Shown here in pieces: positions 1 through 64,000 of a stretch of DNA of 64,000 bases (position 1 is the stretch's first letter; each line of letters opens with the position of its first letter). This DNA is from Phycisphaerae bacterium (lineage in GTDB: Bacteria; Planctomycetota; Phycisphaerae; Phycisphaerales; SM1A02): assembly GCA_016873275.1 (NCBI GenBank), contig VGXO01000010.1, forward strand, positions 1-64,000. The letters run 5' to 3'. Below the pieces are notes generated by a model, which was not told where the DNA came from, made no database searches, and saw nothing but the letters and a program-made list of their open reading frames with translations. The translations under genes were made by a program, and so were the position numbers.

Positions 1-30
1 CTGGACCATCGTCCCTTGTCCTGTCGATCG

Positions 31-72
31 CCTTCGGCGGCCCCGCTTGCGCGCTCGCGGTGCCGCCGAAGG
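31..72. repeat. Long GC-rich inverted repeat at left edge
   Basis: A perfect 11-bp inverted repeat (ccttcggcggc at 31-41 and gccgccgaagg at 62-72) encloses about 20 bp that can itself extend the stem (ccgc/gcgg). It lies outside the last recognisable cassette gene. It could be a terminator stem, a diverged attC stem, or the end of a neighbouring element. No R boxes flank it, so I do not call it attC. Nothing else is recognisable in bases 1-130. Confidence 0.5.
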
Positions 73-129
73 GTGCTTGTGTCGTGGCTTCTTCATGGTT
101 CCGTGCATTGGGTCCTCGAGTCCCAAATG

Positions 130-204
130 GGTGTCTCAGGAAACCGTGCAGCGGACCACCAACCGCGTAGCTGTTGGGCGCTCCCCTTGAGCCCGTGGTT
201 AGGC
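130..204 (-). repeat. Partial or degenerate attC at the distal end of the array
   Basis: The plus-strand box gttaggc at 198-204 (R'' gcctaac on the minus strand) is the exact complement of the gttaggc that opens the same cassette at 644-650, so it is the R'' of this cassette's attC. The stop codon of the cassette gene lies inside it. A weak inner repeat (gctcaagg / cctgagac on the minus strand) follows. I cannot find a GTTRRRY R' box further left, so the site may be truncated by a deletion or recombination scar. Confidence 0.5.
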
Positions 205-627
205 CGCATTGGTCGGATCGGCGCCGACAATGTGCCAGGCATCTCTAAATCCTTCAGCGTCGCGCTTATTGAAGCCGAACCAGGTGCTCCTTGGTCGCTC
301 GGAAACGAATGTCTTCTCGGCGACAATCGCTGATGGGACAACGTAGAACTCATGACGCCCATCCTTGTCGCGAAGGTTGACGAGGACATAGACATGGCTG
401 CGTGAAGTGAGCCGGGCACCGCGTTCACCGACGAGCCAAAAAGATGCCGGCTTAGCGTTCGTCTTCACCTGAATCGAGAACGCGTTCTCGCAATTGTGGT
501 CAGTGACGAGTAGATCCGCACCCGCTGCCCCTCGCGACGTCGGCGAGACAATGAGACCGCGCGCCGACAGTTCGGCTGCGACGAGGAAGACGCCGCGCAT
601 TCCGGTCTGTTGAGCCTTTGTTGCCAC
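199..627 (-). CDS. Cassette-borne PD-(D/E)XK-like protein of unknown role
   Basis: 142 residues from a GTG start preceded by a clear Shine-Dalgarno (gaggag about 8 nt upstream). The stop codon sits in the R'' box of its attC, as is common in cassettes. The N-terminal half shows an acidic residue E19 in an early helix, D38 in GADLLVTD, and Q53-V-K55 in SIQVKT. This is the spacing of a PD-(D/E)XK nuclease core in which Q replaces the usual E of ExK. The fold is shared by Holliday-junction resolvase-like and restriction-like proteins. No DNA-binding or membrane segment is visible. The fold assignment rests on motif spacing only. Nuclease activity is possible but not shown, and the Q substitution could mean altered or absent catalysis. 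Confidence 0.7.
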   Translation of the reverse strand: MATKAQQTGMRGVFLVAAELSARGLIVSPTSRGAAGADLLVTDHNCENAFSIQVKTNAKPASFWLVGERGARLTSRSHVYVLVNLRDKDGRHEFYVVPSAIVAEKTFVSERPRSTWFGFNKRDAEGFRDAWHIVGADPTNAA

Positions 628-643
628 GCGATCTCCTCGTGCG

Positions 644-725
644 GCCTAACGCTGCGCCTCAGCCGCGCCCGAAAGCTGAAGCGGAGCGTAATCTGTAGGG
701 CGTCAGCTGTAGGCGTTTGTTAGGT
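644..725 (-). repeat. attC recombination site (82 bp)
   Basis: On the minus strand R'' is acctaac (719-725) and R' is gttaggc (644-650). The inner arms cgcctacagc and gctgaggcg pair imperfectly, and a second stem gacgccc/gggcgc lies inside. R'' complements the gttaggt at 1826-1832 that opens this cassette. It closes the hydrolase cassette (650-1831). Confidence 0.92.
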
Positions 726-801
726 GCAGGCTCTGAGAGGGACGCCGGTCTTCCCGACCACCGTCCCCTGCTCCACCGTGCCCGGCCGCTGCGGTCTCGG
801 C

Positions 802-1575
802 TCAGACGTAATGGCGCAGGAAGCTCTCAATCATCAGATTCACTTGGTCAGGCACTTCGAGCTGACTGAAGTGGCCCGCACCAACGGTCCAGCCATTGAC
901 AACCGTCGGCAGCCACTGTGACATGAGATGGGGCGGATTGCGCGGCGGCGTGGCCGCCAAATGGAGCGCCGGCACCTTGACATTGTGCGCCACAGCCGGG
1001 CCGTCGAACGCGAGGGTCCCCCGTGCGGTACTGGCAGCCACATGGCTCGGCGCCGCTAGCATCACGGCCAGCACGTCCTCGACCAGCCTCCGGTCGGAGG
1101 TCGGCAGGAACATCGTGTTCGCAATGAACTGCCGGCGGGGCTCATGGTTACCGGCTTCGATGGCTGCCGCCATCGCCTCCATGCTGGCTCGCCGCTCGGG
1201 TGGATAGACAAACGGGGCCGGGTCCACCATGACGATAGCGGCGACACGGTCGGGATGGGCAGCGGCCAGCTGTAAGACCGTCATGCCCCCGCTACTGTGC
1301 CCGACGGCCACGACTGGGCCAAGGCCCAATTGCTCGATCAGATACGCGAGATCGTCGGCGTAGGCTGCGAGGGGATACGCCCCCTGCGGCTTATCGCTCT
1401 CCCCATGCCCGCGCAGGTCGACAGACACGACCCGGTGCCGCCGGGCGAAGTGCGCGGCCTGCGGCGCGAAGAACGTGCGATTGCACGTCCACCCATGGAC
1501 GAACACGAAGGCTGGCTTACCCGCGCCCCGATCCTCGTACGCGAGCTTGATCCCCTGATGGACTATCGTGGCCAT
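802..1575 (-). CDS. Cassette-borne alpha/beta-hydrolase
   Basis: 257 residues with the full layout of an alpha/beta-hydrolase-fold enzyme. The oxyanion-hole segment is VFVHGW at 24-29, followed by VDLRGHGESDKP at 52-63. The nucleophile elbow GHSSGG at 92-97 makes S94 the likely nucleophile, and the likely catalytic His is H235 in GAGHFSQLE. A cap-like insertion lies between about 115 and 195. Family members include esterases, haloperoxidase-like and C-C bond hydrolases, so the substrate cannot be deduced. No signal peptide is evident, suggesting a cytoplasmic enzyme. The start is supported by gaggagaa about 8 nt upstream. It is the only enzyme-like product near the distal end of the array and has higher GC than the neighbouring cassettes. 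Confidence 0.88.
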   Translation of the reverse strand: MATIVHQGIKLAYEDRGAGKPAFVFVHGWTCNRTFFAPQAAHFARRHRVVSVDLRGHGESDKPQGAYPLAAYADDLAYLIEQLGLGPVVAVGHSSGGMTVLQLAAAHPDRVAAIVMVDPAPFVYPPERRASMEAMAAAIEAGNHEPRRQFIANTMFLPTSDRRLVEDVLAVMLAAPSHVAASTARGTLAFDGPAVAHNVKVPALHLAATPPRNPPHLMSQWLPTVVNGWTVGAGHFSQLEVPDQVNLMIESFLRHYV

Positions 1576-1748
1576 GCTGGCTTCTCCTCTCTGTATCTGC
1601 CCACTGGGTGCACGGCGCTGCGCGGTAGCGATGCTGCGCCGCTACCAGCCCTGCTGCCAGGCGGCCAGACCGACCACGCTGCCCAACGCCCGTGGAGCGC
1701 GCGTCGGCGGGGTAGGGACGGCAGCAGGTGTTGGGGCTTGTGTCTCAT
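1563..1748 (-). CDS. Possible 61-aa leader ORF overlapping the hydrolase start
   Basis: The 250-bp leader of the hydrolase cassette contains an ATG at 1748 with an excellent Shine-Dalgarno (ggaggt, 5-6 nt upstream) and an ORF that ends 13 nt inside the hydrolase gene. This arrangement would couple the two translationally. The product is basic and rich in Arg, Pro and Trp, with no recognisable domain. It could equally be a chance ORF in GC-rich sequence. The case for it rests on the ribosome-binding site and the overlap only. Confidence 0.3.
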   Translation of the reverse strand: MRHKPQHLLPSLPRRRALHGRWAAWSVWPPGSRAGSGAASLPRSAVHPVGRYREEKPAWPR

Positions 1749-1825
1749 ACTACACCTCCTCGGGGCAAGGGTAGAAATGCGCTGGAGAGATCCAGGGACA
1801 GATGGCTCCTTATCTTCATGGGGGC

Positions 1826-1917
1826 ACCTAACGCTAGCCATCACCCAGCACGCGCGAGTAAAGCCACCCTGTAGAAAACAGCCGATCGCGTGCTCGGCGT
1901 GCAAGGCATTGTTATGC
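1826..1917 (-). repeat. attC recombination site (92 bp)
   Basis: Minus strand: R'' gcataac (1911-1917) and R' gttaggt (1826-1832). The arms gagcacgcg and cgcgtgct form the inner stem. R'' matches the gttatgc box that opens this cassette at 2450-2456. It closes the membrane-protein cassette (1832-2455). Confidence 0.9.
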
Positions 1918-2439
1918 AGTTCTGGGTAGTTGGACGGCGTTTTTTACGAGTGTCGTCAATGCATTGTGAGTTCGTGTCCGTATCATCTTGGACATCATGG
2001 GTGAAAGGAGAAGCGAAGGAATAACGGGAAGCATTGCACCGCCGATTGCAAAGAGCATCCAGGTCAATCCTTGAGCCCAAGGTACACCGAAGCCAACACC
2101 GAATTGTCGACCAAACACGATGCCGCCAAAAACCCCGAAGAACAATCCAAGTCCAAGTCCGAGCATGAATGGGAATCGCATCAAGAATCTTCGCATCGTT
2201 TCGACGCCATCGAGTTCTGCGTCAAGAGACAGTTCATGCCCATGAAGTTCGAGGTGAACTCTCGAAGCACCCAGCAACGGATTTTGTCTTGTACTGTTTA
2301 GACCGGGGCCAGTCAGGTCAACCGACTTGCCGTCGCGTTTGACAATGGCGAATCCGTTGTTGGTCAATGTCATGAGTGCCGCTTGAAGCACATCCTCGGT
2401 TGGCTTTGTTGTGACAGCGGACGTCGAAAATGTATTCAT
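1912..2439 (-). CDS. Cassette-borne membrane protein with two hydrophobic helices
   Basis: 175 residues, no recognised family. Residues 1-80 are polar and read like a small alpha/beta domain. Two long hydrophobic stretches follow, at about 89-112 (Gly/Phe-rich, with FMLGLGLGLFFG) and 124-146 (WMLFAIGGAMLPVIP), and then a short basic tail. A helical-hairpin inner-membrane protein with both ends on the same side is the simplest topology. The ATG has ggaga 4-5 nt upstream. The TAA stop overlaps the R'' box of attC, typical of a cassette gene. GC is clearly lower than in the chromosome downstream of intI. Function unknown. Confidence 0.82.
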   Translation of the reverse strand: MNTFSTSAVTTKPTEDVLQAALMTLTNNGFAIVKRDGKSVDLTGPGLNSTRQNPLLGASRVHLELHGHELSLDAELDGVETMRRFLMRFPFMLGLGLGLFFGVFGGIVFGRQFGVGFGVPWAQGLTWMLFAIGGAMLPVIPSLLLSPMMSKMIRTRTHNALTTLVKNAVQLPRTA

Positions 2440-2449
2440 GGTTTCTCCT

Positions 2450-2565
2450 GCATAACGGATGGCCGCTAAGCTGCGGCCGCGCGCAATGCTACCACGCCGC
2501 GTGTCGGGCTGAAGTCGCCCGCTTGGCTCAAGCCCGCGGCCGTCAGCTTCAGCGGCTTGTTAGAC
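2450..2565 (-). repeat. attC recombination site (116 bp)
   Basis: Minus strand: R'' gtctaac (2559-2565) and R' gttatgc (2450-2456). The arms are long and nearly perfect (gccgctgaagctgacggccg against cggccgcagcttagcggc), with an unpaired base on one side as usual for attC. It closes the cassette 2456-3222. Confidence 0.93.
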
Positions 2566-2576
2566 GGCAGCACGGG

Positions 2577-3206
2577 CTAGCTCGATACCGCCGCGAGTAG
2601 TTTCTGGGCGAGCGGAGAATAGAGGCGTTCATCGGATAGCGAAGGCGCTGCGATCTGCCCAGGCCCAACGACAGAATCAAGCGCTAGGCCGGCGCCAGAT
2701 AACACCGACTGTGGGCCCGCGCAGAGCATTACGGAACGCGCGAGCCACACTCCGTGCTCTCTGTCATCTAGGATCGGCGAGATGCGGTGATGGAAGACTC
2801 CGGCACCCTGGTCTGCTGGCTTGGCCACGACGTATGCGACGATGGCATTGGAGGTGAGGGACAAAGCCTCCTCTCTGGTCTTGAACCGAAAGACGGGCCA
2901 CAGCGGATCGCTGAGCCCGTCGATGGAGAGCTCGAGAATCCGCCCAAGGAGCAAAGCGGGGGATTCGACTTGTGCGGACCGGTGAAAGACCCAGCGAGTC
3001 ATGGCTGCCAATGCCAGCCAGAGAAACTCCCGCGTGAGGGTGGTCTCCCTCTCGAGTCGTTCCGAAGAGACGAACCGATCAAAGAACGGACCGCGGCGAG
3101 GTCGGCGGCGGAAGCCCACGAGCCGCCATGTCAGGTCGTCCATGACGAACTGGAGGGCGAAGCTCGTGGCCTGCCGGGCGACTACTTCTCCTTCGACTGT
3201 GCTCAT
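2577..3206 (-). CDS. Cassette-borne protein of unknown function
   Basis: 209 residues. I recognise no family, signal peptide or clear membrane helix. The N-terminus contains an Arg-rich patch (WRLVGFRRRPRRGPFFDRF, about 28-46), and the middle has an amphipathic helical region with WLALAAMTRWVFHRS. The ATG lies only about 11 nt after the R' box of the preceding attC and has no strong Shine-Dalgarno, so translation may depend on the upstream transcript. Its boundary is well defined by attC sites on both sides, which supports it being the cassette's real gene. Function unknown. Confidence 0.72.
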   Translation of the reverse strand: MSTVEGEVVARQATSFALQFVMDDLTWRLVGFRRRPRRGPFFDRFVSSERLERETTLTREFLWLALAAMTRWVFHRSAQVESPALLLGRILELSIDGLSDPLWPVFRFKTREEALSLTSNAIVAYVVAKPADQGAGVFHHRISPILDDREHGVWLARSVMLCAGPQSVLSGAGLALDSVVGPGQIAAPSLSDERLYSPLAQKLLAAVSS

Positions 3207-3216
3207 TTCTGCTGCC

Positions 3217-3288
3217 GTCTAACGACCAAGCTAACCTGCCGCTATGGAGCGCAGCGGAATAGCGGTCAGGTGTAGCGCCTGGTTCGGC
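3217..3288 (-). repeat. attC recombination site (72 bp, short type)
   Basis: Minus strand: R'' gccgaac (3282-3288) and R' gttagac (3217-3223). The arms gctacacctgaccgct and agcggcaggttagc pair closely around a short loop. This is the most compact site in the array. It closes the methyltransferase cassette. Confidence 0.94.
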
Positions 3289-3297
3289 GAATGGATG

Positions 3298-4017
3298 CTA
3301 TTGGGCTCCCTTTTCACAAACCAGTGCCCCGTGATAAGTAAATAGTCCTGTTGCCACCTTGGGTACCGTTGTTAAAAGCGCCTGCTTAATGTAGTAATGA
3401 ATTAGCCCTTTGCTTCCCATTTGAAATGTGTAGGTTCCCTTTGGAGGGTTGGTGTCTATCTGATGAAGCACACGTAAATTGCAGGATTGAACTAATTGCC
3501 GAATTGTCTTTGGAGAATAGAAGTTTATGTGCCCAACTTTGTCGAACCTAAAGTCGCGTGGTAACCGGATGGTGTCCTCCAGAGGTACCTCGATGAATAG
3601 GTATTTTGCGACACGGGAAGCCTCGTAAAGCAGTTGCCGAGGATGTTCTACATGTTCGACAACGTGACTTAGGATTGCTATGTTAAATCTGTCGTTGTCG
3701 TACGGAATGTGGTATCCATCGAAAATCTTGCACTCAACTAGACGAGGAATATTCTTGCTCTTTATCGTTTCGACTCCGGTCGGTGAAATCTCCAGAGCAT
3801 ACAGTTCTTCGCAAAAGTTCAATTCTGACAGTCTCCTCAATATTGAACCTTCTCCAGCCCCAATTTCGAGTATAGATTTGTGGGGAAGATCACCACAAAG
3901 CGAAACGATGTTTTCGACCTTGCCAATGGCACCTAGGCGACGCCATTCGGAATCGCCCTCCTCGTAGTAGTCCTCGTAGTTGGTTCTAAGCTGGTCACTG
4001 ATTGTTACTTTTTTCAT
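3298..4017 (-). CDS. Cassette-borne SAM-dependent methyltransferase (class I fold)
   Basis: 239 residues with a Rossmann-type methyltransferase core. Motif I is ILEIGAGEGS (about 49-58), the acidic end of strand 2 is E76 in ALEIS, followed by FDGYHIPYDND and the post-motif SHVVEHVEHP (117-126). This is the signature of the Methyltransf_11/UbiE-like group acting on small molecules or sugars. The C-terminal third is less conserved and probably forms the substrate-binding part. The gene is visibly AT-rich (many AAA, ATT and TTT codons), quite unlike the chromosome beyond intI, a sign of recent transfer from a lower-GC host. A Shine-Dalgarno (ggag) precedes the ATG. Substrate unknown. Confidence 0.88.
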   Translation of the reverse strand: MKKVTISDQLRTNYEDYYEEGDSEWRRLGAIGKVENIVSLCGDLPHKSILEIGAGEGSILRRLSELNFCEELYALEISPTGVETIKSKNIPRLVECKIFDGYHIPYDNDRFNIAILSHVVEHVEHPRQLLYEASRVAKYLFIEVPLEDTIRLPRDFRFDKVGHINFYSPKTIRQLVQSCNLRVLHQIDTNPPKGTYTFQMGSKGLIHYYIKQALLTTVPKVATGLFTYHGALVCEKGAQ

Positions 4018-4041
4018 GAATTTCTCCGTGGTCTATGTAAC

Positions 4042-4132
4042 GCCGAACGTCCACAATCACCCGGCGGGCGCGAGAGACTGTCCATTTTGAAAACGCCCGA
4101 TTCGCCCGCTCGGGTGCATTGTGTTGTTCGTC
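4042..4132 (-). repeat. attC recombination site (91 bp)
   Basis: Minus strand: R'' gacgaac (4126-4132) and R' gttcggc (4042-4048). The arms caatgcacccgagcgggcg and cgcccgccgggtgattg pair with one bulge. R'' is the exact complement of the box at 4509-4515 next to intI. It closes the attI-proximal cassette. Confidence 0.93.
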
Positions 4133-4222
4133 GCAGTTCTGTCTCAGTGTGCTTCGAACGTTTTTGTGATGACAGCCCGAACGTATGGTCGGTTGCCAAC
4201 ATCATGCGTTGGTTGCCTGCAG

Positions 4223-4456
4223 TTACTGTTCAAGCTGCGGGCCGTGGATTTTTGGGGCGACTTTCGAATAGTGTTGGAATCTGATGACGAAATCGATGGC
4301 GAGGAAGGCGAGAAGCCACAAACTGCCGAGCGTTATCCATTGGAGTTTGAGCGACAACCAGAGTCCCGTTCCGACGCAAATCATTTCGACGGGTAACCAA
4401 TACAGTTCCCAGATCAATGCGGCCTTCACCGCTTGTCGCTTGTCGTGTGATGTCAT
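4223..4456 (-). CDS. First-cassette small membrane protein
   Basis: 77 residues with two hydrophobic segments, about 12-32 (ALIWELYWLPVEMICVGTGLW) and 38-56 (LQWITLGSLWLLAFLAIDF). A short polar N-terminus and a basic C-terminus flank them. No family recognised. It lies in the cassette next to attI, the position normally most exposed to the integron promoter and most recently acquired. A purine-rich aggaaag lies about 8 nt upstream of the ATG. About 90 bp separate its stop from attC, longer than usual, and I see nothing else in that stretch. An overlapping frame (4230-4490) is less likely because it lacks structure-like composition. Confidence 0.65.
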   Translation of the reverse strand: MTSHDKRQAVKAALIWELYWLPVEMICVGTGLWLSLKLQWITLGSLWLLAFLAIDFVIRFQHYSKVAPKIHGPQLEQ

Positions 4457-4508
4457 TGGTTTTCTTTCCTAGAAATGGGGTGGTCAACAAACCGTCAGTC
4501 GGTGATGC

Positions 4509-4515
4509 GACGAAC
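4509..4515 (-). other. attI recombination junction (R' core box)
   Basis: gttcgtc on the minus strand. It is the exact reverse complement of the R'' box of the first cassette's attC, which marks the point where that cassette entered attI. The rest of attI must lie in the 243 bp between here and the integrase start. I could not identify the cassette promoter Pc or further integrase-binding boxes by eye. Confidence 0.85.
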
Positions 4516-4758
4516 AGTTGATTCTACGGTTCCTCGTACATGGGACTTACCGCAGGAGTGTACATCACTGCGGCCCCAACGGCGTGCCTTGCGCGCGACG
4601 TCTGGGTGAAGAACCGCGTGTAGCCGCCCGATCTTCGCTTTCCGCAGAACGCGTGGGGTGACAGTTCTGTGCTTCCGCAGAACAGGCTCGGCGCGACTTC
4701 GCGGGGAATGTGCCATGACCGCCAGGACCACCCCGATCGGGCGGTAACGTCGCGCGAG

Positions 4759-5778
4759 ATGGCCTCTGTGCTTCACCAGCAGTTCGTTGCGGTCGTCCGC
4801 CGTCGACATCTCGCGCGTCGTACCGAGAAGGCGTATTGGATGTGGATCATCGCCTTCCTGCGCTTTCACCGAGGAAGCGACGGATGGAGGCATCCGCGTT
4901 CCATGGGCGCAGCGGAGGTCGAGGCGTTTCTGTCGCATCTCGCCGTCGAGCGGAAGGTCGCCGCCGCCACGCAGAATCAGGCGCTGAACGCGATCGTGTT
5001 TCTCTACAAGCAGGTGCTCGAGATCGACCCGGGTTCCTTCCACGCGGTGCGGGCGCGCCCCTCGAGACGGCTTCCGACGGTCCTGAGCCGTCGCGAAGTC
5101 TCCTTGGTCATCAACGAGATCCCGCCGCCGATCCGGCTGCTCGCCGAGCTCATGTACGGCGGCGGGCTGCGCGTCGGCGAGGCGTGTTCGGTTCGCGTGA
5201 TGGACATCGACCTCGACCGCCTTCAGCTGACGGTCCGACGCGGCAAGGGCGACAAGGATCGCGTGACTCCTCTGCCCGAGCGGCTCGTCGACCCGCTTCG
5301 GGCGATCATCGATGCCCGCCGCATTCGGCACGCCGCGGACATCGAGGCCGGAGAAGGCTGGGTCGAGCTTCCGTTCGCCTTCGAGCGGAAGTCGCCCCGG
5401 GCCGCGTGGAGCCTCGCGTGGCAGTACCTGTTCGCCGCGGCTGACCTGAGCGTCGACCCCGTGTCGGACCGTCGGGGCCGGTGGCACATCCACGAGTCGA
5501 CCGTGCAGAAGGCGGTGACGGCGGCGGCTCGGGCTGCAGGCATCACGCGGCGGGTGACGAGCCATGTCTTCCGGCACTCCTTCGCGACGCATCTTCTCGA
5601 GGACGGCTACGACATTCGCACGATTCAGACGCTGCTTGGCCACTCCCATGTCGAGACGACGATGATCTACACCCATGTCGTCGAACAGGCCGCGCGCGGA
5701 GTTCTGCGGGTCCGCAGCCCGCTCGACTCGCTCGACGGCCTTGAGGGGAGTGGTCCACGTGCCGTGCTCCCTTCCTGA
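4759..5778 (+). CDS. intI: Integron integrase IntI (tyrosine recombinase)
   Basis: 339 residues. It catalyses attI x attC recombination to insert and excise gene cassettes. An N-terminal SAM-like core-binding domain (about 5-90) precedes the catalytic domain. The tyrosine-recombinase residues are all present: R138 (GLRVGEA), H269 and R272 (HVFRHSFATH), H295 (LLGHSH) and nucleophile Y304 (TMIYTHV). The IntI-specific insertion before the HxxR box, found in integron integrases and not in XerC/D, is seen at about 205-255 (FAFERKSPRAAWSLAWQY, then WHIHESTVQKAV). A start at 4669 would add 30 residues with no counterpart in the family, so I use the ATG at 4759. It is divergent from the cassettes, the classical layout. 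GC content matches the chromosome, so the gene looks resident and functional. Confidence 0.95.
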   Translation: MASVLHQQFVAVVRRRHLARRTEKAYWMWIIAFLRFHRGSDGWRHPRSMGAAEVEAFLSHLAVERKVAAATQNQALNAIVFLYKQVLEIDPGSFHAVRARPSRRLPTVLSRREVSLVINEIPPPIRLLAELMYGGGLRVGEACSVRVMDIDLDRLQLTVRRGKGDKDRVTPLPERLVDPLRAIIDARRIRHAADIEAGEGWVELPFAFERKSPRAAWSLAWQYLFAAADLSVDPVSDRRGRWHIHESTVQKAVTAAARAAGITRRVTSHVFRHSFATHLLEDGYDIRTIQTLLGHSHVETTMIYTHVVEQAARGVLRVRSPLDSLDGLEGSGPRAVLPS

Positions 5779-5855
5779 CAATGATCTCGATGAGCAACCA
5801 TCGCCGACGAGGCGTGCTTCGTGTGTGCGAGGCGCGCGCCGTGCACCCTCTGCGT

Positions 5856-5867
5856 CACGCATGCGTG
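5856..5867. repeat. Perfect 12-bp palindrome between intI and pyrG
   Basis: cacgcatgcgtg lies between the two convergent genes, 15 bp beyond the pyrG stop codon. It may be part of a bidirectional terminator, but there is no T tract on either side. Confidence 0.35.
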
Positions 5868-5881
5868 AAGCGTCCTCCGCG

Positions 5882-7732
5882 CTACCCGCGGACCCCGCCG
5901 ACCGCGACCGCGTGCGGTCGGAGGAACCGCCGCGCCGCGGGACCGGGATCCACGCCGGGGTTCGCCTGGGCAAGCGCCGCGGAGAGCAGTCCCATGAAGA
6001 GAGGCTGCGGCGAGAGCGGTCGGCTGGTGAGCTCCGGGTGGAACTGCGTGCCCACGAAGGAAGGGTGCATCGCCGCGGGCAGCTCGAACGCCTGCATGAT
6101 GGGCTGGCTCGGATGGCGACCGGTGAAGCGGAGCCCCGCCGCCTGAATCTGCTCGATGAAGCGAGGCTCCACCTCGTAGCGGTGGCGGAACCGCTCGCGG
6201 ACGCGGCTCCGTCCGCCGTAGAGGAAGCTCACGAGCGAGCCCGGCTCGAGGTCGACGTCCTGACCGCCGAGCCGCATCGTGCCGCCCATGATCCCCTCGA
6301 GCTTCTTCTGCTCGGGGAGCTCGGAGATCACCGGATGCGGCGTGCGCGGGTCGAACTCGGTGCTGTGCGCCTTCTCGAGCCCGAGCACGTGGCGGGCGAA
6401 CTCGATCACCGCCACCTGGAAGCCGAGGCAGATCCCTAGGAACGGAATGCCGCGGGTGCGGGCGTGCTCGACGCAGAGGATCTTGCCCTCGATCCCGCGG
6501 GTCCCGAAGCCGCCCGGGACGATGATCGCCTGCGCGCCCTCGAGGGCGACCTCCGCGTCGCGGCTCGACCGGATCTCGGAGGTCTCGAGCCATCGCACGT
6601 CGACCTCGGCGCCAAGCTGGATGCCGCAGTGCTCGACCGCCTTGTCGATCGAGGCGTAGGCGTCGCGGAGCGAGGCGTACTTCCCGGTGATCGCGAGGGT
6701 GATCCGCCTCGGGCGCGGCGCCGCGAGGCGGGCGCTGAACTCGCTCCACCGCACGCGGGCGCGATCCTCGTTCGCCTGGTCGACGCGGTCATGCAGGTCG
6801 AGGATCGAGAGGATCTCCCGGTCGAGCCCGCCCTGGCGCATCGCGTCGGGGATGGTGTAGATCGACTCCCGGTCGTGCATCGAGAAGATGCGGCGCATCG
6901 GGACGTTCGAGAACATCGAGATCTTCTCCATCACCGTGGTGGTGACGGGGTTCTTCGCGCGGCAGGCGACGATCTGCGGCTGCACGCCCGCCTCCATCAG
7001 CCGCTTGATGCCGAGCTGCGCCGCCTTCGACTTCTGCTCGCCGAGGATGCTCGGCTCGAGGATGTAGGTGAGCGCGACGAAGCAGGTGGACTCCGGTCCC
7101 TCCTCGAAGGCGAGCTCGCGGAGCGCCTCGATGTAGAAGCCGTTCTCGTAGTCGCCCGCGGTGCCGCCGACCTCGACGAAGACGACGTCCGCCGGACGAC
7201 CGTCGCCGATCCCGTTCACCGCGAGCTCGCGCAGCTTCAGCTTCACCGCCCCGGTGACGTGCGGGATCATCTGCACGTCGCGCCCGAGGTAGCCGCCGCG
7301 CCGCTCGCGCTCGAGGACCTCGGTGTAGATCTGCCCGGCGGTGAGGTAGTTCCGCCGCGAGAGGTCCTGGTCGAGGATCCGCTCGTAGGTCCCGAGGTCC
7401 ATGTCGGTCTCGAGCCCGTCGTCGAGGACGAACACCTCGCCGTGGCGGTAGGGATTCAGGGTCCCGGAGTCGATGTTGAGGTACCCCTCCATCTTGAGGG
7501 GCGTGACGAGGAGACCCTTGTCCTGGATCAACTTCGCGAGCGAGGAGCTGAAGATGCCCTTGCCGAGCCCGCTCATTACCGTGCCGATGACGGCGACGAA
7601 CTTGGTGCGACCCTTGCGGTAGCCCGGCGGGACCGGGCTGTACCACTCGGTAGGACCATCCGAGCGGGCGAAGCGTGCGAGGAACTCCTCCTCGGCTCCA
7701 TCGTCGGGTCGCACCGAAGGTTCAGAGGGCAT
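5882..7732 (-). CDS. pyrG: CTP synthase, divergent form
   Basis: 616 residues. It makes CTP from UTP, ATP and glutamine in the cytoplasm. The synthetase domain has the glycine-rich ATP loop GTVMSGLGKGI (50-60), HGEVFV-DDG-ETDMDLG (98-114) and FVEVGGTAGD (185-194). The glutaminase domain has nucleophile C435 in FLGICLGFQ and the H565/E567 pair in GTQFHPE. The synthetase domain departs from the usual signature: GTVMSGLGKG replaces GGVVSSLGKG, and KMEGYLNIDSGT replaces KLDPYLNVDPGT. About 44 extra N-terminal residues and a 40-residue tail make it longer than the usual 535-560. The start at 7732 leaves a 55-bp gap to kdsB, which consumes CTP. The longer upstream frame is a shadow of kdsB. Confidence 0.93.
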   Translation of the reverse strand: MPSEPSVRPDDGAEEEFLARFARSDGPTEWYSPVPPGYRKGRTKFVAVIGTVMSGLGKGIFSSSLAKLIQDKGLLVTPLKMEGYLNIDSGTLNPYRHGEVFVLDDGLETDMDLGTYERILDQDLSRRNYLTAGQIYTEVLERERRGGYLGRDVQMIPHVTGAVKLKLRELAVNGIGDGRPADVVFVEVGGTAGDYENGFYIEALRELAFEEGPESTCFVALTYILEPSILGEQKSKAAQLGIKRLMEAGVQPQIVACRAKNPVTTTVMEKISMFSNVPMRRIFSMHDRESIYTIPDAMRQGGLDREILSILDLHDRVDQANEDRARVRWSEFSARLAAPRPRRITLAITGKYASLRDAYASIDKAVEHCGIQLGAEVDVRWLETSEIRSSRDAEVALEGAQAIIVPGGFGTRGIEGKILCVEHARTRGIPFLGICLGFQVAVIEFARHVLGLEKAHSTEFDPRTPHPVISELPEQKKLEGIMGGTMRLGGQDVDLEPGSLVSFLYGGRSRVRERFRHRYEVEPRFIEQIQAAGLRFTGRHPSQPIMQAFELPAAMHPSFVGTQFHPELTSRPLSPQPLFMGLLSAALAQANPGVDPGPAARRFLRPHAVAVGGVRG

Positions 7733-7787
7733 GTCGGAGGATACCGCGCGGGAGCGGGCGCGGTCCCTCGAGGATGCCGCCTCCCGT

Positions 7788-8543
7788 TCAGGCGCGACCG
7801 ACGCGGCGGACGAACTCGGCGTACTGCTCGGGGGTGTCGATCCCCCCCTCGGCGCGGTCGACGATGCCCACCGAGATCGCGATCCCATGCTCGAGCGCCC
7901 GCAGCTGCTCGAGGCGCTCGGCGCGCTCGAGGGCGGACTCCGGGAGCGACGCGAGGCGGAGAAGCGCCTCCCGCCGGTAGGCGTAGAGCCCGAGGTGCCG
8001 GAACCGCCTTGGCGGGGGATCGGCGGCGTCGCGGTGGAAGGGGACGCACGCGCGGCTGAAGTAGAGCGCCCGTCCCGACGCCGCCACCACCGCCTTGACC
8101 ACGTTGGGGTTCGTCGGATCCTCGCCGGGCGCGAAGGGAGCAACCAGGGTGGAGATTCCGGCGCCGGGATCCTGCGCGAGCCGCTCGACCGCGAGGTCGA
8201 CGTGCGCCGGATCGACCAGCGGCTCGTCGCCCTGGATGTTCACGATGATCGAGTCGCCTCCTCCGGCGGGATCGACGCGCTCGATCGCCTCGGCGATGCG
8301 GGAGGTGCCGTTGGGGTGGTCGAGGCTCGTCGCGACCGCCTCGCCGCCGTGCCGCCGCACCGCCTCGAGGATCGCCTCGTCCGGCGCCGCCACCACCACG
8401 CGGGAGAGTCGGGTCGCCCGCTCCGCCTGGCGGAGGACGTGCACGACGAGGGGAAGTCCCGTCTCGCTCGCGAGGGGCTTGTTCGGGAACCGGACCGAGG
8501 CGAGCCGGGCGGGGATGACGCCGATCGCGGTGCGGAGAGTCAT
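7788..8543 (-). CDS. kdsB: 3-deoxy-manno-octulosonate cytidylyltransferase
   Basis: 251 residues. It activates Kdo with CTP to CMP-Kdo for lipopolysaccharide inner-core synthesis. The nucleotide-binding motif IPARLASVRFPNKPL (10-24), the central NIQGDEPLVDP (about 102-112), VKAVV (residues about 147-151), and HLGLYAYRREALL are typical of KdsB, and the length equals the family norm (about 245-255). It sits directly upstream of pyrG on the same strand with 55 bp between them, placing the CTP producer next to a CTP consumer. Its presence implies a Gram-negative-type outer membrane with Kdo-containing lipid. Confidence 0.95.
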   Translation of the reverse strand: MTLRTAIGVIPARLASVRFPNKPLASETGLPLVVHVLRQAERATRLSRVVVAAPDEAILEAVRRHGGEAVATSLDHPNGTSRIAEAIERVDPAGGGDSIIVNIQGDEPLVDPAHVDLAVERLAQDPGAGISTLVAPFAPGEDPTNPNVVKAVVAASGRALYFSRACVPFHRDAADPPPRRFRHLGLYAYRREALLRLASLPESALERAERLEQLRALEHGIAISVGIVDRAEGGIDTPEQYAEFVRRVGRA

Positions 8544-8558
8544 CGTCGGCGCGGCGGA

Positions 8559-10049
8559 TCAGCCTCCGCCGGAGATCTCCTTGATCACCGCGTCGATCTC
8601 CTTGCGGCGGTCGCGGATGTCGCGGAAGGAGATGTCCTTGCGGAGGATCTGCGAGCAGATCTCCGCCGCCTCGCGGGCGTGCTGCACGCTCCGCTCGCCC
8701 TTGGCGAGCTCGATCAGCGAGAGCATGAGGTCGTAGCGGAGCGGAAGCTCGCGCTCCCGCTCGGTGGCGTCGATGTGCTCGAGCGCCTCCCGGTACTCGC
8801 TGATCGCCTCGGGATGCCAGCCGCTGCGGGCGAAGCAGGTCCCGAGCATGTGGGCACTCTCGACGCGGAACTTCGGCTCGTCCTTGCACTCCTGGAAGCA
8901 CGCCATCGCGTCCTCGTGGCGACCGAGCTGGATCAGCACGCGACCGAGGTCGAGCTTGAGGCGGCGATCGGTGGGGTACTTCGCGACCCGCTCCTCGAAC
9001 TCGAGCTGCTCGCGCTCGAGGAGCGCCTGCCGCGCCGCCGCGAGCTTCTGCTTTGCCGCGTCGCCGGGCGCCTTCGCGAGCGCCTCCTCGGCGTCGCGGA
9101 CCGAACGCCGCAGGCGACCGAGGTCGATGTCCGCGGCGAGCGCCTTGAAGCGGTACTCGCCGAGCCGCTCGAAGCCCGCGAGGTAGACCTGCCTCGCCTC
9201 CTCCTCGGACTCCGGGGTGCCGGCACGCCGCAGGAGCTGCCCGAGCTTCGAGACCGCCTCCGGGGAGGACGCATTCGCCTCGAGGTCCTGCCGCGCCTTC
9301 TGCATCGCGAGCTGCGCCGAGTCGGCGACGCCGGAGATCGACTCCGCCGCCTCGAGCTGCCGCTGCTTGTCGAGGTCCTTCACCATGGCGCGGAAGCCGC
9401 CGTCGGGCTGCTTGGCGGCGTCGGCGTAGCCGCCCTGGGTGATCGCCCGCTGCGCGGTGAGCTGCTTGAGCTCCGCGATGAGGAGGCTGTCGGTGGGATC
9501 GAGCCGCACCGCCTCCTCGCCCGCGAGGAACGCCTCGTTCCACGCCCCGACCTCCGCGAAGCGGTCCTTCGCCTGCACGAACATCGCCTTGGTGGGCTTC
9601 TTCTGCGCCCGCAGCATGTTCATGACCTTCGGGGCAAGCCAGGCGCCGAACGCCTCCTGGTTCGCCTTCGCCGACGCCTCGAGCAGCTTCATCGCCGCGG
9701 CGAGGTTGTTGATGTCCCGCATCCAGGTGAACTCGGCGACCGCGAAGCGATCGACCGGTCCGGGGCCCTCGATCTGCTTGAGGTCCTTGCCGGACGCGGG
9801 CTTTCCTCCCGCGGCGAGGAATCGCCGCGCCGCGTCGAGCATCGCCTCGTGGATCGCCAGGTTCGCCGGGTCGAGCTTCGCGGCGCTCGCGAAGCAGGTC
9901 AGGGCGTACTCGAAGTTCGAGCTCGCCACGAGGCTGCGACCATGGTCGAGCCACTTGCGGGCCTTCTCGGGGTCCGGCTTGAACCCGCCCTGATCCGGCG
10001 CTGGTTCACCGCTGCCCGAGCCGCCCTTCTTGAAGCCAAAGAGTGCCAA
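8559..10049 (-). CDS. Tetratricopeptide-repeat protein
   Basis: 496 residues, no signal peptide or membrane helix, so probably cytoplasmic. The N-terminus is Gly/Ser-rich (about 1-25). Helical TPR-like repeats follow: a first pair near 30-75 (ARKWLDHGRSLVASSNFEYALTCF), others near 165-190, and a C-terminal set at about 345-460 (LDLGRVLIQLGRHEDAMACF). The segment between is a charged helical region that may be coiled coil. It is a planctomycete-type TPR scaffold. No partner can be inferred except that it begins the minus-strand run ahead of kdsB and pyrG, 15 bp upstream of kdsB. Confidence 0.85.
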   Translation of the reverse strand: MALFGFKKGGSGSGEPAPDQGGFKPDPEKARKWLDHGRSLVASSNFEYALTCFASAAKLDPANLAIHEAMLDAARRFLAAGGKPASGKDLKQIEGPGPVDRFAVAEFTWMRDINNLAAAMKLLEASAKANQEAFGAWLAPKVMNMLRAQKKPTKAMFVQAKDRFAEVGAWNEAFLAGEEAVRLDPTDSLLIAELKQLTAQRAITQGGYADAAKQPDGGFRAMVKDLDKQRQLEAAESISGVADSAQLAMQKARQDLEANASSPEAVSKLGQLLRRAGTPESEEEARQVYLAGFERLGEYRFKALAADIDLGRLRRSVRDAEEALAKAPGDAAKQKLAAARQALLEREQLEFEERVAKYPTDRRLKLDLGRVLIQLGRHEDAMACFQECKDEPKFRVESAHMLGTCFARSGWHPEAISEYREALEHIDATERERELPLRYDLMLSLIELAKGERSVQHAREAAEICSQILRKDISFRDIRDRRKEIDAVIKEISGGG

Positions 10050-10343
10050 CCGTGCGTCTCCGTCGCGTCCTTGATGGGTCCGAGGGGCGGGATCCGTCCG
10101 ACACGATCAACCAACGCGGTCCGTTCCTGTGGACCCGTCGCCGTCGAAGGGTCCGCCCGAGCCCGCGGATCACATCGACCAGCCGTGCGGCTGTTCGAGG
10201 CAAGGAAAGCGTTCGATGCTAGCAGGTCGATGGGCGTGAGCGTCGGTCATCCGCGGTCTTGAGCGGAGGGGACGTCGAAGCAAGTCCGGGAATCGACCTC
10301 CCGGCGGCGAGAGGACCGGGCGCGACCGCGTAGCATTCGACCG
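10050..10343. promoter_or_regulatory. Divergent intergenic region between the TPR gene and def
   Basis: These 294 bp must hold promoters for both the minus-strand TPR-kdsB-pyrG run and the plus-strand def-fmt run. No clear sigma70 boxes, riboswitch fold or small gene could be recognised by eye. Confidence 0.4.
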
Positions 10344-10886
10344 ATGACCCCGTCCGTCTCCGAGCCCCGCCGAACGCCCGGTCGCTCGCTCGTCCTCTAT
10401 CCGGATCCCGTGCTTCGTCGGCGGGCGCGACCGATCGAGGCGTTCGATGGCTGGCTCCGCGACCTCGTCGCCGACATGCGCGAGTTGATGCGGATCCACC
10501 GAGGCGCGGGCATCGCGGCGCCGCAGGCGGGCGAGGCGGTGCGGGTCTTCCTCGCGGTGGGCGACGATTCGGAGGAGGAGCCGCGGGTCTTCGTGAACCC
10601 GAGGCTCCATGACTTTGCCGGGGAGATCTCCCTCGCCGCCGAGGGCTGCCTCAGCCTTCCGGACATCGAGGGACAGGTCGCCCGCTCCCCCGAGCTCTCG
10701 ATCACCGCCTTCGACCTCGAGGGGCGAGCGTTCACCCTGCAATCGGCGGAGTTTGCCGCGCGGGTCTGGCAGCACGAGATGGATCATCTCGACGGGGTGC
10801 TCATCGTCGATCGGATGCGGTCGATCGACCGCCTCTCCAACCGGAAGGCGATCAAGGAGCTCGAGCAGGCGCACGCGGGAGGCTGA
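10344..10886 (+). CDS. def: Peptide deformylase
   Basis: 180 residues. It removes the N-formyl group from nascent proteins. All three metal-site motifs are present: GAGIAAPQ (54-61), EGCLSLP (100-106, C102 a metal ligand) and QHEMDH (143-148, ligands H144 and H148, catalytic E145). It is followed after 3 bp by fmt, the enzyme that adds the formyl group, the classical def-fmt pair. The ATG start gives a normal-length enzyme. Confidence 0.97.
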   Translation: MTPSVSEPRRTPGRSLVLYPDPVLRRRARPIEAFDGWLRDLVADMRELMRIHRGAGIAAPQAGEAVRVFLAVGDDSEEEPRVFVNPRLHDFAGEISLAAEGCLSLPDIEGQVARSPELSITAFDLEGRAFTLQSAEFAARVWQHEMDHLDGVLIVDRMRSIDRLSNRKAIKELEQAHAGG

Positions 10887-10889
10887 TCG

Positions 10890-11858
10890 GTGATCTCGAT
10901 CGACCGCACGCGGGTGGTCTTCGCGGGCTCCGGCGCCTTCGGCGTCCCCACGCTCGAGGCGATCCGCGACTCGAAGGACCTCGAGGTGGTGCTGGTGGTC
11001 ACGCCGCCGGACCGCCCGGCGGGTCGCGGTCAGCAGCCCACGCCGACCCCGATCGCCGAGGTCGCGGCGCGGTCGGGACTTGCCCGTCACGCGACCGAGG
11101 ACGTCAACGCGCCGGCGTCGCTCGAGGCGATCCGCGCGGCGGCGCCCTCGGCGCTCGTCGTGATCGCGTTCGGGCAGAAGCTCGGACCCGCGGTGCGCGA
11201 CGCGGCGTTCTCGATCAACCTGCATGCGTCGCTCCTTCCCAAGTACCGAGGCGCCGCCCCGATCCAGCGGGCGCTGATGGGAGGCGAGCGCACCACGGGT
11301 CTCAGCGTGATCTCGCTCGCCGAGCGCATGGACGCCGGCGCGGTGCACGACCGCGTGGAGGTCGCGATCGATCCGCGGGAGACCGCGGGGGAGCTCCACG
11401 ACCGCCTCGCGGCGCTCGGTCCGGAGGCGGTGCTCCGCGTGCTGCGCCGCTTCCGCGCGGGCGAGGTCCGCGCGGAGGCGCAGGAGGAGCGCCTCGCGAC
11501 GAGGGCGCCGAAGATCTCCCGCGAGGACGCGTGGGTCGACTTCTCGCGCGACGCCGAGCACCTCCGCGGATGGATCCACGGGCTGAGTCCGCGCCCCGGC
11601 TGCACGATCCGGATCGACGGCCGGACGCTGCGGCTCGTCCGCGTCGAGGCGGTCGAGGAGGTCGAGGTCGCGGCGCTGGCAGAGGTCGATGCGTCGAAGG
11701 TCGCGCCCGGGACGCTCGTCGAGCCGGGGCTTCTCCGCTGCGCCCGCGGGTGGCTTCACCCGCTCGAGGTCCAGCCGGCGGGCGGTCGGGTGATGAGCTG
11801 GGAGGAGTGGCGTCGCGGTCACGCCGTCGCCTCGGGCACGAGGGTCGAGTCGCCATGA
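10890..11858 (+). CDS. fmt: Methionyl-tRNA formyltransferase
   Basis: 322 residues from a GTG start. It formylates Met-tRNAfMet with 10-formyl-THF. The catalytic triad of the family is visible: N110 and H112 in INLHASLLPKYRGAAPIQ, and D148 in AERMDAG. A C-terminal OB-like domain (about 205-320) binds the tRNA. It directly follows def (3-bp gap) and is probably co-transcribed with the next gene. Confidence 0.97.
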   Translation: MISIDRTRVVFAGSGAFGVPTLEAIRDSKDLEVVLVVTPPDRPAGRGQQPTPTPIAEVAARSGLARHATEDVNAPASLEAIRAAAPSALVVIAFGQKLGPAVRDAAFSINLHASLLPKYRGAAPIQRALMGGERTTGLSVISLAERMDAGAVHDRVEVAIDPRETAGELHDRLAALGPEAVLRVLRRFRAGEVRAEAQEERLATRAPKISREDAWVDFSRDAEHLRGWIHGLSPRPGCTIRIDGRTLRLVRVEAVEEVEVAALAEVDASKVAPGTLVEPGLLRCARGWLHPLEVQPAGGRVMSWEEWRRGHAVASGTRVESP

Positions 11859-11868
11859 GCGTCTCCTC

Positions 11869-12552
11869 ATGAGCCTTCCCACCACCGCCGCCGAGTGGTT
11901 CGCCCGGATCCGCCGGATGCTTGCGGGACTCGAGCCGCCGCCTGCGGTCCGCGCGACGCCCGTGCCCGCGTCCGGGCGATCGCCGGTCCGCCGTCGTCGG
12001 GCGAGGTCATCGGCGACGCCGGTGGTCGAGCCGACGTCGACGATGATGCCGCTTGGTCGCGGCGCGGAGGCGTCCCCCCTCGTTCCGGAGTCGCTGCGCC
12101 GCCTCGAGACGATCGGCGCGCGCTATCAGGCGCTCGCGCATTGGATGGTCGAGGCGCATGGGCTTCGGGTCAGGCGATGGCGGTCGGGGACCTCCGGCGT
12201 CGCGTGGGAGGTCCGCCGCCGCGGTCGCGCGGTCGAGCGGTGGATCGAGGCGCCCTATCCAAAGGGTCCGGTCTCCTGCGCGGTGTTCCTGCATGAGGTG
12301 GCGCATCACTCGATCGGCGTCGGGAGGGTCTCGCCCCGGTGCCTCGAGGAGTTCCACGCCTGGCGCTGGGCGATCGAGTGCATGGAGGCGGCGGGGTTGC
12401 CACCCTCGCCGCTGGTCCTGCGTCGGCGCGATGCGTCGCTCCGCCACGCCCTCGCGAAGGCGCTTCGGCGGGGGATCCGCGAGGTGCCGGTCGAGCTCGA
12501 GCCGTGGCGACCGGCGCCGCGTCGCCGCCGGACGGGCGCGACCACCGTCTGA
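11869..12552 (+). CDS. Hypothetical protein with HExxH zinc-binding motif
   Basis: 227 residues, family not recognised. The N-terminal 70 residues are Pro/Arg-rich and probably disordered. The rest is folded and contains HEVAH (142-146), the metal-ligand motif of zincin metallopeptidases, followed by Glu residues (E160, E161, E170) that could supply the third ligand (CLEEFHAWRWAIE). The same local pattern occurs in small cytosolic metallopeptidase-like proteins of phage and plasmids. The C-terminus is Arg-rich. No signal peptide. It sits between fmt and queA (10 and 30 bp gaps) in one presumed operon. Protease activity is a possibility only. Confidence 0.7.
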   Translation: MSLPTTAAEWFARIRRMLAGLEPPPAVRATPVPASGRSPVRRRRARSSATPVVEPTSTMMPLGRGAEASPLVPESLRRLETIGARYQALAHWMVEAHGLRVRRWRSGTSGVAWEVRRRGRAVERWIEAPYPKGPVSCAVFLHEVAHHSIGVGRVSPRCLEEFHAWRWAIECMEAAGLPPSPLVLRRRDASLRHALAKALRRGIREVPVELEPWRPAPRRRRTGATTV

Positions 12553-12582
12553 TCGGAACTTCTTCCTGCAGGACCCGCGTCC

Positions 12583-13728
12583 GTGCGCCGCGACGATCTC
12601 GACTACCCGCTCGATCCACGCCTGATCGCCACCGAGCCGGCGACCCCGCGCGACTCGGCGCGGCTGATGGTGGTGCATCCGGACCGGGTCGAGCACCGGC
12701 GGGTCCGCGACCTGCCCGAGTACCTCCGTGCCGGCGACCTCATGGTCGTGAACGCGACGCGGGTCGAGCCGCGGCGGGTGATCCTCGCCCGCGCGACGGG
12801 CGGGAGGCTCGAGGGTCTGCTCCTCGAGCCGCTCGGGGGGCGGCGCTGGCGGGCGATGCTCAAGGGCGGTCGCCGGGTCGCGAGCGGCGAGCGGCTCGAC
12901 CTCCTCGACGCCGCCGGCGCGGTCCGGGCGAGCCTCGTGGTCGAGGGGAGGGAGGGGGATGCGTGGTCCCTCCGCTTCGAGGGCGACCGTGTCGAGTCCG
13001 ACGACGAGTCCGGGGACGAGTCGGAGATCTTGCGCCTCGCCGGTCGCACGCCGCTTCCTCCCTACATCCTGCGGGCGAGGCGGGAGCGGGGCGACTCGAC
13101 CGAGGTGCTCGATCAGGAGGACGCCCTCGACCGCGACCGCTACCAGACCGTCTACGCCCACGCCGGGGCGGCGCCCTCGGTCGCGGCGCCGACGGCGGGA
13201 CTTCACTTCACGCCCGACCTCCTCCGGCGCATCCGAGACGTCGGCGTCGAGCGGCTCGAGGTCGAGCTGCAGGTCGGTCCCGGGACCTTCCGAAGCGTGG
13301 AGACCGAGCGCCTCGAGGATCACCGGATGGATCGGGAGGGATTCCGGGTGGCACCGGCGGACCTCGCGAGGCTCATCGCCCATGAGGCAAGGCGGCGGAA
13401 GGGCGAGGCGCGGACCCTCGCGGTCGGATCGACGAGCGTCCGGACGCTCGAGTCGCTGCCGGAGGATCTCGAGGCGTTGGCGGCGACCGGTCGGGGGATC
13501 GAGGCTCGGACCGACCTCCTCGTCGCTCCGGGCACGCCGATCCGGCGGTGCGACCTCCTGTTGACGAACTTCCACCTCCCGAAGTCCACCCTCGTCGCGC
13601 TCGTCGCGGCGCTCATCGGGCTCGACCGGCTCAAGTCGATCTACGCCCTCGCGGCGTCGGAGGGCTACCGGTTCTTCAGCTACGGCGACGCGATGCTCAT
13701 CCTGCCGCGCGAGGCGATTCGCGATTGA
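12583..13728 (+). CDS. queA: tRNA preQ1(34) S-adenosylmethionine ribosyltransferase-isomerase
   Basis: 381 residues from a GTG start. It transfers and isomerises the ribosyl part of SAM onto preQ1 in tRNA to form epoxyqueuosine. Family signatures include LDYPLDPRLIATEPATPRD at the N-terminus, GDLMVVNATRV, the TPLPPYI-like stretch RTPLPPYI, YQTVYA (about 187-192) with APTAGLHFT (203-211), and NFHLPKSTLVALVAALIG near the C-terminus. Together with queG in this window it shows that the organism makes queuosine. The two genes are unlinked, about 17.5 kb apart. A run of extra acidic residues (about 143-153) is a small insertion. Confidence 0.96.
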   Translation: MRRDDLDYPLDPRLIATEPATPRDSARLMVVHPDRVEHRRVRDLPEYLRAGDLMVVNATRVEPRRVILARATGGRLEGLLLEPLGGRRWRAMLKGGRRVASGERLDLLDAAGAVRASLVVEGREGDAWSLRFEGDRVESDDESGDESEILRLAGRTPLPPYILRARRERGDSTEVLDQEDALDRDRYQTVYAHAGAAPSVAAPTAGLHFTPDLLRRIRDVGVERLEVELQVGPGTFRSVETERLEDHRMDREGFRVAPADLARLIAHEARRRKGEARTLAVGSTSVRTLESLPEDLEALAATGRGIEARTDLLVAPGTPIRRCDLLLTNFHLPKSTLVALVAALIGLDRLKSIYALAASEGYRFFSYGDAMLILPREAIRD

Positions 13729-13819
13729 CGACGCGCCGACTCGGAATCCACGCCCACGGAGGGCGGCGGATCCGCTATCACATCCCGCCGTCCCCGCCGC
13801 CCCGCCCGGAACCATCACC

Positions 13820-15367
13820 GTGTTCTTCAGCCATCTCGCGACCGGGCTCGTCCGGGTCGCGAGCCCGCCGTGGATCGATCCAGTCGTCCGTGGTCTGTCG
13901 GATGACTCGCGCCTCGTCCGACCAGGTGAGCTCTTCGTCGCGCGACCAGGTCCGCGCGACGATGGCGCGCGGCACGTGCGCGACGCGATCGACCGCGGCG
14001 CCGTCGCGGTGATCGGTCCGCCGGGCGTCGCGCCCGGCGCCCTCGCGGGCGACCGGGTCGTCGCCGTCGGCGAGGCGGAGGTCGCGGCGATGCCCGCGGT
14101 GCTCGGCGAGGTCGCGGCACGGTTCTTCCGCCGTCCCAGCGAGCGGCTCGACCTGATCGGCGTGACCGGCACCAACGGGAAGACGACGGTCGCGTTCCTG
14201 ACCGCGCAGATCCTCTCGGCGGCGGGTCGGCGCACCGGGCTCATGGGCACGGTGATCACCGACGATGGCGCGACGCGGGCGCCATCGAGCCTGACGACTC
14301 CCGGCGCGATCGAGCTCCAGGACACGCTCGCCCGGATGGTCTCGCACGGTTGCACCGCCGCGTCGATCGAGGTCTCGAGCCACGCGCTCGACCAAGGTCG
14401 CGTCGCGGGAGTTCGCTTCCGCCGGGCGGTCTTCACGAACCTCACCGGCGACCACCTCGACTACCACGGCTCGATGGAGGCGTATGCCGCGGCGAAGCGG
14501 CGGCTCTTCCTCGCCCTGGATTCCTCGGGGCTCGCGATCGTCAACCTCGGCGACCCGATGGCGGAGTTCATGGTCGCGGGGATCGCGGCGCCGGTCCTCG
14601 GCTTCGCGGCGTGGGGAACGGGCGGCGCGACGGAGGCGGTCGCGGCGCGCTCGGCCGTGCGGGCCCGGCTCGGGGCGATGACGCCCTCGGGCACCGAGAT
14701 CCTCCTCGAGACGCCGTGGGGCGAGTCGACGCTCCGCGTGCCCCTCGTCGGTCGGCACAACGTGGAGAACGTGCTCGCGGCGATCAGCGTCGCGGGATCG
14801 CTCGGCGTCCCCTTCGCGGCGATCCTCGCGGCGGTCGCGTCGGCGAAGGCGCCGCCGGGGCGATTCGAGCCGGTCCCGGTGCCGGGCGGGCGCTTCACCG
14901 TCCTCGTCGACTATGCCCACACCGACGACGCGCTCCGCAATGCGCTCTCGGCACTTCGTCCGCTGCTCGCGCCGGGCTCCCGGCTCGTCGCGGTCTTCGG
15001 ATGCGGCGGCGACCGCGACCGCACCAAGCGTCCGCGCATGGCGGCGGTCGCCGCGGAGCTTGCCGACGAGGTCGTGATCACCTCGGACAATCCCCGCACC
15101 GAGGACCCCGAGGCGATCCTCGACGAGATCGCGGCGGGCCTGCCGAAGGGACGAGCCGGCGTGCGGCGGGAGGTCGATCGGGCGCGGGCGATCGAGCTCG
15201 CGATCGAGCATGCCCGCGAGGGCGACGTCGTGCTCATCGCGGGCAAGGGGCACGAGGACTACCAGATCGTGGGGCGCGAGAAGCGCGACTTCGACGACCG
15301 CCGCGTCGCGGCGGCGGCGATCGCGCGGCGGGGCGCGGGTGCGATGCAGGAGGCGGTGCTGGCGTGA
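13820..15367 (+). CDS. murE: UDP-MurNAc-tripeptide synthetase (meso-DAP-adding)
   Basis: 515 residues from a GTG start. It adds the third amino acid to UDP-MurNAc-L-Ala-D-Glu in the cytoplasm. The ATP loop GTNGKTT is at 117-123, and EVSSHAL and NLTGDHLDYHGSMEAYAAAK follow in order. The DNPR motif at 423-426 is the marker of meso-diaminopimelate rather than lysine specificity. This indicates DAP-type peptidoglycan, noteworthy because planctomycetes were long thought to lack a wall. It starts a murE-murF-mraY run. Confidence 0.97.
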   Translation: MFFSHLATGLVRVASPPWIDPVVRGLSDDSRLVRPGELFVARPGPRDDGARHVRDAIDRGAVAVIGPPGVAPGALAGDRVVAVGEAEVAAMPAVLGEVAARFFRRPSERLDLIGVTGTNGKTTVAFLTAQILSAAGRRTGLMGTVITDDGATRAPSSLTTPGAIELQDTLARMVSHGCTAASIEVSSHALDQGRVAGVRFRRAVFTNLTGDHLDYHGSMEAYAAAKRRLFLALDSSGLAIVNLGDPMAEFMVAGIAAPVLGFAAWGTGGATEAVAARSAVRARLGAMTPSGTEILLETPWGESTLRVPLVGRHNVENVLAAISVAGSLGVPFAAILAAVASAKAPPGRFEPVPVPGGRFTVLVDYAHTDDALRNALSALRPLLAPGSRLVAVFGCGGDRDRTKRPRMAAVAAELADEVVITSDNPRTEDPEAILDEIAAGLPKGRAGVRREVDRARAIELAIEHAREGDVVLIAGKGHEDYQIVGREKRDFDDRRVAAAAIARRGAGAMQEAVLA

Positions 15368-15410
15368 TCGAGGCGACGGCGGACCACCGCCGCGGAGCAG
15401 GAGGCTCGGC

Positions 15411-16955
15411 ATGGGAAGCACGCAGGAGATGGGCGGCGGCGAGGGCGGCGAGGGCGGCGAGTACGGCGAGTACGGCGGTCCGAGACTGACCCCCGCCTCG
15501 ATCGCCGAGGCGAGCGGTGGTCGCTGGCACGCCCCGCCCACCGCGGAGGGCGGGGCTCGGACGCTGCGCGGCGTCGGCATCGACTCGCGCGAGGACCTCG
15601 CGGGACGAGCGTTCCTCGCGGTGCGCGGCGACCGTCACGACGGTCATGGGTTCGTCGGCGCGGCGGTCGAGGCGGGCGCCGCGATGGTGATCGTCGAGGC
15701 GGCGGCGCTCGAGTCTGGCAAGGTCCCCTCGCTCCGCGTGCCGGTCCTCGCGGTGGACGACGCGCGGCGTGCCCTCACCCGGCTTGCCCGCGCCTGGCGG
15801 GCGGCGTTCCCGGGGCGCGTGATCGCGGTGACCGGCTCCTGCGGCAAGACCACCACGAAGCGCCTGATCCACGCGGCGCTCTCGACGCGGCTTCGCGGCA
15901 GCGCGTCCCCCAAGAGCTTCAACAACGACCTCGGCGTGCCGCTGACGCTCCTCGCGGCGGCGGGCTCCGACGACTACGTCGTGGTCGAGGTGGGCACGAA
16001 TCGACCGGGCGAGATCGCGATGCTCGCCGAGGTGGTGCGACCGCACGTTGGCGTGATCACCATGGTCGGGCACGCGCACCTTGAGGAGCTCGGATCCCTC
16101 GAGGGCGTGGCGGCGGAGAAGAGCTCGCTCCTCGACCGCCTCGCCTCGCCGGCGATCGCGGTGATCCGCGCCGATGGCGGGCTCCTCGAGAGCGCCGTGG
16201 CGAGCCGGCGCGGTCGGCTCGGCGGCGTGATCCGCTTCGGCGACCGCGCGGGCGCCGACGTGCGGATGACCGACCGGCGCGTCGAGGGCGAGGGGCAGGT
16301 CGTCTCGCTCGCGGATGGTCGTCGCCTGCGGCTCCGCCTCGACGGCACCCACAACGCCCTCAACGCCCTCGCGGCGGTCGCGGTCGCGGACCGGCTGGGA
16401 ATCCCCTTCGAGCCGGTCGCCCGGGCGCTCGAGTCGGTCGAGGCGACCGACCGCCGCCTCGAGGTGCGCACCGTCGGGGCGCTTCGGGTCCTCGACGACG
16501 CATACAACGCGAACCCGGACTCGATGAGCGCGGCGCTCGAGACGCTCGTCGAGCGGGTCGGTCGCGGTCCGGCGGCGGTCGTGCTCGGCGACATGCTCGA
16601 GCTCGGACCGCTTGGACCGGAGGCGCACCGCCGGCTCGGGCGGCTCGTCGGATCGCTCGCCCGCCGGATCGACCTCCGCCGGGTGGTGCTCGTGGGACCG
16701 CTCTCCGCCCATGCGGCGCGGGAGTGCGCGGGACTCGTCGAGTGCCCGGTCGAGCACCACGCCGCCGCGGCGCCGGAGATCGCCGCGTCGCTCCGCCGCG
16801 AGCTGCCGGCGGGGACGACCATCCTGCTCAAGGCGTCCCGCGGGATCGGGCTCGACCGGATCGGCGGATGGCTCGCGCCACCCGACCAGATGCCGACCTC
16901 GCCGCCCGAGGTCGAGCTCGTCACGCCAGCCGCCGCGGCGGTCGCTCGGGATTGA
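15411..16955 (+). CDS. murF: UDP-MurNAc-tripeptide:D-Ala-D-Ala ligase
   Basis: 514 residues. It completes the UDP-MurNAc-pentapeptide. The ATP loop GSCGKTTTK starts at residue 142, followed by SFNNDLGVP, EVGTNRPGEI and the substrate-site YNANPDSM. The ATG at 15411 has an aggagg 8 nt upstream, which decides the start. Longer frames upstream run into murE. An unusual Gly/Glu-rich stretch GGGEGGEGGEYGEYGG (about residues 8-23) encoded by short tandem repeats precedes the Mur domain and has no counterpart in the family. Confidence 0.96.
   Translation: MGSTQEMGGGEGGEGGEYGEYGGPRLTPASIAEASGGRWHAPPTAEGGARTLRGVGIDSREDLAGRAFLAVRGDRHDGHGFVGAAVEAGAAMVIVEAAALESGKVPSLRVPVLAVDDARRALTRLARAWRAAFPGRVIAVTGSCGKTTTKRLIHAALSTRLRGSASPKSFNNDLGVPLTLLAAAGSDDYVVVEVGTNRPGEIAMLAEVVRPHVGVITMVGHAHLEELGSLEGVAAEKSSLLDRLASPAIAVIRADGGLLESAVASRRGRLGGVIRFGDRAGADVRMTDRRVEGEGQVVSLADGRRLRLRLDGTHNALNALAAVAVADRLGIPFEPVARALESVEATDRRLEVRTVGALRVLDDAYNANPDSMSAALETLVERVGRGPAAVVLGDMLELGPLGPEAHRRLGRLVGSLARRIDLRRVVLVGPLSAHAARECAGLVECPVEHHAAAAPEIAASLRRELPAGTTILLKASRGIGLDRIGGWLAPPDQMPTSPPEVELVTPAAAAVARD
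15430..15478 (+). repeat. Short tandem repeats (ggcgagggc / ggcgagtac) in murF 5' end
   Basis: Tandem 9-bp units, ggcgagggc then ggcgagtac variants, encode the Gly-Glu-rich leader of MurF. Nine-base units keep the frame, so copy-number changes would alter the leader length only. Confidence 0.7.
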
Positions 16956-16968
16956 CCCGTCGAGACGC

Positions 16969-16990
16969 GAACGGTCGATGACGACCGTTC
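16969..16990 (+). promoter_or_regulatory. Perfect 9-bp hairpin between murF and mraY
   Basis: gaacggtcg (16969-16977), loop atga, then cgaccgttc (16982-16990). It begins 14 bp after the murF stop and ends 18 bp before the mraY ATG. There is no T tract, so an intercistronic stabiliser or translation-modulating hairpin is likelier than a terminator. Confidence 0.5.
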
Positions 16991-17008
16991 CCTCGATTGT
17001 CCGCGGCG

Positions 17009-18199
17009 ATGCTCTACAACCTCGTCGACAGCCTCCAGAATCAGCTTGCCGACTGGGGACTGCTCTGGCTCGTCCAGGTGGTCTTCCAGCTCGAGTTCCG
17101 CGCCTTCGCGGCGACGCTCGGCGCGTTCGTCCTCGTCCTCGCGATCGGTCCGGGCAGCATCCGCTGGCTGCGTCGGCAGAAGGTGGGGGACCAGCCGGAG
17201 TTCCACCGCGCCGACCTCAACGAGATCATGAAGGGGAAGAGCGGGACGCCGACCATGGGCGGGCTCTTCCTCTGCGGGGCGATCCTCCTGTCGATCCTCC
17301 TCTTCGCGGACCTCCAAAGCCGCCTCGTGCAGCTCTCGATCGCGGTCGTCGCGTGGCTCGCGGTCCTCGGCGCGGTGGATGATTGGGCGAAGCTGCATGC
17401 GTCGCGACGCCAGCCCGGCTCGCGCGATGGCTTGGTCGCGTGGGAGAAGCTCCTCTTCCAGCTCGGGCTCGGGCTGGTCGTCGGCTACTTCCTGCACCGC
17501 CAGCTCGTCGCGACGGCGCCCGAGATGCTCGTCGTGAACCTTCCCTTCCAGCGGACCTTCGAGCCGATCGCGTCCTCCGAGGCGATGCTGCAGGCGCCGC
17601 CGGTCTCCCCCGGGCTCTGGTCGATCCCCGTCTGGGTGTTCGTGCCCTTCGCGGCGATCTGGATCGCCTTCTGGTCGAACGCGGTGAACCTCACCGACGG
17701 AATGGATGGTCTCGCCGGCGGGTCGCTGGCGGTCTCCGCGATCGCCCTGATGGTCCTTGGGTTCATCGCCGGCTCCTCCCGGGCGTCCTACTACCTGCTC
17801 GTGCCGCACATTCCAGGCGCCGGCGAGCTGATGGTCGTCTCCGCGGCGATGGCGGGAGGCTGCCTCGGGTTCCTGTGGTTCAACACGAAGCCCGCGCAGG
17901 TCTTCATGGGCGACACCGGCTCGCTTCCCCTCGGCGGGATGCTGGGCTTCGTCTCGCTCGCGCTTCGCCAGGAGGTGCTGATGCTCCTCGTCGGCATCGT
18001 CTTCGTGCTGGAGCTCGCGAGCGTGGTGATGCAGGTCGGCTTCTTCAAGTGGACCAAGGGACGCCGCATCTTCCGCTGCGCTCCGATCCACCATCACTTC
18101 CAGCTCGGCGGCTGGAGCGAGCAGCAGGTGGTGACCCGCTTCTGGCTGATCACCACCGTGATGACGATGCTCGCGCTCGCCTCGATCAAGCTGCGCTGA
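17009..18199 (+). CDS. mraY: Phospho-MurNAc-pentapeptide translocase
   Basis: 396 residues from the ATG at 17009 (a TTG at 16997 would add four residues). This polytopic inner-membrane enzyme attaches phospho-MurNAc-pentapeptide to undecaprenyl phosphate to make lipid I. Visible signatures include SGTPTMGG, the catalytic Asp pair AVDDWAKL, NAVNLTDGMDGLAGG, the metal-binding FMGDTGSLPLGG, and the C-terminal APIHHHFQLGGWSE. About ten hydrophobic helices are present. The usual next dcw genes (murD, ftsW, murG) do not follow. The neighbour is a convergent pseudouridine synthase, so the dcw cluster is split here. Confidence 0.96.
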   Translation: MLYNLVDSLQNQLADWGLLWLVQVVFQLEFRAFAATLGAFVLVLAIGPGSIRWLRRQKVGDQPEFHRADLNEIMKGKSGTPTMGGLFLCGAILLSILLFADLQSRLVQLSIAVVAWLAVLGAVDDWAKLHASRRQPGSRDGLVAWEKLLFQLGLGLVVGYFLHRQLVATAPEMLVVNLPFQRTFEPIASSEAMLQAPPVSPGLWSIPVWVFVPFAAIWIAFWSNAVNLTDGMDGLAGGSLAVSAIALMVLGFIAGSSRASYYLLVPHIPGAGELMVVSAAMAGGCLGFLWFNTKPAQVFMGDTGSLPLGGMLGFVSLALRQEVLMLLVGIVFVLELASVVMQVGFFKWTKGRRIFRCAPIHHHFQLGGWSEQQVVTRFWLITTVMTMLALASIKLR

Positions 18200-18208
18200 C
18201 CCGGCGCC

Positions 18209-19411
18209 TCACCCGCGTGGAAGTCCTGCCGCCTCCGGGGAGACGAGGCATCCGGTCCAGCGGAAGGTGCCCCAGCCGGCGCCCTCCGCGTCGGCGGCGC
18301 GGCGGAGCCTCTCGATCGCCTCGCGCATGTCCGGTCGAAGCGGCGCCTGGAAGACGCAGGGCTCGGCGGTGATCGGGTGCTCGAAGGCGAGGTACGCCGC
18401 GTGCAGCGCCTGCCGGGCGAGGATCGGTCGGGTCAGGTCGTCGCCGGGCAGGCGGGAGGACGCCGGAAGATCGCCGACGAGGAGGTGACGCCCGCCGTAC
18501 ATGTCGTCGCCCACGATCGGATAGCCGCGATGGGAGAGGTGGACGCGGATCTGGTGCGTCCGCCCCGTCCGCAGGTCGAGCTCGAGCAGCGCGAAGCCCC
18601 GCCACGACGCGATCGTGCGGTAGAGCGTGACCGCGGACTTCCCGAGCGAGTCGTGCCGCACCGCGTACTTCTCGCGCTGCGTGGGATGCTTCCCGAGCGG
18701 CATGTCGATGACGTCGGCGGAGGGCTCGGGGTTTCCCTGCACGAGGGCGAGGTAGCGCTTCTGCACGCGGCGCTGCTCGAACTGCTTGGCGAGCCGCCAG
18801 TGGGCGAGGTCGCTCTTCGCGACCGCCATCACTCCCGAGGTGAACCGATCGAGACGGTGCACGACGCCCGGTCGCGCGGCGTCCTCGCCGACGCTGCTGA
18901 GCCCGCCGCCGGAGTGCTGGAAGTGCCAGACGAGCCCGTTGAGGAGCGTCCCGCGCTTGTTGCCTCGCGCCGGATGGACGATCAGGTTCGGCTGCTTGTC
19001 GAGGATGACGAGGTGCTCGTCCTCGAACAGGATGTCGAGGGGGATCTCCTCCGCCGGCATCTCCTTGGTGGGCGGCGGGGGCAGCACCGCCGCGACCTCG
19101 TCCTCCGCCCGCAGCTTGGTGCTCGCCTTCGCGGCGCGACCGTTCACCGTGACGGCGCCCTCGGCGATCAGCCGCTGCAGCGCGGTGCGGCTCAGGAAGG
19201 GAATGCGGTCGGTGAGGTAGAGGTCGAGCCGCTTCTCGATGCCGGCGCCGACGCGGAACCGCGCGGTGATCGCGTCCTCGGCGGCATCACCCTCGGCGAT
19301 CGCCTCATGGAGCGCGAGGAGCGCGTCGCGATCGACCTTGCCGCCGGCGCCGACGAGCGGACCGCTCGGCTCGGTCGGACGGTCGTCCTCGTCGCTCGTC
19401 ACCCCGCTCAC
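18209..19411 (-). CDS. RluD/RluA-family 23S rRNA pseudouridine synthase
   Basis: 400 residues. The N-terminal 50 residues are a variable acidic extension. An S4 RNA-binding domain follows (about 55-115, LDLYLTDRIPFLSRTALQRLIAEGAVTVNG), then the catalytic domain with HRLDRFTSG, whose Asp is the catalytic residue, and RTGRTHQIRVHL near residue 300. Family members modify 23S rRNA (RluD: helix 69), but paralogue specificity is not readable here. The start codon overlaps the stop of the upstream gene by 4 bp (19408-19411), giving translational coupling. Confidence 0.93.
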   Translation of the reverse strand: MSGVTSDEDDRPTEPSGPLVGAGGKVDRDALLALHEAIAEGDAAEDAITARFRVGAGIEKRLDLYLTDRIPFLSRTALQRLIAEGAVTVNGRAAKASTKLRAEDEVAAVLPPPPTKEMPAEEIPLDILFEDEHLVILDKQPNLIVHPARGNKRGTLLNGLVWHFQHSGGGLSSVGEDAARPGVVHRLDRFTSGVMAVAKSDLAHWRLAKQFEQRRVQKRYLALVQGNPEPSADVIDMPLGKHPTQREKYAVRHDSLGKSAVTLYRTIASWRGFALLELDLRTGRTHQIRVHLSHRGYPIVGDDMYGGRHLLVGDLPASSRLPGDDLTRPILARQALHAAYLAFEHPITAEPCVFQAPLRPDMREAIERLRRAADAEGAGWGTFRWTGCLVSPEAAGLPRG

Positions 19412-20316
19412 GCGCCAGGCGGCGTCGCCGGAGCGTCAGGCTCCGAAGGCGACGCGGGAGCCTCGGGCGCGGGCGCCGCGGGGTCCGGAGTCGGGGGGGC
19501 GGCGGGGGCTTCGCTCGCGGGCGACTCGGCGGCGGGCGCCGTCGCGCCCTCGGGCGCCGCGGGCGGCGTCGGGGGACTCATCAGGTCGCGCAGGAGGTCA
19601 TCCGCGATCGCGGGCGAGAGCGGCGTCAGCGTCTCCCGCGCCGGCAGCGACGCCTGCGAGGGGATCGCCGCGGCGGTCGCGAGTCCCGGCAGCTCCTCGA
19701 TCCGGCGGTTGCTCCACGCGACCACCGCCGGGAAGCGATCCCCGGCGATCTCCCGACCCTTCTCGAGGAACGCCTTCGCCGCGTCGAGTTCGCCGCGGCA
19801 CTCCGCGACCGCGGCGCGACCGAAGTACGCCGACATCAGCATCGGGGCGCGGGTGCCGCTGGGATCGGGTCCGAGCGACTCGACCGCCGCGATCGCGCTG
19901 CGATAGGAGGCGTCGGCGGCGTCGAGGAACTCCGTGCGGCTCGAGGGATCGAGGCGGTAGTCGGGCTGATCGGTGGTGCGGTCGAACCGCACCCCGCTCT
20001 GCACGGAGCTCAGGTAGCGGTCGCCCGCGGAGAGGTGGGCGAGCACCGGCACCGCGTCGATGCCGGCGTGGCGCGTCGCGACCTCGAGGTAGCTCACGGG
20101 GAGGTTCGCCGCGACGAGCTCCGTCCATGCCGCGTCGCGGGACTCCTGGCGGCGCTGCTGCCAGATGTTCCAGCCGAGCCATCCGAGCAGGAGGATCAGG
20201 ACGAGCAGCAGCCAGTTGAGACCCTTCGTCTTGAGCCAGGTCAGGAACTCCTCGTTCAGCCGGCTCTCGGAGAGGTCGCTCTCCTTGATCTGGGTCAGGC
20301 GGTTGTTGCGGTCCAT
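19408..20316 (-). CDS. Membrane-anchored TPR-like protein with Ala/Pro-rich tail
   Basis: 302 residues. A cytoplasmic N-terminus of about 33 residues precedes one hydrophobic helix at about 34-52 (LNWLLLVLILLLGWLGWNIW) ending in QQRR. A periplasmic helical domain (about 60-215) follows, with repeat-like segments resembling the YfgM/Tol-pal-like TPR fold. The last 85 residues are almost entirely Ala, Pro, Glu and Ser, a flexible spacer such as one crossing peptidoglycan. YfgM-like proteins assist the SecYEG translocon, which is a possible but unproven role. It is translationally coupled to the pseudouridine synthase. Confidence 0.75.
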   Translation of the reverse strand: MDRNNRLTQIKESDLSESRLNEEFLTWLKTKGLNWLLLVLILLLGWLGWNIWQQRRQESRDAAWTELVAANLPVSYLEVATRHAGIDAVPVLAHLSAGDRYLSSVQSGVRFDRTTDQPDYRLDPSSRTEFLDAADASYRSAIAAVESLGPDPSGTRAPMLMSAYFGRAAVAECRGELDAAKAFLEKGREIAGDRFPAVVAWSNRRIEELPGLATAAAIPSQASLPARETLTPLSPAIADDLLRDLMSPPTPPAAPEGATAPAAESPASEAPAAPPTPDPAAPAPEAPASPSEPDAPATPPGA

Positions 20317-20409
20317 GGGCGGGGCACTCGGGACGGGACGTCGGGAGGGACCGCCGCGCGGTCCGGGTGGGGCGGAAGGCGGACAGTGTAGGGACGCTCC
20401 CTCGGGCGG

Positions 20410-21393
20410 TCAGCGGGCGTGGAGCATCCGCAGCGACTCGCCGATCCGACCAAGGCACGCCTCAAGGTGGGCGGCGCCACCCTCCGACCGCGAGAAGGCG
20501 GGCGCGGTCGCCGCCATGAGGAGCCGCCGAATCGCGGCGAGGCGGGCATGGTTGGAGCCGTTCGAGAGCCCGATCGCCCGGCGGGCAGCGGCGATCGACT
20601 TCACCGGCGGGTGCCCGGCGATCCGGTCGGGGCGGGTCCAGTGGAGGCGCTCGAGATAGACCGCATCCTCGGTCCAGTGCCCGGCATGGACCTCGGCGAA
20701 GTCGATGAGGCAGACCTCGCCCTCCTCCGAGAGCGGTCGGCGGGTCATCGCGTTGCCCGGATGCAGGTCGCCGTGGACCCACTCCCTCGGCGCCCGGGCG
20801 GTCCACTCCGGCTCGAGCGTCGGGATCGCCCGCTCGACCTCGCGGAGCGAGTCGTTCCACTCCTTGGCGTGCGCTGGTCGCAGGTCCTTGAGCCTCGATC
20901 GCGCCCGCTCGAGGAGCGGAGCCCACGGCTCCTCCGCGCGGGGCGGATCGACCGCGTGGAGCGAGGCGGCGTGGGCGAAGGCGGCGGCGGCGCGGGCGAT
21001 GCGCTCGATGAAGCTCGGCTGCCAGGAGAGGGCGAGCGGACCATGCGGCAGATGCTCGAGGACGACCCACGCGAGGTCGTAGCCGCCGAGCTCCTCGCCG
21101 CCGGCGAGGAGTCGGGGGAAGTGGGGGGATGAGACCGCCTGCAGCCGGCGGAGCCAGCGCAGCTCCCGAGGATGCACCGGCAGCTTCAGGACGACCTGCG
21201 GCGGACCGTCGGCGTCCTTCCATGCGGCGCGACCGGTCGCGGCGCCGCCGCGCTGCCAGTCGGTCCGGAACCACGCGATCGATCCGAGGCGACCTCCGCA
21301 GGCGGCGACGAGCGTCGGCTCGAGCAGCGCCGCGAGATCATGCGGCGACGCCGCGGACGAGGGCTCGAAGTCTCCGGAGTCCGACTGCTGCAT
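20410..21393 (-). CDS. Phosphotransferase-fold (APH-like) protein
   Basis: 327 residues with the aminoglycoside-phosphotransferase/choline-kinase fold. The ATP-lobe lysine lies in VVLKLPVHPRELRWLR (about 68-83). The catalytic loop WVHGDLHPGNAM (about 207-218) carries the proposed catalytic Asp, and the metal-binding LIDFAEVHAG (about 231-240) follows. The family phosphorylates hydroxyl groups on aminoglycosides, choline, sugars or amino acids. With no resistance genes nearby, a housekeeping kinase is the better guess. The ATG at 21393 was chosen because the frame further upstream is an Arg-rich shadow. Confidence 0.85.
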   Translation of the reverse strand: MQQSDSGDFEPSSAASPHDLAALLEPTLVAACGGRLGSIAWFRTDWQRGGAATGRAAWKDADGPPQVVLKLPVHPRELRWLRRLQAVSSPHFPRLLAGGEELGGYDLAWVVLEHLPHGPLALSWQPSFIERIARAAAAFAHAASLHAVDPPRAEEPWAPLLERARSRLKDLRPAHAKEWNDSLREVERAIPTLEPEWTARAPREWVHGDLHPGNAMTRRPLSEEGEVCLIDFAEVHAGHWTEDAVYLERLHWTRPDRIAGHPPVKSIAAARRAIGLSNGSNHARLAAIRRLLMAATAPAFSRSEGGAAHLEACLGRIGESLRMLHAR

Positions 21394-21471
21394 CAGGGGC
21401 GACCCGACGAGGCGGCGTGGCGAACGGAGTGTACGCCTCGCGGTCGATGCATCCTCCGCTACGCTCGGGCG

Positions 21472-22344
21472 ATGCGCCGCCGCCTCATCGCGATCGACCT
21501 CGACGGGACGCTCCTCTCGCCCGGCGGGGGCGTGTCGGCGGCGAACGTCCGGGCGGTCGCCGCGGCGGTCGAGGCGGGGCACCGGGTGGTGATCGCGACC
21601 GGGCGATCATGGCTCGAGTGCCGCGAGGCGGTCGAGGCGCTCCGCGGGTCGATGGGCGACGCGGACGCGGTGATCGGCGCCGGCGGCGCGATCATCTCGA
21701 GCTTCCTCGACGGGCGCACCCGCTGGCGGGCGGCGATCGATCCGGAGCTCGCGACGCTCGCGTCGCGGACCTTCCTCCGCCACGATCATCCGGCGCAGCT
21801 GCTGCAGGATCCGGACGGGGCGGGCGTGGACTACCTCCTCGTCGGCGAGGAGCTCGACCCCACCATGCACTGGTGGCTCGAGCGGTACCGCCATCGGACG
21901 GCGCTTCATCGCGAGGTCCCCGACGCGGCGCATCTCGGCGACACGGTGCGGGTGGGGACGATCCTGTGGCCCGAGCGGATGGGAGAGATGGTCGCGCAGC
22001 TCCGCGAGGAGGTCGGGCGGCGGCTGGTGATCCATCACTGGGCGGCGGGACCCACCGGCGACCACCGGGCGACGCCGCCGGAGCTCGTCGAGGTCTTCGC
22101 GCCGACCGTCGACAAGTGGACGGCGATCCTGCGGCTCTGCGGGGAGTGGTCGATCGATCCCGGGGAGGTCGTCGCGATCGGCGATGGGGCGAACGACCTC
22201 GGCATGATCGCGCACGCGGGGGTCGGCATCGCGATGGCGAACGCGGATCCCCGCGTGCTGGCGGTCGCGAAGGCGCGGACCGCCCGGCATGACCGCGACG
22301 GCGTCGCCGAGGCGATCGCGCAGGTCCTCGCCGGGCGGCTCTGA
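21472..22344 (+). CDS. HAD-superfamily phosphatase, Cof/SPP type
   Basis: 290 residues. HAD motif I IDLDGTLL (residues about 7-14, nucleophile first Asp), motif II VIATGRSW, a Lys in VFAPTVDKWTAI serving as motif III, and motif IV IGDGANDLGMI are all present, with a C2-type cap between about 85 and 200. Such Cof-type enzymes dephosphorylate sugar phosphates, FMN or PLP. Substrate unknown. The ATG at 21472 removes a long non-homologous upstream frame. Confidence 0.9.
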   Translation: MRRRLIAIDLDGTLLSPGGGVSAANVRAVAAAVEAGHRVVIATGRSWLECREAVEALRGSMGDADAVIGAGGAIISSFLDGRTRWRAAIDPELATLASRTFLRHDHPAQLLQDPDGAGVDYLLVGEELDPTMHWWLERYRHRTALHREVPDAAHLGDTVRVGTILWPERMGEMVAQLREEVGRRLVIHHWAAGPTGDHRATPPELVEVFAPTVDKWTAILRLCGEWSIDPGEVVAIGDGANDLGMIAHAGVGIAMANADPRVLAVAKARTARHDRDGVAEAIAQVLAGRL

Positions 22345-22379
22345 GCCGGTGCGGCGACGGCGACTCGTACAATCGCGGC

Positions 22380-25300
22380 GTGACGACGTCGGATGACGCA
22401 GCCCTCCGCCGCGCCGGCGGCGCCCTCGCCCGCGCGGAGGGACGCGACCTCTACACCGCCTGCGACGCGATCCTGAAGGGAGTGCTCGAGAGCGAGGTGG
22501 CGGTCTCGCGCCTCGTGGGCTCGGCCCGCCCGCCGTTCCTGGCGCTCCTCCGCCGGGCGGCGGAGCCCGCGGTCGAGGCGCTGCTTGCCCGCCACGCCTG
22601 CGAGTGCGTCTCGGTGGTGGACGCGGCGCGGGCGGTGTCGCTCGCGGGTCGGGTCGCCTCCGCCGGGCGGGCGGCGGTGCTGCTCCTCACCAACGACCAG
22701 CTCTTCTACGCGATGCCGGCGCTGCAGGCGCTCGCGGCGCTCCCGAGCGGCGGGGCGCTCGCGCTCCTCGTCGAGGACAACCCCGAGCTCGCGCCGGCGG
22801 CGTCGCCGCGGGCGCTGACGACGAGCCTCGGCGCCGCGTGCCTCGAGCCGCACGACCTCGAGTCCCTCCGCGACTCGGTCGAGATCGCCCTGCGGCTCTC
22901 GCGGGCGTCCGCTCGACCGACCGCGATCTGCGTCGACGTCGGGCGGCTCCGCTCGCTCGACACGCTCGAGGCGCGACCGAACCGCGTGGTCGATCGGCTC
23001 GACGCCGCCGCGGCAGGTCGGCGGGTCCGGCGGGGACCGCGTCCGGGCGAGCCGCTCGATCTGATGAGGCTCGCGCGTCGCCTCGAGCTGAACGTCGCCC
23101 GGGCGATGCCGAGTCCGGGCGAGCGGGCGCCGCTGGGGCTGCTCGTCGCGGGCAATGCCCTGCAGGCGACGCGGCACCTCCTCGCGGAGGTCGGTCTCGA
23201 GGGACGCGTGCCGGTGGTGGGTCTCGGGCTCACCCATCCCCTCGACGACGCGCTGGTGCTGCGGCTGCTGCAGCGGTGCGATCAGGTGGTGGTGCTCGAG
23301 ACGCGACCGGGCGGTCTCGCGACGGAGCTCGCGGAGATCGTCGAGCGATCCCGTCGCCGCGGCGAGCAGCCCGCCTCGCTCTGGTGGCGGCTCGTCCCCG
23401 GCGATGGCGAGCAGCCGGCGCAGCTCGAGCCGGGAGACGCGCTCCGACCCTCGAGCCTCGCCCGCGAGCTCCTCGGTCTGCTCCACATGGCGCGACCCGG
23501 CTCGCGGGTGGCGTCGCGGCTCGCGAGCGTGCCGGCGGAGCTTGCGGACCTCCGCCTCGAGCCGCGGGGCGAGCGGCTCGGCGCCTCGGGCGCTGCGCGG
23601 CGGGTGCGCGAGGCGATCTCGGAGGTCGACCGCATCATCCGACGCGACGAGGAGGAGCGGGGCATCGCGACGGAGCTTGCCCTCGACGGCGTCGAGCCCG
23701 CCGCCACCACCGCCCGGGTGGTGCCGGTCGAGATCTGGGACCGCAAGCGGTTCGCGTTCGAGGGACCCGCCGCGATCCGCCAGGCGATCCGCGCCCGGGG
23801 CGCCCGCCTCATGATCGCCTGCGACGTGGGCGGCGAGGACGAGGTGGACGTCGCGCGGCTCGCCCGCGCCGCGGTGCCCGCCGAGCCCTCCGAGCAGCTC
23901 GTCGTGAACTCGGTGGACCTGCATGACCGCGCCGGGCTCCGCGGGGCGATCCTCGAGGCGGTGCGGGCCGATCGCCTCACCGTGATCGTCGCGCGGGATG
24001 GTCCTCCGCCGCGGCTCGATCCGATCGCCGCGGAGCGGGCACTCGCGGACGAGGACCGTCTCGGCTACGCCCCGAGGCAGCGCCTCGTCTGGCTCGCCGA
24101 GTCGGCGTGCGAGCTTGCGGGCTCGGCGAGCGGCGCGGTCACGCTGCGACCGCTCGAGGATCCGCCTCCGCTCCGCAGCCGCGCGTGGATGCGGAGGCTC
24201 CGGATCCGCTCGGGCGCCGCGGTGCGGCTCCGCATCCGCCCCTTCCTCGAGCAGGTCGACGCGGTGCGCACCGCGCCGCCCGCCGCGACCGCCCGCGGCG
24301 AGGACACCGCGGGACTGCCGCCTCCTCGACCGCTCCACGCCTCGCAGCCGCGCTGGCGGGCGCACCTCGCGGGCTTCCGCGGCGAGGCGGCGGGCGTCGT
24401 GGCGACGGTGCTCGCCGAGGCGGGACGCCTCATGGGCTATCGCGCGGAGGCGGCGTGGGAGCCGACGCCGATCGGACCCGGTCGCCGCGCGTGGGCGCAG
24501 GTCCTCTTCACCCGACCGACGCCGATCGGCTCGCCCGCGCTCGTGCCGGAGATTCCCTACGGCGAGGCGGACCTCGTGCTCGGGCTCGAGCCGGAGGAGT
24601 CGCTGCGGGCGCTCGGACCGGATCCGCGGCTTCGCGTCGCGTCGCCCGACCGCACGCACGCGGTGATCAACTCCGCGCCCCTCGAGGACGCGGAGATCGA
24701 CGCGGGTCTCATGGCGGCGCTCGGCGGCGCCGTGCGGCGCACCTGCCGGGAGGACGCGGTGCTCGAGGACCTCGCGGCGCCCTGCCGCGCCGCGTTCCTG
24801 ACCGAGCGGCTGCTCGACCTCGTGCTGCTTGGCTTCGCGTTCCAGCGGGGGCTCGTCCCGGTCTCGGCGGAGTCGCTGCAGCAGGCGCTGCGACGGGTCG
24901 AGGAGCGCGGCTTCGGTCGCTGCGTCGAGGCGGTGGCGCTCGGTCGCCGGCTGGCGGTGCAGTCGCCGGGGCGGATCGCCGCGGCGGACTCGGAGGACGT
25001 CGCCCGCGCGGTGCGCCGGGTCGGGCATGGCATCGCCGGGCGCCGTGGTCTCGCGGCGGCGAGGTTCCGCGACCTGCTCGAGTCCTCGCTCGGGGCGATG
25101 CCCGGGCTGCTGGAGACCCGCTCGGGTCGGCTCGCCGCCGTCGAGTTCGTGGAGTTCGCCGGCGGCGCGATGGCCTGGGGCGGCATCAAGCACGCCGCCC
25201 GCTACGCCGACCGGATCCGCCGCCTCTACGCGGTCGATCGGGGCGACACCGGTCGCGAGCTGGTTCGGCTGGCGATCGCGCCGGTCGCGGAGGCGATCCT

Positions 25301-25757
25301 GGTGCGCGACCTCTTCCACGTCGCCTCGATGAGCCTCTCCCCGCGGCACCTCGCGTGGCTCCGGTCGAGGCTTCGCCTCCGGAGCTCCCGCGGCGATCGC
25401 CTCGAGCGCCGATTCCTGTTCCGCGTGGATGGGCTCGCGCTTGGTCGGCGCTTCCGCCTCGACCTGCGGACGAGCGACTGGCTTCCCATCGTGCTGACGC
25501 GCCTCAGGAGGCTCTGGCCGTGGCGCTGGCGCGGCACGCCGCGCGAGCGGCAGCTCCGCGACGCCGTGCTCGCGGGCGTCGAGCGGGCGATCTCCGAGAT
25601 CGGTCGGAGCGGAGGCGACGAGGCGGTCTATCGCCAGTGGACCGCGGAGTTCCGCCGCATCCGGGCGACCGCCCGGCGCCTCCGCGGCCCGGCGGTGCTG
25701 CTGCCGACGATCTCCGCGCCGGTCAGCCCGCGGTCGAGCCGTGCACGGACAGGTTGA
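22380..25757 (+). CDS. Fused indolepyruvate-ferredoxin-oxidoreductase-like protein, apparently lacking cofactor motifs
   Basis: 1125 residues. The overall order resembles the single-chain indolepyruvate:ferredoxin oxidoreductases. An N-terminal pyruvate-oxidoreductase-like region (about 15-210) is followed by a Rossmann-like domain II near 255-340 (VPVVGLGLTHPLDDALVL). A shortened central part follows, with CDVGGEDEV where GDIGCY is expected, then a gamma-subunit-like region at about 660-850 (IPYGEADLVLGLEPEESLRA). A long helical C-terminus resembles DUF6537 (LVLLGFAFQRGLVPVS). I cannot find the TPP/Mg GDS...N motif, nor the eight-cysteine ferredoxin segment that normally binds two [4Fe-4S] clusters; only isolated cysteines occur. 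It may therefore be a structural or repurposed homologue. Its 3' end overlaps convergent rlmN by 35 bp. Confidence 0.75.
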   Translation: MTTSDDAALRRAGGALARAEGRDLYTACDAILKGVLESEVAVSRLVGSARPPFLALLRRAAEPAVEALLARHACECVSVVDAARAVSLAGRVASAGRAAVLLLTNDQLFYAMPALQALAALPSGGALALLVEDNPELAPAASPRALTTSLGAACLEPHDLESLRDSVEIALRLSRASARPTAICVDVGRLRSLDTLEARPNRVVDRLDAAAAGRRVRRGPRPGEPLDLMRLARRLELNVARAMPSPGERAPLGLLVAGNALQATRHLLAEVGLEGRVPVVGLGLTHPLDDALVLRLLQRCDQVVVLETRPGGLATELAEIVERSRRRGEQPASLWWRLVPGDGEQPAQLEPGDALRPSSLARELLGLLHMARPGSRVASRLASVPAELADLRLEPRGERLGASGAARRVREAISEVDRIIRRDEEERGIATELALDGVEPAATTARVVPVEIWDRKRFAFEGPAAIRQAIRARGARLMIACDVGGEDEVDVARLARAAVPAEPSEQLVVNSVDLHDRAGLRGAILEAVRADRLTVIVARDGPPPRLDPIAAERALADEDRLGYAPRQRLVWLAESACELAGSASGAVTLRPLEDPPPLRSRAWMRRLRIRSGAAVRLRIRPFLEQVDAVRTAPPAATARGEDTAGLPPPRPLHASQPRWRAHLAGFRGEAAGVVATVLAEAGRLMGYRAEAAWEPTPIGPGRRAWAQVLFTRPTPIGSPALVPEIPYGEADLVLGLEPEESLRALGPDPRLRVASPDRTHAVINSAPLEDAEIDAGLMAALGGAVRRTCREDAVLEDLAAPCRAAFLTERLLDLVLLGFAFQRGLVPVSAESLQQALRRVEERGFGRCVEAVALGRRLAVQSPGRIAAADSEDVARAVRRVGHGIAGRRGLAAARFRDLLESSLGAMPGLLETRSGRLAAVEFVEFAGGAMAWGGIKHAARYADRIRRLYAVDRGDTGRELVRLAIAPVAEAILVRDLFHVASMSLSPRHLAWLRSRLRLRSSRGDRLERRFLFRVDGLALGRRFRLDLRTSDWLPIVLTRLRRLWPWRWRGTPRERQLRDAVLAGVERAISEIGRSGGDEAVYRQWTAEFRRIRATARRLRGPAVLLPTISAPVSPRSSRARTG

Positions 25758-26826
25758 CCGGGGAGGACTTCTCGTGGCGGAGCTGCCCGCACGCCGCCGC
25801 GATGTCGCGACCCCGGCTCGCGCGGATGTGGGCGTTGACGCCGCGGTCGCGGAGGATCTGCTGGAACTCCCGCACCGCGGGCGTCGAGGGGCGGTCGAAG
25901 GGCATGCCCTTCACCTCGTTCCAGCGGATCAGGTTCACGTTGCTGCGGAGGCTCGACGCGAGGAGGGCGAGCTCGCGGGCGTGCTCGGGACGGTCGTTGA
26001 AGCCGCCGAGCAGCAGGTACTCGAGGGTGATCTCGCGACCGCTCTTCTCGAACCACTCGCGGCAGGCGTCGAGGATCTCCTCGATCCGGGCGAACTCCGC
26101 CCACGGGATGATCCGGCGGCGGAGCTCGTCGTTGGGCGCGTGCAGCGAGAGCGCGAGGTTCACCGGAAGCTCGAAGCGGGCGAAGCGCCGGATCGCGGCG
26201 GGCACGCCGACGGTCGAGACGGTGATCCGCCGCGCCGAGATTCCCGCGCCCCACGGCGCGTTGAGGATGCGGATCGCCGCGGTGACCTCCGCGAGGTTCG
26301 CGAGCGGCTCGCCCATCCCCATGAACACCACGTGGCTGATCCGATCGATCCCGTCGAGCCGGGCGAGGCGATGGACCTGCTCGACGATGCGCCCCGCGAC
26401 GAGCTGCCCCTCGAAGCCGGTGCCGCTCGCGCAGAAGCGGCAGCCGACGGGGCAGCCGAACTGGCTCGAGATGCACGCCGTGCGCCGCCCGTCCGCGGGG
26501 ATCATCACGCTCTCGCAGCGGCGGGCGACCGCGGCGCCGTCGCTCGAGTCGGGGAACTCGAGGAGGAGCTTCGTCGTGCCGTCGCTCGCGACCTGCCGGG
26601 CGACCTCGGTCGCCTCGAGCCCGACATGGTGCTCGGCGAGCCACGCCCGCTGCGCGATCGAGAGGTCGGTCATCGCCGCCGGATCGAGGACGCCGCGACC
26701 CCAGACCCACCGCAGCACCTGCCCGCCGAGGCGCCGCGGATGCCCCGCGGCGATCGCCGCCTCGGCGAGCGAGTCGGGCGTCTCGCCGAGGAGCGGACGT
26801 CGGGAGGGCGGGGGAGACGAGCTCAT
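25723..26826 (-). CDS. rlmN: Dual-specificity 23S rRNA/tRNA adenine-C2 methyltransferase
   Basis: 367 residues. This radical-SAM enzyme methylates A2503 of 23S rRNA and A37 of some tRNAs. The cluster motif is C125-x3-C129-x2-C132 (GCPVGCRFC). The two catalytic cysteines are at C118 (RTACISSQ) and C346 (AAACGQL), as expected for this mechanism. GMGEPLAN follows in the barrel. It overlaps the end of the convergent upstream gene and is separated from ispH by only 9 bp. Confidence 0.97.
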   Translation of the reverse strand: MSSSPPPSRRPLLGETPDSLAEAAIAAGHPRRLGGQVLRWVWGRGVLDPAAMTDLSIAQRAWLAEHHVGLEATEVARQVASDGTTKLLLEFPDSSDGAAVARRCESVMIPADGRRTACISSQFGCPVGCRFCASGTGFEGQLVAGRIVEQVHRLARLDGIDRISHVVFMGMGEPLANLAEVTAAIRILNAPWGAGISARRITVSTVGVPAAIRRFARFELPVNLALSLHAPNDELRRRIIPWAEFARIEEILDACREWFEKSGREITLEYLLLGGFNDRPEHARELALLASSLRSNVNLIRWNEVKGMPFDRPSTPAVREFQQILRDRGVNAHIRASRGRDIAAACGQLRHEKSSPVNLSVHGSTAG

Positions 26827-26835
26827 CGCCCGAGG

Positions 26836-27906
26836 CTAGCGCCCCGCGCTCACGGTGAGGTCGACGACCTGGACGGGGATGCCCCGCTCGCCGAGCCATC
26901 GCTCGGTGTCGCCGCCGACGTCCACCCGGATCGAGCGGCTGCCCGGATCCACGCCGCGGTTCCGCATGACCTCCTTGAGCGTGCCGGGCAGGCCGAACTC
27001 GACCGCCTCCCGCTGGATGTCGTGCTGCTCGACGGTGGCGCCGTGGCGCTCGACGAGGTACATGATGAGGTCCCGCACGAGGTCCTCGGGAGCGCTCGCG
27101 CCCGCGGTGACGAGCACGGTGCGGACCCCCTCGAACCACGAGGGATCGATCTCGGAGCGGTCGTCGATCAGGCGGGCGGTCGTGCCGACGTTCTCGGAGA
27201 TCTCGGTGAGCCGCACGCTGTTCGAGCTGTTGCGGCTGCCGACCACCAGCACGAGGTCGCATTCCGGGGCGAGCGCCCGCACCGCGTTCTGCCGGTTGGT
27301 GGTCGCGTAGCAGATGTCGGCGCTCGGCGGCTCCTTGATGTTCGGGAACGCCTTCTTGAGCGCCGCGATGATCGTCGCCGCGTCGTCGAGCGAGAGGGTG
27401 GTCTGCGTGAGGTACGCGAGGCGGTTGGGATCGCGGATCTCGAGCGTGGGGATGTCCGCCGGGCTCTCGACGACCTGGATCACGTCCGGCGCCTCGCCGC
27501 GGGTGCCGACCACCTCCTGGTGCGAGGCGTGCCCGATCAGCAGGATCTGGTAGCCCTTGCGGGCATAGCGGATCGCCTCGGCGTGGACCTTCGTCACGAG
27601 CGGGCAGGTCGCGTCCACCGTGGTGAGGTTGCGGCGGGCGGCTTCCTGGCGGATCGCCGGGCTGACGCCGTGGGCGCTGAAGACCACGATCGAGCCGTCC
27701 GGCACCTCCGCGATCGACTCGACGAAGATCACCCCGCGGCTGCGGAACCGGTCGACGACGTGGCGATTGTGCACGATCTCGTGGTAGACGCAGATCGTCT
27801 CGTCGGGGAAGAGGTCGAGGAGCTGCTCGACCACGTCGACCGCCATGTTCACGCCGGCGCAGAACCCTCGCGGGTTGACGAGCATCACCTTCATGGGGTC
27901 GATCAT
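26836..27906 (-). CDS. ispH: 4-hydroxy-3-methylbut-2-enyl diphosphate reductase
   Basis: 356 residues from the ATG at 27906 (27894, giving MKVMLVNPRG, is an equally good start). It performs the last step of the MEP pathway, reducing HMBPP to IPP and DMAPP. The three cysteines that hold the Fe-S cluster are in GFCAG, DATCPLVTK and ADICYATTNRQ, and the substrate-binding histidines lie in YHEIVHN, SAHGVS and IGHASHQEV. It stands back to back with hpnC, 50 bp away, so C5 units and squalene synthesis share one divergent promoter region. Confidence 0.97.
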   Translation of the reverse strand: MIDPMKVMLVNPRGFCAGVNMAVDVVEQLLDLFPDETICVYHEIVHNRHVVDRFRSRGVIFVESIAEVPDGSIVVFSAHGVSPAIRQEAARRNLTTVDATCPLVTKVHAEAIRYARKGYQILLIGHASHQEVVGTRGEAPDVIQVVESPADIPTLEIRDPNRLAYLTQTTLSLDDAATIIAALKKAFPNIKEPPSADICYATTNRQNAVRALAPECDLVLVVGSRNSSNSVRLTEISENVGTTARLIDDRSEIDPSWFEGVRTVLVTAGASAPEDLVRDLIMYLVERHGATVEQHDIQREAVEFGLPGTLKEVMRNRGVDPGSRSIRVDVGGDTERWLGERGIPVQVVDLTVSAGR

Positions 27907-27956
27907 AGCGGCGAGGACCTCGCCGCCCCTTCGCCTTCGGTAGACTGCCCGGGCCC
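27907..27956. promoter_or_regulatory. Short divergent promoter region ispH / hpnC
   Basis: Only 50 bp separate the start codons of ispH (minus) and the hpnCDE-queG operon (plus), so the two promoters must overlap or extend into coding sequence. No boxes could be assigned by eye. Confidence 0.45.
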
Positions 27957-28937
27957 ATGGCTGGCTCGATCGCCGTCGCTGATCTCGCGGAGAGGATGCG
28001 TCCGGAGGGCGTCGCCGATCCATCGCTGGCGCCGCCCGACCTTCCGTCGGCGTGGCGGCTCGTCCGCGCATGGACCCGCCGGCATCACGAGAACTTCCCG
28101 GTGCTCTCGTCGCTCGTCCCCCCGGACCTGCGCGACGACTTCTCCGCGGTCTACGCCTTCTGCCGCGCCGCCGACGACCTCGGCGACGAGGTGGGCGATC
28201 CGGCGCGATCGCTCGAGATGCTCGCCTGGTGGCGACGCGACCTCGAGCGGGCGTTCGCGCCGGAGGGATCGCCGCGGCATCCGGTGTTCGTGGCGCTGCG
28301 GGACGTGGCGGCTCGTCGCCAGCTCGACGCGCGACCCTTCCATGACCTCATCTCGGCGTTCGAGCTCGACCAGGTGAAGCCGCGTCACGAGACCTTCGAG
28401 GAGGTGCTCGCGTACTGCCGCCAGAGCGCGGATCCGGTCGGTCGCATCGTGCTGCGGCTCTTCGCGGCGACGGAGGATGCGGGGAGCCTCGCGGCGTCGG
28501 ACGCGGTCTGCACCGGACTCCAGCTCGCGAACCACTGGCAGGACGCCCGACGCGACCTCCTCGAGCGAGACCGGATCTACCTGCCGCGGGAGGTCTGGCC
28601 GTGCGCGGACTTCGAGGAGAAGTTCCGCCGAAGCGCGACGCAGGGCTTCGCCGTCGATGCAGCATTCCTCGCCGCGAGCCGGGAGATGATCCGCGGGCTC
28701 GTCGAGCGCACCTCGCCCTACTTCGAGGAAGGACGCGCGCTGCTGCCGCGGGTGCCCGCGGCGGCGCGACCGGTGATCGGGCTCTTCATCGAGGGAGGCG
28801 AGGAGGTCCTCCGCCGGATCGCCGCCTGGGATCACGAGACGATCCTGCACCGCCCGCGGATCGGTCGCCTCACGAAGGCGTGGATGGTCGCCCGCGCGTG
28901 GGGGCGGGCGAGGCTCGCGTGGAGGCGACCGCGGTGA
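27957..28937 (+). CDS. hpnC: Squalene/phytoene-synthase-family enzyme HpnC (hydroxysqualene synthase)
   Basis: 326 residues. The trans-prenyltransferase fold carries both Asp-rich Mg sites: YAFCRAADDLGDE (about 66-78) and LANHWQDARRDL (about 191-202), with RIYLPRE after the second. In the HpnCDE route, HpnC converts presqualene diphosphate to hydroxysqualene. Order and neighbours (hpnD, hpnE) support this assignment over phytoene synthase. Its TGA overlaps the GTG of hpnD. The first 30 residues are a variable extension. Confidence 0.93.
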   Translation: MAGSIAVADLAERMRPEGVADPSLAPPDLPSAWRLVRAWTRRHHENFPVLSSLVPPDLRDDFSAVYAFCRAADDLGDEVGDPARSLEMLAWWRRDLERAFAPEGSPRHPVFVALRDVAARRQLDARPFHDLISAFELDQVKPRHETFEEVLAYCRQSADPVGRIVLRLFAATEDAGSLAASDAVCTGLQLANHWQDARRDLLERDRIYLPREVWPCADFEEKFRRSATQGFAVDAAFLAASREMIRGLVERTSPYFEEGRALLPRVPAAARPVIGLFIEGGEEVLRRIAAWDHETILHRPRIGRLTKAWMVARAWGRARLAWRRPR

Positions 28938-29842
28938 CCGCCTCCGTCGCCGAGGCGTATGCGGCGTGCGAGGCGCTGACCCGCGCCCGCGCCGGGAACT
29001 TCTGGCACGGGCTCCGGCTCACGCCACGACCCGAGCGGGATGGGCTCTTCGCGCTCTACGCCTGGATGCGCGAGGTGGACGACCTCGTCGACGGCGACGA
29101 GTCGGGCTCGGCGGAGACGAGCGTGGCGGAGAGGCTTCGGTCGCTCGACGAGTTCGCCGCGCGGACCGAGCGCCTCCTCGCGGGCGAGCGGGTCGAGGGA
29201 TCGCCGACCTGGATCGCCCTCGGTGACGCGGTCGAGCGATGGCGCCTGCCGGCGGCGCCCTTCCGCGACATGATCCTCGGGCAGCGGCAGGACCTCGACC
29301 TCGAGACCCTGCCCGACTGGGCGTCGCTCCGCGAGTTCTGCCGGCGGGTCGCCTCGACGGTCGGCGAGCTCTGCGTCCGCATCTGGGGTCTCTCCGAGCC
29401 CGCCGACCTCGCGCTCTCCGAGTCGCGGGGCATCGCGTTCCAGCTGACGAACATCCTCCGCGACCTCCGGGAGGATCGCCGGCGCGGTCGCGTCTACCTG
29501 CCGCAGGAGGAGCTCCGCGCCGCCGGGCTCTCGATCGACGACCTTCTCGGCTGGCGCGATCCGACGCGATGCCTCGAGTTCATCCGACCGCAGATCGAGC
29601 GGGCGCGGCGCCACTATCGCGAGAGCGCGCCGCTCGACGACCGGCTTCGCCCGGCGTGCCGACCGACCTTGTGGGCGATGACCCGGATCTACTCGGGGAT
29701 CCTCGAGCGGCTCGAGGCGAACCCGGCGCAGGTCGCGGGTCGGCGGCGGGTCGGGCTGAGCACCTTCCGCAAGGTGGTGATCGCGCTCGAGGCGAGGCGC
29801 CTCGGGAGGCGCTGGGCGCGGGAGCCCGCGGCGGCGCCGTGA
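28934..29842 (+). CDS. hpnD: Presqualene diphosphate synthase HpnD
   Basis: 302 residues from a GTG in a GTGA overlap with hpnC. It has the same fold as HpnC, with the Asp motifs YAWMREVDDLVDGDE (about 42-56) and QLTNILRDLREDRRRGRVYLP (about 171-191). It condenses two farnesyl diphosphates to presqualene diphosphate. The tight overlap with hpnC and hpnE implies one transcript and coupled translation. Confidence 0.94.
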   Translation: MTASVAEAYAACEALTRARAGNFWHGLRLTPRPERDGLFALYAWMREVDDLVDGDESGSAETSVAERLRSLDEFAARTERLLAGERVEGSPTWIALGDAVERWRLPAAPFRDMILGQRQDLDLETLPDWASLREFCRRVASTVGELCVRIWGLSEPADLALSESRGIAFQLTNILRDLREDRRRGRVYLPQEELRAAGLSIDDLLGWRDPTRCLEFIRPQIERARRHYRESAPLDDRLRPACRPTLWAMTRIYSGILERLEANPAQVAGRRRVGLSTFRKVVIALEARRLGRRWAREPAAAP

Positions 29843-31236
29843 GCGGGCGCGTGGTGATCCTCGGAGGCGGGCTCGCGGGGCTCGCGGCGGCGCTTCGCCT
29901 CGCGGAGGTCGGGCGATCGGTGGAGGTCCTCGAGACGCGACCTCGCCTCGGTGGTCGCGCCACCAGCTTCGAGGACCCCCGCAGCGGCCGCATCCTCGAC
30001 AACTGCCAGCACGTGGTGCTGGGGTGCTGCACGAACCTCCTCGACTTCTACGAGCGCCTCGGGGTGCTCGAGGAGATCGAGTGGCACCGCGAGTTCCACT
30101 GGGCGAACCCGCCGCACGAGCCGGACCGGCTCGCGATCGCGGCGCTCCCGGCGCCGCTCCACCTCGGCCCCTCGTTCCTTCGGCAGCGTCGGCTCTCCTG
30201 GCGCGAGAAGCAGCGGCTCGCCCGGGCGATCTGGCGGATCCTCCGCATGGGTCGCGCCGCCCGCCTCGCGGCGCAGGACCGCACCTTCGCGGCGCTGCTG
30301 CGGGAGCTCGGGCAGACCGACCGCGAGCTCGAGCAGTTCTGGTCGCCGGTGATCGTGAGCGCCTGCAACCTCGAGCCGCACGAGGTCGGGGCGTCCTTTG
30401 CGCTGCAGGTGATCCAGGAGGGCTTCCTTGCCCATCGCTTCGCCGCCTCGATGGGTCTTGCCCGCGGGAGCCTGCTCTCGCTCTACGAGCCCGTCGGCGA
30501 GTTCCTCGCCGCGAAGGGCGGCGTGATCCGCACGGGCGTCAGCGTCAAGGGACTCCAGTTCGACGGTCGCCGCGTGAGGGGCGTCGTCACCGACGAGGGC
30601 GTGATCGACGCCGCCGCGGTGATCTCGGCGCTGCCGCCCGATCGGCTTCACAAGCTCTGCTCGGAGGCGCTCCGCGCCGCCGACCCGCGGCTCGGGCGGC
30701 TCGAGGAGATCGGCATGAGCCCGATCCTCGGGGTTCATCTCTTCTTCGAGGAGGCGTTCACCGACCTGCCGCACCTCGTGCTTCCGGGTCGCGCGACGCA
30801 ATGGGTCTTCATGAAGGGACGCGACGAGTCGGGACGGTTCCACGTGCACGCGGTGATCTCCGCCGCGGAGTCGTGGATGCCCCTCGACGAGCCGACGATC
30901 GCGCGTCGGGTGATGGAGGACCTCCGCTGGGCGTTCCCGCGGACCCGCGTGCCGGATCCGGTCGAGGCGCGGTCGGTGAAGGAGAAGCGGGCGACCTTCG
31001 CGGCGCGACCGGGCGTCGATCGGCTCCGACCCTCCGCCCGCGCGGGCGTCCTCGGCGGCGTCGAGAACCTCTACCTCGCGGGCGATTGGTGCGACACCGG
31101 GTGGCCGGCGACGATGGAGGGCGCCGTGCGTTCCGGCTACGCCGCCGCGGCGGCGCTCGCCGGCGACGACTCGCTCGGACCCGTGGCGGACCTGCCGACC
31201 GCGCGGCTCTCCGCCTGGCTCGGACTCGGGCGATGA
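29839..31236 (+). CDS. hpnE: Hydroxysqualene dehydroxylase HpnE
   Basis: 465 residues from a GTG overlapping the hpnD stop. It is an FAD-dependent amine-oxidase/phytoene-desaturase-fold enzyme. The dinucleotide loop VVILGGGLAGLAAALRL opens the protein, followed by the E-R-x-GGR region LETRPRLGGRATSF, and the C-terminal FAD motif NLYLAGDWCDTGWPATMEGAVRSG. It reduces hydroxysqualene to squalene, completing the non-eukaryotic squalene route. No squalene-hopene cyclase is in the window. Confidence 0.95.
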   Translation: MSGRVVILGGGLAGLAAALRLAEVGRSVEVLETRPRLGGRATSFEDPRSGRILDNCQHVVLGCCTNLLDFYERLGVLEEIEWHREFHWANPPHEPDRLAIAALPAPLHLGPSFLRQRRLSWREKQRLARAIWRILRMGRAARLAAQDRTFAALLRELGQTDRELEQFWSPVIVSACNLEPHEVGASFALQVIQEGFLAHRFAASMGLARGSLLSLYEPVGEFLAAKGGVIRTGVSVKGLQFDGRRVRGVVTDEGVIDAAAVISALPPDRLHKLCSEALRAADPRLGRLEEIGMSPILGVHLFFEEAFTDLPHLVLPGRATQWVFMKGRDESGRFHVHAVISAAESWMPLDEPTIARRVMEDLRWAFPRTRVPDPVEARSVKEKRATFAARPGVDRLRPSARAGVLGGVENLYLAGDWCDTGWPATMEGAVRSGYAAAAALAGDDSLGPVADLPTARLSAWLGLGR

Positions 31237-32321
31237 GCCTCGACGCGACGGAGCCGCGCGAGGCACGGCGGATCGTGCTCGCGGCGGCGGAGGAGGTCGG
31301 CTTCGCGTCCGCCGCGGTGTGCGATGCCGGTCCGACCGAGCATCCGGAGGCGCTCCGGGCGTGGATCGCCGCCGGCAAGCACGGCGAGATGCGCTACCTC
31401 GCCGATCGCCTCGACCTGCTGCTTGATCCCGCCCGCCTGCTGCCGGGGGCGAGGTCGGTAGTCGTCGTCGCGGACCGCTATCACGACGGGCGCCCCGATC
31501 GGCGGACCTCGCCTCGGGTCGGTCGGATCGCCCGCTACGCGCGGGGACGCGACTACCACCTCGTGCTGCGCCGCCGCCTCGAGCGGCTCGTCGCGGCGAT
31601 CTCGCCGCGCCTGCCCGGGGCGTCCTGGCGGATCTGCGTCGACACGGCGCCGCTCCTCGAGCGCGAGCTTGCGGCGCGGAGCGGTCTCGCCCGCATCGGC
31701 AAGCACACCCTCGCCATCGCCCGCGGGCTCGGCAGCTGGATCCTCCTCGGCGAGGTGCTCACCGATGCCTTGATCGCGCCGAGCGATGCGGATCCATCGC
31801 CGGATCCCTGCGGCGGCTGCACCCGCTGCCTCGACGCCTGCCCGACCCGCGCGATCACGCCCTTCTCGGTCGACGCGACCCGCTGCGTCTCCTACCTCAC
31901 CATCGAGCATCGAGGCGAGATCGCGGAGTCGTTCCACGCGCCGCTCGGCGACTGGATCTTCGGCTGCGACGTCTGCCAGGAGGTCTGCCCGCACAATCAG
32001 CCGACGAGGCGTGCGGCGAGGGCGCCGATCGAGCCCTCGCTCGCGCCGCGGCGAGCCGGCTTCGATCTTCTCGAGGTCCTTGGCTGGCGCGAGGAGGACC
32101 GCCGCGCCGCGTTCACGACGAGCGCCCTCAAGCGGGCGAAGCTCGCGATGATCCGCCGCAACGCGGTGATCGCGGCGGGGAACGCTCTGGCGGCAGGGGA
32201 GATCGACCCCGACGAAGGCAGGCGGCTCGCCGCGAGGCTTCGGGCGATCGCCGCGGACGCCGCGGAGGAGCCGCTGGTGCGGCGGATGGCGGAGGTCGTG
32301 GTCGCGAGGATCGCGGAGTGA
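31233..32321 (+). CDS. queG: Epoxyqueuosine reductase
   Basis: 362 residues, ATG overlapping the hpnE stop (ATGA). This cobalamin-dependent iron-sulfur enzyme reduces epoxyqueuosine to queuosine in tRNA. Two [4Fe-4S] sites are provided by CGGCTRCLDACP (about 192-203) and the set formed by CVSYLTIEHRG and CDVCQEVCPHNQ (about 247-258). The cofactor-contacting RYARGRDYH region is present. A HEAT-like tail closes the protein. It belongs with queA functionally but travels in the squalene operon here. Confidence 0.96.
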   Translation: MSLDATEPREARRIVLAAAEEVGFASAAVCDAGPTEHPEALRAWIAAGKHGEMRYLADRLDLLLDPARLLPGARSVVVVADRYHDGRPDRRTSPRVGRIARYARGRDYHLVLRRRLERLVAAISPRLPGASWRICVDTAPLLERELAARSGLARIGKHTLAIARGLGSWILLGEVLTDALIAPSDADPSPDPCGGCTRCLDACPTRAITPFSVDATRCVSYLTIEHRGEIAESFHAPLGDWIFGCDVCQEVCPHNQPTRRAARAPIEPSLAPRRAGFDLLEVLGWREEDRRAAFTTSALKRAKLAMIRRNAVIAAGNALAAGEIDPDEGRRLAARLRAIAADAAEEPLVRRMAEVVVARIAE

Positions 32322-32334
32322 CCGGCGGCGGGGG

Positions 32335-32706
32335 TCAGGTGCCGGGGTAGGAGTAGAACTGGGTCCAGACCTCGACGAACACCAGCCCGACCGCGAGGGC
32401 GCCGAGGGCGAAGGAGAGCGTGCCGAGGACCGACCACAGCATGCGGCGGCGCCGATCGAGGAGCCCGAGGATCCCGCAGAGGAGGACCGGCACGCCCGCG
32501 ATCGCCCCGAGCCATGGTCGCTCGGCGAGCAACGCCTGCGGCGTCGAGAGCGCGAGCTGAAGTTCGTTGGCGATGCGGCGCGTCGCGAAGCCCACGATGA
32601 CTCCGCCCGCCGAGACGAGCGGGCCGAGCAGCAGGAACGACATCAACTTGGCGACGCCGAGGACCTGAAAGACCTGTCGGGTCTCGGGCGCGTCGACGAT
32701 CGCCAC
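32335..32706 (-). CDS. Small membrane protein, unknown
   Basis: 123 residues with three hydrophobic helices, at about 17-40 (AKLMSFLLLGPLVSAGGVIVGFA), 65-82 (WLGAIAGVPVLLCGILGL) and 90-112 (LWSVLGTLSFALGALAVGLVFVE). No family recognised. It is convergent with queG and lies 22 bp downstream of the putative lipoprotein gene on the same strand, so the two may be co-transcribed. Confidence 0.72.
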   Translation of the reverse strand: MAIVDAPETRQVFQVLGVAKLMSFLLLGPLVSAGGVIVGFATRRIANELQLALSTPQALLAERPWLGAIAGVPVLLCGILGLLDRRRRMLWSVLGTLSFALGALAVGLVFVEVWTQFYSYPGT

Positions 32707-32728
32707 CGCGCTCCCTCCTCCCGTGGGT

Positions 32729-34708
32729 TCAGCCGCCGCCGGGACCGGCGCCGCCGCCCGGACCGCCCTGCATCCCCTGCATCATCATCGCCATCATCTC
32801 TTGCTGCATCGCGGCGCCCGCCTCCTCGACGGAGCCGAACTCGCCGTCGCGCACGCGCTGGGCGAACATCGTGAAGAACGGTCCTAGGCGGGCGGTCATC
32901 GCCTCCATCATGCCGGCGGTCGCCGCCATCGTCGCCGGATCGGCGCCGTTGGCGCCGGCGAGGCTGTCGAAGTCGACATGCCACGAGCCCTCCTCGGCGA
33001 GGAGCCGGAGGGTGCCCTGCGGAGAGTCGATGGTCGCCTGCCCGTCGTCGGAGGTGGACAGGGTCGCCCCGTCCATGGGCGCCCCAAGCTGACCGCCCAT
33101 GCCGCCCGAGTTGAGTCCGGATCCCGCCGAGCCGAAGGTCTCGATCATCGCCTGCCGGACCGGCTCGCTGGCTCTCGCCATCGCGATGGTGACCTTCAGC
33201 ATGCGGCGACCGCCCGGCGAGGTCGCGCGAAAGGTCTGCTCGAAGAGCGAGGGATCGCCCGAGGCGAGACCTCCTGCGAGGAGGAAGTCAAAGAGCGCTT
33301 GGGCCGAGGCGAAGGGCGGACCGGAAGGCGCCGCGGAGGCGCTGGCGTCGATCCCGGCGGAGCTCCCGAAGGAGCTCGCAGGATCGTTCATCGGAGCGGG
33401 GCGATCGGCGAGCCTCGCGAGGGCTGCCGCGAGCTCCGCGCGGAGGATCGTCGCCGCGGGACGTCCGCTGCTCTCCGAGGACTCGAGCGACTCGAGCGCC
33501 TCGACGAACCCCTCGCGGGCGCGGGTCATCGCCTCGTCGCGGAGGGCGTTCACCGCCTCGAAGTCGCGCCTCCACGCCTCGCCCGTTCCGCCGCCGAGGG
33601 TGACGAGCCGCTGGAGCAAGGACGCCTGACCGGCGAAGCCCTGCGCCATGGCAAGCTCCGCCGTCGCCTCGCCCTGCCGCGCGGCGATCACGAGGAGCTG
33701 CGCGGACTGCTGGAGGGAGCGGTCGCCTCCCGAGGATGCCCGGCGAGCGGCGTCCGTGGAAGCGCGGAACGCGGCGATCGCCGCGGCGCCGTTCATTGCC
33801 CACGCCGAGTCCTCGGTGATCGACATCTCGGCGAGATCCGTCCCGAGCCGACCGCGAAGCTCCTCGGCGCTCCGGCGGAACGCCTGCGCGGCGCTGCGGA
33901 AGTCGTCGCGGACCGCCTCGAGCAGGGCGACTCCGCCGTCGCTCGTCCGGGCGATCGACTCGTCGCCATCCTTCGCCATCGCCGCCCGCTCCGCGGTCGC
34001 GGCCGACTGCAGCATCTCGAGCTCCCGTTCGGCGATCTGGACCATGAGCTGGTCCGACCGGCGACGAAGCGTCGCGGCCTGCTCGACGAGCTCGAGTGCC
34101 TCGATCGGTCGAAGCGCGATCGCGTCTCGACGAAGGTCGTCGGCCTGCGACCGCAGCGCTTCGAGGCTCGGCGCAAGCCGCTGCACCTCGCGGCTCCGCT
34201 GCTCGACGATCCGCTGCTGCTCGAGGATCACGCCCTCTTGGGAGCCGCCCCGTTGCCTCGCGGCGATTCCTTGCTGGGCGAGCTGCTGCGACAGCTCGAC
34301 GAAGCGTGGATCGTCGGCGATCGCCTCGATCTCGCGGGCGGTGGCGTCGAGGTCGGCGATCGCCTCCGCCATCGCGAGCAGCTGCAGACGGCGACCACGA
34401 CGCGACGCCTCCTCGACCTCGAACTGCCGCAGCGTCGCGCGACCGATCTCGAGCTGCACGTCCGCGAGCATGAGCGCTGCCGCCGCGGTCGAGCCGCCCC
34501 GCGACTCGAGCTCGGACGCGGTCTGGCGGAGGGAGGAGAGGGGATCGTCCGTCCTCGACGTCGCCGCCACCACGGACCTTGCACGCGAGGCGGACGCATC
34601 GCGGAGGTCCTGGCGGACCTTGCTGGCGCTCGCCACCTTCGCGTCCTCGCAGGAGACGCCGATCAAGGCGAGGAGGGAGACGGCGAGGGCAGTGCAGAGA
34701 TGCTTCAT
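32729..34708 (-). CDS. Large exported protein, probable lipoprotein, unknown
   Basis: 659 residues. The N-terminus MKHLCTALAVSLLALIGVSC fits a signal peptide ending at C20 with a non-ideal lipobox (GVSC). The body is almost all helical and Gln/Arg/Ala-rich, with long stretches that look like coiled coil (about 50-260). A C-terminal domain (about 480-640) has DGQATIDSPQGTLRLLAEEGSWHVDF, like a small beta domain. The protein ends in a Met-rich segment (QQEMMAMMMQGMQ) and a Gly/Pro tail. No known family. A periplasmic or outer-membrane location is inferred from the signal peptide only. Confidence 0.72.
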   Translation of the reverse strand: MKHLCTALAVSLLALIGVSCEDAKVASASKVRQDLRDASASRARSVVAATSRTDDPLSSLRQTASELESRGGSTAAAALMLADVQLEIGRATLRQFEVEEASRRGRRLQLLAMAEAIADLDATAREIEAIADDPRFVELSQQLAQQGIAARQRGGSQEGVILEQQRIVEQRSREVQRLAPSLEALRSQADDLRRDAIALRPIEALELVEQAATLRRRSDQLMVQIAERELEMLQSAATAERAAMAKDGDESIARTSDGGVALLEAVRDDFRSAAQAFRRSAEELRGRLGTDLAEMSITEDSAWAMNGAAAIAAFRASTDAARRASSGGDRSLQQSAQLLVIAARQGEATAELAMAQGFAGQASLLQRLVTLGGGTGEAWRRDFEAVNALRDEAMTRAREGFVEALESLESSESSGRPAATILRAELAAALARLADRPAPMNDPASSFGSSAGIDASASAAPSGPPFASAQALFDFLLAGGLASGDPSLFEQTFRATSPGGRRMLKVTIAMARASEPVRQAMIETFGSAGSGLNSGGMGGQLGAPMDGATLSTSDDGQATIDSPQGTLRLLAEEGSWHVDFDSLAGANGADPATMAATAGMMEAMTARLGPFFTMFAQRVRDGEFGSVEEAGAAMQQEMMAMMMQGMQGGPGGGAGPGGG

Positions 34709-34806
34709 CGGTTCGCGACGGCTCAAGGAGGCGCGTTGGACGTCCGGTCGAAGGGACCCGCCCGGCGGAAGGTCGAGTGTAACAGGCGAGCTCGTCGAGG
34801 CTCCGC

Positions 34807-36378
34807 TCAGCGGGTTGGTCCTGCGTCCGGCTCGCCGCCCTCGACGTCCCGCTTCGGCGGCAGGTCGAGGATCGGGGGCTCGTAGTCCACCGGGTACTCC
34901 GGACGGGGCTGGTACATCGACTCGATCCACCGGAGGCTGTCGGCGAGGAGCCGCTGGTTGGCGTTGGTGAACACCGGCTTCCAGCCGGGGACATCGGGGT
35001 GCGGGAAGCGGGCCTCCGTGCGAGGCAGTCCGTGCTGGATGATCAGCGACTCGAGCGGGCGGTCGAAGTTGACCAGCGGCTGCGGACCGAGGCGGAGGCG
35101 AAGCAGGATCAGGAGGTTCGTGAACCGGACCCGCTCGTCCCGGCTGTTCCGCTGGTGCAGGAAGAAGCGACCGCCGTCGAGCCCGCCGTGGCAGCGGCTG
35201 GTCGCGCAGTTTCCGATGAGCCATGCGTCGTGCACCCGCTGGCGGAAGAGGTTGAGGGCGTATGGCTCGCTCTCGACGTCGATCTGCGGATAGAGCTCCC
35301 GCGCCTTCAGCTCGAACATGAGCCGCACCAGCTCGACGGGATCCTCCCGGAAGAGCCGGGTCCGACCCTCGCTCGTCGAGGGGATCGAGGGATGCGCCGC
35401 GTTCTCCTCGATGAGCGTGCGGATCGTCTCCGGCGCGATCGCGATCCGAGGCGGGCGGCGGAAGTCGATCTCGTAGACCCGGATGAGGTTGACGTCCTCC
35501 GCGGAGAGGAGCCGGTCGGGAAGGAGGTCCTTGAGCGGAATCGTCCCGCTGCGGATCGGGCGTCCGCCGTCCCCGGCGAACTCGGTCGGCTCGACCTCCT
35601 CCTCGAGGGCGAGCTGCGCGGCGACGGTCGTGCGGAGGCGACGCGCCTCGCCGATGTTGAAGTCCTCGAGGAGCGCATCGACCTCCACGAGGCACTCGCG
35701 ATACATGCGTCGATCGAAGAGCCAGCGGCAGAGCGCCAACCGCCGGACGTGGTCCTGCGCGGGGATGTGCGCCCTCATCCGGGCGTACTTCGCCTCGTCG
35801 GAGTCCTCGAGCACCACGCCGAGGACCCGGTCGCGCGGGAAGGGCGTGCGGATGCCGGTGATCTCCATCACCACGCCGTCGAGGTCGTCGGAGATCACGA
35901 TGCCGCGGAAGGTCGTGCCGTCGCGCATGCGGAGCACGCCGTGCTGCCCCGGCATCGGATCCACCATCGTGACGAGGCTGATGAGGCGGTTCTTGGGGAA
36001 GGTCTTCTCCTTCCCGGCGTGCAGGATGGTGATCTCGTCGGCGCTCTCCCGCACGACCGGACCGCCGAGCTCGGTGAGGCGATCGACGATCAGGTACACC
36101 CGCTTCGGCGCCATCGACGAGTCGGCGGCGCTGTCGATGATCGCCTCCTCGATCGCGGCGTCCTCGTCGAGGGGCTCTCCGAAGGTCGGTGGCTCGCTCG
36201 GATCATCCGCCGCCGGCTCCTCGGAGGGTGCCGCCGGCGACGCCGGCTCGACGGGCGGCGCCGGCTCGACGGGCGGCGCCGGCTCGACGGGCGGCGCAGG
36301 CCCGGCGGGCGGCGCGGGCGACTGCATCGCCACGAGGAGCGGCATCAGGAGGATCGTCGCGGCGGGATGCAGGGGCAC
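34807..36378 (-). CDS. Exported protein with CxxxxCH haem-like motif
   Basis: 523 residues from a GTG. A signal peptide (VPLHPAATILLMPLLVAMQS) leads into a Pro-rich repeat linker (about 21-60). A first domain at about 85-180 looks beta-rich (ITILHAGKEKTFPKNRLISLV, VLRMRDGTTFRGIVISDDLDGVVMEI) and is followed by a TPR-like helix pair (about 190-240). The C-terminal domain holds C391-x4-C396-H397 (CATSRCHGG), a spacing found in atypical c-type haem sites. Many planctomycete exported proteins carry cytochrome-like CxxCH sites, so covalent haem is plausible but not shown. The longer frame upstream has no support. Confidence 0.7.
   Translation of the reverse strand: MPLHPAATILLMPLLVAMQSPAPPAGPAPPVEPAPPVEPAPPVEPASPAAPSEEPAADDPSEPPTFGEPLDEDAAIEEAIIDSAADSSMAPKRVYLIVDRLTELGGPVVRESADEITILHAGKEKTFPKNRLISLVTMVDPMPGQHGVLRMRDGTTFRGIVISDDLDGVVMEITGIRTPFPRDRVLGVVLEDSDEAKYARMRAHIPAQDHVRRLALCRWLFDRRMYRECLVEVDALLEDFNIGEARRLRTTVAAQLALEEEVEPTEFAGDGGRPIRSGTIPLKDLLPDRLLSAEDVNLIRVYEIDFRRPPRIAIAPETIRTLIEENAAHPSIPSTSEGRTRLFREDPVELVRLMFELKARELYPQIDVESEPYALNLFRQRVHDAWLIGNCATSRCHGGLDGGRFFLHQRNSRDERVRFTNLLILLRLRLGPQPLVNFDRPLESLIIQHGLPRTEARFPHPDVPGWKPVFTNANQRLLADSLRWIESMYQPRPEYPVDYEPPILDLPPKRDVEGGEPDAGPTR
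36241..36312 (-). repeat. 18-bp tandem repeat encoding PxEPAPPV-type linker
   Basis: The unit cgccggctcgacgggcgg occurs three times in a row (36241-36294), followed by a degenerate fourth copy. It encodes the Ala-Pro-Pro-Val-Glu-Pro linker just after the signal peptide of the CxxxxCH protein. Eighteen-base units preserve frame, so length variation between strains would be tolerated. Confidence 0.8.
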
Positions 36379-36416
36379 GCGGGGATTCTCGGCGGGGTCA
36401 CCCCGCGATGCAATGG

Positions 36417-36450
36417 TGGACCCGGGTGGACCCGGGCGGACCCGGGCGGA
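36417..36450. repeat. 10-bp tandem repeat (tggacccggg) in a divergent promoter region
   Basis: tggacccggg / cggacccggg is repeated three times plus a partial copy in the 121-bp gap between the CxxxxCH gene (minus) and the epimerase gene (plus). The repeat has a 10-bp (helical-turn) period with a palindromic cccggg core. Confidence 0.75.
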
Positions 36451-36499
36451 CGCGCGACCACTGGTATCGTCCGCGTCCCCCCTGCAAGGAGATCCCGCG

Positions 36500-37495
36500 A
36501 TGAAGCTCGGCGTGATGGCAGCGTTGCTCTCCGGTCGGACCCTCGAGGAGGCGCTCGCGACCTGCGTCGAGAGCGGTCTCGACGCGATCGAGCTCCCGGT
36601 GGGGGCGTATCCGGGGCAGCCCTTCTTCGATCCGGCGAAGGTCCTCGCGTCCTCCAAGGAGCAGGACCGCATCCGGTCCGCGATCGCCGACCACGGGCTC
36701 TCGCTGTCGGCGCTTGCCGTCCACGGGAACCCCGTCCACCCGGACGGCAAGGTCGCGCGGGCGCACCACGCCTCCTTCGAGACGGCGGTGGCGCTGGCAC
36801 CGAAGCTCGGGACAGACATCGTGATCACCTTCTCGGGATGCCCCGGCGGCGCAAAGGGCGACAAGCAGCCCAACTGGGTCACCTGCGCCTGGCCGACCGA
36901 CTTCGCCGACGTCCTGAAGTACCAGTGGGACGAGGTGCTCGTGCCCTACTGGGCGACGCAGGCGAAGCTCGCCCACGGGCACGGCGTGCGGGTGGCGTGG
37001 GAGCCGCACCCGGGCTTCTGCGTCTACAACCCCGACACGCTGATCCGCCTCTCCGAGCGGGCGACGAAGGCGGCGGGCATCAAGTCGAAGCGGGCGGTCC
37101 TCGGCTGCAACCTCGATCCCTCGCACTTCTTCTGGCAGGGGATCGATCCGGTGAAGTCGGTCGGGGCGATCGCGGGCGCGGGGCTCCTCTTCCACGTGCA
37201 TGCGAAGGACACCGAGCTCTCCCGCACGGAGGGACCGGTCAACGGCTACCTCGACGCCCGACCCTACGGCGATCTGGCGCATCGCTCGTGGAGCTTCCGC
37301 ACCTGCGGGTGGGGCCACGGTCACGAGTTCTGGCGACCGTTCGTCAGCGAGCTCCGCCGGCATGGCTACGACCACGTGCTCTCGATCGAGCACGAGGACG
37401 CGATGATGTCCATGGAGGAGGGCCTCGAGCGGGCGGTCGGCTTCCTCACCGAGGCGATGATCTTCGACCCGCCCGCGACGCCGTGGTGGACCTGA
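36500..37495 (+). CDS. Sugar-phosphate isomerase/epimerase (xylose-isomerase-like TIM barrel)
   Basis: 331 residues with aaggag 8 nt before the ATG. The AP-endonuclease-2/xylose-isomerase-like barrel is evident from LGVMAALLSGRTLEEALATCVESGLDAIELPV at the N-terminus, VAWEPHPGFCVYN (strand 5), LGCNLDPSHFFWQG (strand 6), LLFHVHAKDTELS (strand 7) and LSIEHEDAMMS (strand 8). The Glu, Asp, His and Glu on these strands form the metal site. Members isomerise or epimerise sugars and inositols. The substrate is unknown. A member of the same fold family occurs at 49797, but the two are clearly different. Confidence 0.9.
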   Translation: MKLGVMAALLSGRTLEEALATCVESGLDAIELPVGAYPGQPFFDPAKVLASSKEQDRIRSAIADHGLSLSALAVHGNPVHPDGKVARAHHASFETAVALAPKLGTDIVITFSGCPGGAKGDKQPNWVTCAWPTDFADVLKYQWDEVLVPYWATQAKLAHGHGVRVAWEPHPGFCVYNPDTLIRLSERATKAAGIKSKRAVLGCNLDPSHFFWQGIDPVKSVGAIAGAGLLFHVHAKDTELSRTEGPVNGYLDARPYGDLAHRSWSFRTCGWGHGHEFWRPFVSELRRHGYDHVLSIEHEDAMMSMEEGLERAVGFLTEAMIFDPPATPWWT

Positions 37496-37523
37496 TGGCG
37501 CGGCGTGATCCGCCCGACGGAAC

Positions 37524-39224
37524 CTAGTCGGGGATCGTCGTCGTCTCGACGTCCGCGGCGTGGCTGACCTTCGTCGTCCACGCGACGGAGGCCTTCGCGT
37601 CGGGCGAGCCTGCCGCACCGAGCGGCACGATCCACTTGAGCAGTCCTTGCGGCGCCTCGTCCGCGAGGTACTCGGGATCCGCCGCGAGCGGCAGCGAGAG
37701 CCCCGTCACCGCGACCTCGATCTTCGAGTTGCGCGAGACCGGTCGGCGGTCCCACAGCTCGACGACCACCGGACGCGGCAGGCGGTTCTCGAGCTCGATG
37801 CGGTTCGCGAGGCTCACCTGCCGACCGCCGCCGAAGAGCCCGGTGTTCGAGGTGTTCCTCGTCACCGGCTGGCGGGTCACGAGGATCCGCGGCTCGACGC
37901 CGAGGTAGATCTCGAAGGAGCCGCGTCCCTGCACGGAGGGAACCTGGGTCTCGCCGACGAAGTCGCCCTCGACGAAGATCGACGCGTCGCCGGGCAAGAG
38001 CACGAGGTCGCCCGTGTTCTCGAGCTTCGCCCGCAGCGAGGGAGGCGCGCCGGTGCGGGGACGGCTCACGAAGACGAGCTCGGGGCGTCCATCGATCGCG
38101 TCGATCCGGAGGCGCCGCGTCTGCGCGGCGTCGCTCGGGACCGTCACGGGACGAGGCAGCCGGTACGCGACGGCGAGACCAACGTCGAAGGCGATGGCGC
38201 CGGGATCCTCGGCGGGACTGCCGAGAATGCCGCCGGAGCCGCCGCCGCCGAAGCCGCCCCCTCCGCCGCCCGCGGGCGAGCCCGGCGGTGCAGCCGCCTC
38301 GAGCAGCCTGCCGCTCGTCGGTGGGGCGGGGCGGGGCACCAGCACGTCGATCGTGACCGGCTCGATCGCGGGCGGCTCGGTCGGGATCGTGGGGTCGGCG
38401 GTCGAGAGCTCGAGGGTGATCTCGTTCCAGTCCTCGCCGGTGTGCTGCGAGACGATCGCGTCGTACTCGATGTCGCTCTGGTTTCCGAGGACGTCGGTGC
38501 GGATGCGGTAGGAGGGTTGCCAGCTCGCGTCGAAGACCCGATAGAGAAGATCCACCGTCCGCGGACCCGCCTGCGGCGCCATGATGGTCACGTCGGCGAC
38601 GACGGTGCTGCGGGCGCCGGCGCCGCCGATCGACTGGCGCTCGAACTTCGCCCCCTGCAGCCGAAGGGCGAGCTCCGCCTCGGCGGCGGCGATCTCCCGT
38701 TGGCGGGCGAGGATCGAGATCCGGCGCTCGCCGAGGAAGCGGTTCTGCGATTCGATCGCCGCGAGGTCGAAGGCGCCCTCGCCCTTCGCGGCGCCGGAGG
38801 CGACCGCGTCGAGGAACGCCCACTCGGCGGCGAGGACCTTCCGCTCGTCGGCGAGGACCGCGATCTCCCGGGTGAGCGCGAGGATCCGCGCGTCGAGCTC
38901 GGCGGCGCGACCCTCGACGAGCGGATCGACGATGGCGATGGTGCGCACCTCGACCTCGATCACCTTGGCGTCGCCCTCGGATCGCGCCTGCACGCTGTCC
39001 TCGAGGATCGAGGCAGGCAGGTCGTCGAAGCGGACGATGCTCGCGCCGGCGGGCAGCTCCACCGTCGCGCGGCGCACCACCGCCGCCTCGTCCTGATAGA
39101 CCGTGACCGAGGCGATGCGGTCGACGGTCTCGAGGACTGGAAGGTCCGTCGACTGCCCAAAGACCGTCGCGGATCCGGCGACCGCGGCGAGGAGAAGCGT
39201 CGTGATCGGGCGGGCGCGGCGCAT
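37524..39224 (-). CDS. Exported DUF4139/DUF4140 (mucoidy-inhibitor-like) protein
   Basis: 566 residues. A signal peptide (about 1-23, ending VFGQS) is followed by the N-terminal DUF4140 part (VTVYQDEAAVVRRATVELPAGASIVRF, about 40-66), a coiled-coil-like helical arm (about 105-195), and the C-terminal beta-rich DUF4139 domain (about 220-560). The domain includes DLLYRVFDASWQPSYRIRTD and the hallmark HTGEDWNEITLELST. A Gly-rich loop (about 314-330) interrupts it. The biochemical role of the family is not known to me. Location is periplasm or outer face, inferred. Confidence 0.88.
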   Translation of the reverse strand: MRRARPITTLLLAAVAGSATVFGQSTDLPVLETVDRIASVTVYQDEAAVVRRATVELPAGASIVRFDDLPASILEDSVQARSEGDAKVIEVEVRTIAIVDPLVEGRAAELDARILALTREIAVLADERKVLAAEWAFLDAVASGAAKGEGAFDLAAIESQNRFLGERRISILARQREIAAAEAELALRLQGAKFERQSIGGAGARSTVVADVTIMAPQAGPRTVDLLYRVFDASWQPSYRIRTDVLGNQSDIEYDAIVSQHTGEDWNEITLELSTADPTIPTEPPAIEPVTIDVLVPRPAPPTSGRLLEAAAPPGSPAGGGGGGFGGGGSGGILGSPAEDPGAIAFDVGLAVAYRLPRPVTVPSDAAQTRRLRIDAIDGRPELVFVSRPRTGAPPSLRAKLENTGDLVLLPGDASIFVEGDFVGETQVPSVQGRGSFEIYLGVEPRILVTRQPVTRNTSNTGLFGGGRQVSLANRIELENRLPRPVVVELWDRRPVSRNSKIEVAVTGLSLPLAADPEYLADEAPQGLLKWIVPLGAAGSPDAKASVAWTTKVSHAADVETTTIPD

Positions 39225-39276
39225 GGCGGGGTCTCCGAGGCGGGATGTCGGGCGTGCGGCTGGTTCAGGACCTCGA

Positions 39277-42225
39277 TCACAGGTCGAGGAGCGCGCCGCG
39301 GGTGCCGCTTCGGCGGAGAAGCTCCGCCACGCGGTCCCTGCCGGCGAGGTCGCTTCGCTCGACCTTCGCGACGAGTTCCCGCATCAGCAGGTCCTTCTCG
39401 AGGTATCGGCGGGCGAGGTCGGCGATCGCGGGCGCCTCGAGGTCCTCGAGGAAGTCGATCCCCTCGCGGTAGAGCATGCTGGAGGCGAGGCGGTTCGCCT
39501 GCATCCAGTTCAGGTAGGACGCGGGCATCTGCGACCAGATCCGCGCGCCGGCGGTCTGGAGCAGGATCGGCGGCAGGTGGTCGGTGACGAGGGTCTTCGC
39601 CCGCTCGCGGTCCGCGGCAGGCCAGGAGGGGATCGCCGCGGCGATCGCGGCGGCGGCGAAGTTCGCGACCTTGCTGAGCTTCGTGCTGATCATCGGCAGC
39701 GACGTGCCGGTGCGGCGCCGACCCTCCTGCATGAGGAGGACCGCCTCCACCCGGGCGAGGTCGCGCAGGCGACCGAGCACCTGCTCCACGAAGACCGGCT
39801 TGATCCGCAGGAACTCCTGCTCGTCGAGCACCATGCAGGCGCAGATCTCGAAGCTCGAGGTGATCACGCCGCACTTGTTCGCGGAGCTGTCCTTCACGAT
39901 CAGGACGCCCTTCTTCGAGAGCTCCTCCCGTGCCTCGGGGGTGAGGAAGAGGTTCGCGCCCTCGACGATCAGTCGGCTCGAGGGCGTGCCGTCGGCGAGG
40001 AGGAAGTCGCGCCAGTTGCCCTCGTGGATCGTCGCGGGGCGACCGCCCGCCGGCACGAAGGCGTCGGCGACCACGCGGTCGTGCAGGGTGTTCCGCAGCT
40101 GCGGTCCCTCCGGCTCCTTCACGCTCACGATGCGGCCGCGCGGTCCGAGCCGGCGGCGGTCGAAGTCGGCGATGGGAAGGCTGTGCTCGACGAGCCGCAG
40201 CAGCTCGGCGTGGTCGAGACCGTCGGGATCCTCGCCGCAGCCGGAGCCGTCGGCGATGCCCACGACCCGGGCGCTGGTGCCGTGGTCGCGGTGGAGGATC
40301 TTGATCATGTTGCCCGCGACGTCGCCATCCGGACCGCCGGTGATCTTGACGGTGAAGGGGCGGGCGCGGGGATCGATGCCGACCGCCTCGAGCATCACCC
40401 CGAGGAAGACGTTCACGCCCTCGCTGGTGACGCCGTACACCTTGTGGTTGATGCCCGCGCCCGGCTTGCTGCTCATGAACGCCGTCGGCATGCCGTAGCC
40501 GCGCACGCGGGCGCGGTCGACGATCCACACGATGTGCTCGGGGGTGATGTTCTCGTCGGGACCGAGATAGATGATCTCCTCGCGCCCCAGCCGATCGACC
40601 ACCATCGACCTGGTCTCGGGCGTCGGCACGATGAGATCGAGCAGGCTGTCGACGAAGCTCTTGACCGAGCGGGTGACCTCGCCACCATGCTCGAGGAGGA
40701 CCGCCGCCTTCGCGCCGCCCTCGGGAATGTCCTTGTTCTTGAGCTGCTGCGCGAAGGCGAGGCCGTACGCCTCGTTGTAGAGCCGCTCGCTCTCGCGGGA
40801 GTGCTGCGCCGCGCTGTCCGGACGCACCACCCGCAGACCGCCGCGGGCGATGTCCTGGAAGCGCACGTGGAAGCCGGCGAAGTCGCGGCCGTGCACGAAG
40901 AAGACGCCGTAGGGAAGGTCGGATCGCTTCTCGGTGCGGAGGAGGGTCGGGTCGAGGCGGAAGGAGAGCCCGAACCGCCGCGGCAGGAAGAAGTTCGTGC
41001 GAAGGACTCCGCCGCAGGCGTCGAGGAGCGCGAGCAGCACGGTCCGGTCGGGATCGACCTTCAACGCGTCGCCGACGCGGCGGCGGAGGTCGTCGAGCCG
41101 ACCGCGGAAGGCGTCCTCCGAGAGGGCTCCCGCCGGGTTGAATCGCCCGAGCATCACGTCGATCGCCTCGAGGGCAAGCGCCAGGTTCTGCTCGAGCGCC
41201 TGCTGGATCCGCTCGCGGGTGAAGGCGAACCGGTTCACCTCGACGAGGACCTGGTGCAGGAGCTGCGAGAGGGCAAGCAGCACCTCCGCCCGCGGCAGGT
41301 CGAGACCCGGATGGCGGTGGACGATCTCGAAGCAGCGACCGTCGATCCACTTGATGCGATGGAGGTCGGACTGCACCTTCCTCCAGAGCTCGCTCCTCGG
41401 GTCGATGGCGCCGCCGTCGGGTCCCTGGATCACGAAGCCGACGAAGGTCACCGAGCCGTGCGGCGGATCGGCGACGATGTCGAGGTAGGCACGCTCGATG
41501 CCGATCCGATAGCGCGAGAGGACGTTCGCGGTCCGCTCGAGCATCGTGCGGGTGCGGGCGTTGCCGACGGCGATGGTGATGCGGGAGGTCTTGGGGTCGC
41601 TCTCCGGCTCGAGCGCGACCTCGGCGCCGTCGAGCCCCGAGACCTGCGTGAAGAGCCGGCGGTGCTTGCAGATGCGGAGGGGGGTCAGGGTGAGCACGTA
41701 CTCCGCGGCGCATCCGGCGAAGTAGCGCTCGATCTCGGCGGCGGTCCAGCCAGGCTCGTTCGTCCGGGCGAACTCGATGGTGTCGCGGAGCTTCTGCGCC
41801 TGCCGCGGGTCCTTGGGGTCGAAGGGATCCCGCTCCCCGAAGACGAACGTGTCGAGGACGAGCTGACCGTCGAGCGAGCTGTGGATGCGGGCCGCGCGGA
41901 GCGAGCGGTCAAGCGGCAGCGACGCCACCAGCTCGGCGAGGATGCCCGGGTAGTTCTTCGGGCGCATGAACGTCCACTCCTGCCCGTCGCTCGATCGAAG
42001 CGAGAGCTCGAGGGGGCGTCCGGACGCGCGGGAGGCGATGATCGCCCGCAGGTGCGCGAGCTGGCTCGCGTGGTCGGTGTCCTGGAAGTACATCGACGGC
42101 ATCTCCCGCAGGAACCACGGGACCGTCTCCTCGGCGGTCGCGCGGAAGCTGCGGACGAGCTCGTCGACGAGGGTGCCCGGATCGACGCGGGGGGTCCCGG
42201 CGGGCACGGAAGGGGCGGTGGTCAT
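39277..42225 (-). CDS. gdh: Large NAD-dependent glutamate dehydrogenase
   Basis: 982 residues. It oxidatively deaminates glutamate to 2-oxoglutarate. The catalytic core includes GFHVRFQDIARGGLRVVRP, NKDIPEGGAKAAVLL (the catalytic-lysine region), TPETRSMVVDRLGREEIIYLGPDENITPEHI, and the nucleotide-binding KITGGPDGDVAGNMIKI, characteristic of large bacterial and fungal NAD-GDHs. A 450-residue N-terminal regulatory region and a long helical C-terminus surround it. The length is close to the GDH2-like group of about 1000 and well below the 1600-residue L_180 class. It runs against the DUF4139 gene (52 bp gap) on the same strand. Confidence 0.93.
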   Translation of the reverse strand: MTTAPSVPAGTPRVDPGTLVDELVRSFRATAEETVPWFLREMPSMYFQDTDHASQLAHLRAIIASRASGRPLELSLRSSDGQEWTFMRPKNYPGILAELVASLPLDRSLRAARIHSSLDGQLVLDTFVFGERDPFDPKDPRQAQKLRDTIEFARTNEPGWTAAEIERYFAGCAAEYVLTLTPLRICKHRRLFTQVSGLDGAEVALEPESDPKTSRITIAVGNARTRTMLERTANVLSRYRIGIERAYLDIVADPPHGSVTFVGFVIQGPDGGAIDPRSELWRKVQSDLHRIKWIDGRCFEIVHRHPGLDLPRAEVLLALSQLLHQVLVEVNRFAFTRERIQQALEQNLALALEAIDVMLGRFNPAGALSEDAFRGRLDDLRRRVGDALKVDPDRTVLLALLDACGGVLRTNFFLPRRFGLSFRLDPTLLRTEKRSDLPYGVFFVHGRDFAGFHVRFQDIARGGLRVVRPDSAAQHSRESERLYNEAYGLAFAQQLKNKDIPEGGAKAAVLLEHGGEVTRSVKSFVDSLLDLIVPTPETRSMVVDRLGREEIIYLGPDENITPEHIVWIVDRARVRGYGMPTAFMSSKPGAGINHKVYGVTSEGVNVFLGVMLEAVGIDPRARPFTVKITGGPDGDVAGNMIKILHRDHGTSARVVGIADGSGCGEDPDGLDHAELLRLVEHSLPIADFDRRRLGPRGRIVSVKEPEGPQLRNTLHDRVVADAFVPAGGRPATIHEGNWRDFLLADGTPSSRLIVEGANLFLTPEAREELSKKGVLIVKDSSANKCGVITSSFEICACMVLDEQEFLRIKPVFVEQVLGRLRDLARVEAVLLMQEGRRRTGTSLPMISTKLSKVANFAAAAIAAAIPSWPAADRERAKTLVTDHLPPILLQTAGARIWSQMPASYLNWMQANRLASSMLYREGIDFLEDLEAPAIADLARRYLEKDLLMRELVAKVERSDLAGRDRVAELLRRSGTRGALLDL

Positions 42226-42409
42226 TCGGGAGGATTACCCCGCCCGAAGGCGGCGATCAAGCGAGAGGCACGATCAAGCGAGTGGAGGAAACGCCAACCC
42301 GCCCTCCGCGATCGTCCCCACGTCGCGGAGGATTCGAGGCGGCGCGTCCCGCGTCGATGACCGCGGCGGCAAGGGCGATATCCTCACGGGCTCCCGCCGC
42401 GGGAATCTC
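42226..42409. promoter_or_regulatory. Divergent region gdh / ribF with a 12-bp direct repeat
   Basis: cgatcaagcgag occurs at 42254-42265 and again at 42271-42282, 17 bp apart start to start. This could be a repressor or activator half-site pair. No FMN riboswitch fold (RFN) precedes ribF. Confidence 0.4.
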
Positions 42410-43339
42410 ATGCAGGCGCTGTGCATCGGCAACTTCGAAGGCGTTCACCGTGGGCATGCCGAGCTCCTCGCCGCCGCCCGACGCCTCGTCGGTCCGCATG
42501 GTCGCGTCGCGGCGGTCGCGTTCGAGCCGCTGCCGGTCGAGGTCCTGCGTCCGGGAACCTTGAAGGGTCGCTTGGGGACGCCTCAGTCGAAGGTCGAGCG
42601 CCTGAGGTCGCTCGGGGCGGACGCGGTCCATCTCCTGCCCACCGATCGGGACCTGCTCTCCCTCGAGCCCGAGGTCTTCATCCGGATGCTCCGCGAGAGG
42701 ATTCCCTTCGAGCTCGTGGTCGAGGGACCGGACTTCCGCTTCGGTCGCGAGCGTCGCGGCGACGTGGCGCTCCTCGCGGCGCTCGGCGGGCAGGAGGGCT
42801 TCCGCGTCGAGGTCGTGCCGGAGATCGACGTCGCGCTCTCCGATGGATGCCTCGTCCCCGCCCGCAGCCGGCTCGTGCGGTGGCTGCTCGGGCACGGCAG
42901 GGTGCGCGATGCCGCAGCGGTGCTGGGTCGTCCGTATCTCCTCGAGGGACCGGTCGTCCCCGGGGATCGTCAGGGGCGACGGCTCGGCTGCCCGACGGCG
43001 AACCTCGACCACGGCACGCTGCTCCTTCCGGGCGATGGCGTCTACGCGGGGTGGGCGAGGATTCCCGACGGCTCGCGGGCCGCCGCGGCGATCAGCGTCG
43101 GTCGCAAGCCGACGTTCGTGCCGACCCCGCCCCGCTGCGAGGTGCACCTGATCGACCGCGAGCTGCCGCTTGATCAGTACGGCTGGCCGATCGCCGTCGA
43201 GTTCCACCGCTGGATCCGCGGGCAGCTCGTCTTCCCTGGCGTGGAGCCGCTCGTCGAGCAGATGCGGCGCGACGTGACCCGCATCCGCGAGGTGCTTGCC
43301 CTCGAGCCCTCGCCCTTCGCGCTGGCGGGAACCGCATGA
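42410..43339 (+). CDS. ribF: Bifunctional riboflavin kinase/FAD synthetase
   Basis: 309 residues. It converts riboflavin to FMN and FAD. The N-terminal nucleotidyltransferase domain has IGNFEGVHRGH (6-16, with the HxGH-type site) and VVEGPDFRFGRERRGDVALL (about 104-123). The C-terminal kinase domain has GRRLGCPTANLDHGTLLLPGDGVYAG with the PTAN motif and a conserved Glu in CEVHLID. It overlaps the next gene by 4 bp. Confidence 0.96.
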   Translation: MQALCIGNFEGVHRGHAELLAAARRLVGPHGRVAAVAFEPLPVEVLRPGTLKGRLGTPQSKVERLRSLGADAVHLLPTDRDLLSLEPEVFIRMLRERIPFELVVEGPDFRFGRERRGDVALLAALGGQEGFRVEVVPEIDVALSDGCLVPARSRLVRWLLGHGRVRDAAAVLGRPYLLEGPVVPGDRQGRRLGCPTANLDHGTLLLPGDGVYAGWARIPDGSRAAAAISVGRKPTFVPTPPRCEVHLIDRELPLDQYGWPIAVEFHRWIRGQLVFPGVEPLVEQMRRDVTRIREVLALEPSPFALAGTA

Positions 43340-44418
43340 GCGACTACGCCTCGACCATCGACCTGCGCGGTCTTGCCGAGCGCCTGCTCGCGACCTCCCG
43401 CGTGATGGTCTGCTCGCACGCGAAGCCGGACGGCGACGCCATCGGCTCCTGCCTCGCGGTGCGGCGCATCCTTCGCGCCCGCGGCGTCGAGGTCGAGGTG
43501 GTGCTGTGCGGACCGATCGAGCCCGCGCTCCTCTCGGTGGTGCCGCCCGACGCCGTCATGGTCATCGAGACGAACCGAGGGCAGGTCGACCTTGCGCCGC
43601 TCGGGGACCTCGACCGCTTCGACGCGATCGTCGTCGTCGACACCGGCACGTTCCCGCAGCTCGAGCCGCTCGCGGAGGTGCTTCGTCCGCGGCGGGAGCG
43701 CATCATCGGCATCGATCACCACGCCCGCGGCGACGTGGCGGTGGCGGCGACCCGCTTCGTGGACGCCACCGCGGCATCGACGACGGAGATCCTCGCCGCG
43801 TGGGCGCCCCTCTGCGGGGTGACGCTCGATGCGGGCGGCGCGGGCAGCATCGCCGAGGCGATCTTCGTCGGGCTCGCGACCGACACCGGCTGGTTCCGCT
43901 TCCCCTCCGCGGGTCCGCGGCAGTTCCTGCTCGCGGCGCGGCTCCTCGGCGTGGGCGTCGAGAAGGATCGCCTCTACGCGCAGCTCGAGCAGCAGGGTCG
44001 ACCGCAGCGGCTGCAGCTGCTCGGTCGAGCCCTCGCGTCGATGCGGACCGTGGCGTGGGGCGGCGACGCGGCTCGAAAGGTCGCGGTGATGACCCTCGCG
44101 CGGCGCGACTACGAGGAGACGGGTGGCCTCGCGACCGACACCTCCGGGCTGGTCAACGAGCCGCTCTCGCTCGCGGGGGTGGTGGGATCGGTGCTCCTCA
44201 CCGAGGCGGAGCCGGGAACGATCCGCCTGAGCTTCCGCTCGAGCGGCGCCGCCGCGGTGCCGGAAGGCGAGGCGGAGTGCCGGGGTGCCGCGATCGACGT
44301 GAACCAGCTCGCGGCGCGGTTCGGCGGCGGCGGTCACGTGGCGGCAGCGGGCGCCCGGATGCAGTGCTCGATGAGCGATGCGGTCGGTCGCGTCGTCGCC
44401 GAGATCGCCCGCGGCTGA
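43336..44418 (+). CDS. nrnA: DHH-family phosphoesterase (NrnA-like oligoribonuclease/pAp phosphatase)
   Basis: 360 residues. DHH motifs in order are HAKPDGDAIGS (about 30-40), VVVDTG (near 98-103), GIDHH (about 122-126) and ATDTGWFR (about 179-186). The DHHA1 domain ends with FGGGGHVAAAGA (about 329-340). NrnA-type enzymes degrade 2-5 nt RNAs and 3'-phosphoadenosine 5'-phosphate. Cyclic-dinucleotide breakdown is an alternative in the same family. ATG overlaps the ribF stop (ATGA). Confidence 0.9.
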   Translation: MSDYASTIDLRGLAERLLATSRVMVCSHAKPDGDAIGSCLAVRRILRARGVEVEVVLCGPIEPALLSVVPPDAVMVIETNRGQVDLAPLGDLDRFDAIVVVDTGTFPQLEPLAEVLRPRRERIIGIDHHARGDVAVAATRFVDATAASTTEILAAWAPLCGVTLDAGGAGSIAEAIFVGLATDTGWFRFPSAGPRQFLLAARLLGVGVEKDRLYAQLEQQGRPQRLQLLGRALASMRTVAWGGDAARKVAVMTLARRDYEETGGLATDTSGLVNEPLSLAGVVGSVLLTEAEPGTIRLSFRSSGAAAVPEGEAECRGAAIDVNQLAARFGGGGHVAAAGARMQCSMSDAVGRVVAEIARG

Positions 44419-44441
44419 GCGGGTCGATCGTGCAAGTCAGT

Positions 44442-44834
44442 TCAGCCGGTCGCCGACGGCGCCTCGACGGGCGCCTCGCCCGGTTCCTCGCCCGCAGGCG
44501 CGGGGGTCTCGGAGGGCGCGGCGTCCGCCGGGGCGATCGAGTAGCCGAGCGAGGTGATCGCGCCCTCGACCGAGGGGGTCACCGACGCGTCGGCGATCGA
44601 GATCGTCGCCTGCCCGCCCTCGTAGGTCACCTCGCAGGCGACCACGCCGGCAAGCCCGGAGACCTTCTGGCGGATCGCGTTCGCGCATCCGTCGCAGTGC
44701 ATGCCCTCGACGCGATAGGTCACGGTGACGACCGAGGCGGGATCGACGACCTTCGCCGCGTCGGGCGGCGCGGGTCGGTCGCACGCCGCGAGGAGGAGCG
44801 AGGTCGCGAGGATCGGGAGAAGCAGCGTGCGCAT
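44442..44834 (-). CDS. Heavy-metal-associated (HMA) domain lipoprotein
   Basis: 130 residues. A lipoprotein signal MRTLLLPILATSLLLAAC (lipobox LAAC, lipidated C18) is followed by an HMA domain at about 36-100 with the metal-binding GMHCDGC (C47 and C50) and the GYSIAPA end. An Ala/Pro/Glu-rich tail follows. HMA domains bind Cu(I), Zn or Hg. Here it is membrane-tethered outside the cytoplasm, like MerP but anchored. No metal ATPase or sensor lies nearby, so the partner is unknown. Confidence 0.88.
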   Translation of the reverse strand: MRTLLLPILATSLLLAACDRPAPPDAAKVVDPASVVTVTYRVEGMHCDGCANAIRQKVSGLAGVVACEVTYEGGQATISIADASVTPSVEGAITSLGYSIAPADAAPSETPAPAGEEPGEAPVEAPSATG

Positions 44835-44955
44835 GGCGGGGATTCCGAGGCGTCGCGGGGTGATCGCCGCGGCGTGCACATCGTAGAGGCGGGACCCGCG
44901 CGGATCGAACCGCCGCCGCGGATCGCCTGCCTCCCTGATCGAGCAGTCGTCCCGA

Positions 44956-46275
44956 TCAGGTCCGCAGGAGCGACGCCTTGCGGAAGGTGCCGCCGAGGAC
45001 CGCCGCGGAGGGGGCGTCGAGCCAGTCCTCGAGGAGACCGGCGTAGACGCTGCGGAAGTCGATTCCGAAGCGCAGGTCGCCGTCGTCGAGGTCCTCGAGC
45101 GAGGGATGCTCGCCGAGGACGCCGGGTCGAATGGTGCTGCCGACGAGGAACATCGGCGCCGCCGCGCCGTGATCGGTTCCGCCGGAGGCGTTCTGTCGCA
45201 CGCGTCGCCCGAACTCGCTGAAGACCATGGTGACGACCCGCCCGTCGTTCCCCTGCGCCTCGAGGTCGGCCTGGAACGCCTGCAGCGAGCCACCGACCTG
45301 CCGCAGCAGGTTCCCGTGCGTGCCGGCTTGTCCCGCGTGGGTGTCGAAGCCGCCGAGGCTGACGTAGTAGACGCGGGTCCGGAGCCCGTCGCGGATCATC
45401 GCCGCGACCATCTGGAGCTGCCGGGCGAGGTTCCCCTGCGGGTAGCGCACGAGCGGCGGCTTGGCGACCGCGGCGCGGATCCGGTCGGAGCTCACCTGCG
45501 CGTCGAGCGCCGTGCGGGTCAGGAAGGCGAGCTGCGAGTCCTCCGGGACGCCATCGAGGCGACCGATGCGGCTCGCCTCGCCGTACCTCGCCGCGAGCAG
45601 CGGATGGAGGTCCGAACCGCTCCAGCGAAAGAGCTCCTCGGTCTCGAAGGTGATCGGCTTCGTCTCGTCGCCGAGCATCGCGAGCGGCGCCTCGCGACCG
45701 ATCGCGACGCCCGCCTCCGGCTCGGGCCGACCGGCACAGGCGTGGTCGAAGTAGCGACCCAGCCATCCGCCGCGACCGCGGCTGGTCGGGCTCGCGGAGT
45801 GCCAGATGTCCATCGAGGTGAAGTGGCTGCGGTTGGGGTTCGGATAGCCGACGCCCTGCAGGATCGCGAGGCGTCCGCGGTCGTGGAGGTCCTTGAGTCC
45901 CTCGAGGTTCGGATGCAGCCCGAGCCCCCGCGCGGCGTCGAGCTCGAGGGCGCCGCCGGTCTCCTTGGGCGGCTTGAGGCCGAGCACCGGTCGGGCGCGG
46001 TGATAGGCGTCGAGACCGTAGGGGACCACCGTGTTGAGCCCGTCGTTGCCGCCGCCGAGCTGGACGACGACGAGGACGCGCTCCTCGCGCACGCCCGGAC
46101 GCGAGGCGACGAGCGAGCCCTCGGGCAGCATCGCGGCGCCCGCGGAGCGCTGCACGAACCACGGCACCGTCGCGGAGAGCGACGCGAGGGCGATCCCCTG
46201 ACGGATGAAGAGCCGCCGCGAGTAGGGAAGCGCCTCGCGGGACATGTCCGGGGTGGTGTCGTGGTCGTCGTGCAT
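44956..46275 (-). CDS. DUF1501 exported protein
   Basis: 439 residues. A twin-arginine signal (YSRRLFIRQGIALASLSATVP, about 18-38) precedes a sulfatase/alkaline-phosphatase-like DUF1501 domain: VLVVVQLGGGNDGLNTVVPY (about 67-86), LGGFDTHAGQ (about 297-306), FSEFGRRVRQNASGGTDHGAAAPMF (about 346-370). The metal-site-type Asp and His residues of that superfamily are kept. It pairs with the DUF1800 gene 16 bp upstream on the same strand, a combination widespread in planctomycetes. Substrate unknown. Confidence 0.94.
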   Translation of the reverse strand: MHDDHDTTPDMSREALPYSRRLFIRQGIALASLSATVPWFVQRSAGAAMLPEGSLVASRPGVREERVLVVVQLGGGNDGLNTVVPYGLDAYHRARPVLGLKPPKETGGALELDAARGLGLHPNLEGLKDLHDRGRLAILQGVGYPNPNRSHFTSMDIWHSASPTSRGRGGWLGRYFDHACAGRPEPEAGVAIGREAPLAMLGDETKPITFETEELFRWSGSDLHPLLAARYGEASRIGRLDGVPEDSQLAFLTRTALDAQVSSDRIRAAVAKPPLVRYPQGNLARQLQMVAAMIRDGLRTRVYYVSLGGFDTHAGQAGTHGNLLRQVGGSLQAFQADLEAQGNDGRVVTMVFSEFGRRVRQNASGGTDHGAAAPMFLVGSTIRPGVLGEHPSLEDLDDGDLRFGIDFRSVYAGLLEDWLDAPSAAVLGGTFRKASLLRT

Positions 46276-46291
46276 GGCGGACTCCCGTCGG

Positions 46292-47797
46292 TCAGGAGAG
46301 CTGGTACTCGGGGATGGCGGTGACGAGGCAGAGCAGCGCGAGCCGGCGGTCGCGGTCGAGGCGGTCGCCGACGTCGCGGAGGAACTCCTTGATCGAGGCA
46401 AGACGCTCCGGTCGCGGCACGGGACCGATGCAGAACCGAAGGATCGACTCGACCTCGCCGAGGGTCCCGCCCATCGGCGCGACGGAGGTCGCCGCGAGCG
46501 CCTCGACGAGGACCTGCGGGTCGTACGCGGCGCCGTCGCTCGGAAGATCGAGTCCCTCCGGCGCGATGCCGGTGATCATGTAGACGAGGAGGTTCTGCCG
46601 GACGAAGAGCGTGCTGGTGTTGATCCACGCCCGCCCGCCCGACCAGCCCTTGACGGTCGGCGGCTGCAGCAGCGACTGCCCCATCAGGTCCGCGGCGGAG
46701 AGGAGCACGCTCAGCGGGCGGACCGGCATCGAGAGCGAGCGGGTCGAGCCGACGATGAGGTCGATCGGCGACTTCACGACCGACAGCGAGTTCGCGGCGT
46801 CGTAGAAGTACGCGCTCGAGAGGATCTGCCGAAGCACCGGGCGCAGCTCCCAGCGGTGCCGCGCAAGCGAGCTTGCGATCGCCTCGACCGCCCGCCGGCC
46901 CGGCGAAGACGACTCGACCGGCAGGTCGCTCACCAGGAAGCGATGGAGCTTCAGGGCGATCCACTCCCGGGCGATCGGCTGGGCGAGGAGCAGGTCGACG
47001 AGCGACTCGCCATCGAACGTGCCGCGGCGACCGAGGATCTTCTTCTCGCCCGCATCGTGGGCGGGGCGGGCGAAGCGGAACTCGTGGTCCGCGACGCCGT
47101 AGCCGGTGAGGGCGCGGGCGGCTTCCTTGATGTCCTCCTCGTCGTAGCCCCGTCCCTCGCCGAGGAGGAAGAGCTCCATCAGCTCGCGGGCGAGGTTCTC
47201 GTTCGGCGCTCGGCGGACGTTGCGGTCGTTGTCGAGGTACTTGAGCATCGCCGGATCGCGGACGATGCCCCGCGCGAGGTCGCCGAAGTTGCCCGCGGCG
47301 TGCCGGCGGAAGAACTCGTTCTGGCGGAAGAGGAGGTAGCTGTCCTCCACCTCGCGGTGCCCGCTCGTGAAGTGCCCGTGCCACATCAGCACCAGCCGCT
47401 CCTGCAGCGGGCGGGCGGTCTCGATCATGCGGGCGAGCCACCACTTCCGGATCGCGTCGAGCTGCTGCCGGTCCTGGATCTGGCGGCGTTGGCGATCCTG
47501 CTGGAGCTGATCCAGCACGATCTGATCTCCCTGCTGCCGCGCCCGCCGACCCATCGCGAGCTGCTCGGCCGAGGGCGGCTGCATGATGTCGGGATCGAAG
47601 AGTCCTTGCTCGATCGGCGGCTCGGGGACCGCGTCCCAGTCAAGGAGCGCCGAGACGGCGCCCTCGAGCCCGAGGTCGGCGAGCGCCTGCACCTGCGTCG
47701 GCGTCCCGCCGAAGCCCGCCCGCATCAGCAGGTGTCGCGCCTCCCAGAAGCCGAAGCGTTCTGGCGGAAGCGGTCGAAGCGGATCGTCGCGTCGCAT
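46292..47797 (-). CDS. DUF1800 protein
   Basis: 501 residues (a start at 47818 would add seven; ggag 8 nt before 47797 decides for the shorter). Typical DUF1800 features are present: ARHLLMRAGFGGTPTQVQAL near the N-terminus, RPLQERLVLMWHGHFTSG, NENLARELMELFLLGEGRGYDEEDIKEAARALTG in the middle, and PTVKGWSGGRAWINTSTL toward the end. The partner is the DUF1501 gene that follows. Unlike many members, it shows no signal peptide at the chosen start, which is unusual and may mean the start is still further upstream or that export depends on the partner. Confidence 0.92.
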   Translation of the reverse strand: MRRDDPLRPLPPERFGFWEARHLLMRAGFGGTPTQVQALADLGLEGAVSALLDWDAVPEPPIEQGLFDPDIMQPPSAEQLAMGRRARQQGDQIVLDQLQQDRQRRQIQDRQQLDAIRKWWLARMIETARPLQERLVLMWHGHFTSGHREVEDSYLLFRQNEFFRRHAAGNFGDLARGIVRDPAMLKYLDNDRNVRRAPNENLARELMELFLLGEGRGYDEEDIKEAARALTGYGVADHEFRFARPAHDAGEKKILGRRGTFDGESLVDLLLAQPIAREWIALKLHRFLVSDLPVESSSPGRRAVEAIASSLARHRWELRPVLRQILSSAYFYDAANSLSVVKSPIDLIVGSTRSLSMPVRPLSVLLSAADLMGQSLLQPPTVKGWSGGRAWINTSTLFVRQNLLVYMITGIAPEGLDLPSDGAAYDPQVLVEALAATSVAPMGGTLGEVESILRFCIGPVPRPERLASIKEFLRDVGDRLDRDRRLALLCLVTAIPEYQLS

Positions 47798-47894
47798 GGC
47801 GTGCTCCGGGGACAACATGGCACCGGCGGTCAGGGGCAACGGCGGGATTCCGCGTCTATTTCTTCGGTTGAGCACCCCGGCGGGCGATCGGCGC

Positions 47895-49025
47895 TCATCC
47901 GAGCGCGAGTCGGGGGTGGTTCGACCGCCGCCGCCGCAACCACCAGGCGGCGGCGAGGAGGACCGGCGCCGGCACCGCCATCCAGCCGAAGCTCCGGGAA
48001 CCAAGTCCCTGCTCGTAGAAGGGGAGCGAGAGGAGGCAGAGGACCGCGAGCAGCACCCAGGTCGAGGAGGAAGGGCGGCGTCCCTCTCCGACCATCGCGA
48101 GGAGCACGTACGCGGGGAAGACGAGCCCGTACCAGCCCAGCATGCGAAGGTAGTTCGCCTCGCCGGCGATGAGGGGACTTCCGAGGACGACCCCTGCGAG
48201 GAGGGCGACGGTCACGAGTCGCCGCACGCCCCGCGGTCGACCGGCGCGGGTCCGGTCCCGAACGAGGATCTCCCGCCAGTGGGCGCCCGCGGTGAAGCCA
48301 AGCTGCACCCACAACTGCGCGGCGACGAGCGGCGTCCAGTCGAGACCCATCGGCGCCGCGGGATCGGCGAGGAAGGCGACGAGGACGATGAGCGCCGCGA
48401 AGGTGAGTCCGAAGACGAGGAAGGTCGAGCGCCGAGGGCCCTGCCGAAGCGCGCGATGGAAGGTGAGGTCAAGGTAGGGGCAGAGCAGGAAGCCAAGGAG
48501 AAGCGCCGGCAACAGTCCCCAGACCGCCGCGAGGGGAAGCTCCGGCTCGATCGTCGTCGGCGCCTCGGGCAGCGCCGCGAGCAGCGAGCCAGCGGAGAGG
48601 ATCCATGCGGCGATCGCGAGGAGCGGCCACCACCGCTCGCGGGCGCCTTGGAGCGCCGCCGCGAGGAGCACCACCGCGGCGAGCCCGATCGCGGCGCCGG
48701 TCCACGACTCCACCCGGTCGCCGAGCAGGACGCTTCCGGTCCAGCCGGCGAGCAGCAGCTGGTAGGCGATCGTGACCGCGCTGAAGCCGAGCATCGCCGG
48801 GCGGTGCTCGCGTCGGAGCCGACGGCTTGATCGCGCGTCGAGCACGAATCCGAAGGCGGTGCAGCCGACGACGTTCGGGATGGCGAAGGCGAGGAAGCCC
48901 TCCCATCCGAGCAACCGGCGGAGCAGGGTCGGCAGGAAGAGCCCGATGCACCACGCCCAGCTCGACGCGCAGAACATGCCCCACGCCACGGCGTCGAGGG
49001 CGCTGCCGCGGCGGAAGAGGCTCAT
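47895..49025 (-). CDS. Polytopic membrane protein, unknown
   Basis: 376 residues with about ten hydrophobic helices from residue 10 on (MFCASSWAWCIGLFLPTLL, FLAFAIPNVVGCTAFGF, and others) and polar, Arg-rich loops. A central YLDLTFHRALRQGP and EANYLRMLGWYGLVFPAYVLL resemble permease or transporter halves, but I recognise no family. It is separated from the DUF1800 gene by 97 bp and followed by the DUF4442 gene 22 bp downstream. Confidence 0.72.
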   Translation of the reverse strand: MSLFRRGSALDAVAWGMFCASSWAWCIGLFLPTLLRRLLGWEGFLAFAIPNVVGCTAFGFVLDARSSRRLRREHRPAMLGFSAVTIAYQLLLAGWTGSVLLGDRVESWTGAAIGLAAVVLLAAALQGARERWWPLLAIAAWILSAGSLLAALPEAPTTIEPELPLAAVWGLLPALLLGFLLCPYLDLTFHRALRQGPRRSTFLVFGLTFAALIVLVAFLADPAAPMGLDWTPLVAAQLWVQLGFTAGAHWREILVRDRTRAGRPRGVRRLVTVALLAGVVLGSPLIAGEANYLRMLGWYGLVFPAYVLLAMVGEGRRPSSSTWVLLAVLCLLSLPFYEQGLGSRSFGWMAVPAPVLLAAAWWLRRRRSNHPRLALG

Positions 49026-49047
49026 GGGAGGTGTTCGTGGGCGCCGG

Positions 49048-49653
49048 TCAGCGACCGGGGCGACCGCCGGCGTCGTCCGGGCGGCTTCGGGCGAGCTCGA
49101 GCGGGACGCAGTGGAAGGTGATCGTGCACTCGCCGACCTTCGGCTCCTTGCCCTTGCGGCGGAGCGACTGGCGGATCTCCATCTCGAGGGTGCAGTTGAA
49201 CGCCACGCCCGCGGCGACCCGCTCGGAGACGTCCTCGGAGCGGATCACGCGGTAGACCGCCGGCCCGAGGCAGGGGCGGCGGAATCGGTAGTTCATCTCC
49301 TTGCACACCACCATGTAGTCCGGACCGCAGCGGGCAAAGAGGTAGATGCCCGCGGCGACCTCGCAGTTGCCGAGGAGCGCAGCACCCGCCATCGCGTTGT
49401 ACCAGTTGCGGTTGATGCGACGGAAGGGGAGGACCGCCGTGAAGGTGTCCGCGTCGATCTTGCGCAGGCTGATCCCGGAGCGGAAGGCATACGGGAGCCA
49501 GACGAGCGAGCAGACCTTGTGCCAGAAGGCGTTCTTGACGCTCAGCCGCCCCATCATGGTCTCGAAGCGCCGCATGAGCGTGCGCTTCGCGGGCGCCGCG
49601 CGAGCCACGGCGGCGGGAGGGGCGGCGGAGGTTGGAACGGGGACAAAGGACAT
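49048..49653 (-). CDS. DUF4442 hot-dog-fold protein (thioesterase-like)
   Basis: 201 residues. After a Pro/Ala-rich N-terminus (about 1-27), the hot-dog fold typical of DUF4442/PaaI-like proteins is visible: SGISLRKIDADTFTAVLPFRRINRNWYNAMAGAALLGNCEVAAG (about 55-98), FARCGPDYMVVCKEMNYRFRRP, then a strand with CTITFHCVPLE. Such proteins are related to acyl-CoA thioesterases. The substrate is unknown. The ATG at 49653 was chosen because the region further upstream is not coding-like. Confidence 0.82.
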   Translation of the reverse strand: MSFVPVPTSAAPPAAVARAAPAKRTLMRRFETMMGRLSVKNAFWHKVCSLVWLPYAFRSGISLRKIDADTFTAVLPFRRINRNWYNAMAGAALLGNCEVAAGIYLFARCGPDYMVVCKEMNYRFRRPCLGPAVYRVIRSEDVSERVAAGVAFNCTLEMEIRQSLRRKGKEPKVGECTITFHCVPLELARSRPDDAGGRPGR

Positions 49654-49796
49654 CGGCGGCGAGGTGGCGGATGCTAAGGAACCTCCCGCGCGGAATCCAC
49701 CGGGCGAGGTCCGTCTCGCTGACGCCGGTAGCATCGGCTCGGCGGCGGTCCTCGATGGAGAAGACCACGACGCGGCGGACCTCCTCGGAGCGCGCT

Positions 49797-50639
49797 GTGC
49801 ACAAGGGATCAAGCGCGGAACTTGCCGTATGCAGTTGGAGCCTTCGCCCCTCCGATCCGAACTCGCTCGTCGAGGCGGTGCAGGCGACGGGTCTCTCCGG
49901 GGTCCAGCTCGCGCTCATGCCTCTTCTCGATGAGCCCGCGTGGCGAGACGCGGGCGCGAGGCTCGCGGACGCCGGCATCGGGCTTCGAAGCGGCATGCTC
50001 GCGATGGCGGGGGAGGACTACTCGACGCTCGAGTCGATCAAGAAGACCGGCGGGGTCCGCCCGGACGGCACGTGGAGCGAGAACCTCCGTCGGGCGCGGG
50101 GCGCCGCCGAGCTCGCCGAGGGTCTCGGGCTTCGCCTCGTCACCTTTCACGCGGGGTTCATCCCGGAGGATCCGCTCGATCCGGGGCGCCGGGCGGTGCT
50201 CGAGCGGTTGCGGTCGCTCGCCGACCTGTTCGCCTCCCACGGCGTGCGGCTCGCCCTCGAGACCGGTCAGGAGACCGCCGAGACCTTGGTCGAGGCGCTG
50301 GAGGAGCTCCAGCGACCCGAAGTCGGCGTGAACTTCGACCCCGCCAACATGATCCTCTATGGCATGGGCGACCCGGTGGCGTCGCTTCGGATGCTCGCCC
50401 CACGGGTGCTGCAGATGCATGCCAAGGACGCCCTCCCGACCTCCGTGCCCGGCACGTGGGGTCGCGAGGTGCCGGTCGGGGAGGGCGCGGTCGAGTGGCT
50501 CCGGCTGCTTGCCGTCGCCGCGGAGATCCCGAACCTCGGGATCGTGATCGAGCGCGAGGCGGGACCGACGCGGATCGAGGACGTCCGACTCGCCCGCACC
50601 CGCCTCGAGGGCTGGCGCGGCGGGAGCAACCACCGCTAG
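49797..50639 (+). CDS. Sugar-phosphate isomerase/epimerase (second TIM barrel)
   Basis: 280 residues from a GTG with ggag 6 nt upstream (an ATG at 49755 would add 14 residues). Barrel signatures are VCSWSLRPSDPNSLVEAVQATGLSGVQLAL at the N-terminus, LVTFHAGFIPEDPLDP, VRLALETGQE (metal-ligand Glu), GVNFDPANMILYGMGDP, VLQMHAKDA and GIVIEREAG (last ligand Glu). Close in layout to hexulose/inosose isomerase-like proteins. Substrate unknown. Confidence 0.88.
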   Translation: MHKGSSAELAVCSWSLRPSDPNSLVEAVQATGLSGVQLALMPLLDEPAWRDAGARLADAGIGLRSGMLAMAGEDYSTLESIKKTGGVRPDGTWSENLRRARGAAELAEGLGLRLVTFHAGFIPEDPLDPGRRAVLERLRSLADLFASHGVRLALETGQETAETLVEALEELQRPEVGVNFDPANMILYGMGDPVASLRMLAPRVLQMHAKDALPTSVPGTWGREVPVGEGAVEWLRLLAVAAEIPNLGIVIEREAGPTRIEDVRLARTRLEGWRGGSNHR

Positions 50640-50649
50640 CATCCTCGCG

Positions 50650-53065
<2,416 letters not shown>

Positions 53066-53125
53066 CCTCGTGATCAAGCGGTTCCGGCGCCGCACAAGGG
53101 CGGGCGATTCGGGCATACTTCCGCC

Positions 53126-53698
53126 ATGCGACCCCGCAGCGAACGAGACCGCACGCCTCCCTACGGGGGACCGATGTGGCAGGTCGTGCTCGGGCTCCGC
53201 AGCCTCCTCGTCAAGATCGCGGTCTTCGTGGTGATGGCGGCGCTCCTCGCGTGGGCGCTCGGGGGCACCTTGTGGCCCCGCACCTCGATCCGCACGATCG
53301 GCGAGCCGGTCCTCTGCGCCGGCGTCCCGATCTCGCTCGTGCATCAGGTGCGCGATCCGCGGGCGACCTACGGGATCGCGCGGATCGGCGCCGAGGGCAA
53401 GGTCGTCGAGCGGACGCCGAAGGTCGAGCAGATGACCCCCGCGTGGCGCGATGCGCTGACGCCGGTCGCTTCTCCGGATGGCGCACGCGCGGCGTTTGCG
53501 TTCCAAGTCGCGGATCGATGGGTGGTCGCCGTGATCGAGGCGCCCGCGGAGCTCTCCTCGGGCGGCTGGCGAGACGTCGAGGTCCTCGATCGCCTCGAGG
53601 CAGCGCGGCAGCTCGCCCGCTTCGCGGCGGGACTTCCCCTGCAGGATGCGGATGCGCAGCAGTCGGCGCGGGCGGCGGTGCTGAGCGCGGGGGAGTAG
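53126..53698 (+). CDS. Hypothetical membrane-anchored protein
   Basis: 190 residues. A short basic N-terminus is followed by one hydrophobic helix at about 28-47 (LVKIAVFVVMAALLAWALGG) and a small extracytoplasmic domain of mostly beta character (about 55-150). No recognisable family. It stands alone between ligA and the convergent uppP. Confidence 0.62.
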   Translation: MRPRSERDRTPPYGGPMWQVVLGLRSLLVKIAVFVVMAALLAWALGGTLWPRTSIRTIGEPVLCAGVPISLVHQVRDPRATYGIARIGAEGKVVERTPKVEQMTPAWRDALTPVASPDGARAAFAFQVADRWVVAVIEAPAELSSGGWRDVEVLDRLEAARQLARFAAGLPLQDADAQQSARAAVLSAGE

Positions 53699-53807
53699 GA
53701 GGGCGCTGCACTTCGCCAGTCGGTGGTCGGACTCTCGCGCGGAGGTCACCGGAGTCGCGGAGGTCGTCGCGATTCAGCCGTTCCCTGAGGAGTCGTGAGT
53801 CGTGGAC

Positions 53808-53826
53808 CGCGGGCGTCTCGCCCGCG
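53808..53826. terminator. Strong GC hairpin between convergent genes
   Basis: The stem gcgggcg/cgcccgc with a tct loop, extended by one more C-G pair, lies between the hypothetical gene (plus) and uppP (minus). There is no T tract. It may act as a bidirectional terminator or be a dispersed intergenic palindrome of the REP kind. Confidence 0.4.
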
Positions 53827-53870
53827 CTGGCGACGGGCGACCCGCGGCTCCGGCACGCGATCGCTTGACC

Positions 53871-54830
53871 CTACTCCGCCTTGGTCGCCTCGACCGAGGG
53901 CTCGCTCGGCGCGTCGAAGTCCACCCAGCCCTGCCAGACGCCGATCGCCATGACGACGCAGAGCGCGATGCGCCACCAGCCGAAGAGCGCCATCCCGTGC
54001 TTGGCGAGGTAGGCGACGAGCCACTTCACCGCGACCGCCGCGGAGAGCATCGCGACGAGGATGCCCACCGCCACCGGCGCGACGCCGCCGAGGTCGTCGA
54101 TGAAGCCGCCGAGTCCGGCCTCGTGTCGCGAGACCGACTTCGCCACCTTGTAGAGGCAGGCGCCGCCGAGGGTGGGAAGCCCAAGCAGGAAGGAGAACTC
54201 CGCGGCGTCCTTGGGACGCAGCCCCGTCACCATGCCGCCGACGATCGTCATCATCGAGCGGCTGGTCCCGGGCCACATCGCGATCGGCTGCATCAGCCCG
54301 ATGAGGAGGGCGCGACGCCAGGAGATCGACTCGATCGAGCGGCGATCGAGCGATGGATCCCCTCCCGCGCCATCGGCGGCGCCGTCCATCGCGGCGTCCG
54401 TCCGCTCGTGCCGTGCCCGGCGGAGCCACGGTCCGATCACGAGGAGGAGCACGCCGCCAAGCCCGAGCGCCGCGAGGACGGGCACCGGTCGGAAGAGATG
54501 CGCCTCGATCAGGTCGTCGAGCAGCACGCCGAGCACCGCCGCGGGCAAGAACGCGATGAAGAGATTGACGAGGAGACGACGCCCCGCGGGATCCCGACCG
54601 GCAAGCCCGCGGAGCATCGAGAGCACCCGCCGCCGGTAGAGCCCGAGCACCGCGAGGATCGCGCCCCCTTGGATGATGATCGTGAACGCGTCCACCGCCT
54701 GCTTCGTGGCGGGATCACGGTCGAGCCCGAGGAGCCACGCGGTGAGGATGAGGTGCCCGGTGCTCGAGACCGGCAGGTACTCGGTGATCCCCTCCACCAC
54801 GCCGAGGACCGCCGCTTGCAGGATCGTCAC
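53871..54830 (-). CDS. uppP: Undecaprenyl-diphosphate phosphatase
   Basis: 319 residues from a GTG overlapping the ilvC stop by GTGA, which decides the start (an ATG at 54869 would add 13 residues). This polytopic membrane enzyme recycles the lipid carrier for peptidoglycan. Signatures are GVVEGITEYLPVSSTGH (about 10-26) and PGTSRSMMTIVGGM (about 187-200). It serves the same lipid cycle as mraY in this window. Confidence 0.95.
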   Translation of the reverse strand: MTILQAAVLGVVEGITEYLPVSSTGHLILTAWLLGLDRDPATKQAVDAFTIIIQGGAILAVLGLYRRRVLSMLRGLAGRDPAGRRLLVNLFIAFLPAAVLGVLLDDLIEAHLFRPVPVLAALGLGGVLLLVIGPWLRRARHERTDAAMDGAADGAGGDPSLDRRSIESISWRRALLIGLMQPIAMWPGTSRSMMTIVGGMVTGLRPKDAAEFSFLLGLPTLGGACLYKVAKSVSRHEAGLGGFIDDLGGVAPVAVGILVAMLSAAVAVKWLVAYLAKHGMALFGWWRIALCVVMAIGVWQGWVDFDAPSEPSVEATKAE

Positions 54831-55918
54831 CGAGGAGTTCCGGGAGCGTCGCGACCGCCCTCGAGCCACGGCATCAGCGACCGCACCGCGCGACCGGCCG
54901 GCTCGAGCGGTGCTTCATCGGCATTCCGCCGCTCGGTCCGCAGCCACGCGTCGCGGCTCCGCTGGTCCGCGGCGAGCCGGCGCGAGAACTCGCCCGACAG
55001 GATCGCGTCGAGGATCGCCTCGAGCCGTCCGCGGTCCACGAGGTCGCCGCGGCGGCTCCAGACCTCGAGCGCCCCGAACTCGGCGGTCTCGCTGATCGCC
55101 GCCCGCATGCCGGAGGGACCCCGCGCGTAGAGCAGGTCGACCACCTGCTTGAGCTCGTGGATGCACTCGAGGTAGGCAAGCTCCGGCGGCGCGCCGCGCT
55201 CGACGAGCACCTCGAACGCGGAGGAGGCGAGGGCGAGCACGCCGCCGCAGAGGACCGCCTGCTCGCCGAAGAGGTCGGCGATCGTCTCCGCGGCGAAGGT
55301 CGTCTCGATGAGACCGCTCCGTCCGCAGCCGATGCCGCGGGCAAATGCCAGGGCGACCTCACGGGCATCGCCCCGCGGATCCTGCGCGACCGCGACGAGC
55401 GCCGGAATGCCTTGTCCCTGCACGAACCGCTCGCGGAGGGTCGAGCCCGGTCCCTTCGGGGCGACCATGATCACCGCGAGGTCCTCGCGCGGCACGACCT
55501 CGCCCGCGTGGATGGAGTGTCCATGCAGGAACCCGAGGATCGTGCCCGACCGGGCGAACGGACGGAACAAGTGCTCGTTCGCCTCGGCGTGCGCGCGGTC
55601 GGGGATCGCGACGATGACGAGGTCGGCAAGCGCCGTCGCCTCCTCGGGCTCGAGCACCTCGAACGACTCGCGGCGGGCCTCGTCGATCCGCCCGCTCGAT
55701 GCCCGCAGCGCGACCGCGACCCGCACGCCGGCATCGCGGAGGTTCATCGCCTGCGCCCGCGCCTGATTCCCGAAGCCGAGCATCACGATGCGTCGCGACC
55801 GGAGCACTGCGAGGTCCGCCTCGGTGGGACCCGGGGTGGGACCGGCGATGAGGCGCCAGCCCTCGCGAAGCGCCGCCGCCGCGTCGGACGGTCGCTCCGG
55901 ACGGGTCGAGGAGGTCAT
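54827..55918 (-). CDS. ilvC: Ketol-acid reductoisomerase
   Basis: 363 residues. It is the second step of branched-chain amino-acid synthesis. The Rossmann N-domain has IVMLGFGNQARAQAMNLRDAGV (about 44-65). The knotted C-domain has VIMVAPKGPGSTLRERFVQGQGIPA, SGLIETTFAAETIADLFGEQAVLCGG and ELAYLECIHELKQVVDLLY, which provide the Mg-binding Asp and Glu residues. The glycine-rich loop differs from the usual GYGSQGHAH, so coenzyme preference is uncertain. It is translationally coupled to uppP by the 4-bp overlap. Confidence 0.92.
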   Translation of the reverse strand: MTSSTRPERPSDAAAALREGWRLIAGPTPGPTEADLAVLRSRRIVMLGFGNQARAQAMNLRDAGVRVAVALRASSGRIDEARRESFEVLEPEEATALADLVIVAIPDRAHAEANEHLFRPFARSGTILGFLHGHSIHAGEVVPREDLAVIMVAPKGPGSTLRERFVQGQGIPALVAVAQDPRGDAREVALAFARGIGCGRSGLIETTFAAETIADLFGEQAVLCGGVLALASSAFEVLVERGAPPELAYLECIHELKQVVDLLYARGPSGMRAAISETAEFGALEVWSRRGDLVDRGRLEAILDAILSGEFSRRLAADQRSRDAWLRTERRNADEAPLEPAGRAVRSLMPWLEGGRDAPGTPR

Positions 55919-56050
55919 CCCCGGACGATAACGAGGAAGCGGACGACGGATGCCCCGCGCGACCTCGGACTGATTCGTCGCCGACGCTCAATGCGACCCG
56001 ATCGCCTGCCGATAACGGGAGGTCGGGAGGGGAGAGGCTCGGAGACCGCC

Positions 56051-56443
56051 ATGAGCCCGACCATCGCGCCCGCCCACGTCAACCGCCGCCAGTTCGAGCG
56101 GTTCAGCCTCCGCCCGATGTACACCGCGGTCTCGCTGCGCCGCCGCGGGGAGGTCTCGGGGCGATCGCTCGACGGGCACGCCTACGACATCGGGGAGGGC
56201 GGCGTGAACATCGAGATCGACGAGCCGCTCTCGCCCGGCGAGCCGGTCGTCATCGACCTCGAGCTGCCCGGCTGCGGTCGACGCATCCAGGCGCAGGGCT
56301 CGGTCGTCCGCTGCGAGGAGGATCCCCGCGACGTGCTTGGTCCCGCCCGCCTCGCCGTGCGGTTCGAAGGCTTCGAGGATGCGCGGGACCTGCCGGCGCT
56401 TCGCCGCTACCTCGGCGAGGGCTGGCTCATGCGGGCGGCGTGA
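56051..56443 (+). CDS. PilZ-domain protein
   Basis: 130 residues, essentially one PilZ domain. The Arg-rich start NRRQFERFSL supplies the RxxxR-type motif, and YDIGEGGVNIEIDEPLSPGEPVVIDLELP contains the (D/N)xSxxG-like turn in variant form (DIGEGG). PilZ domains bind cyclic di-GMP. The variant turn lacks the usual Ser, so binding is uncertain. It overlaps the convergent aroK by 17 bp. Confidence 0.83.
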   Translation: MSPTIAPAHVNRRQFERFSLRPMYTAVSLRRRGEVSGRSLDGHAYDIGEGGVNIEIDEPLSPGEPVVIDLELPGCGRRIQAQGSVVRCEEDPRDVLGPARLAVRFEGFEDARDLPALRRYLGEGWLMRAA

Positions 56444-56984
56444 GGTCGCCGGAGCGGTCCTCGAGCCAGCCGCGGATCGTGCGGCTCGCGCCCTCGATCC
56501 CGTACGCCGCGGCATCAAGCCGAATCTCCGCGAGCCGCCGGTAGGTCCGCTGTCGCTCGCCGCGAAGCCAGCGGATCTCCTCGGGGAGGTCCCGCTCGCT
56601 GAGTCGGGGGCGATCGGTGCCGCGGAGGATGCGCTCCACGAGGGTGGCGTCGTCCGCGTCGAGCCAGATCACGACCGCACCACGCCGGCGGGCGTCGAGC
56701 AGGATCTGCTCTGCCCCGGGAACGCATGGCGTTCCTCCGCCGAGCGCGATCACGCCTGATGACCTTGCGAGCAGGGTCGGCAGGACCTCATGTTCCGCCG
56801 CGCGGAAGCCAGCGTCGCCGATCGATGCGAACGCCTCCGAGACGGACCCCGCGCCGAGGCGGCGGAGGACCTCCTCGTCGCCGTCGACGAACGGCACGCC
56901 AAGGTCCGACGCGAGGCGTCGACCGAGCGTCGTCTTGCCGGCGCCCCGGAGCCCGATCAGGATCAGGAGTGGCGGACTGGTCAG
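56427..56984 (-). CDS. aroK: Shikimate kinase, start apparently CTG overlapping rpmH
   Basis: 185 residues. It phosphorylates shikimate in the aromatic amino-acid pathway. The P-loop GLRGAGKTT is at 11-19, the shikimate-binding [10 protein letters not shown] at about 33-42, GGGTPCV near 85-91, and the lid Arg in [12 protein letters not shown]. No ATG, GTG or TTG lies in frame between rpmH and the P-loop. A CTG at 56984 sits in a CTGA overlap with the rpmH stop codon and gives a normal-length kinase. The only conventional start (GTG at 57140) would place all of rpmH inside it in another frame. Confidence 0.9.
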
Positions 56985-57118
56985 GGGGTCGTCACCACAC
57001 GGCGTCCGAGACGGCGACGCCGGTTGATGATCTTCCGACCCTTGCGGGTCTTCATGCGCGCGCGGAAGCCGACCTTGCGGACCTTCTTGCGGCGGCTGAC
57101 CTTGTGGGGGTAATGCAT
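56981..57118 (-). CDS. rpmH: 50S ribosomal protein bL34
   Basis: 45 residues, [20 protein letters not shown] at the start and ending LGRRVVTTP. The conserved core ([19 protein letters not shown]) is unmistakable bL34, and nearly half the residues are Lys or Arg. It is immediately upstream of aroK with overlapping stop and start (CTGA). The usual neighbour rnpA is absent from this locus. Confidence 0.95.
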
Positions 57119-57430
57119 GAGGGGATCCCTCTCGGACCACGTGGGGAATCGGGGAATGTACCAGCCTCAGGCGATCGGATCAATCCTCCTCCCGATTCGG
57201 CGGGCCACTGCCCGCGGGAGAACCGGTCCTCGCGGCGGTCCATGCTGGTTTCGCGGGGGCACGGCGCGTCTCTGGTCGATGAACGGGGCCGCGGCGGAGC
57301 TCGTGGCTCCCCGCACGGACCGGTCCCGAGCGGCTGCCCCCGGGCGTCGGCGTTCGACGATCCCCGAAGGCATCCGCCCGCGACCCGAGCCACCCCCGGC
57401 GACGAGCCGGCGCCTGCTCGCGAGGATCGC
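57119..57430. promoter_or_regulatory. Divergent region rpmH / rnc
   Basis: These 312 bp separate rpmH (minus) from rnc (plus). I see no conserved coding sequence and no RNA gene. gagggatccctc near the rpmH start is an imperfect palindrome that includes its Shine-Dalgarno region. Confidence 0.4.
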
Positions 57431-58189
57431 ATGGACCCACACGTCGCGTTGCGCGCCGAGGAGATCCTCGGGCACCGCTTCCTCGATCCCGCCCTCCTCG
57501 AGCAGGCGCTCCTGCACGCCTCGGACGCCTCGACGCGGCTCGCGAGCAACGAGCGTCTCGAGTTTCTTGGCGACGCGGTGCTCTCGATCGTGGTGTGCGA
57601 TCACCTGTTTCGGACCTATCCGCAGCTGCTTGAGGGCGAGCTCACCAAGATCAAGTCGAACGTGGTGAGCCGCCGGCTCTGCGCGGAGATCGCGACGTCG
57701 CTCGACCTGCTGCCGATGTTGCGCCTCGGGAAGGGGATGGTCGGGCAGGACGTGATCCCCGCGTCGCTCGCGGCGGCGGCGTTCGAGGCGCTGATCGGAG
57801 CGCTCTACCTCGACGCCGGCATGGAGAAGACGCGGGCGTTCATCCTTGCCCAAGTCGGCCCGCACATCGAGCGCGCCGCGAAGCTCGGTCACCAGCAGAA
57901 CTTCAAGTCGGTGCTCCAGCAGGCGCTGCAGCGGGACGGCGGTCCGCCGCCCTCCTACCTCGTGCTCGACGAGAAGGGGCCGGACCACGCCAAGTGCTTC
58001 GAGGTGTGCGTCGAGAGCGGAGCCCGCCGCTTCCCGGCCTGCTGGGGACCGACCAAGAAGGAGGCGGAGCAGCAGGCGGCGCTGCAGGCGCTCCTCGAGC
58101 TTGGGCTCGCCTCGGTCGGCGAGGACGGGGACGTCCGGCTGCACCGCGACCAGACCTCGACCCTTCCCCCGGGTGGTCAGGCGTCGTGA
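57431..58189 (+). CDS. rnc: Ribonuclease III
   Basis: 252 residues. It cuts double-stranded RNA in rRNA processing and antisense regulation. The catalytic signature NERLEFLGDAVL (about 39-50) with its Glu and Asp, plus FEALIGALYLDAG with the second Glu, marks the catalytic domain. A double-stranded RNA-binding domain (about 160-235) ends with KKEAEQQAALQALL. The ATG has gagg upstream. A long frame that opens further upstream is only GC-rich readthrough. Confidence 0.95.
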   Translation: MDPHVALRAEEILGHRFLDPALLEQALLHASDASTRLASNERLEFLGDAVLSIVVCDHLFRTYPQLLEGELTKIKSNVVSRRLCAEIATSLDLLPMLRLGKGMVGQDVIPASLAAAAFEALIGALYLDAGMEKTRAFILAQVGPHIERAAKLGHQQNFKSVLQQALQRDGGPPPSYLVLDEKGPDHAKCFEVCVESGARRFPACWGPTKKEAEQQAALQALLELGLASVGEDGDVRLHRDQTSTLPPGGQAS

Positions 58190-58206
58190 GCGTGACGTGA
58201 TGGGGT

Positions 58207-58863
58207 CTAGATTCCGCCGTGCCGCACCAGCCGACCTTCGACGAGGAAGACCACGTCCTCGGCGATGTTGGTCACGATGTCGGCGAGCCGCTCGAGGCGC
58301 TGCGCGATGGTGAGGACGTCGATCACCGCCGAGGCAAGGTCGGGATGACGGGTCACCTCGTCCCGCACCCATCGCACCACCGCCTTCTGGAGCGCGTCGA
58401 CCTGCTCCTCGAGGGGCGTCAGGTCTCGGCAGCGGGCCGGGTCCTGATCGGCGAGCGCCGAGAGCACCTCCGAGAGCATGCGGCGGGCGTGACCACCCAT
58501 CTCGACGACGAGCGGCGGGATCTCGATCAGTTGCTCGGTCCCGAGGCGGATCACTCGCTTGGCGATGCCCTTCGCGAGGTCGGCGATGCGCTCGATCTCG
58601 CCGTTCACGCGGAGCACCGTGAGGATCGCCCGCAGGTCGCCCGCCACCGGCTGCGCGAGCGCGAGCAGGCGGATGCACTCCTGCTCGATCTGCACCTCCA
58701 TGCGGTCGATGTCCGAGTCGCCGTCGCGGATCCGCGCGGCGGCGGCGACGTCGAGCTTCGCCATCGCGGCGATCACCTCCGCGACGCGCTCCTCGACCAG
58801 GGCGCCCATCGCGAGCAGTTCGCGGCGGACCTGAAGGAGCTCGGCATGAAGGTCGACGGGCAT
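58207..58863 (-). CDS. phoU: Phosphate-signalling protein PhoU
   Basis: 218 residues forming two three-helix bundles typical of PhoU. Each repeat carries an acidic metal-binding ExxxD-like stretch: VNGEIERIADLAKGIAKRV (about 87-105) and IAQRLERLADIVTNIAEDV (about 187-205). It links the PstSCAB transporter to the PhoR-PhoB system. It is on the same strand as phoB and phoR, 140 bp downstream of phoR, completing a regulatory set. No pst genes are in the window. Confidence 0.94.
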   Translation of the reverse strand: MPVDLHAELLQVRRELLAMGALVEERVAEVIAAMAKLDVAAAARIRDGDSDIDRMEVQIEQECIRLLALAQPVAGDLRAILTVLRVNGEIERIADLAKGIAKRVIRLGTEQLIEIPPLVVEMGGHARRMLSEVLSALADQDPARCRDLTPLEEQVDALQKAVVRWVRDEVTRHPDLASAVIDVLTIAQRLERLADIVTNIAEDVVFLVEGRLVRHGGI

Positions 58864-59003
58864 CGATCGATCTCGCGAGACGACGTCGTGCCGCGGGAGA
58901 ACTCCATCCTTGGAGCCTCCGAGACCCGCGGACCGGCGGGATGGTATCGACTCGCCCCGCCGACTCGCGGGGCGGATGCCTGAAGTTCATGCGCGGGACG
59001 GGT

Positions 59004-60488
59004 TCAGGTCGTGGTGGTGCCGGTCCGTCCGCGCTCCGAGACCTCCTCGCCAAGTCCCGGACGGGCCGGCAGGATCAGGCGGAACTCGCTGCCGGCGCCC
59101 GGCGCGCTCTCCACCTCGACCCGACCGTCGTGGACCGCCGCGATGTGCTTGACGATCGAGAGCCCAAGACCGGTGCCGCCGCGGTCGCGGCTGCGGGCGC
59201 GATCGACCCGGTAGAAGCGCTCGAACAGCCGCTCGTGATGCTCCGCGGGGATGCCTGGACCCTCGTCGCGGACGCAGAAGCGGACGCCTCCGTCCGCGGT
59301 CGACGAGGTCGAGAGCCGGACGGTGCTTCCCTCGGGCGAGTACTTGATCGCGTTGGAGACGAGGTTCGCCAGCGCCTGCTCGACCAGCGCCGCGTTGACG
59401 GTGGTGCGGACGCTCCGGACGTCGCGGCGGTCGAGGGTGATGCCTCGTGCCTCGGCGGCGGGCAGGAGGCTCTCGACCACCGCCTCGACCAGCCGGGAGG
59501 CGTCGGTGGTCGCGGGCTCGAGGCGTTGGCGGGCCTCGGGACCCTCCAGCTGCGCGAGGGTCAGGAGGTCCTCGATGATCGCCGCGAGACGGTCGGCGTT
59601 CCGGCGGACGATGTCGAGGAACCGCCGTCCCTGCTCCTGGTCGTCGAGCCCCACCTCGAGCAGGGTCTCGACGTAGCCCTTGATGTTGGTGATCGGCGTG
59701 CGGAGCTCGTGGCTGACGTTCGCCGCGAAGTCGCTGCGGAGGCTCTCGAGGCGACGCAGGCGGGTGACGTCGGTGAGCAGGAGCAGCAGACCGCCGCGAT
59801 CGCTTCCCCCCTCGGCGCCGACGCGGCTGCAGGTCGCTTGGACCATCACCTCCCGACCAGCGATCGAGAGCGCGAATTCCTCCGGTCGCGGCTCGGCGCC
59901 GGTGGTCGCCCGACCGAGGAGCCGATGGAGCGGCGCCGATCGGACGATCTCCTGCAGGAGCCTTCCCGGCGCCGCGTCGCGCTCGAGGCAGAGGAGCGCC
60001 GCCGCCGCGCCGTTCATCGAGCGCACCCGCTGGTCTCGGTCGAGCGAGATGAGACCGCTGCCGAGCGCCTCGAGCAGACCGCCTTGCTCCTCGAGACGGA
60101 CCTCGAGGCGGGCGAGCCGATCGAACCAGGCGGTCTCGAGTCGGCGGATCGAGTCCACGACCGGACCAAGTTCCTCGCCGACCTCGTTGGGCGTCTCGAG
60201 GCGCCGCTCGGATCCGGCGGCGTCCTCGAGCGAGGCGATCAGGCGCTCCTGACGGTCGCGTCGCGCCTCGGCGACCGCGGCGATGACGCTGATGGGCAAG
60301 GTGCCGAGGAGCACCGCGGCACCGACGAGCCACCCGCCCGAGTCCTCGAGGATCGGCCGCTCGGGCGAGCCCTGACCTCCGGAGTGCCACCATGCGACCG
60401 CGATGCACGCGAGTCCAGCGACCCACTGCAGGAGGGCGAGGGTGGCGGCGACCCGGCGGCGGCGGGTTGGAGGTGGGGAGGCGATCAT
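59004..60488 (-). CDS. phoR: Phosphate-regulon-type sensor histidine kinase
   Basis: 494 residues. Two membrane helices (about 15-35 and 53-72) frame a short loop, followed by a helical linker, a PAS-like domain (about 130-240), and the kinase core. Phospho-acceptor H260 lies in NVSHELRTPITNIKGY (258-273). N-box NLVSNAIKYSPEGS, G1-box RDEGPGIP and G2 GGTGLGLSIVKHI follow. The ATG overlaps the phoB stop (ATGA), as in a classic response-regulator/kinase operon. The extracytoplasmic loop is too short to sense ligand alone, consistent with control through PhoU and Pst. Confidence 0.93.
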   Translation of the reverse strand: MIASPPPTRRRRVAATLALLQWVAGLACIAVAWWHSGGQGSPERPILEDSGGWLVGAAVLLGTLPISVIAAVAEARRDRQERLIASLEDAAGSERRLETPNEVGEELGPVVDSIRRLETAWFDRLARLEVRLEEQGGLLEALGSGLISLDRDQRVRSMNGAAAALLCLERDAAPGRLLQEIVRSAPLHRLLGRATTGAEPRPEEFALSIAGREVMVQATCSRVGAEGGSDRGGLLLLLTDVTRLRRLESLRSDFAANVSHELRTPITNIKGYVETLLEVGLDDQEQGRRFLDIVRRNADRLAAIIEDLLTLAQLEGPEARQRLEPATTDASRLVEAVVESLLPAAEARGITLDRRDVRSVRTTVNAALVEQALANLVSNAIKYSPEGSTVRLSTSSTADGGVRFCVRDEGPGIPAEHHERLFERFYRVDRARSRDRGGTGLGLSIVKHIAAVHDGRVEVESAPGAGSEFRLILPARPGLGEEVSERGRTGTTTT

Positions 60489-61204
60489 CCGTCGACGGGC
60501 AGCGCCTCGGCGAAGCGGTAGCCGACCCCCCGGACGGTCTCGATGCACTCCGAAAGGTCGCCGAGCTTGCGGCGGAGGGCGGTGACGTGGACGTCCACGG
60601 TCCGGCTCGTCAGCACCGCCGACTTGCCGTGGACCGCGGCGATGATCTGGTCGCGCGTCCGCACGAAGCCGGGGCGCATGGCGAGGTGATGCAGCACGCC
60701 GAACTCGGTGACCGTCAGCTCGATCGGGCGACCATGGCAGAGAACGACGTGCCGATCCGGGTCGATGATGATCGATCCATCGCGCAGGCTGAGGCGACTC
60801 CCCTCGCTGCCGCTCGTCGGGGTCTGCTCGTCGCGGCGGAGGATGTTCTTCAGGCGGGCGATGAGCACCTTCGCGCTGAAGGGCTTCGTGACGTAGTCGT
60901 CCGCGCCGAGCTCGATCCCGGTGACCACGTCGGTCTCCTCGCCCTTCGCGGAGACCATGAGGATCGGGATCTCCCGGGTGTCGGGGTTCTGCTTGAGGCG
61001 GCGGCAGACCTCGAGCCCGTCGAGGTCGGGAAGCATCAGGTCGAGCACGACGACGTCCGGCGCATCGCGGCGGGTCGCCTCGATCGCCTGGCGTCCCGAG
61101 GCGACGACGCGGGTGGAGAGCCCCTCGCGCCGGACATGGAACTGGATGAGCTCGGCGATCTCCGGCTCGTCCTCGACGATCAGCACGTGCTTCATGGCGG
61201 GCAT
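60485..61204 (-). CDS. phoB: PhoB-type response regulator
   Basis: 239 residues. The receiver domain has the acidic pair E11/D12, phospho-acceptor D55 (VVLDLMLPD) and K107 (VTKPFS). An OmpR-type winged-helix DNA-binding domain follows (about 140-235, with LTVTEFGVLHHLAMRPGFVRTRDQII and DVHVTALRRKLG). It is cotranscribed with phoR. An ATG at 61195 (MKHVLIVED) is an equally good start. Confidence 0.94.
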   Translation of the reverse strand: MPAMKHVLIVEDEPEIAELIQFHVRREGLSTRVVASGRQAIEATRRDAPDVVVLDLMLPDLDGLEVCRRLKQNPDTREIPILMVSAKGEETDVVTGIELGADDYVTKPFSAKVLIARLKNILRRDEQTPTSGSEGSRLSLRDGSIIIDPDRHVVLCHGRPIELTVTEFGVLHHLAMRPGFVRTRDQIIAAVHGKSAVLTSRTVDVHVTALRRKLGDLSECIETVRGVGYRFAEALPVDG

Positions 61205-61258
61205 CTCGACCGGGGCGTGGAAGCGGGGATTATGAAGGGAACCACCCGAAGGTCGGCG

Positions 61259-62455
61259 TCATCGCGATGAAGAATGCGCCAAGGGTCGCGCGGGAGCGTG
61301 CGGAGCGATCCCCGAAACCCCGATCGCGGCAGGCAGGATCCCTCCCGCCATGCGACCGCCGCGTCGCCGAGTGACCTGCGGCAGGGTCAGGTCCACGCCA
61401 TCGAGGGCGACCGCTCCGAGCACCGCCATCGCCACCGCCTCGCGGGCTTCGCCGGGAATGCCGAGTCGATCGAGCGTCAGGACCGGGCACCCCGCGTGGC
61501 GGGCGATCGCCGCCACGAGACCTCGGTGCCGTGCGCCGCCTCCGGCGACGAGGATCGAGGCTGGTCGCGACGAGCGTCCGGCGCCGCGGGTGATCGCCGA
61601 GGCGATGGCGTCGGCGACCGCCTCGACCGCGGTGGCGAGCGCGTCCGCGGGTCGGAGCGGGTCGAGCACGCCAAGCCAGGACTCCGGCGAGTCGCGGTGC
61701 CCGAGGCTGCGACCGCCTCCCGCCGCCCTCCGCCCCTGTGCGGCGAGACGCCGCCGAAGCACCTCGAGCGTGCGGACCTCGACCCGACCGCGCGATGCGG
61801 TGCGACCATCGCGGTCGAAGGGGCGGCGGAGGCGTCGGCGGGCGAGGGCGTCGAGCAGCTGGTTGCAGGCGCAGCAGTCGAAGCCGCGGACCGCGTCGAG
61901 GGTGCCCGCGGCGGGAAGCAGCGTCGCGTTCGCGAAGCCGCCGAGGTTGAGGATGATCCGGGTCGCCGGTTGGCGCGACCTGTCGCGGAAGAGGATCCAG
62001 TCGGAGAGCGGGGTGATCGGCGCGCCCTCGCCTCCCGCCGAGAGGTCGGCCTGCCGGAGGTCCCACGCCACGGCGGTGCCGAGCCGCGCGGCGATGGGGA
62101 AGGGGTTCAGAAGCTGCCAGGAGTCGGGAGGCGCATGGGCGACGGTCTGACCATGGGCGACCACGAGGTCGATGGGTCCAGCCCGCTTCGCGAGCGCCTC
62201 CGCGACGTCGGCGTGCAGCTCGCCGAAGCGGCGGGCGAGCGAGGCGAACCACGCCGCGGGTCGCGGCTCGCCGGCGGCGGCGGACCGGAGGTCGGCGGCG
62301 AGCGACGGGGGAAAGCGTCGAGAGGCTTCCGCGACGAGCCGGGCAGCGATCGTCAGACCCCGACCTCGCAGCTCGACGAGCGAGGCGTCGAGACCATCGA
62401 GGCTGGTGCCGGTCATCATGCCGATGACCAAGCGGGTTCGGCGGGGGCGTGGCAC
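61259..62455 (-). CDS. anmK: Anhydro-N-acetylmuramic acid kinase
   Basis: 398 residues. It phosphorylates 1,6-anhydro-MurNAc to MurNAc-6-phosphate during cell-wall recycling. The N-terminal MMTGTSLDGLDASLVEL (13-29), DLVVAHGQTVAHAP, and ILNLGGFAN (phosphate-1-type motif) fit the AnmK family of the hexokinase/actin fold, and LVAGGGARHRGLVAAIAR closes it. It suits the mur and uppP genes in this window. The C-terminal tail after about 370 is variable. Confidence 0.94.
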   Translation of the reverse strand: MPRPRRTRLVIGMMTGTSLDGLDASLVELRGRGLTIAARLVAEASRRFPPSLAADLRSAAAGEPRPAAWFASLARRFGELHADVAEALAKRAGPIDLVVAHGQTVAHAPPDSWQLLNPFPIAARLGTAVAWDLRQADLSAGGEGAPITPLSDWILFRDRSRQPATRIILNLGGFANATLLPAAGTLDAVRGFDCCACNQLLDALARRRLRRPFDRDGRTASRGRVEVRTLEVLRRRLAAQGRRAAGGGRSLGHRDSPESWLGVLDPLRPADALATAVEAVADAIASAITRGAGRSSRPASILVAGGGARHRGLVAAIARHAGCPVLTLDRLGIPGEAREAVAMAVLGAVALDGVDLTLPQVTRRRGGRMAGGILPAAIGVSGIAPHAPARPLAHSSSR

Positions 62456-62593
62456 CCCGGCATCGTCGCCGAAATCGTCGCCCCGGGGATCGACCCACGA
62501 GGCGGCGTGCGCCGATAGTGAGCGAGGCGTCGGGCGGAGTCGCGGTAGAGCGAACTGCTCGGTCGCGAGGGTTCCGAGGGGTGCCCGCGTCCC

Positions 62594-62641
62594 TTCGGAC
62601 TCCCGTTCGGAGTCCCGTCCGGAGTCCCGCTCGGAGTCCCC
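62594..62641 (+). repeat. 12-bp tandem repeat abutting the uxs start codon
   Basis: Four units of 12 bp (ttcggactcccg, ttcggagtcccg, tccggagtcccg, ctcggagtcccc) end exactly at the base before the ATG. Three of the four contain ggag, and the last ggag is 5 nt from the ATG, so the repeat supplies the Shine-Dalgarno. Copy-number changes could alter translation. Confidence 0.9.
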
Positions 62642-63613
62642 ATGGTCAAGCGGATCCTCGTCACCGGCGGCGCCGGCTTCCTCGGATCACACCTCTGCGA
62701 CCGCCTCGTCGAGCAGGGGCACGACGTCATCTGCCTCGACAACTTCTTCACGAGCCAGAAGTCGAACATCGAGCACCTTCTCGCCAAGCGCAACTTCGAG
62801 CTCGTCCGCCACGACGTGACCGAGCCGATCGTGCTCGAGGTGGACCAGATCTACAACCTCGCCTGTCCCGCGGCGCCCGGGCACTACCAGTACAACCCGA
62901 TCAAGACGACCAAGACCTCGGTCATGGGCGCGATCAACATGCTCGGGCTCGCCAAGCGCGTGAAGGCGCGGATCCTGCACGCCTCGACGAGCGAGGTCTA
63001 CGGCGATCCCGAGGTTCATCCGCAGCCCGAGAGCTATCGCGGCAACGTGAATCCCATCGGTCCGCGGGCGTGCTACGACGAGGGCAAGCGCTGCGCCGAG
63101 ACCCTGATGTTCGACTACCACCGGCAGAACCGCGTGGACATCCGGGTGGTGCGCATCTTCAACACCTACGGCCCGCGGATGCATCCCTACGACGGCCGCG
63201 TGGTGAGCAACTTCGCGCGGCAGGCGATCGCCGGCGAGGACATCACGCTCTTCGGCGATGGATCCCAGACCCGCTCCTTCTGCTACGTGGATGACCTCGT
63301 CGATGGGCTGATGCGGATGATGAACGGCCCGGCGGACTTCCACGGTCCGGTGAACCTCGGCAACCCCGACGAGTTCACGGTGCGGCAGCTCGCCGAGCTC
63401 ACGGTGAAGCTTGCCCGCACGAAGTCCACCATCCGCCAGGCTCGCCCGCTGCCGCAGGACGACCCGCAGCGGCGCCGACCGGACATCTCCCTCGCGAGGA
63501 AGATGCTCGACTGGTCGCCGAAGGTGCCGCTCGAACAGGGGCTCGCGAAGACGATCGAGTTCTTCCGCTCGATCGACCTCGGTCGCTACCGTCCGCCGAC
63601 GCCGAACTACTAG
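62642..63613 (+). CDS. uxs: UDP-glucuronate decarboxylase (UDP-xylose synthase type)
   Basis: 323 residues. This NAD-dependent extended SDR converts UDP-glucuronate to UDP-xylose, feeding surface polysaccharide. The dinucleotide loop GGAGFLGSH is at 9-17. [26 protein letters not shown] (71-96) is the UXS signature, with the catalytic Thr/Ser in STSEVYG and the Y145-x3-K149 pair (YDEGK). [13 protein letters not shown] and [18 protein letters not shown] complete the fold. The soluble bacterial length has no membrane segment. Confidence 0.95.
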
Positions 63614-63636
63614 CGACGCGCCGCTGACCCGCGGCG

Positions 63637-63664
63637 CCCGCCCACCACCGCCCGCGGTGGCGGC
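63637..63664. terminator. Candidate bidirectional terminator hairpin
   Basis: cgcccacc and ggtggcgg form an 8-bp GC stem with a one-base bulge between the convergent uxs and lanthionine-cyclase genes. No T tract. Confidence 0.35.
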
Positions 63665-63689
63665 GAGGTCTGCTGCACGACGTTCGCGA

Positions 63690-64000
63690 TCACGCCTGAA
63701 GCCGCAGGATCGAGGTGGGCTCGTCCATGCGGAGCGCGAGGTGCATCCACGCCTGCCCGGGATATCCCTGGAGCAGCGTCACCCCGCCCTCCACGCGGTC
63801 GGGGCAGGACGGCGCGGTCATGGACGTCGCCAGTCGCTCCGCCTCGGCGCGGAGGTCCTGCCGACCGAGCAGGCGGGCGATCAGCCGGAGCGACTCGATT
63901 CGGCCCGCCATCCCGCAGCAGAGGTGGTGCCGCCCGCTGAAGATCCCGTGACGGCGCATCTCGCCGAGGGCGAGCTCGAGGTCGTCCCGCAGGAACGGCT
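63690..64000 (-). CDS. Lanthionine synthetase C-like protein, C-terminal part (gene continues past the window)
   Basis: The last 102 residues of a gene entering from the right; the frame stays open to base 64000. The segment DDLELALGEMRRHGIFSGRH is followed by HLCCGMAGR and closes with VTLLQGYPGQAWMHLALRM and a C-terminal EPTSILRLQ, matching the end of LanC domains (LCHG-aG..., GLAGiGY.LLRL..P..P.VL). The zinc motif is Cys-Cys-Gly instead of Cys-His-Gly. That is the signature of the CCG subgroup of class II synthetases (ProcM-like), whose zinc is held by three cysteines. Whether it is a full LanM, a LanC or a LanC-like protein cannot be told from this fragment. Confidence 0.75.
   Translation of the reverse strand, partial: PFLRDDLELALGEMRRHGIFSGRHHLCCGMAGRIESLRLIARLLGRQDLRAEAERLATSMTAPSCPDRVEGGVTLLQGYPGQAWMHLALRMDEPTSILRLQA

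Follow-up and report, generated by a model that had tools for sequence, protein, structure and literature searches.

The best-known promiscuous lanthipeptide synthetases with a CCG motif, ProcM and SyncM, are cyanobacterial and are associated with Nif11 leaders. According to PMC10027976, ProcM processes 29 precursors and SyncM 79, Nif11 leaders occur only with CCG LanMs, and the LanMs of a roseocin-type set with NHLP leaders are of the CHG type. The CCG motif is found in ProcM-like enzymes of marine Synechococcus (PMC10783134), and PMC12328550 describes thioether-peptide libraries built with promiscuous CCG synthetases. The NHLP/NHLM systems of Haft et al. 2010 (PMC2887384) combine NHLP precursors with TIGR03794, TIGR03796 and TIGR03797 transporters, and sometimes with a LanM that replaces the TOMM enzymes; NHLP adjoins LanM there in Nostoc PCC 7120, N. 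punctiforme and Azospirillum B510, and the words "planctomyc" and "blastopirellula" are absent from the main text. NHLP leaders have also been described in several class II families (PMC7268733). Class II lanthipeptide biosynthesis is as a kind already known, and a planctomycete species description (PMC12639061) may already mention planctomycete class II lanthipeptide clusters. In the open-access literature we found no paper combining NHLP with planctomycetes; subscription papers, e.g., Zhang et al. 2012, could mention planctomycete CCG LanMs. What differs in the Phycisphaerales locus described here is the CCG LanM with NHLP leaders, an exporter operon of the NHLM type that includes DUF7005, and a lanM/precursor cassette standing apart from that operon.

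The window, i.e., the whole stretch of DNA that was analysed, comprises the first 64000 bases of contig C10 (72856 bases), and contig coordinates are identical to window coordinates up to 64000. Three features near its right edge are relevant:

62642..63613, plus strand: NAD-dependent sugar epimerase/decarboxylase-like gene (UXS), the left border of the cassette and not a functional part of it
63690..64000, minus strand: 3' end of lanM, 102 codons and stop, from the open frame and family matches
63912..63926, minus strand: HLCCG, with zinc ligands C1051 and C1052 and the Gly of the LanC domain, from the sequence and aligned columns

On the minus strand, 63690-64000 is one open frame; its product includes GRHHLCCGMAGRIESL and HLCCGMAG, and it closes with the stop at 63690. 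A sequence-only reading of the window had taken this frame for the C-terminus of a LanC-type cyclase, with the remainder of the gene beyond the edge, and had named a LanM dehydratase domain ahead of the LanC part as support for this. All three points hold. The complete lanM frame continues on the same contig (C10:63690-67070) and corresponds to 1126 aa from a TTG start, with an ATG alternative at about C10:67040 and with all 1126 codons free of internal stops. In a genome-wide profile search the only LANC_like match of the genome (n=1) lies at lanM and crosses the window edge. The protein scores 501 bits against the NCBIfam LanM model TIGR03897 (cut-off 304), residues 252-637 match Pfam DUF4135 with 274 bits (cut-off 29), and residues 772-1086 match LANC_like with 116 bits (cut-off 23.2), values far beyond chance. 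The predicted protein joins an N-terminal DUF4135 dehydratase domain to a LanC domain at its C-terminus and has three zinc ligands in the cyclase part, the composition of a class II enzyme, and we consider it highly probable that a class II lanthipeptide synthetase gene serving the neighbouring NHLP precursors has its 3' end at 63690-64000. The motifs DxHNGGR, VYKPR, GNDFHxEN, and IDLET are mostly invariant across a six-sequence LanM alignment, and the DGHNGG, VYKPR, GNDFHSEN, and IDLET segments of the window LanM, which we take to hold the catalytic residues, align with the matching stretches of CylM and LicM2. As a proxy for the window's protein, the structure of LanM from the relative L076 was predicted (pLDDT 76.5). 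The fold and domain order of this model resemble those of CylM and LicM2, which are its best PDB matches (LicM2, E 1.9e-34; CylM, E 1.0e-25), followed by LanCL proteins (E 2e-8) and, as the first glycoside hydrolase, glucuronyl hydrolase (E 7e-4). An open frame of 1271 aa on the plus strand, antisense to lanM (C10:63411-67226), is taken as a by-product of high GC.

In an alignment with 31 other LanM rows the zinc columns of the window LanM read CCC. The first ligand, C1005, is located in WCTGADG and its codon (C10:64056-64058) falls just past the window edge; the zinc Cys whose absence the earlier reading had set as evidence against a LanC is present together with C1051 and C1052. All three zinc Cys and the Gly of the CCG motif are invariant in alignments A1 and A2, and H[LI]CCG is found in 15/15 close relatives (L065-L079). 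By these residues the predicted enzyme has the CCC triad and CCG motif of the ProcM-like group, and LicM2 has LCHG where the window LanM has LCCG. The CCG motif is by itself no proof of promiscuity. In a tree of 32 LanM rows, CCC occurs outside the window's clade in Halobiforma, Halocatena, Nostoc ATCC 53789, and Mycetohabitans; a Nif11 precursor adjoins lanM in Nostoc ATCC 53789, and Nif11 is also present in Mycetohabitans. The Azospirillum B510 LanM (L092), an example given by Haft et al. 2010, reads DLH in the zinc columns, unlike the CCC of the window, is plasmid-borne, and sits on a long branch. Altered zinc columns are also seen in the plasmid-borne LanMs of Nostoc UHCC 0926 (L083, ACW) and Pseudanabaena (L090, AMW), which share a clade with the CCC enzyme of Nostoc ATCC 53789. 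The triad is lost in Hoeflea (L081, AFC) and Ruegeria (L082, AFA), with NHLP precursors alongside, and these LanMs perhaps dehydrate without cyclising. A strict pairing of NHLP leaders with one zinc site was considered and dropped, as such leaders also accompany degenerate sites (Hoeflea, Ruegeria, Nostoc UHCC 0926). The CCG LanM match of a distant planctomycete (L125, G316:C11) is split in two and includes a stop codon, and this is probably a broken gene.

Short peptides with Gly-Gly leaders and with Ser, Thr, and Cys, which the sequence-only reading had named as support if found nearby, adjoin the gene upstream in divergent orientation:

C10:67319-67603, plus strand, divergent from lanM: precursor A, TIGR03793 76.5 bits (cut-off 50.9)
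between A and C, plus strand, divergent from lanM: precursor B, TIGR03793 41.6 bits, below cut-off
C10:68000-68272, plus strand, divergent from lanM: precursor C, TIGR03793 68.1 bits

The leader of precursor A ends in GG and is followed by the core WNPYDTETSTTCCFASG; a strong ribosome-binding site, AAGGAGGA, is located eight bases before its ATG. Precursor C likewise has a GG leader, with the core WNPCRSLGTTEG. Both look intact, and precursor B, in which the first ~15 leader positions are missing and the core is free of Cys, looks broken. The two cores both start with WNP and differ beyond it; their identity is 33%, a value reached by 349/1000 shuffles. Because the sole Cys of core C precedes Ser/Thr, any ring formed there would run in the less usual direction. 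With TIGR03793 leaders ending in GG and variable cores, the putative precursors belong to the NHLP family. The Nif11 model TIGR03798 reaches 18.8 bits on precursor A (cut-off 32.3) and is not listed on the other over-cut-off precursor. The genome has three NHLP matches (n=3), all beside lanM, and no other at E 0.001.

In 6/6 other genomes examined (G001, G002, G003, G008, G015, G034) the epimerase gene and recA adjoin, with a gap of about 0.3-0.8 kb by match ends, and in the window's genome 6.2 kb that contain lanM and the three precursors lie between them, with borders near 63.6 and 69.8 kb of C10. From this adjacency we infer that the cassette was gained by insertion, which would be the simplest reading, with either another species or another site in the genome as the source. 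Short tandem repeats of the LAQG type are found in frames between precursor C and recA (C10 about 68900-69120; L004 about 10900-11120), and of the RSDAPS type beyond recA (C10 about 71400-71900; L004 about 13400-13900); these are possibly insertion scars, or noise.

The exporter genes of the window's genome are located on another contig, C54, where HlyD, ABC1, ABC2, TolC, and DUF7005 lie together without a lanM:

L021 (G000:C54) 14154-15098: DUF7005 gene, from the Pfam match

HlyD scores 164.2 bits against TIGR03794, over the cut-off of 156.2. ABC1 (737.6 bits against TIGR03796, cut-off 853.3) and ABC2 (629.8 bits against TIGR03797, cut-off 709.4) stay below their cut-offs, and both match at full length with these as the best families. 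Ten frames after the exporter were compared with Pfam, and gave only DUF7005 and one FGE-sulfatase/TIG protein. The same lanM-less operon order is found on contig C226 of G034, whose LanM likewise belongs to clade A. Cooperation between LanM and this exporter is suggested by the C54 operon holding the only C39 match of the genome (over cut-off), and by the operons of relatives, in which both are joined.

A scan of named genomes with the single LanM protein gave no match, and a scan with the six-sequence alignment gave 18 loci, i.e., 15 close relatives (L065-L079) and three distant ones. Thirteen of the 15 close relatives are named Phycisphaerales, Phycisphaerae, Phycisphaera, or Planctomycetes/Planctomycetota MAGs, which backs the planctomycete origin that had been proposed for the locus; of the other two, one is named "bacterium" and one Crocinitomicaceae. 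The latter record (L069, Bacteroidota by its label) carries a LanM operon of the planctomycete clade, by either mis-binning or transfer. The tree of 32 LanM rows was calculated with LG+G4 rather than a mixture model, and came with warnings for a long branch (Azospirillum), two long Streptomyces branches that meet, and odd composition in many rows. L077, a second contig of the L072 MAG with nearly the same match, was used in neither the tree nor the alignments; the tree also lacks L096, whose annotated gene is short, and the unannotated L098, and A2 lacks L067. The window LanM and 14 close relatives form one clade (100/100), in which all 14 other rows have CCC zinc columns. Within it, the window LanM is sister (97/98) to clade A (L065-L068 and L076), with identity of at most 43%; L065 and L067 are near-identical, and clade A therefore has fewer independent members than rows. 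The LanMs of two genomes of the same genus (L070 from G002 and L071 from G001) group apart from that of the window. In the tree calculated without ProcM, the seven CHG references group in a single clade (100/100), with no CCG row among them.

Two ARRANGEMENTS are found among the related lanM loci, one exporter-linked and one exporter-less with a divergent precursor. Exporter genes precede lanM in 10/15 named loci (L069-L075 and L077-L079), which represent nine MAGs, since L072 and L077 come from one. The order in these is HlyD-ABC1-ABC2-TolC-DUF7005-lanM: ABC2 and TolC are present in 10/10, HlyD and a near-complete ABC1 in 9/10 (L077 is cut by the contig end), and the DUF7005 gene lies between TolC and lanM in 10/10. 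The five clade-A loci show no exporter gene above 100 bits within 13.7-23.3 kb, and in four of them a divergent NHLP precursor is located just upstream of lanM (L065, truncated; L066; L068; L076), the fifth locus, L067, beginning at a contig end. The window's locus shows the clade-A arrangement. In L072 (13564-14043) and L077 (9769-10248), one frame just after lanM contains two NHLP-like leader halves without a GG core, and may represent a regulator, a decoy, or a decayed precursor.

Co-occurrence was evaluated in 61 genomes, i.e., the window's own (G000) and relatives. LanM is over cut-off in six of these (G000, G001, G002, G008, G015, G034), with weaker partial matches in six more; NHLP leaders are over cut-off in the same six, with one weak match in G009, and DUF7005 is present in exactly these six. 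The probability of one exact coincidence by chance would be 1.8e-8 for six independent genomes, but three of the six share a genus and they are not independent. Among the matches listed, a full-length NHLM-type ABC2 match is found in 12/61 genomes, including all six with LanM; some ABC match is found in 61/61, and is over the curated cut-off in three, none of which is a LanM genome. As six related genomes have the full-length ABC2 and no over-cut-off LanM, the exporter alone is no pointer to LanM. In a phylum-wide comparison of 392 genomes (two equal-size draws, taken as the same set), DUF7005 is found in five (G000, G002, G015, G064, G085) and LanM over cut-off in seven (G000, G002, G015, G064, G129, G159, G316). 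With four genomes shared, the notion that DUF7005 always occurs with LanM fails across the phylum. No DUF7005 was found around the LanM of G129, G159, and G316 in the stretches fetched, ABC exporter matches being present in G129 and G159, and neither exporter nor LanM was found near DUF7005 in G085.

One relative, G008, has a single LanM match and 18 NHLP-leader matches on 8 contigs; two of these matches probably represent a single gene cut in two. Thirteen matches with near-full leaders were used for a comparison of cores; C8 and C5:103589 (cut by contig ends, identical overlap), C22:307 and C22:2052 (partial leaders), and C3 (divergent) were left out, and for the C25 precursor the border between leader and core was set one residue past the match end. 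Mean pairwise identity (n=13) is 66% for the leaders and 18.0% for the cores, compared with 18.9% (sd 0.8) for shuffled cores, and the observed value was reached by 87/100 shuffles. Cys accounts for 8.8% of the residues in cores and 1.4% of those in leaders, and Cys together with Ser/Thr is present in 9/13 cores. Such a pattern of conserved leaders and variable cores has been described for NHLP and Nif11 precursors (PMC2887384).

DUF7005 loci were collected from the relatives and beyond (L021, L069-L075, L077-L079, L112, L113, L114, L120, L122). The family accompanies NHLM-type exporters in three phyla, mostly with LanM nearby. In the distant planctomycete G064, DUF7005 and the HlyD, ABC1, and ABC2 genes occur together with two lanM genes, one of which is cut by the contig end. 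Among 72,556 plasmid records, 4 match DUF7005 at E 0.001. In Spirosoma oryzicola it directly follows a gene annotated as NHLM exporter, and a short LanM is annotated about 10 kb off; in Pseudanabaena galeata an annotated NHLM exporter lies in the same stretch, and a LanM is about 6.7 kb distant; in Nostoc UHCC 0926 it occurs within the same 20.8 kb as LanM and exporter matches; and in Nostoc C057 it lies near Nif11/NHLP precursors, with no LanM annotated in 20.8 kb. HExTHH and a downstream DE..AD are invariant in 9/9 operon DUF7005 proteins of relatives, and the protein of the window's genome has HELAHH and DELAAD, i.e., the HExxH plus downstream Glu pattern of zinc metallopeptidases. A sequence comparison with solved structures gave 0 matches up to E 1, and a Foldseek search with the confidently predicted structure (pLDDT 88.9) gave nothing at E 0.001 or better (best E 1.2). 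With VIA-align, 71/535 re-aligned chains reach Z 2 and none Z 5; the best, at Z 3.8, are M4 peptidases, and the top rows also include ProA, collagenase T, and BepA, but unrelated ABC proteins appear at equal Z. These scores, with the M4 value tied with unrelated rows and below the level that counts, are not taken as proof of a zincin fold. Motif and neighbourhood suggest a peptidase role, and DUF7005 probably takes part in lanthipeptide maturation.

From the domains and zinc residues, the leaders and GG sites of the precursors, the exporter genes, and the patterns of co-occurrence and synteny observed here we infer a pathway, including its chemistry, the export, and the DUF7005 role. The DUF4135 domain would phosphorylate and eliminate Ser/Thr of the NHLP-precursor cores to yield Dha/Dhb, and the LanC domain with its CCC zinc site would activate Cys thiols, whose addition to Dha/Dhb would close the thioether rings. 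Cleavage after Gly-Gly would then fall to the C39 peptidase of the NHLM-type ABC exporter on C54, and the product would exit through HlyD and TolC.

One alternative is a dedicated rather than promiscuous system, in which LanM acts on no precursors other than the one or two intact ones beside it, and in which the CCG motif reflects ancestry and not broad tolerance. It agrees with the restriction of the NHLP matches to the neighbourhood of lanM, with the WNP start common to cores A and C, and with the core (Q)GS[WF]D..CNTSF....CP.C shared by clade-A precursors beside lanM (L066, L068, L076), a similar core being found in the precursor on contig C210 of G034. According to a review (PMC12328550), the ProcM homologue MalM cannot modify ProcM precursors, which points in the same direction. 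Against it, cores A and C resemble each other after WNP no more than shuffled ones commonly do, and G008 in the same clade has its 18 matches, with cores at the shuffle baseline in the 13 near-full ones. We regard a dedicated system as a serious contender, at slightly under even chances. That the system is decaying or partly disabled, and dehydrates but no longer makes rings or exports, is improbable: precursor B, one of three, is truncated with a core lacking Cys, lanM is separated from the exporter, and 4/13 near-full G008 cores do not have both Cys and Ser/Thr, as a ring would require, but the LanM is intact over its full length with all zinc residues kept, precursor A keeps its strong ribosome-binding site, and the third-position coding GC of lanM (0.91) resembles that of the flanking genes (0.92 and 0.87).

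The two remaining alternatives concern the identity and the placement of the gene. The window alone shows only a partial LanC-like end, which would fit a non-lanthionine toroid (LanCL, glycosidase, or epimerase) at a contig edge; a glycosidase toroid is among the outcomes that the sequence-only reading had named as contrary to its own. The sequence beyond the window refutes this by the dehydratase domain and the LanM model over cut-off, and with LicM2 and CylM ranked first for the L076 fold, far ahead of the glucuronyl hydrolase, the toroid retains a negligible probability. A misassembly or contamination, by which the lanM/precursor cassette would be foreign to the epimerase-recA site, could explain why the cassette is missing at this site in all six related genomes, and why the window LanM is in a different subclade from the LanMs of the two same-genus genomes. 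We judge it very unlikely, because one contig of 72.9 kb carries the pho genes, anmK, the epimerase gene, lanM, the precursors, and recA in order with uniform coding GC, and because the genome also has DUF7005, found only with LanM in the 61-genome set. The class II synthetase serving the neighbouring NHLP precursors is the preferred reading.

Like the ProcM/prochlorosin system of Prochlorococcus MIT9313, this locus has a class II LanM with a CCC zinc site (CCG) and double-Gly leaders, and in the relative G008 the resemblance extends to a large number of dispersed precursors, whose leaders are conserved and whose cores are hypervariable. Unlike the prochlorosins, the window's precursors are NHLP (TIGR03793) and not Nif11, and are not dispersed in their genome, and unlike the ProcM system the genome has an NHLM-type two-ABC exporter with TolC and DUF7005. 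In the use of NHLP leaders by a LanM it is like the roseocin-type system (PMC10027976), but here NHLP goes with CCG instead of CHG. The NHLP precursors and LanM also agree with the NHLP/NHLM systems outlined above, and so do the best-matching exporter families, of which only HlyD is over cut-off.

The link with DUF7005 is the most novel lead of the analysis; we found no open-access paper on this family, for which the association provides a testable function. We tentatively propose, as a view that falls a little short of being the likelier one, that the NHLM-exported lanthipeptide systems of Planctomycetota, Cyanobacteriota, and Bacteroidota have in DUF7005 a so far unrecognised core component, which is probably a zinc peptidase of the HExxH type, and that in Phycisphaerales it joins an NHLP-dependent CCG-LanM system with diversity-oriented peptide libraries that evolved separately from the Nif11 prochlorosins. 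In this view the LanM would have come apart from the exporter/DUF7005 operon and been exchanged on its own. The apparent insertion of the lanM cassette near recA points to separate movement of the enzyme gene and its exporter. A planctomycete clade combined with a different leader family would mean new pairs of leader and enzyme, and the clade allows one to ask whether the CCG motif, the leader type, and the size of natural libraries evolve together.
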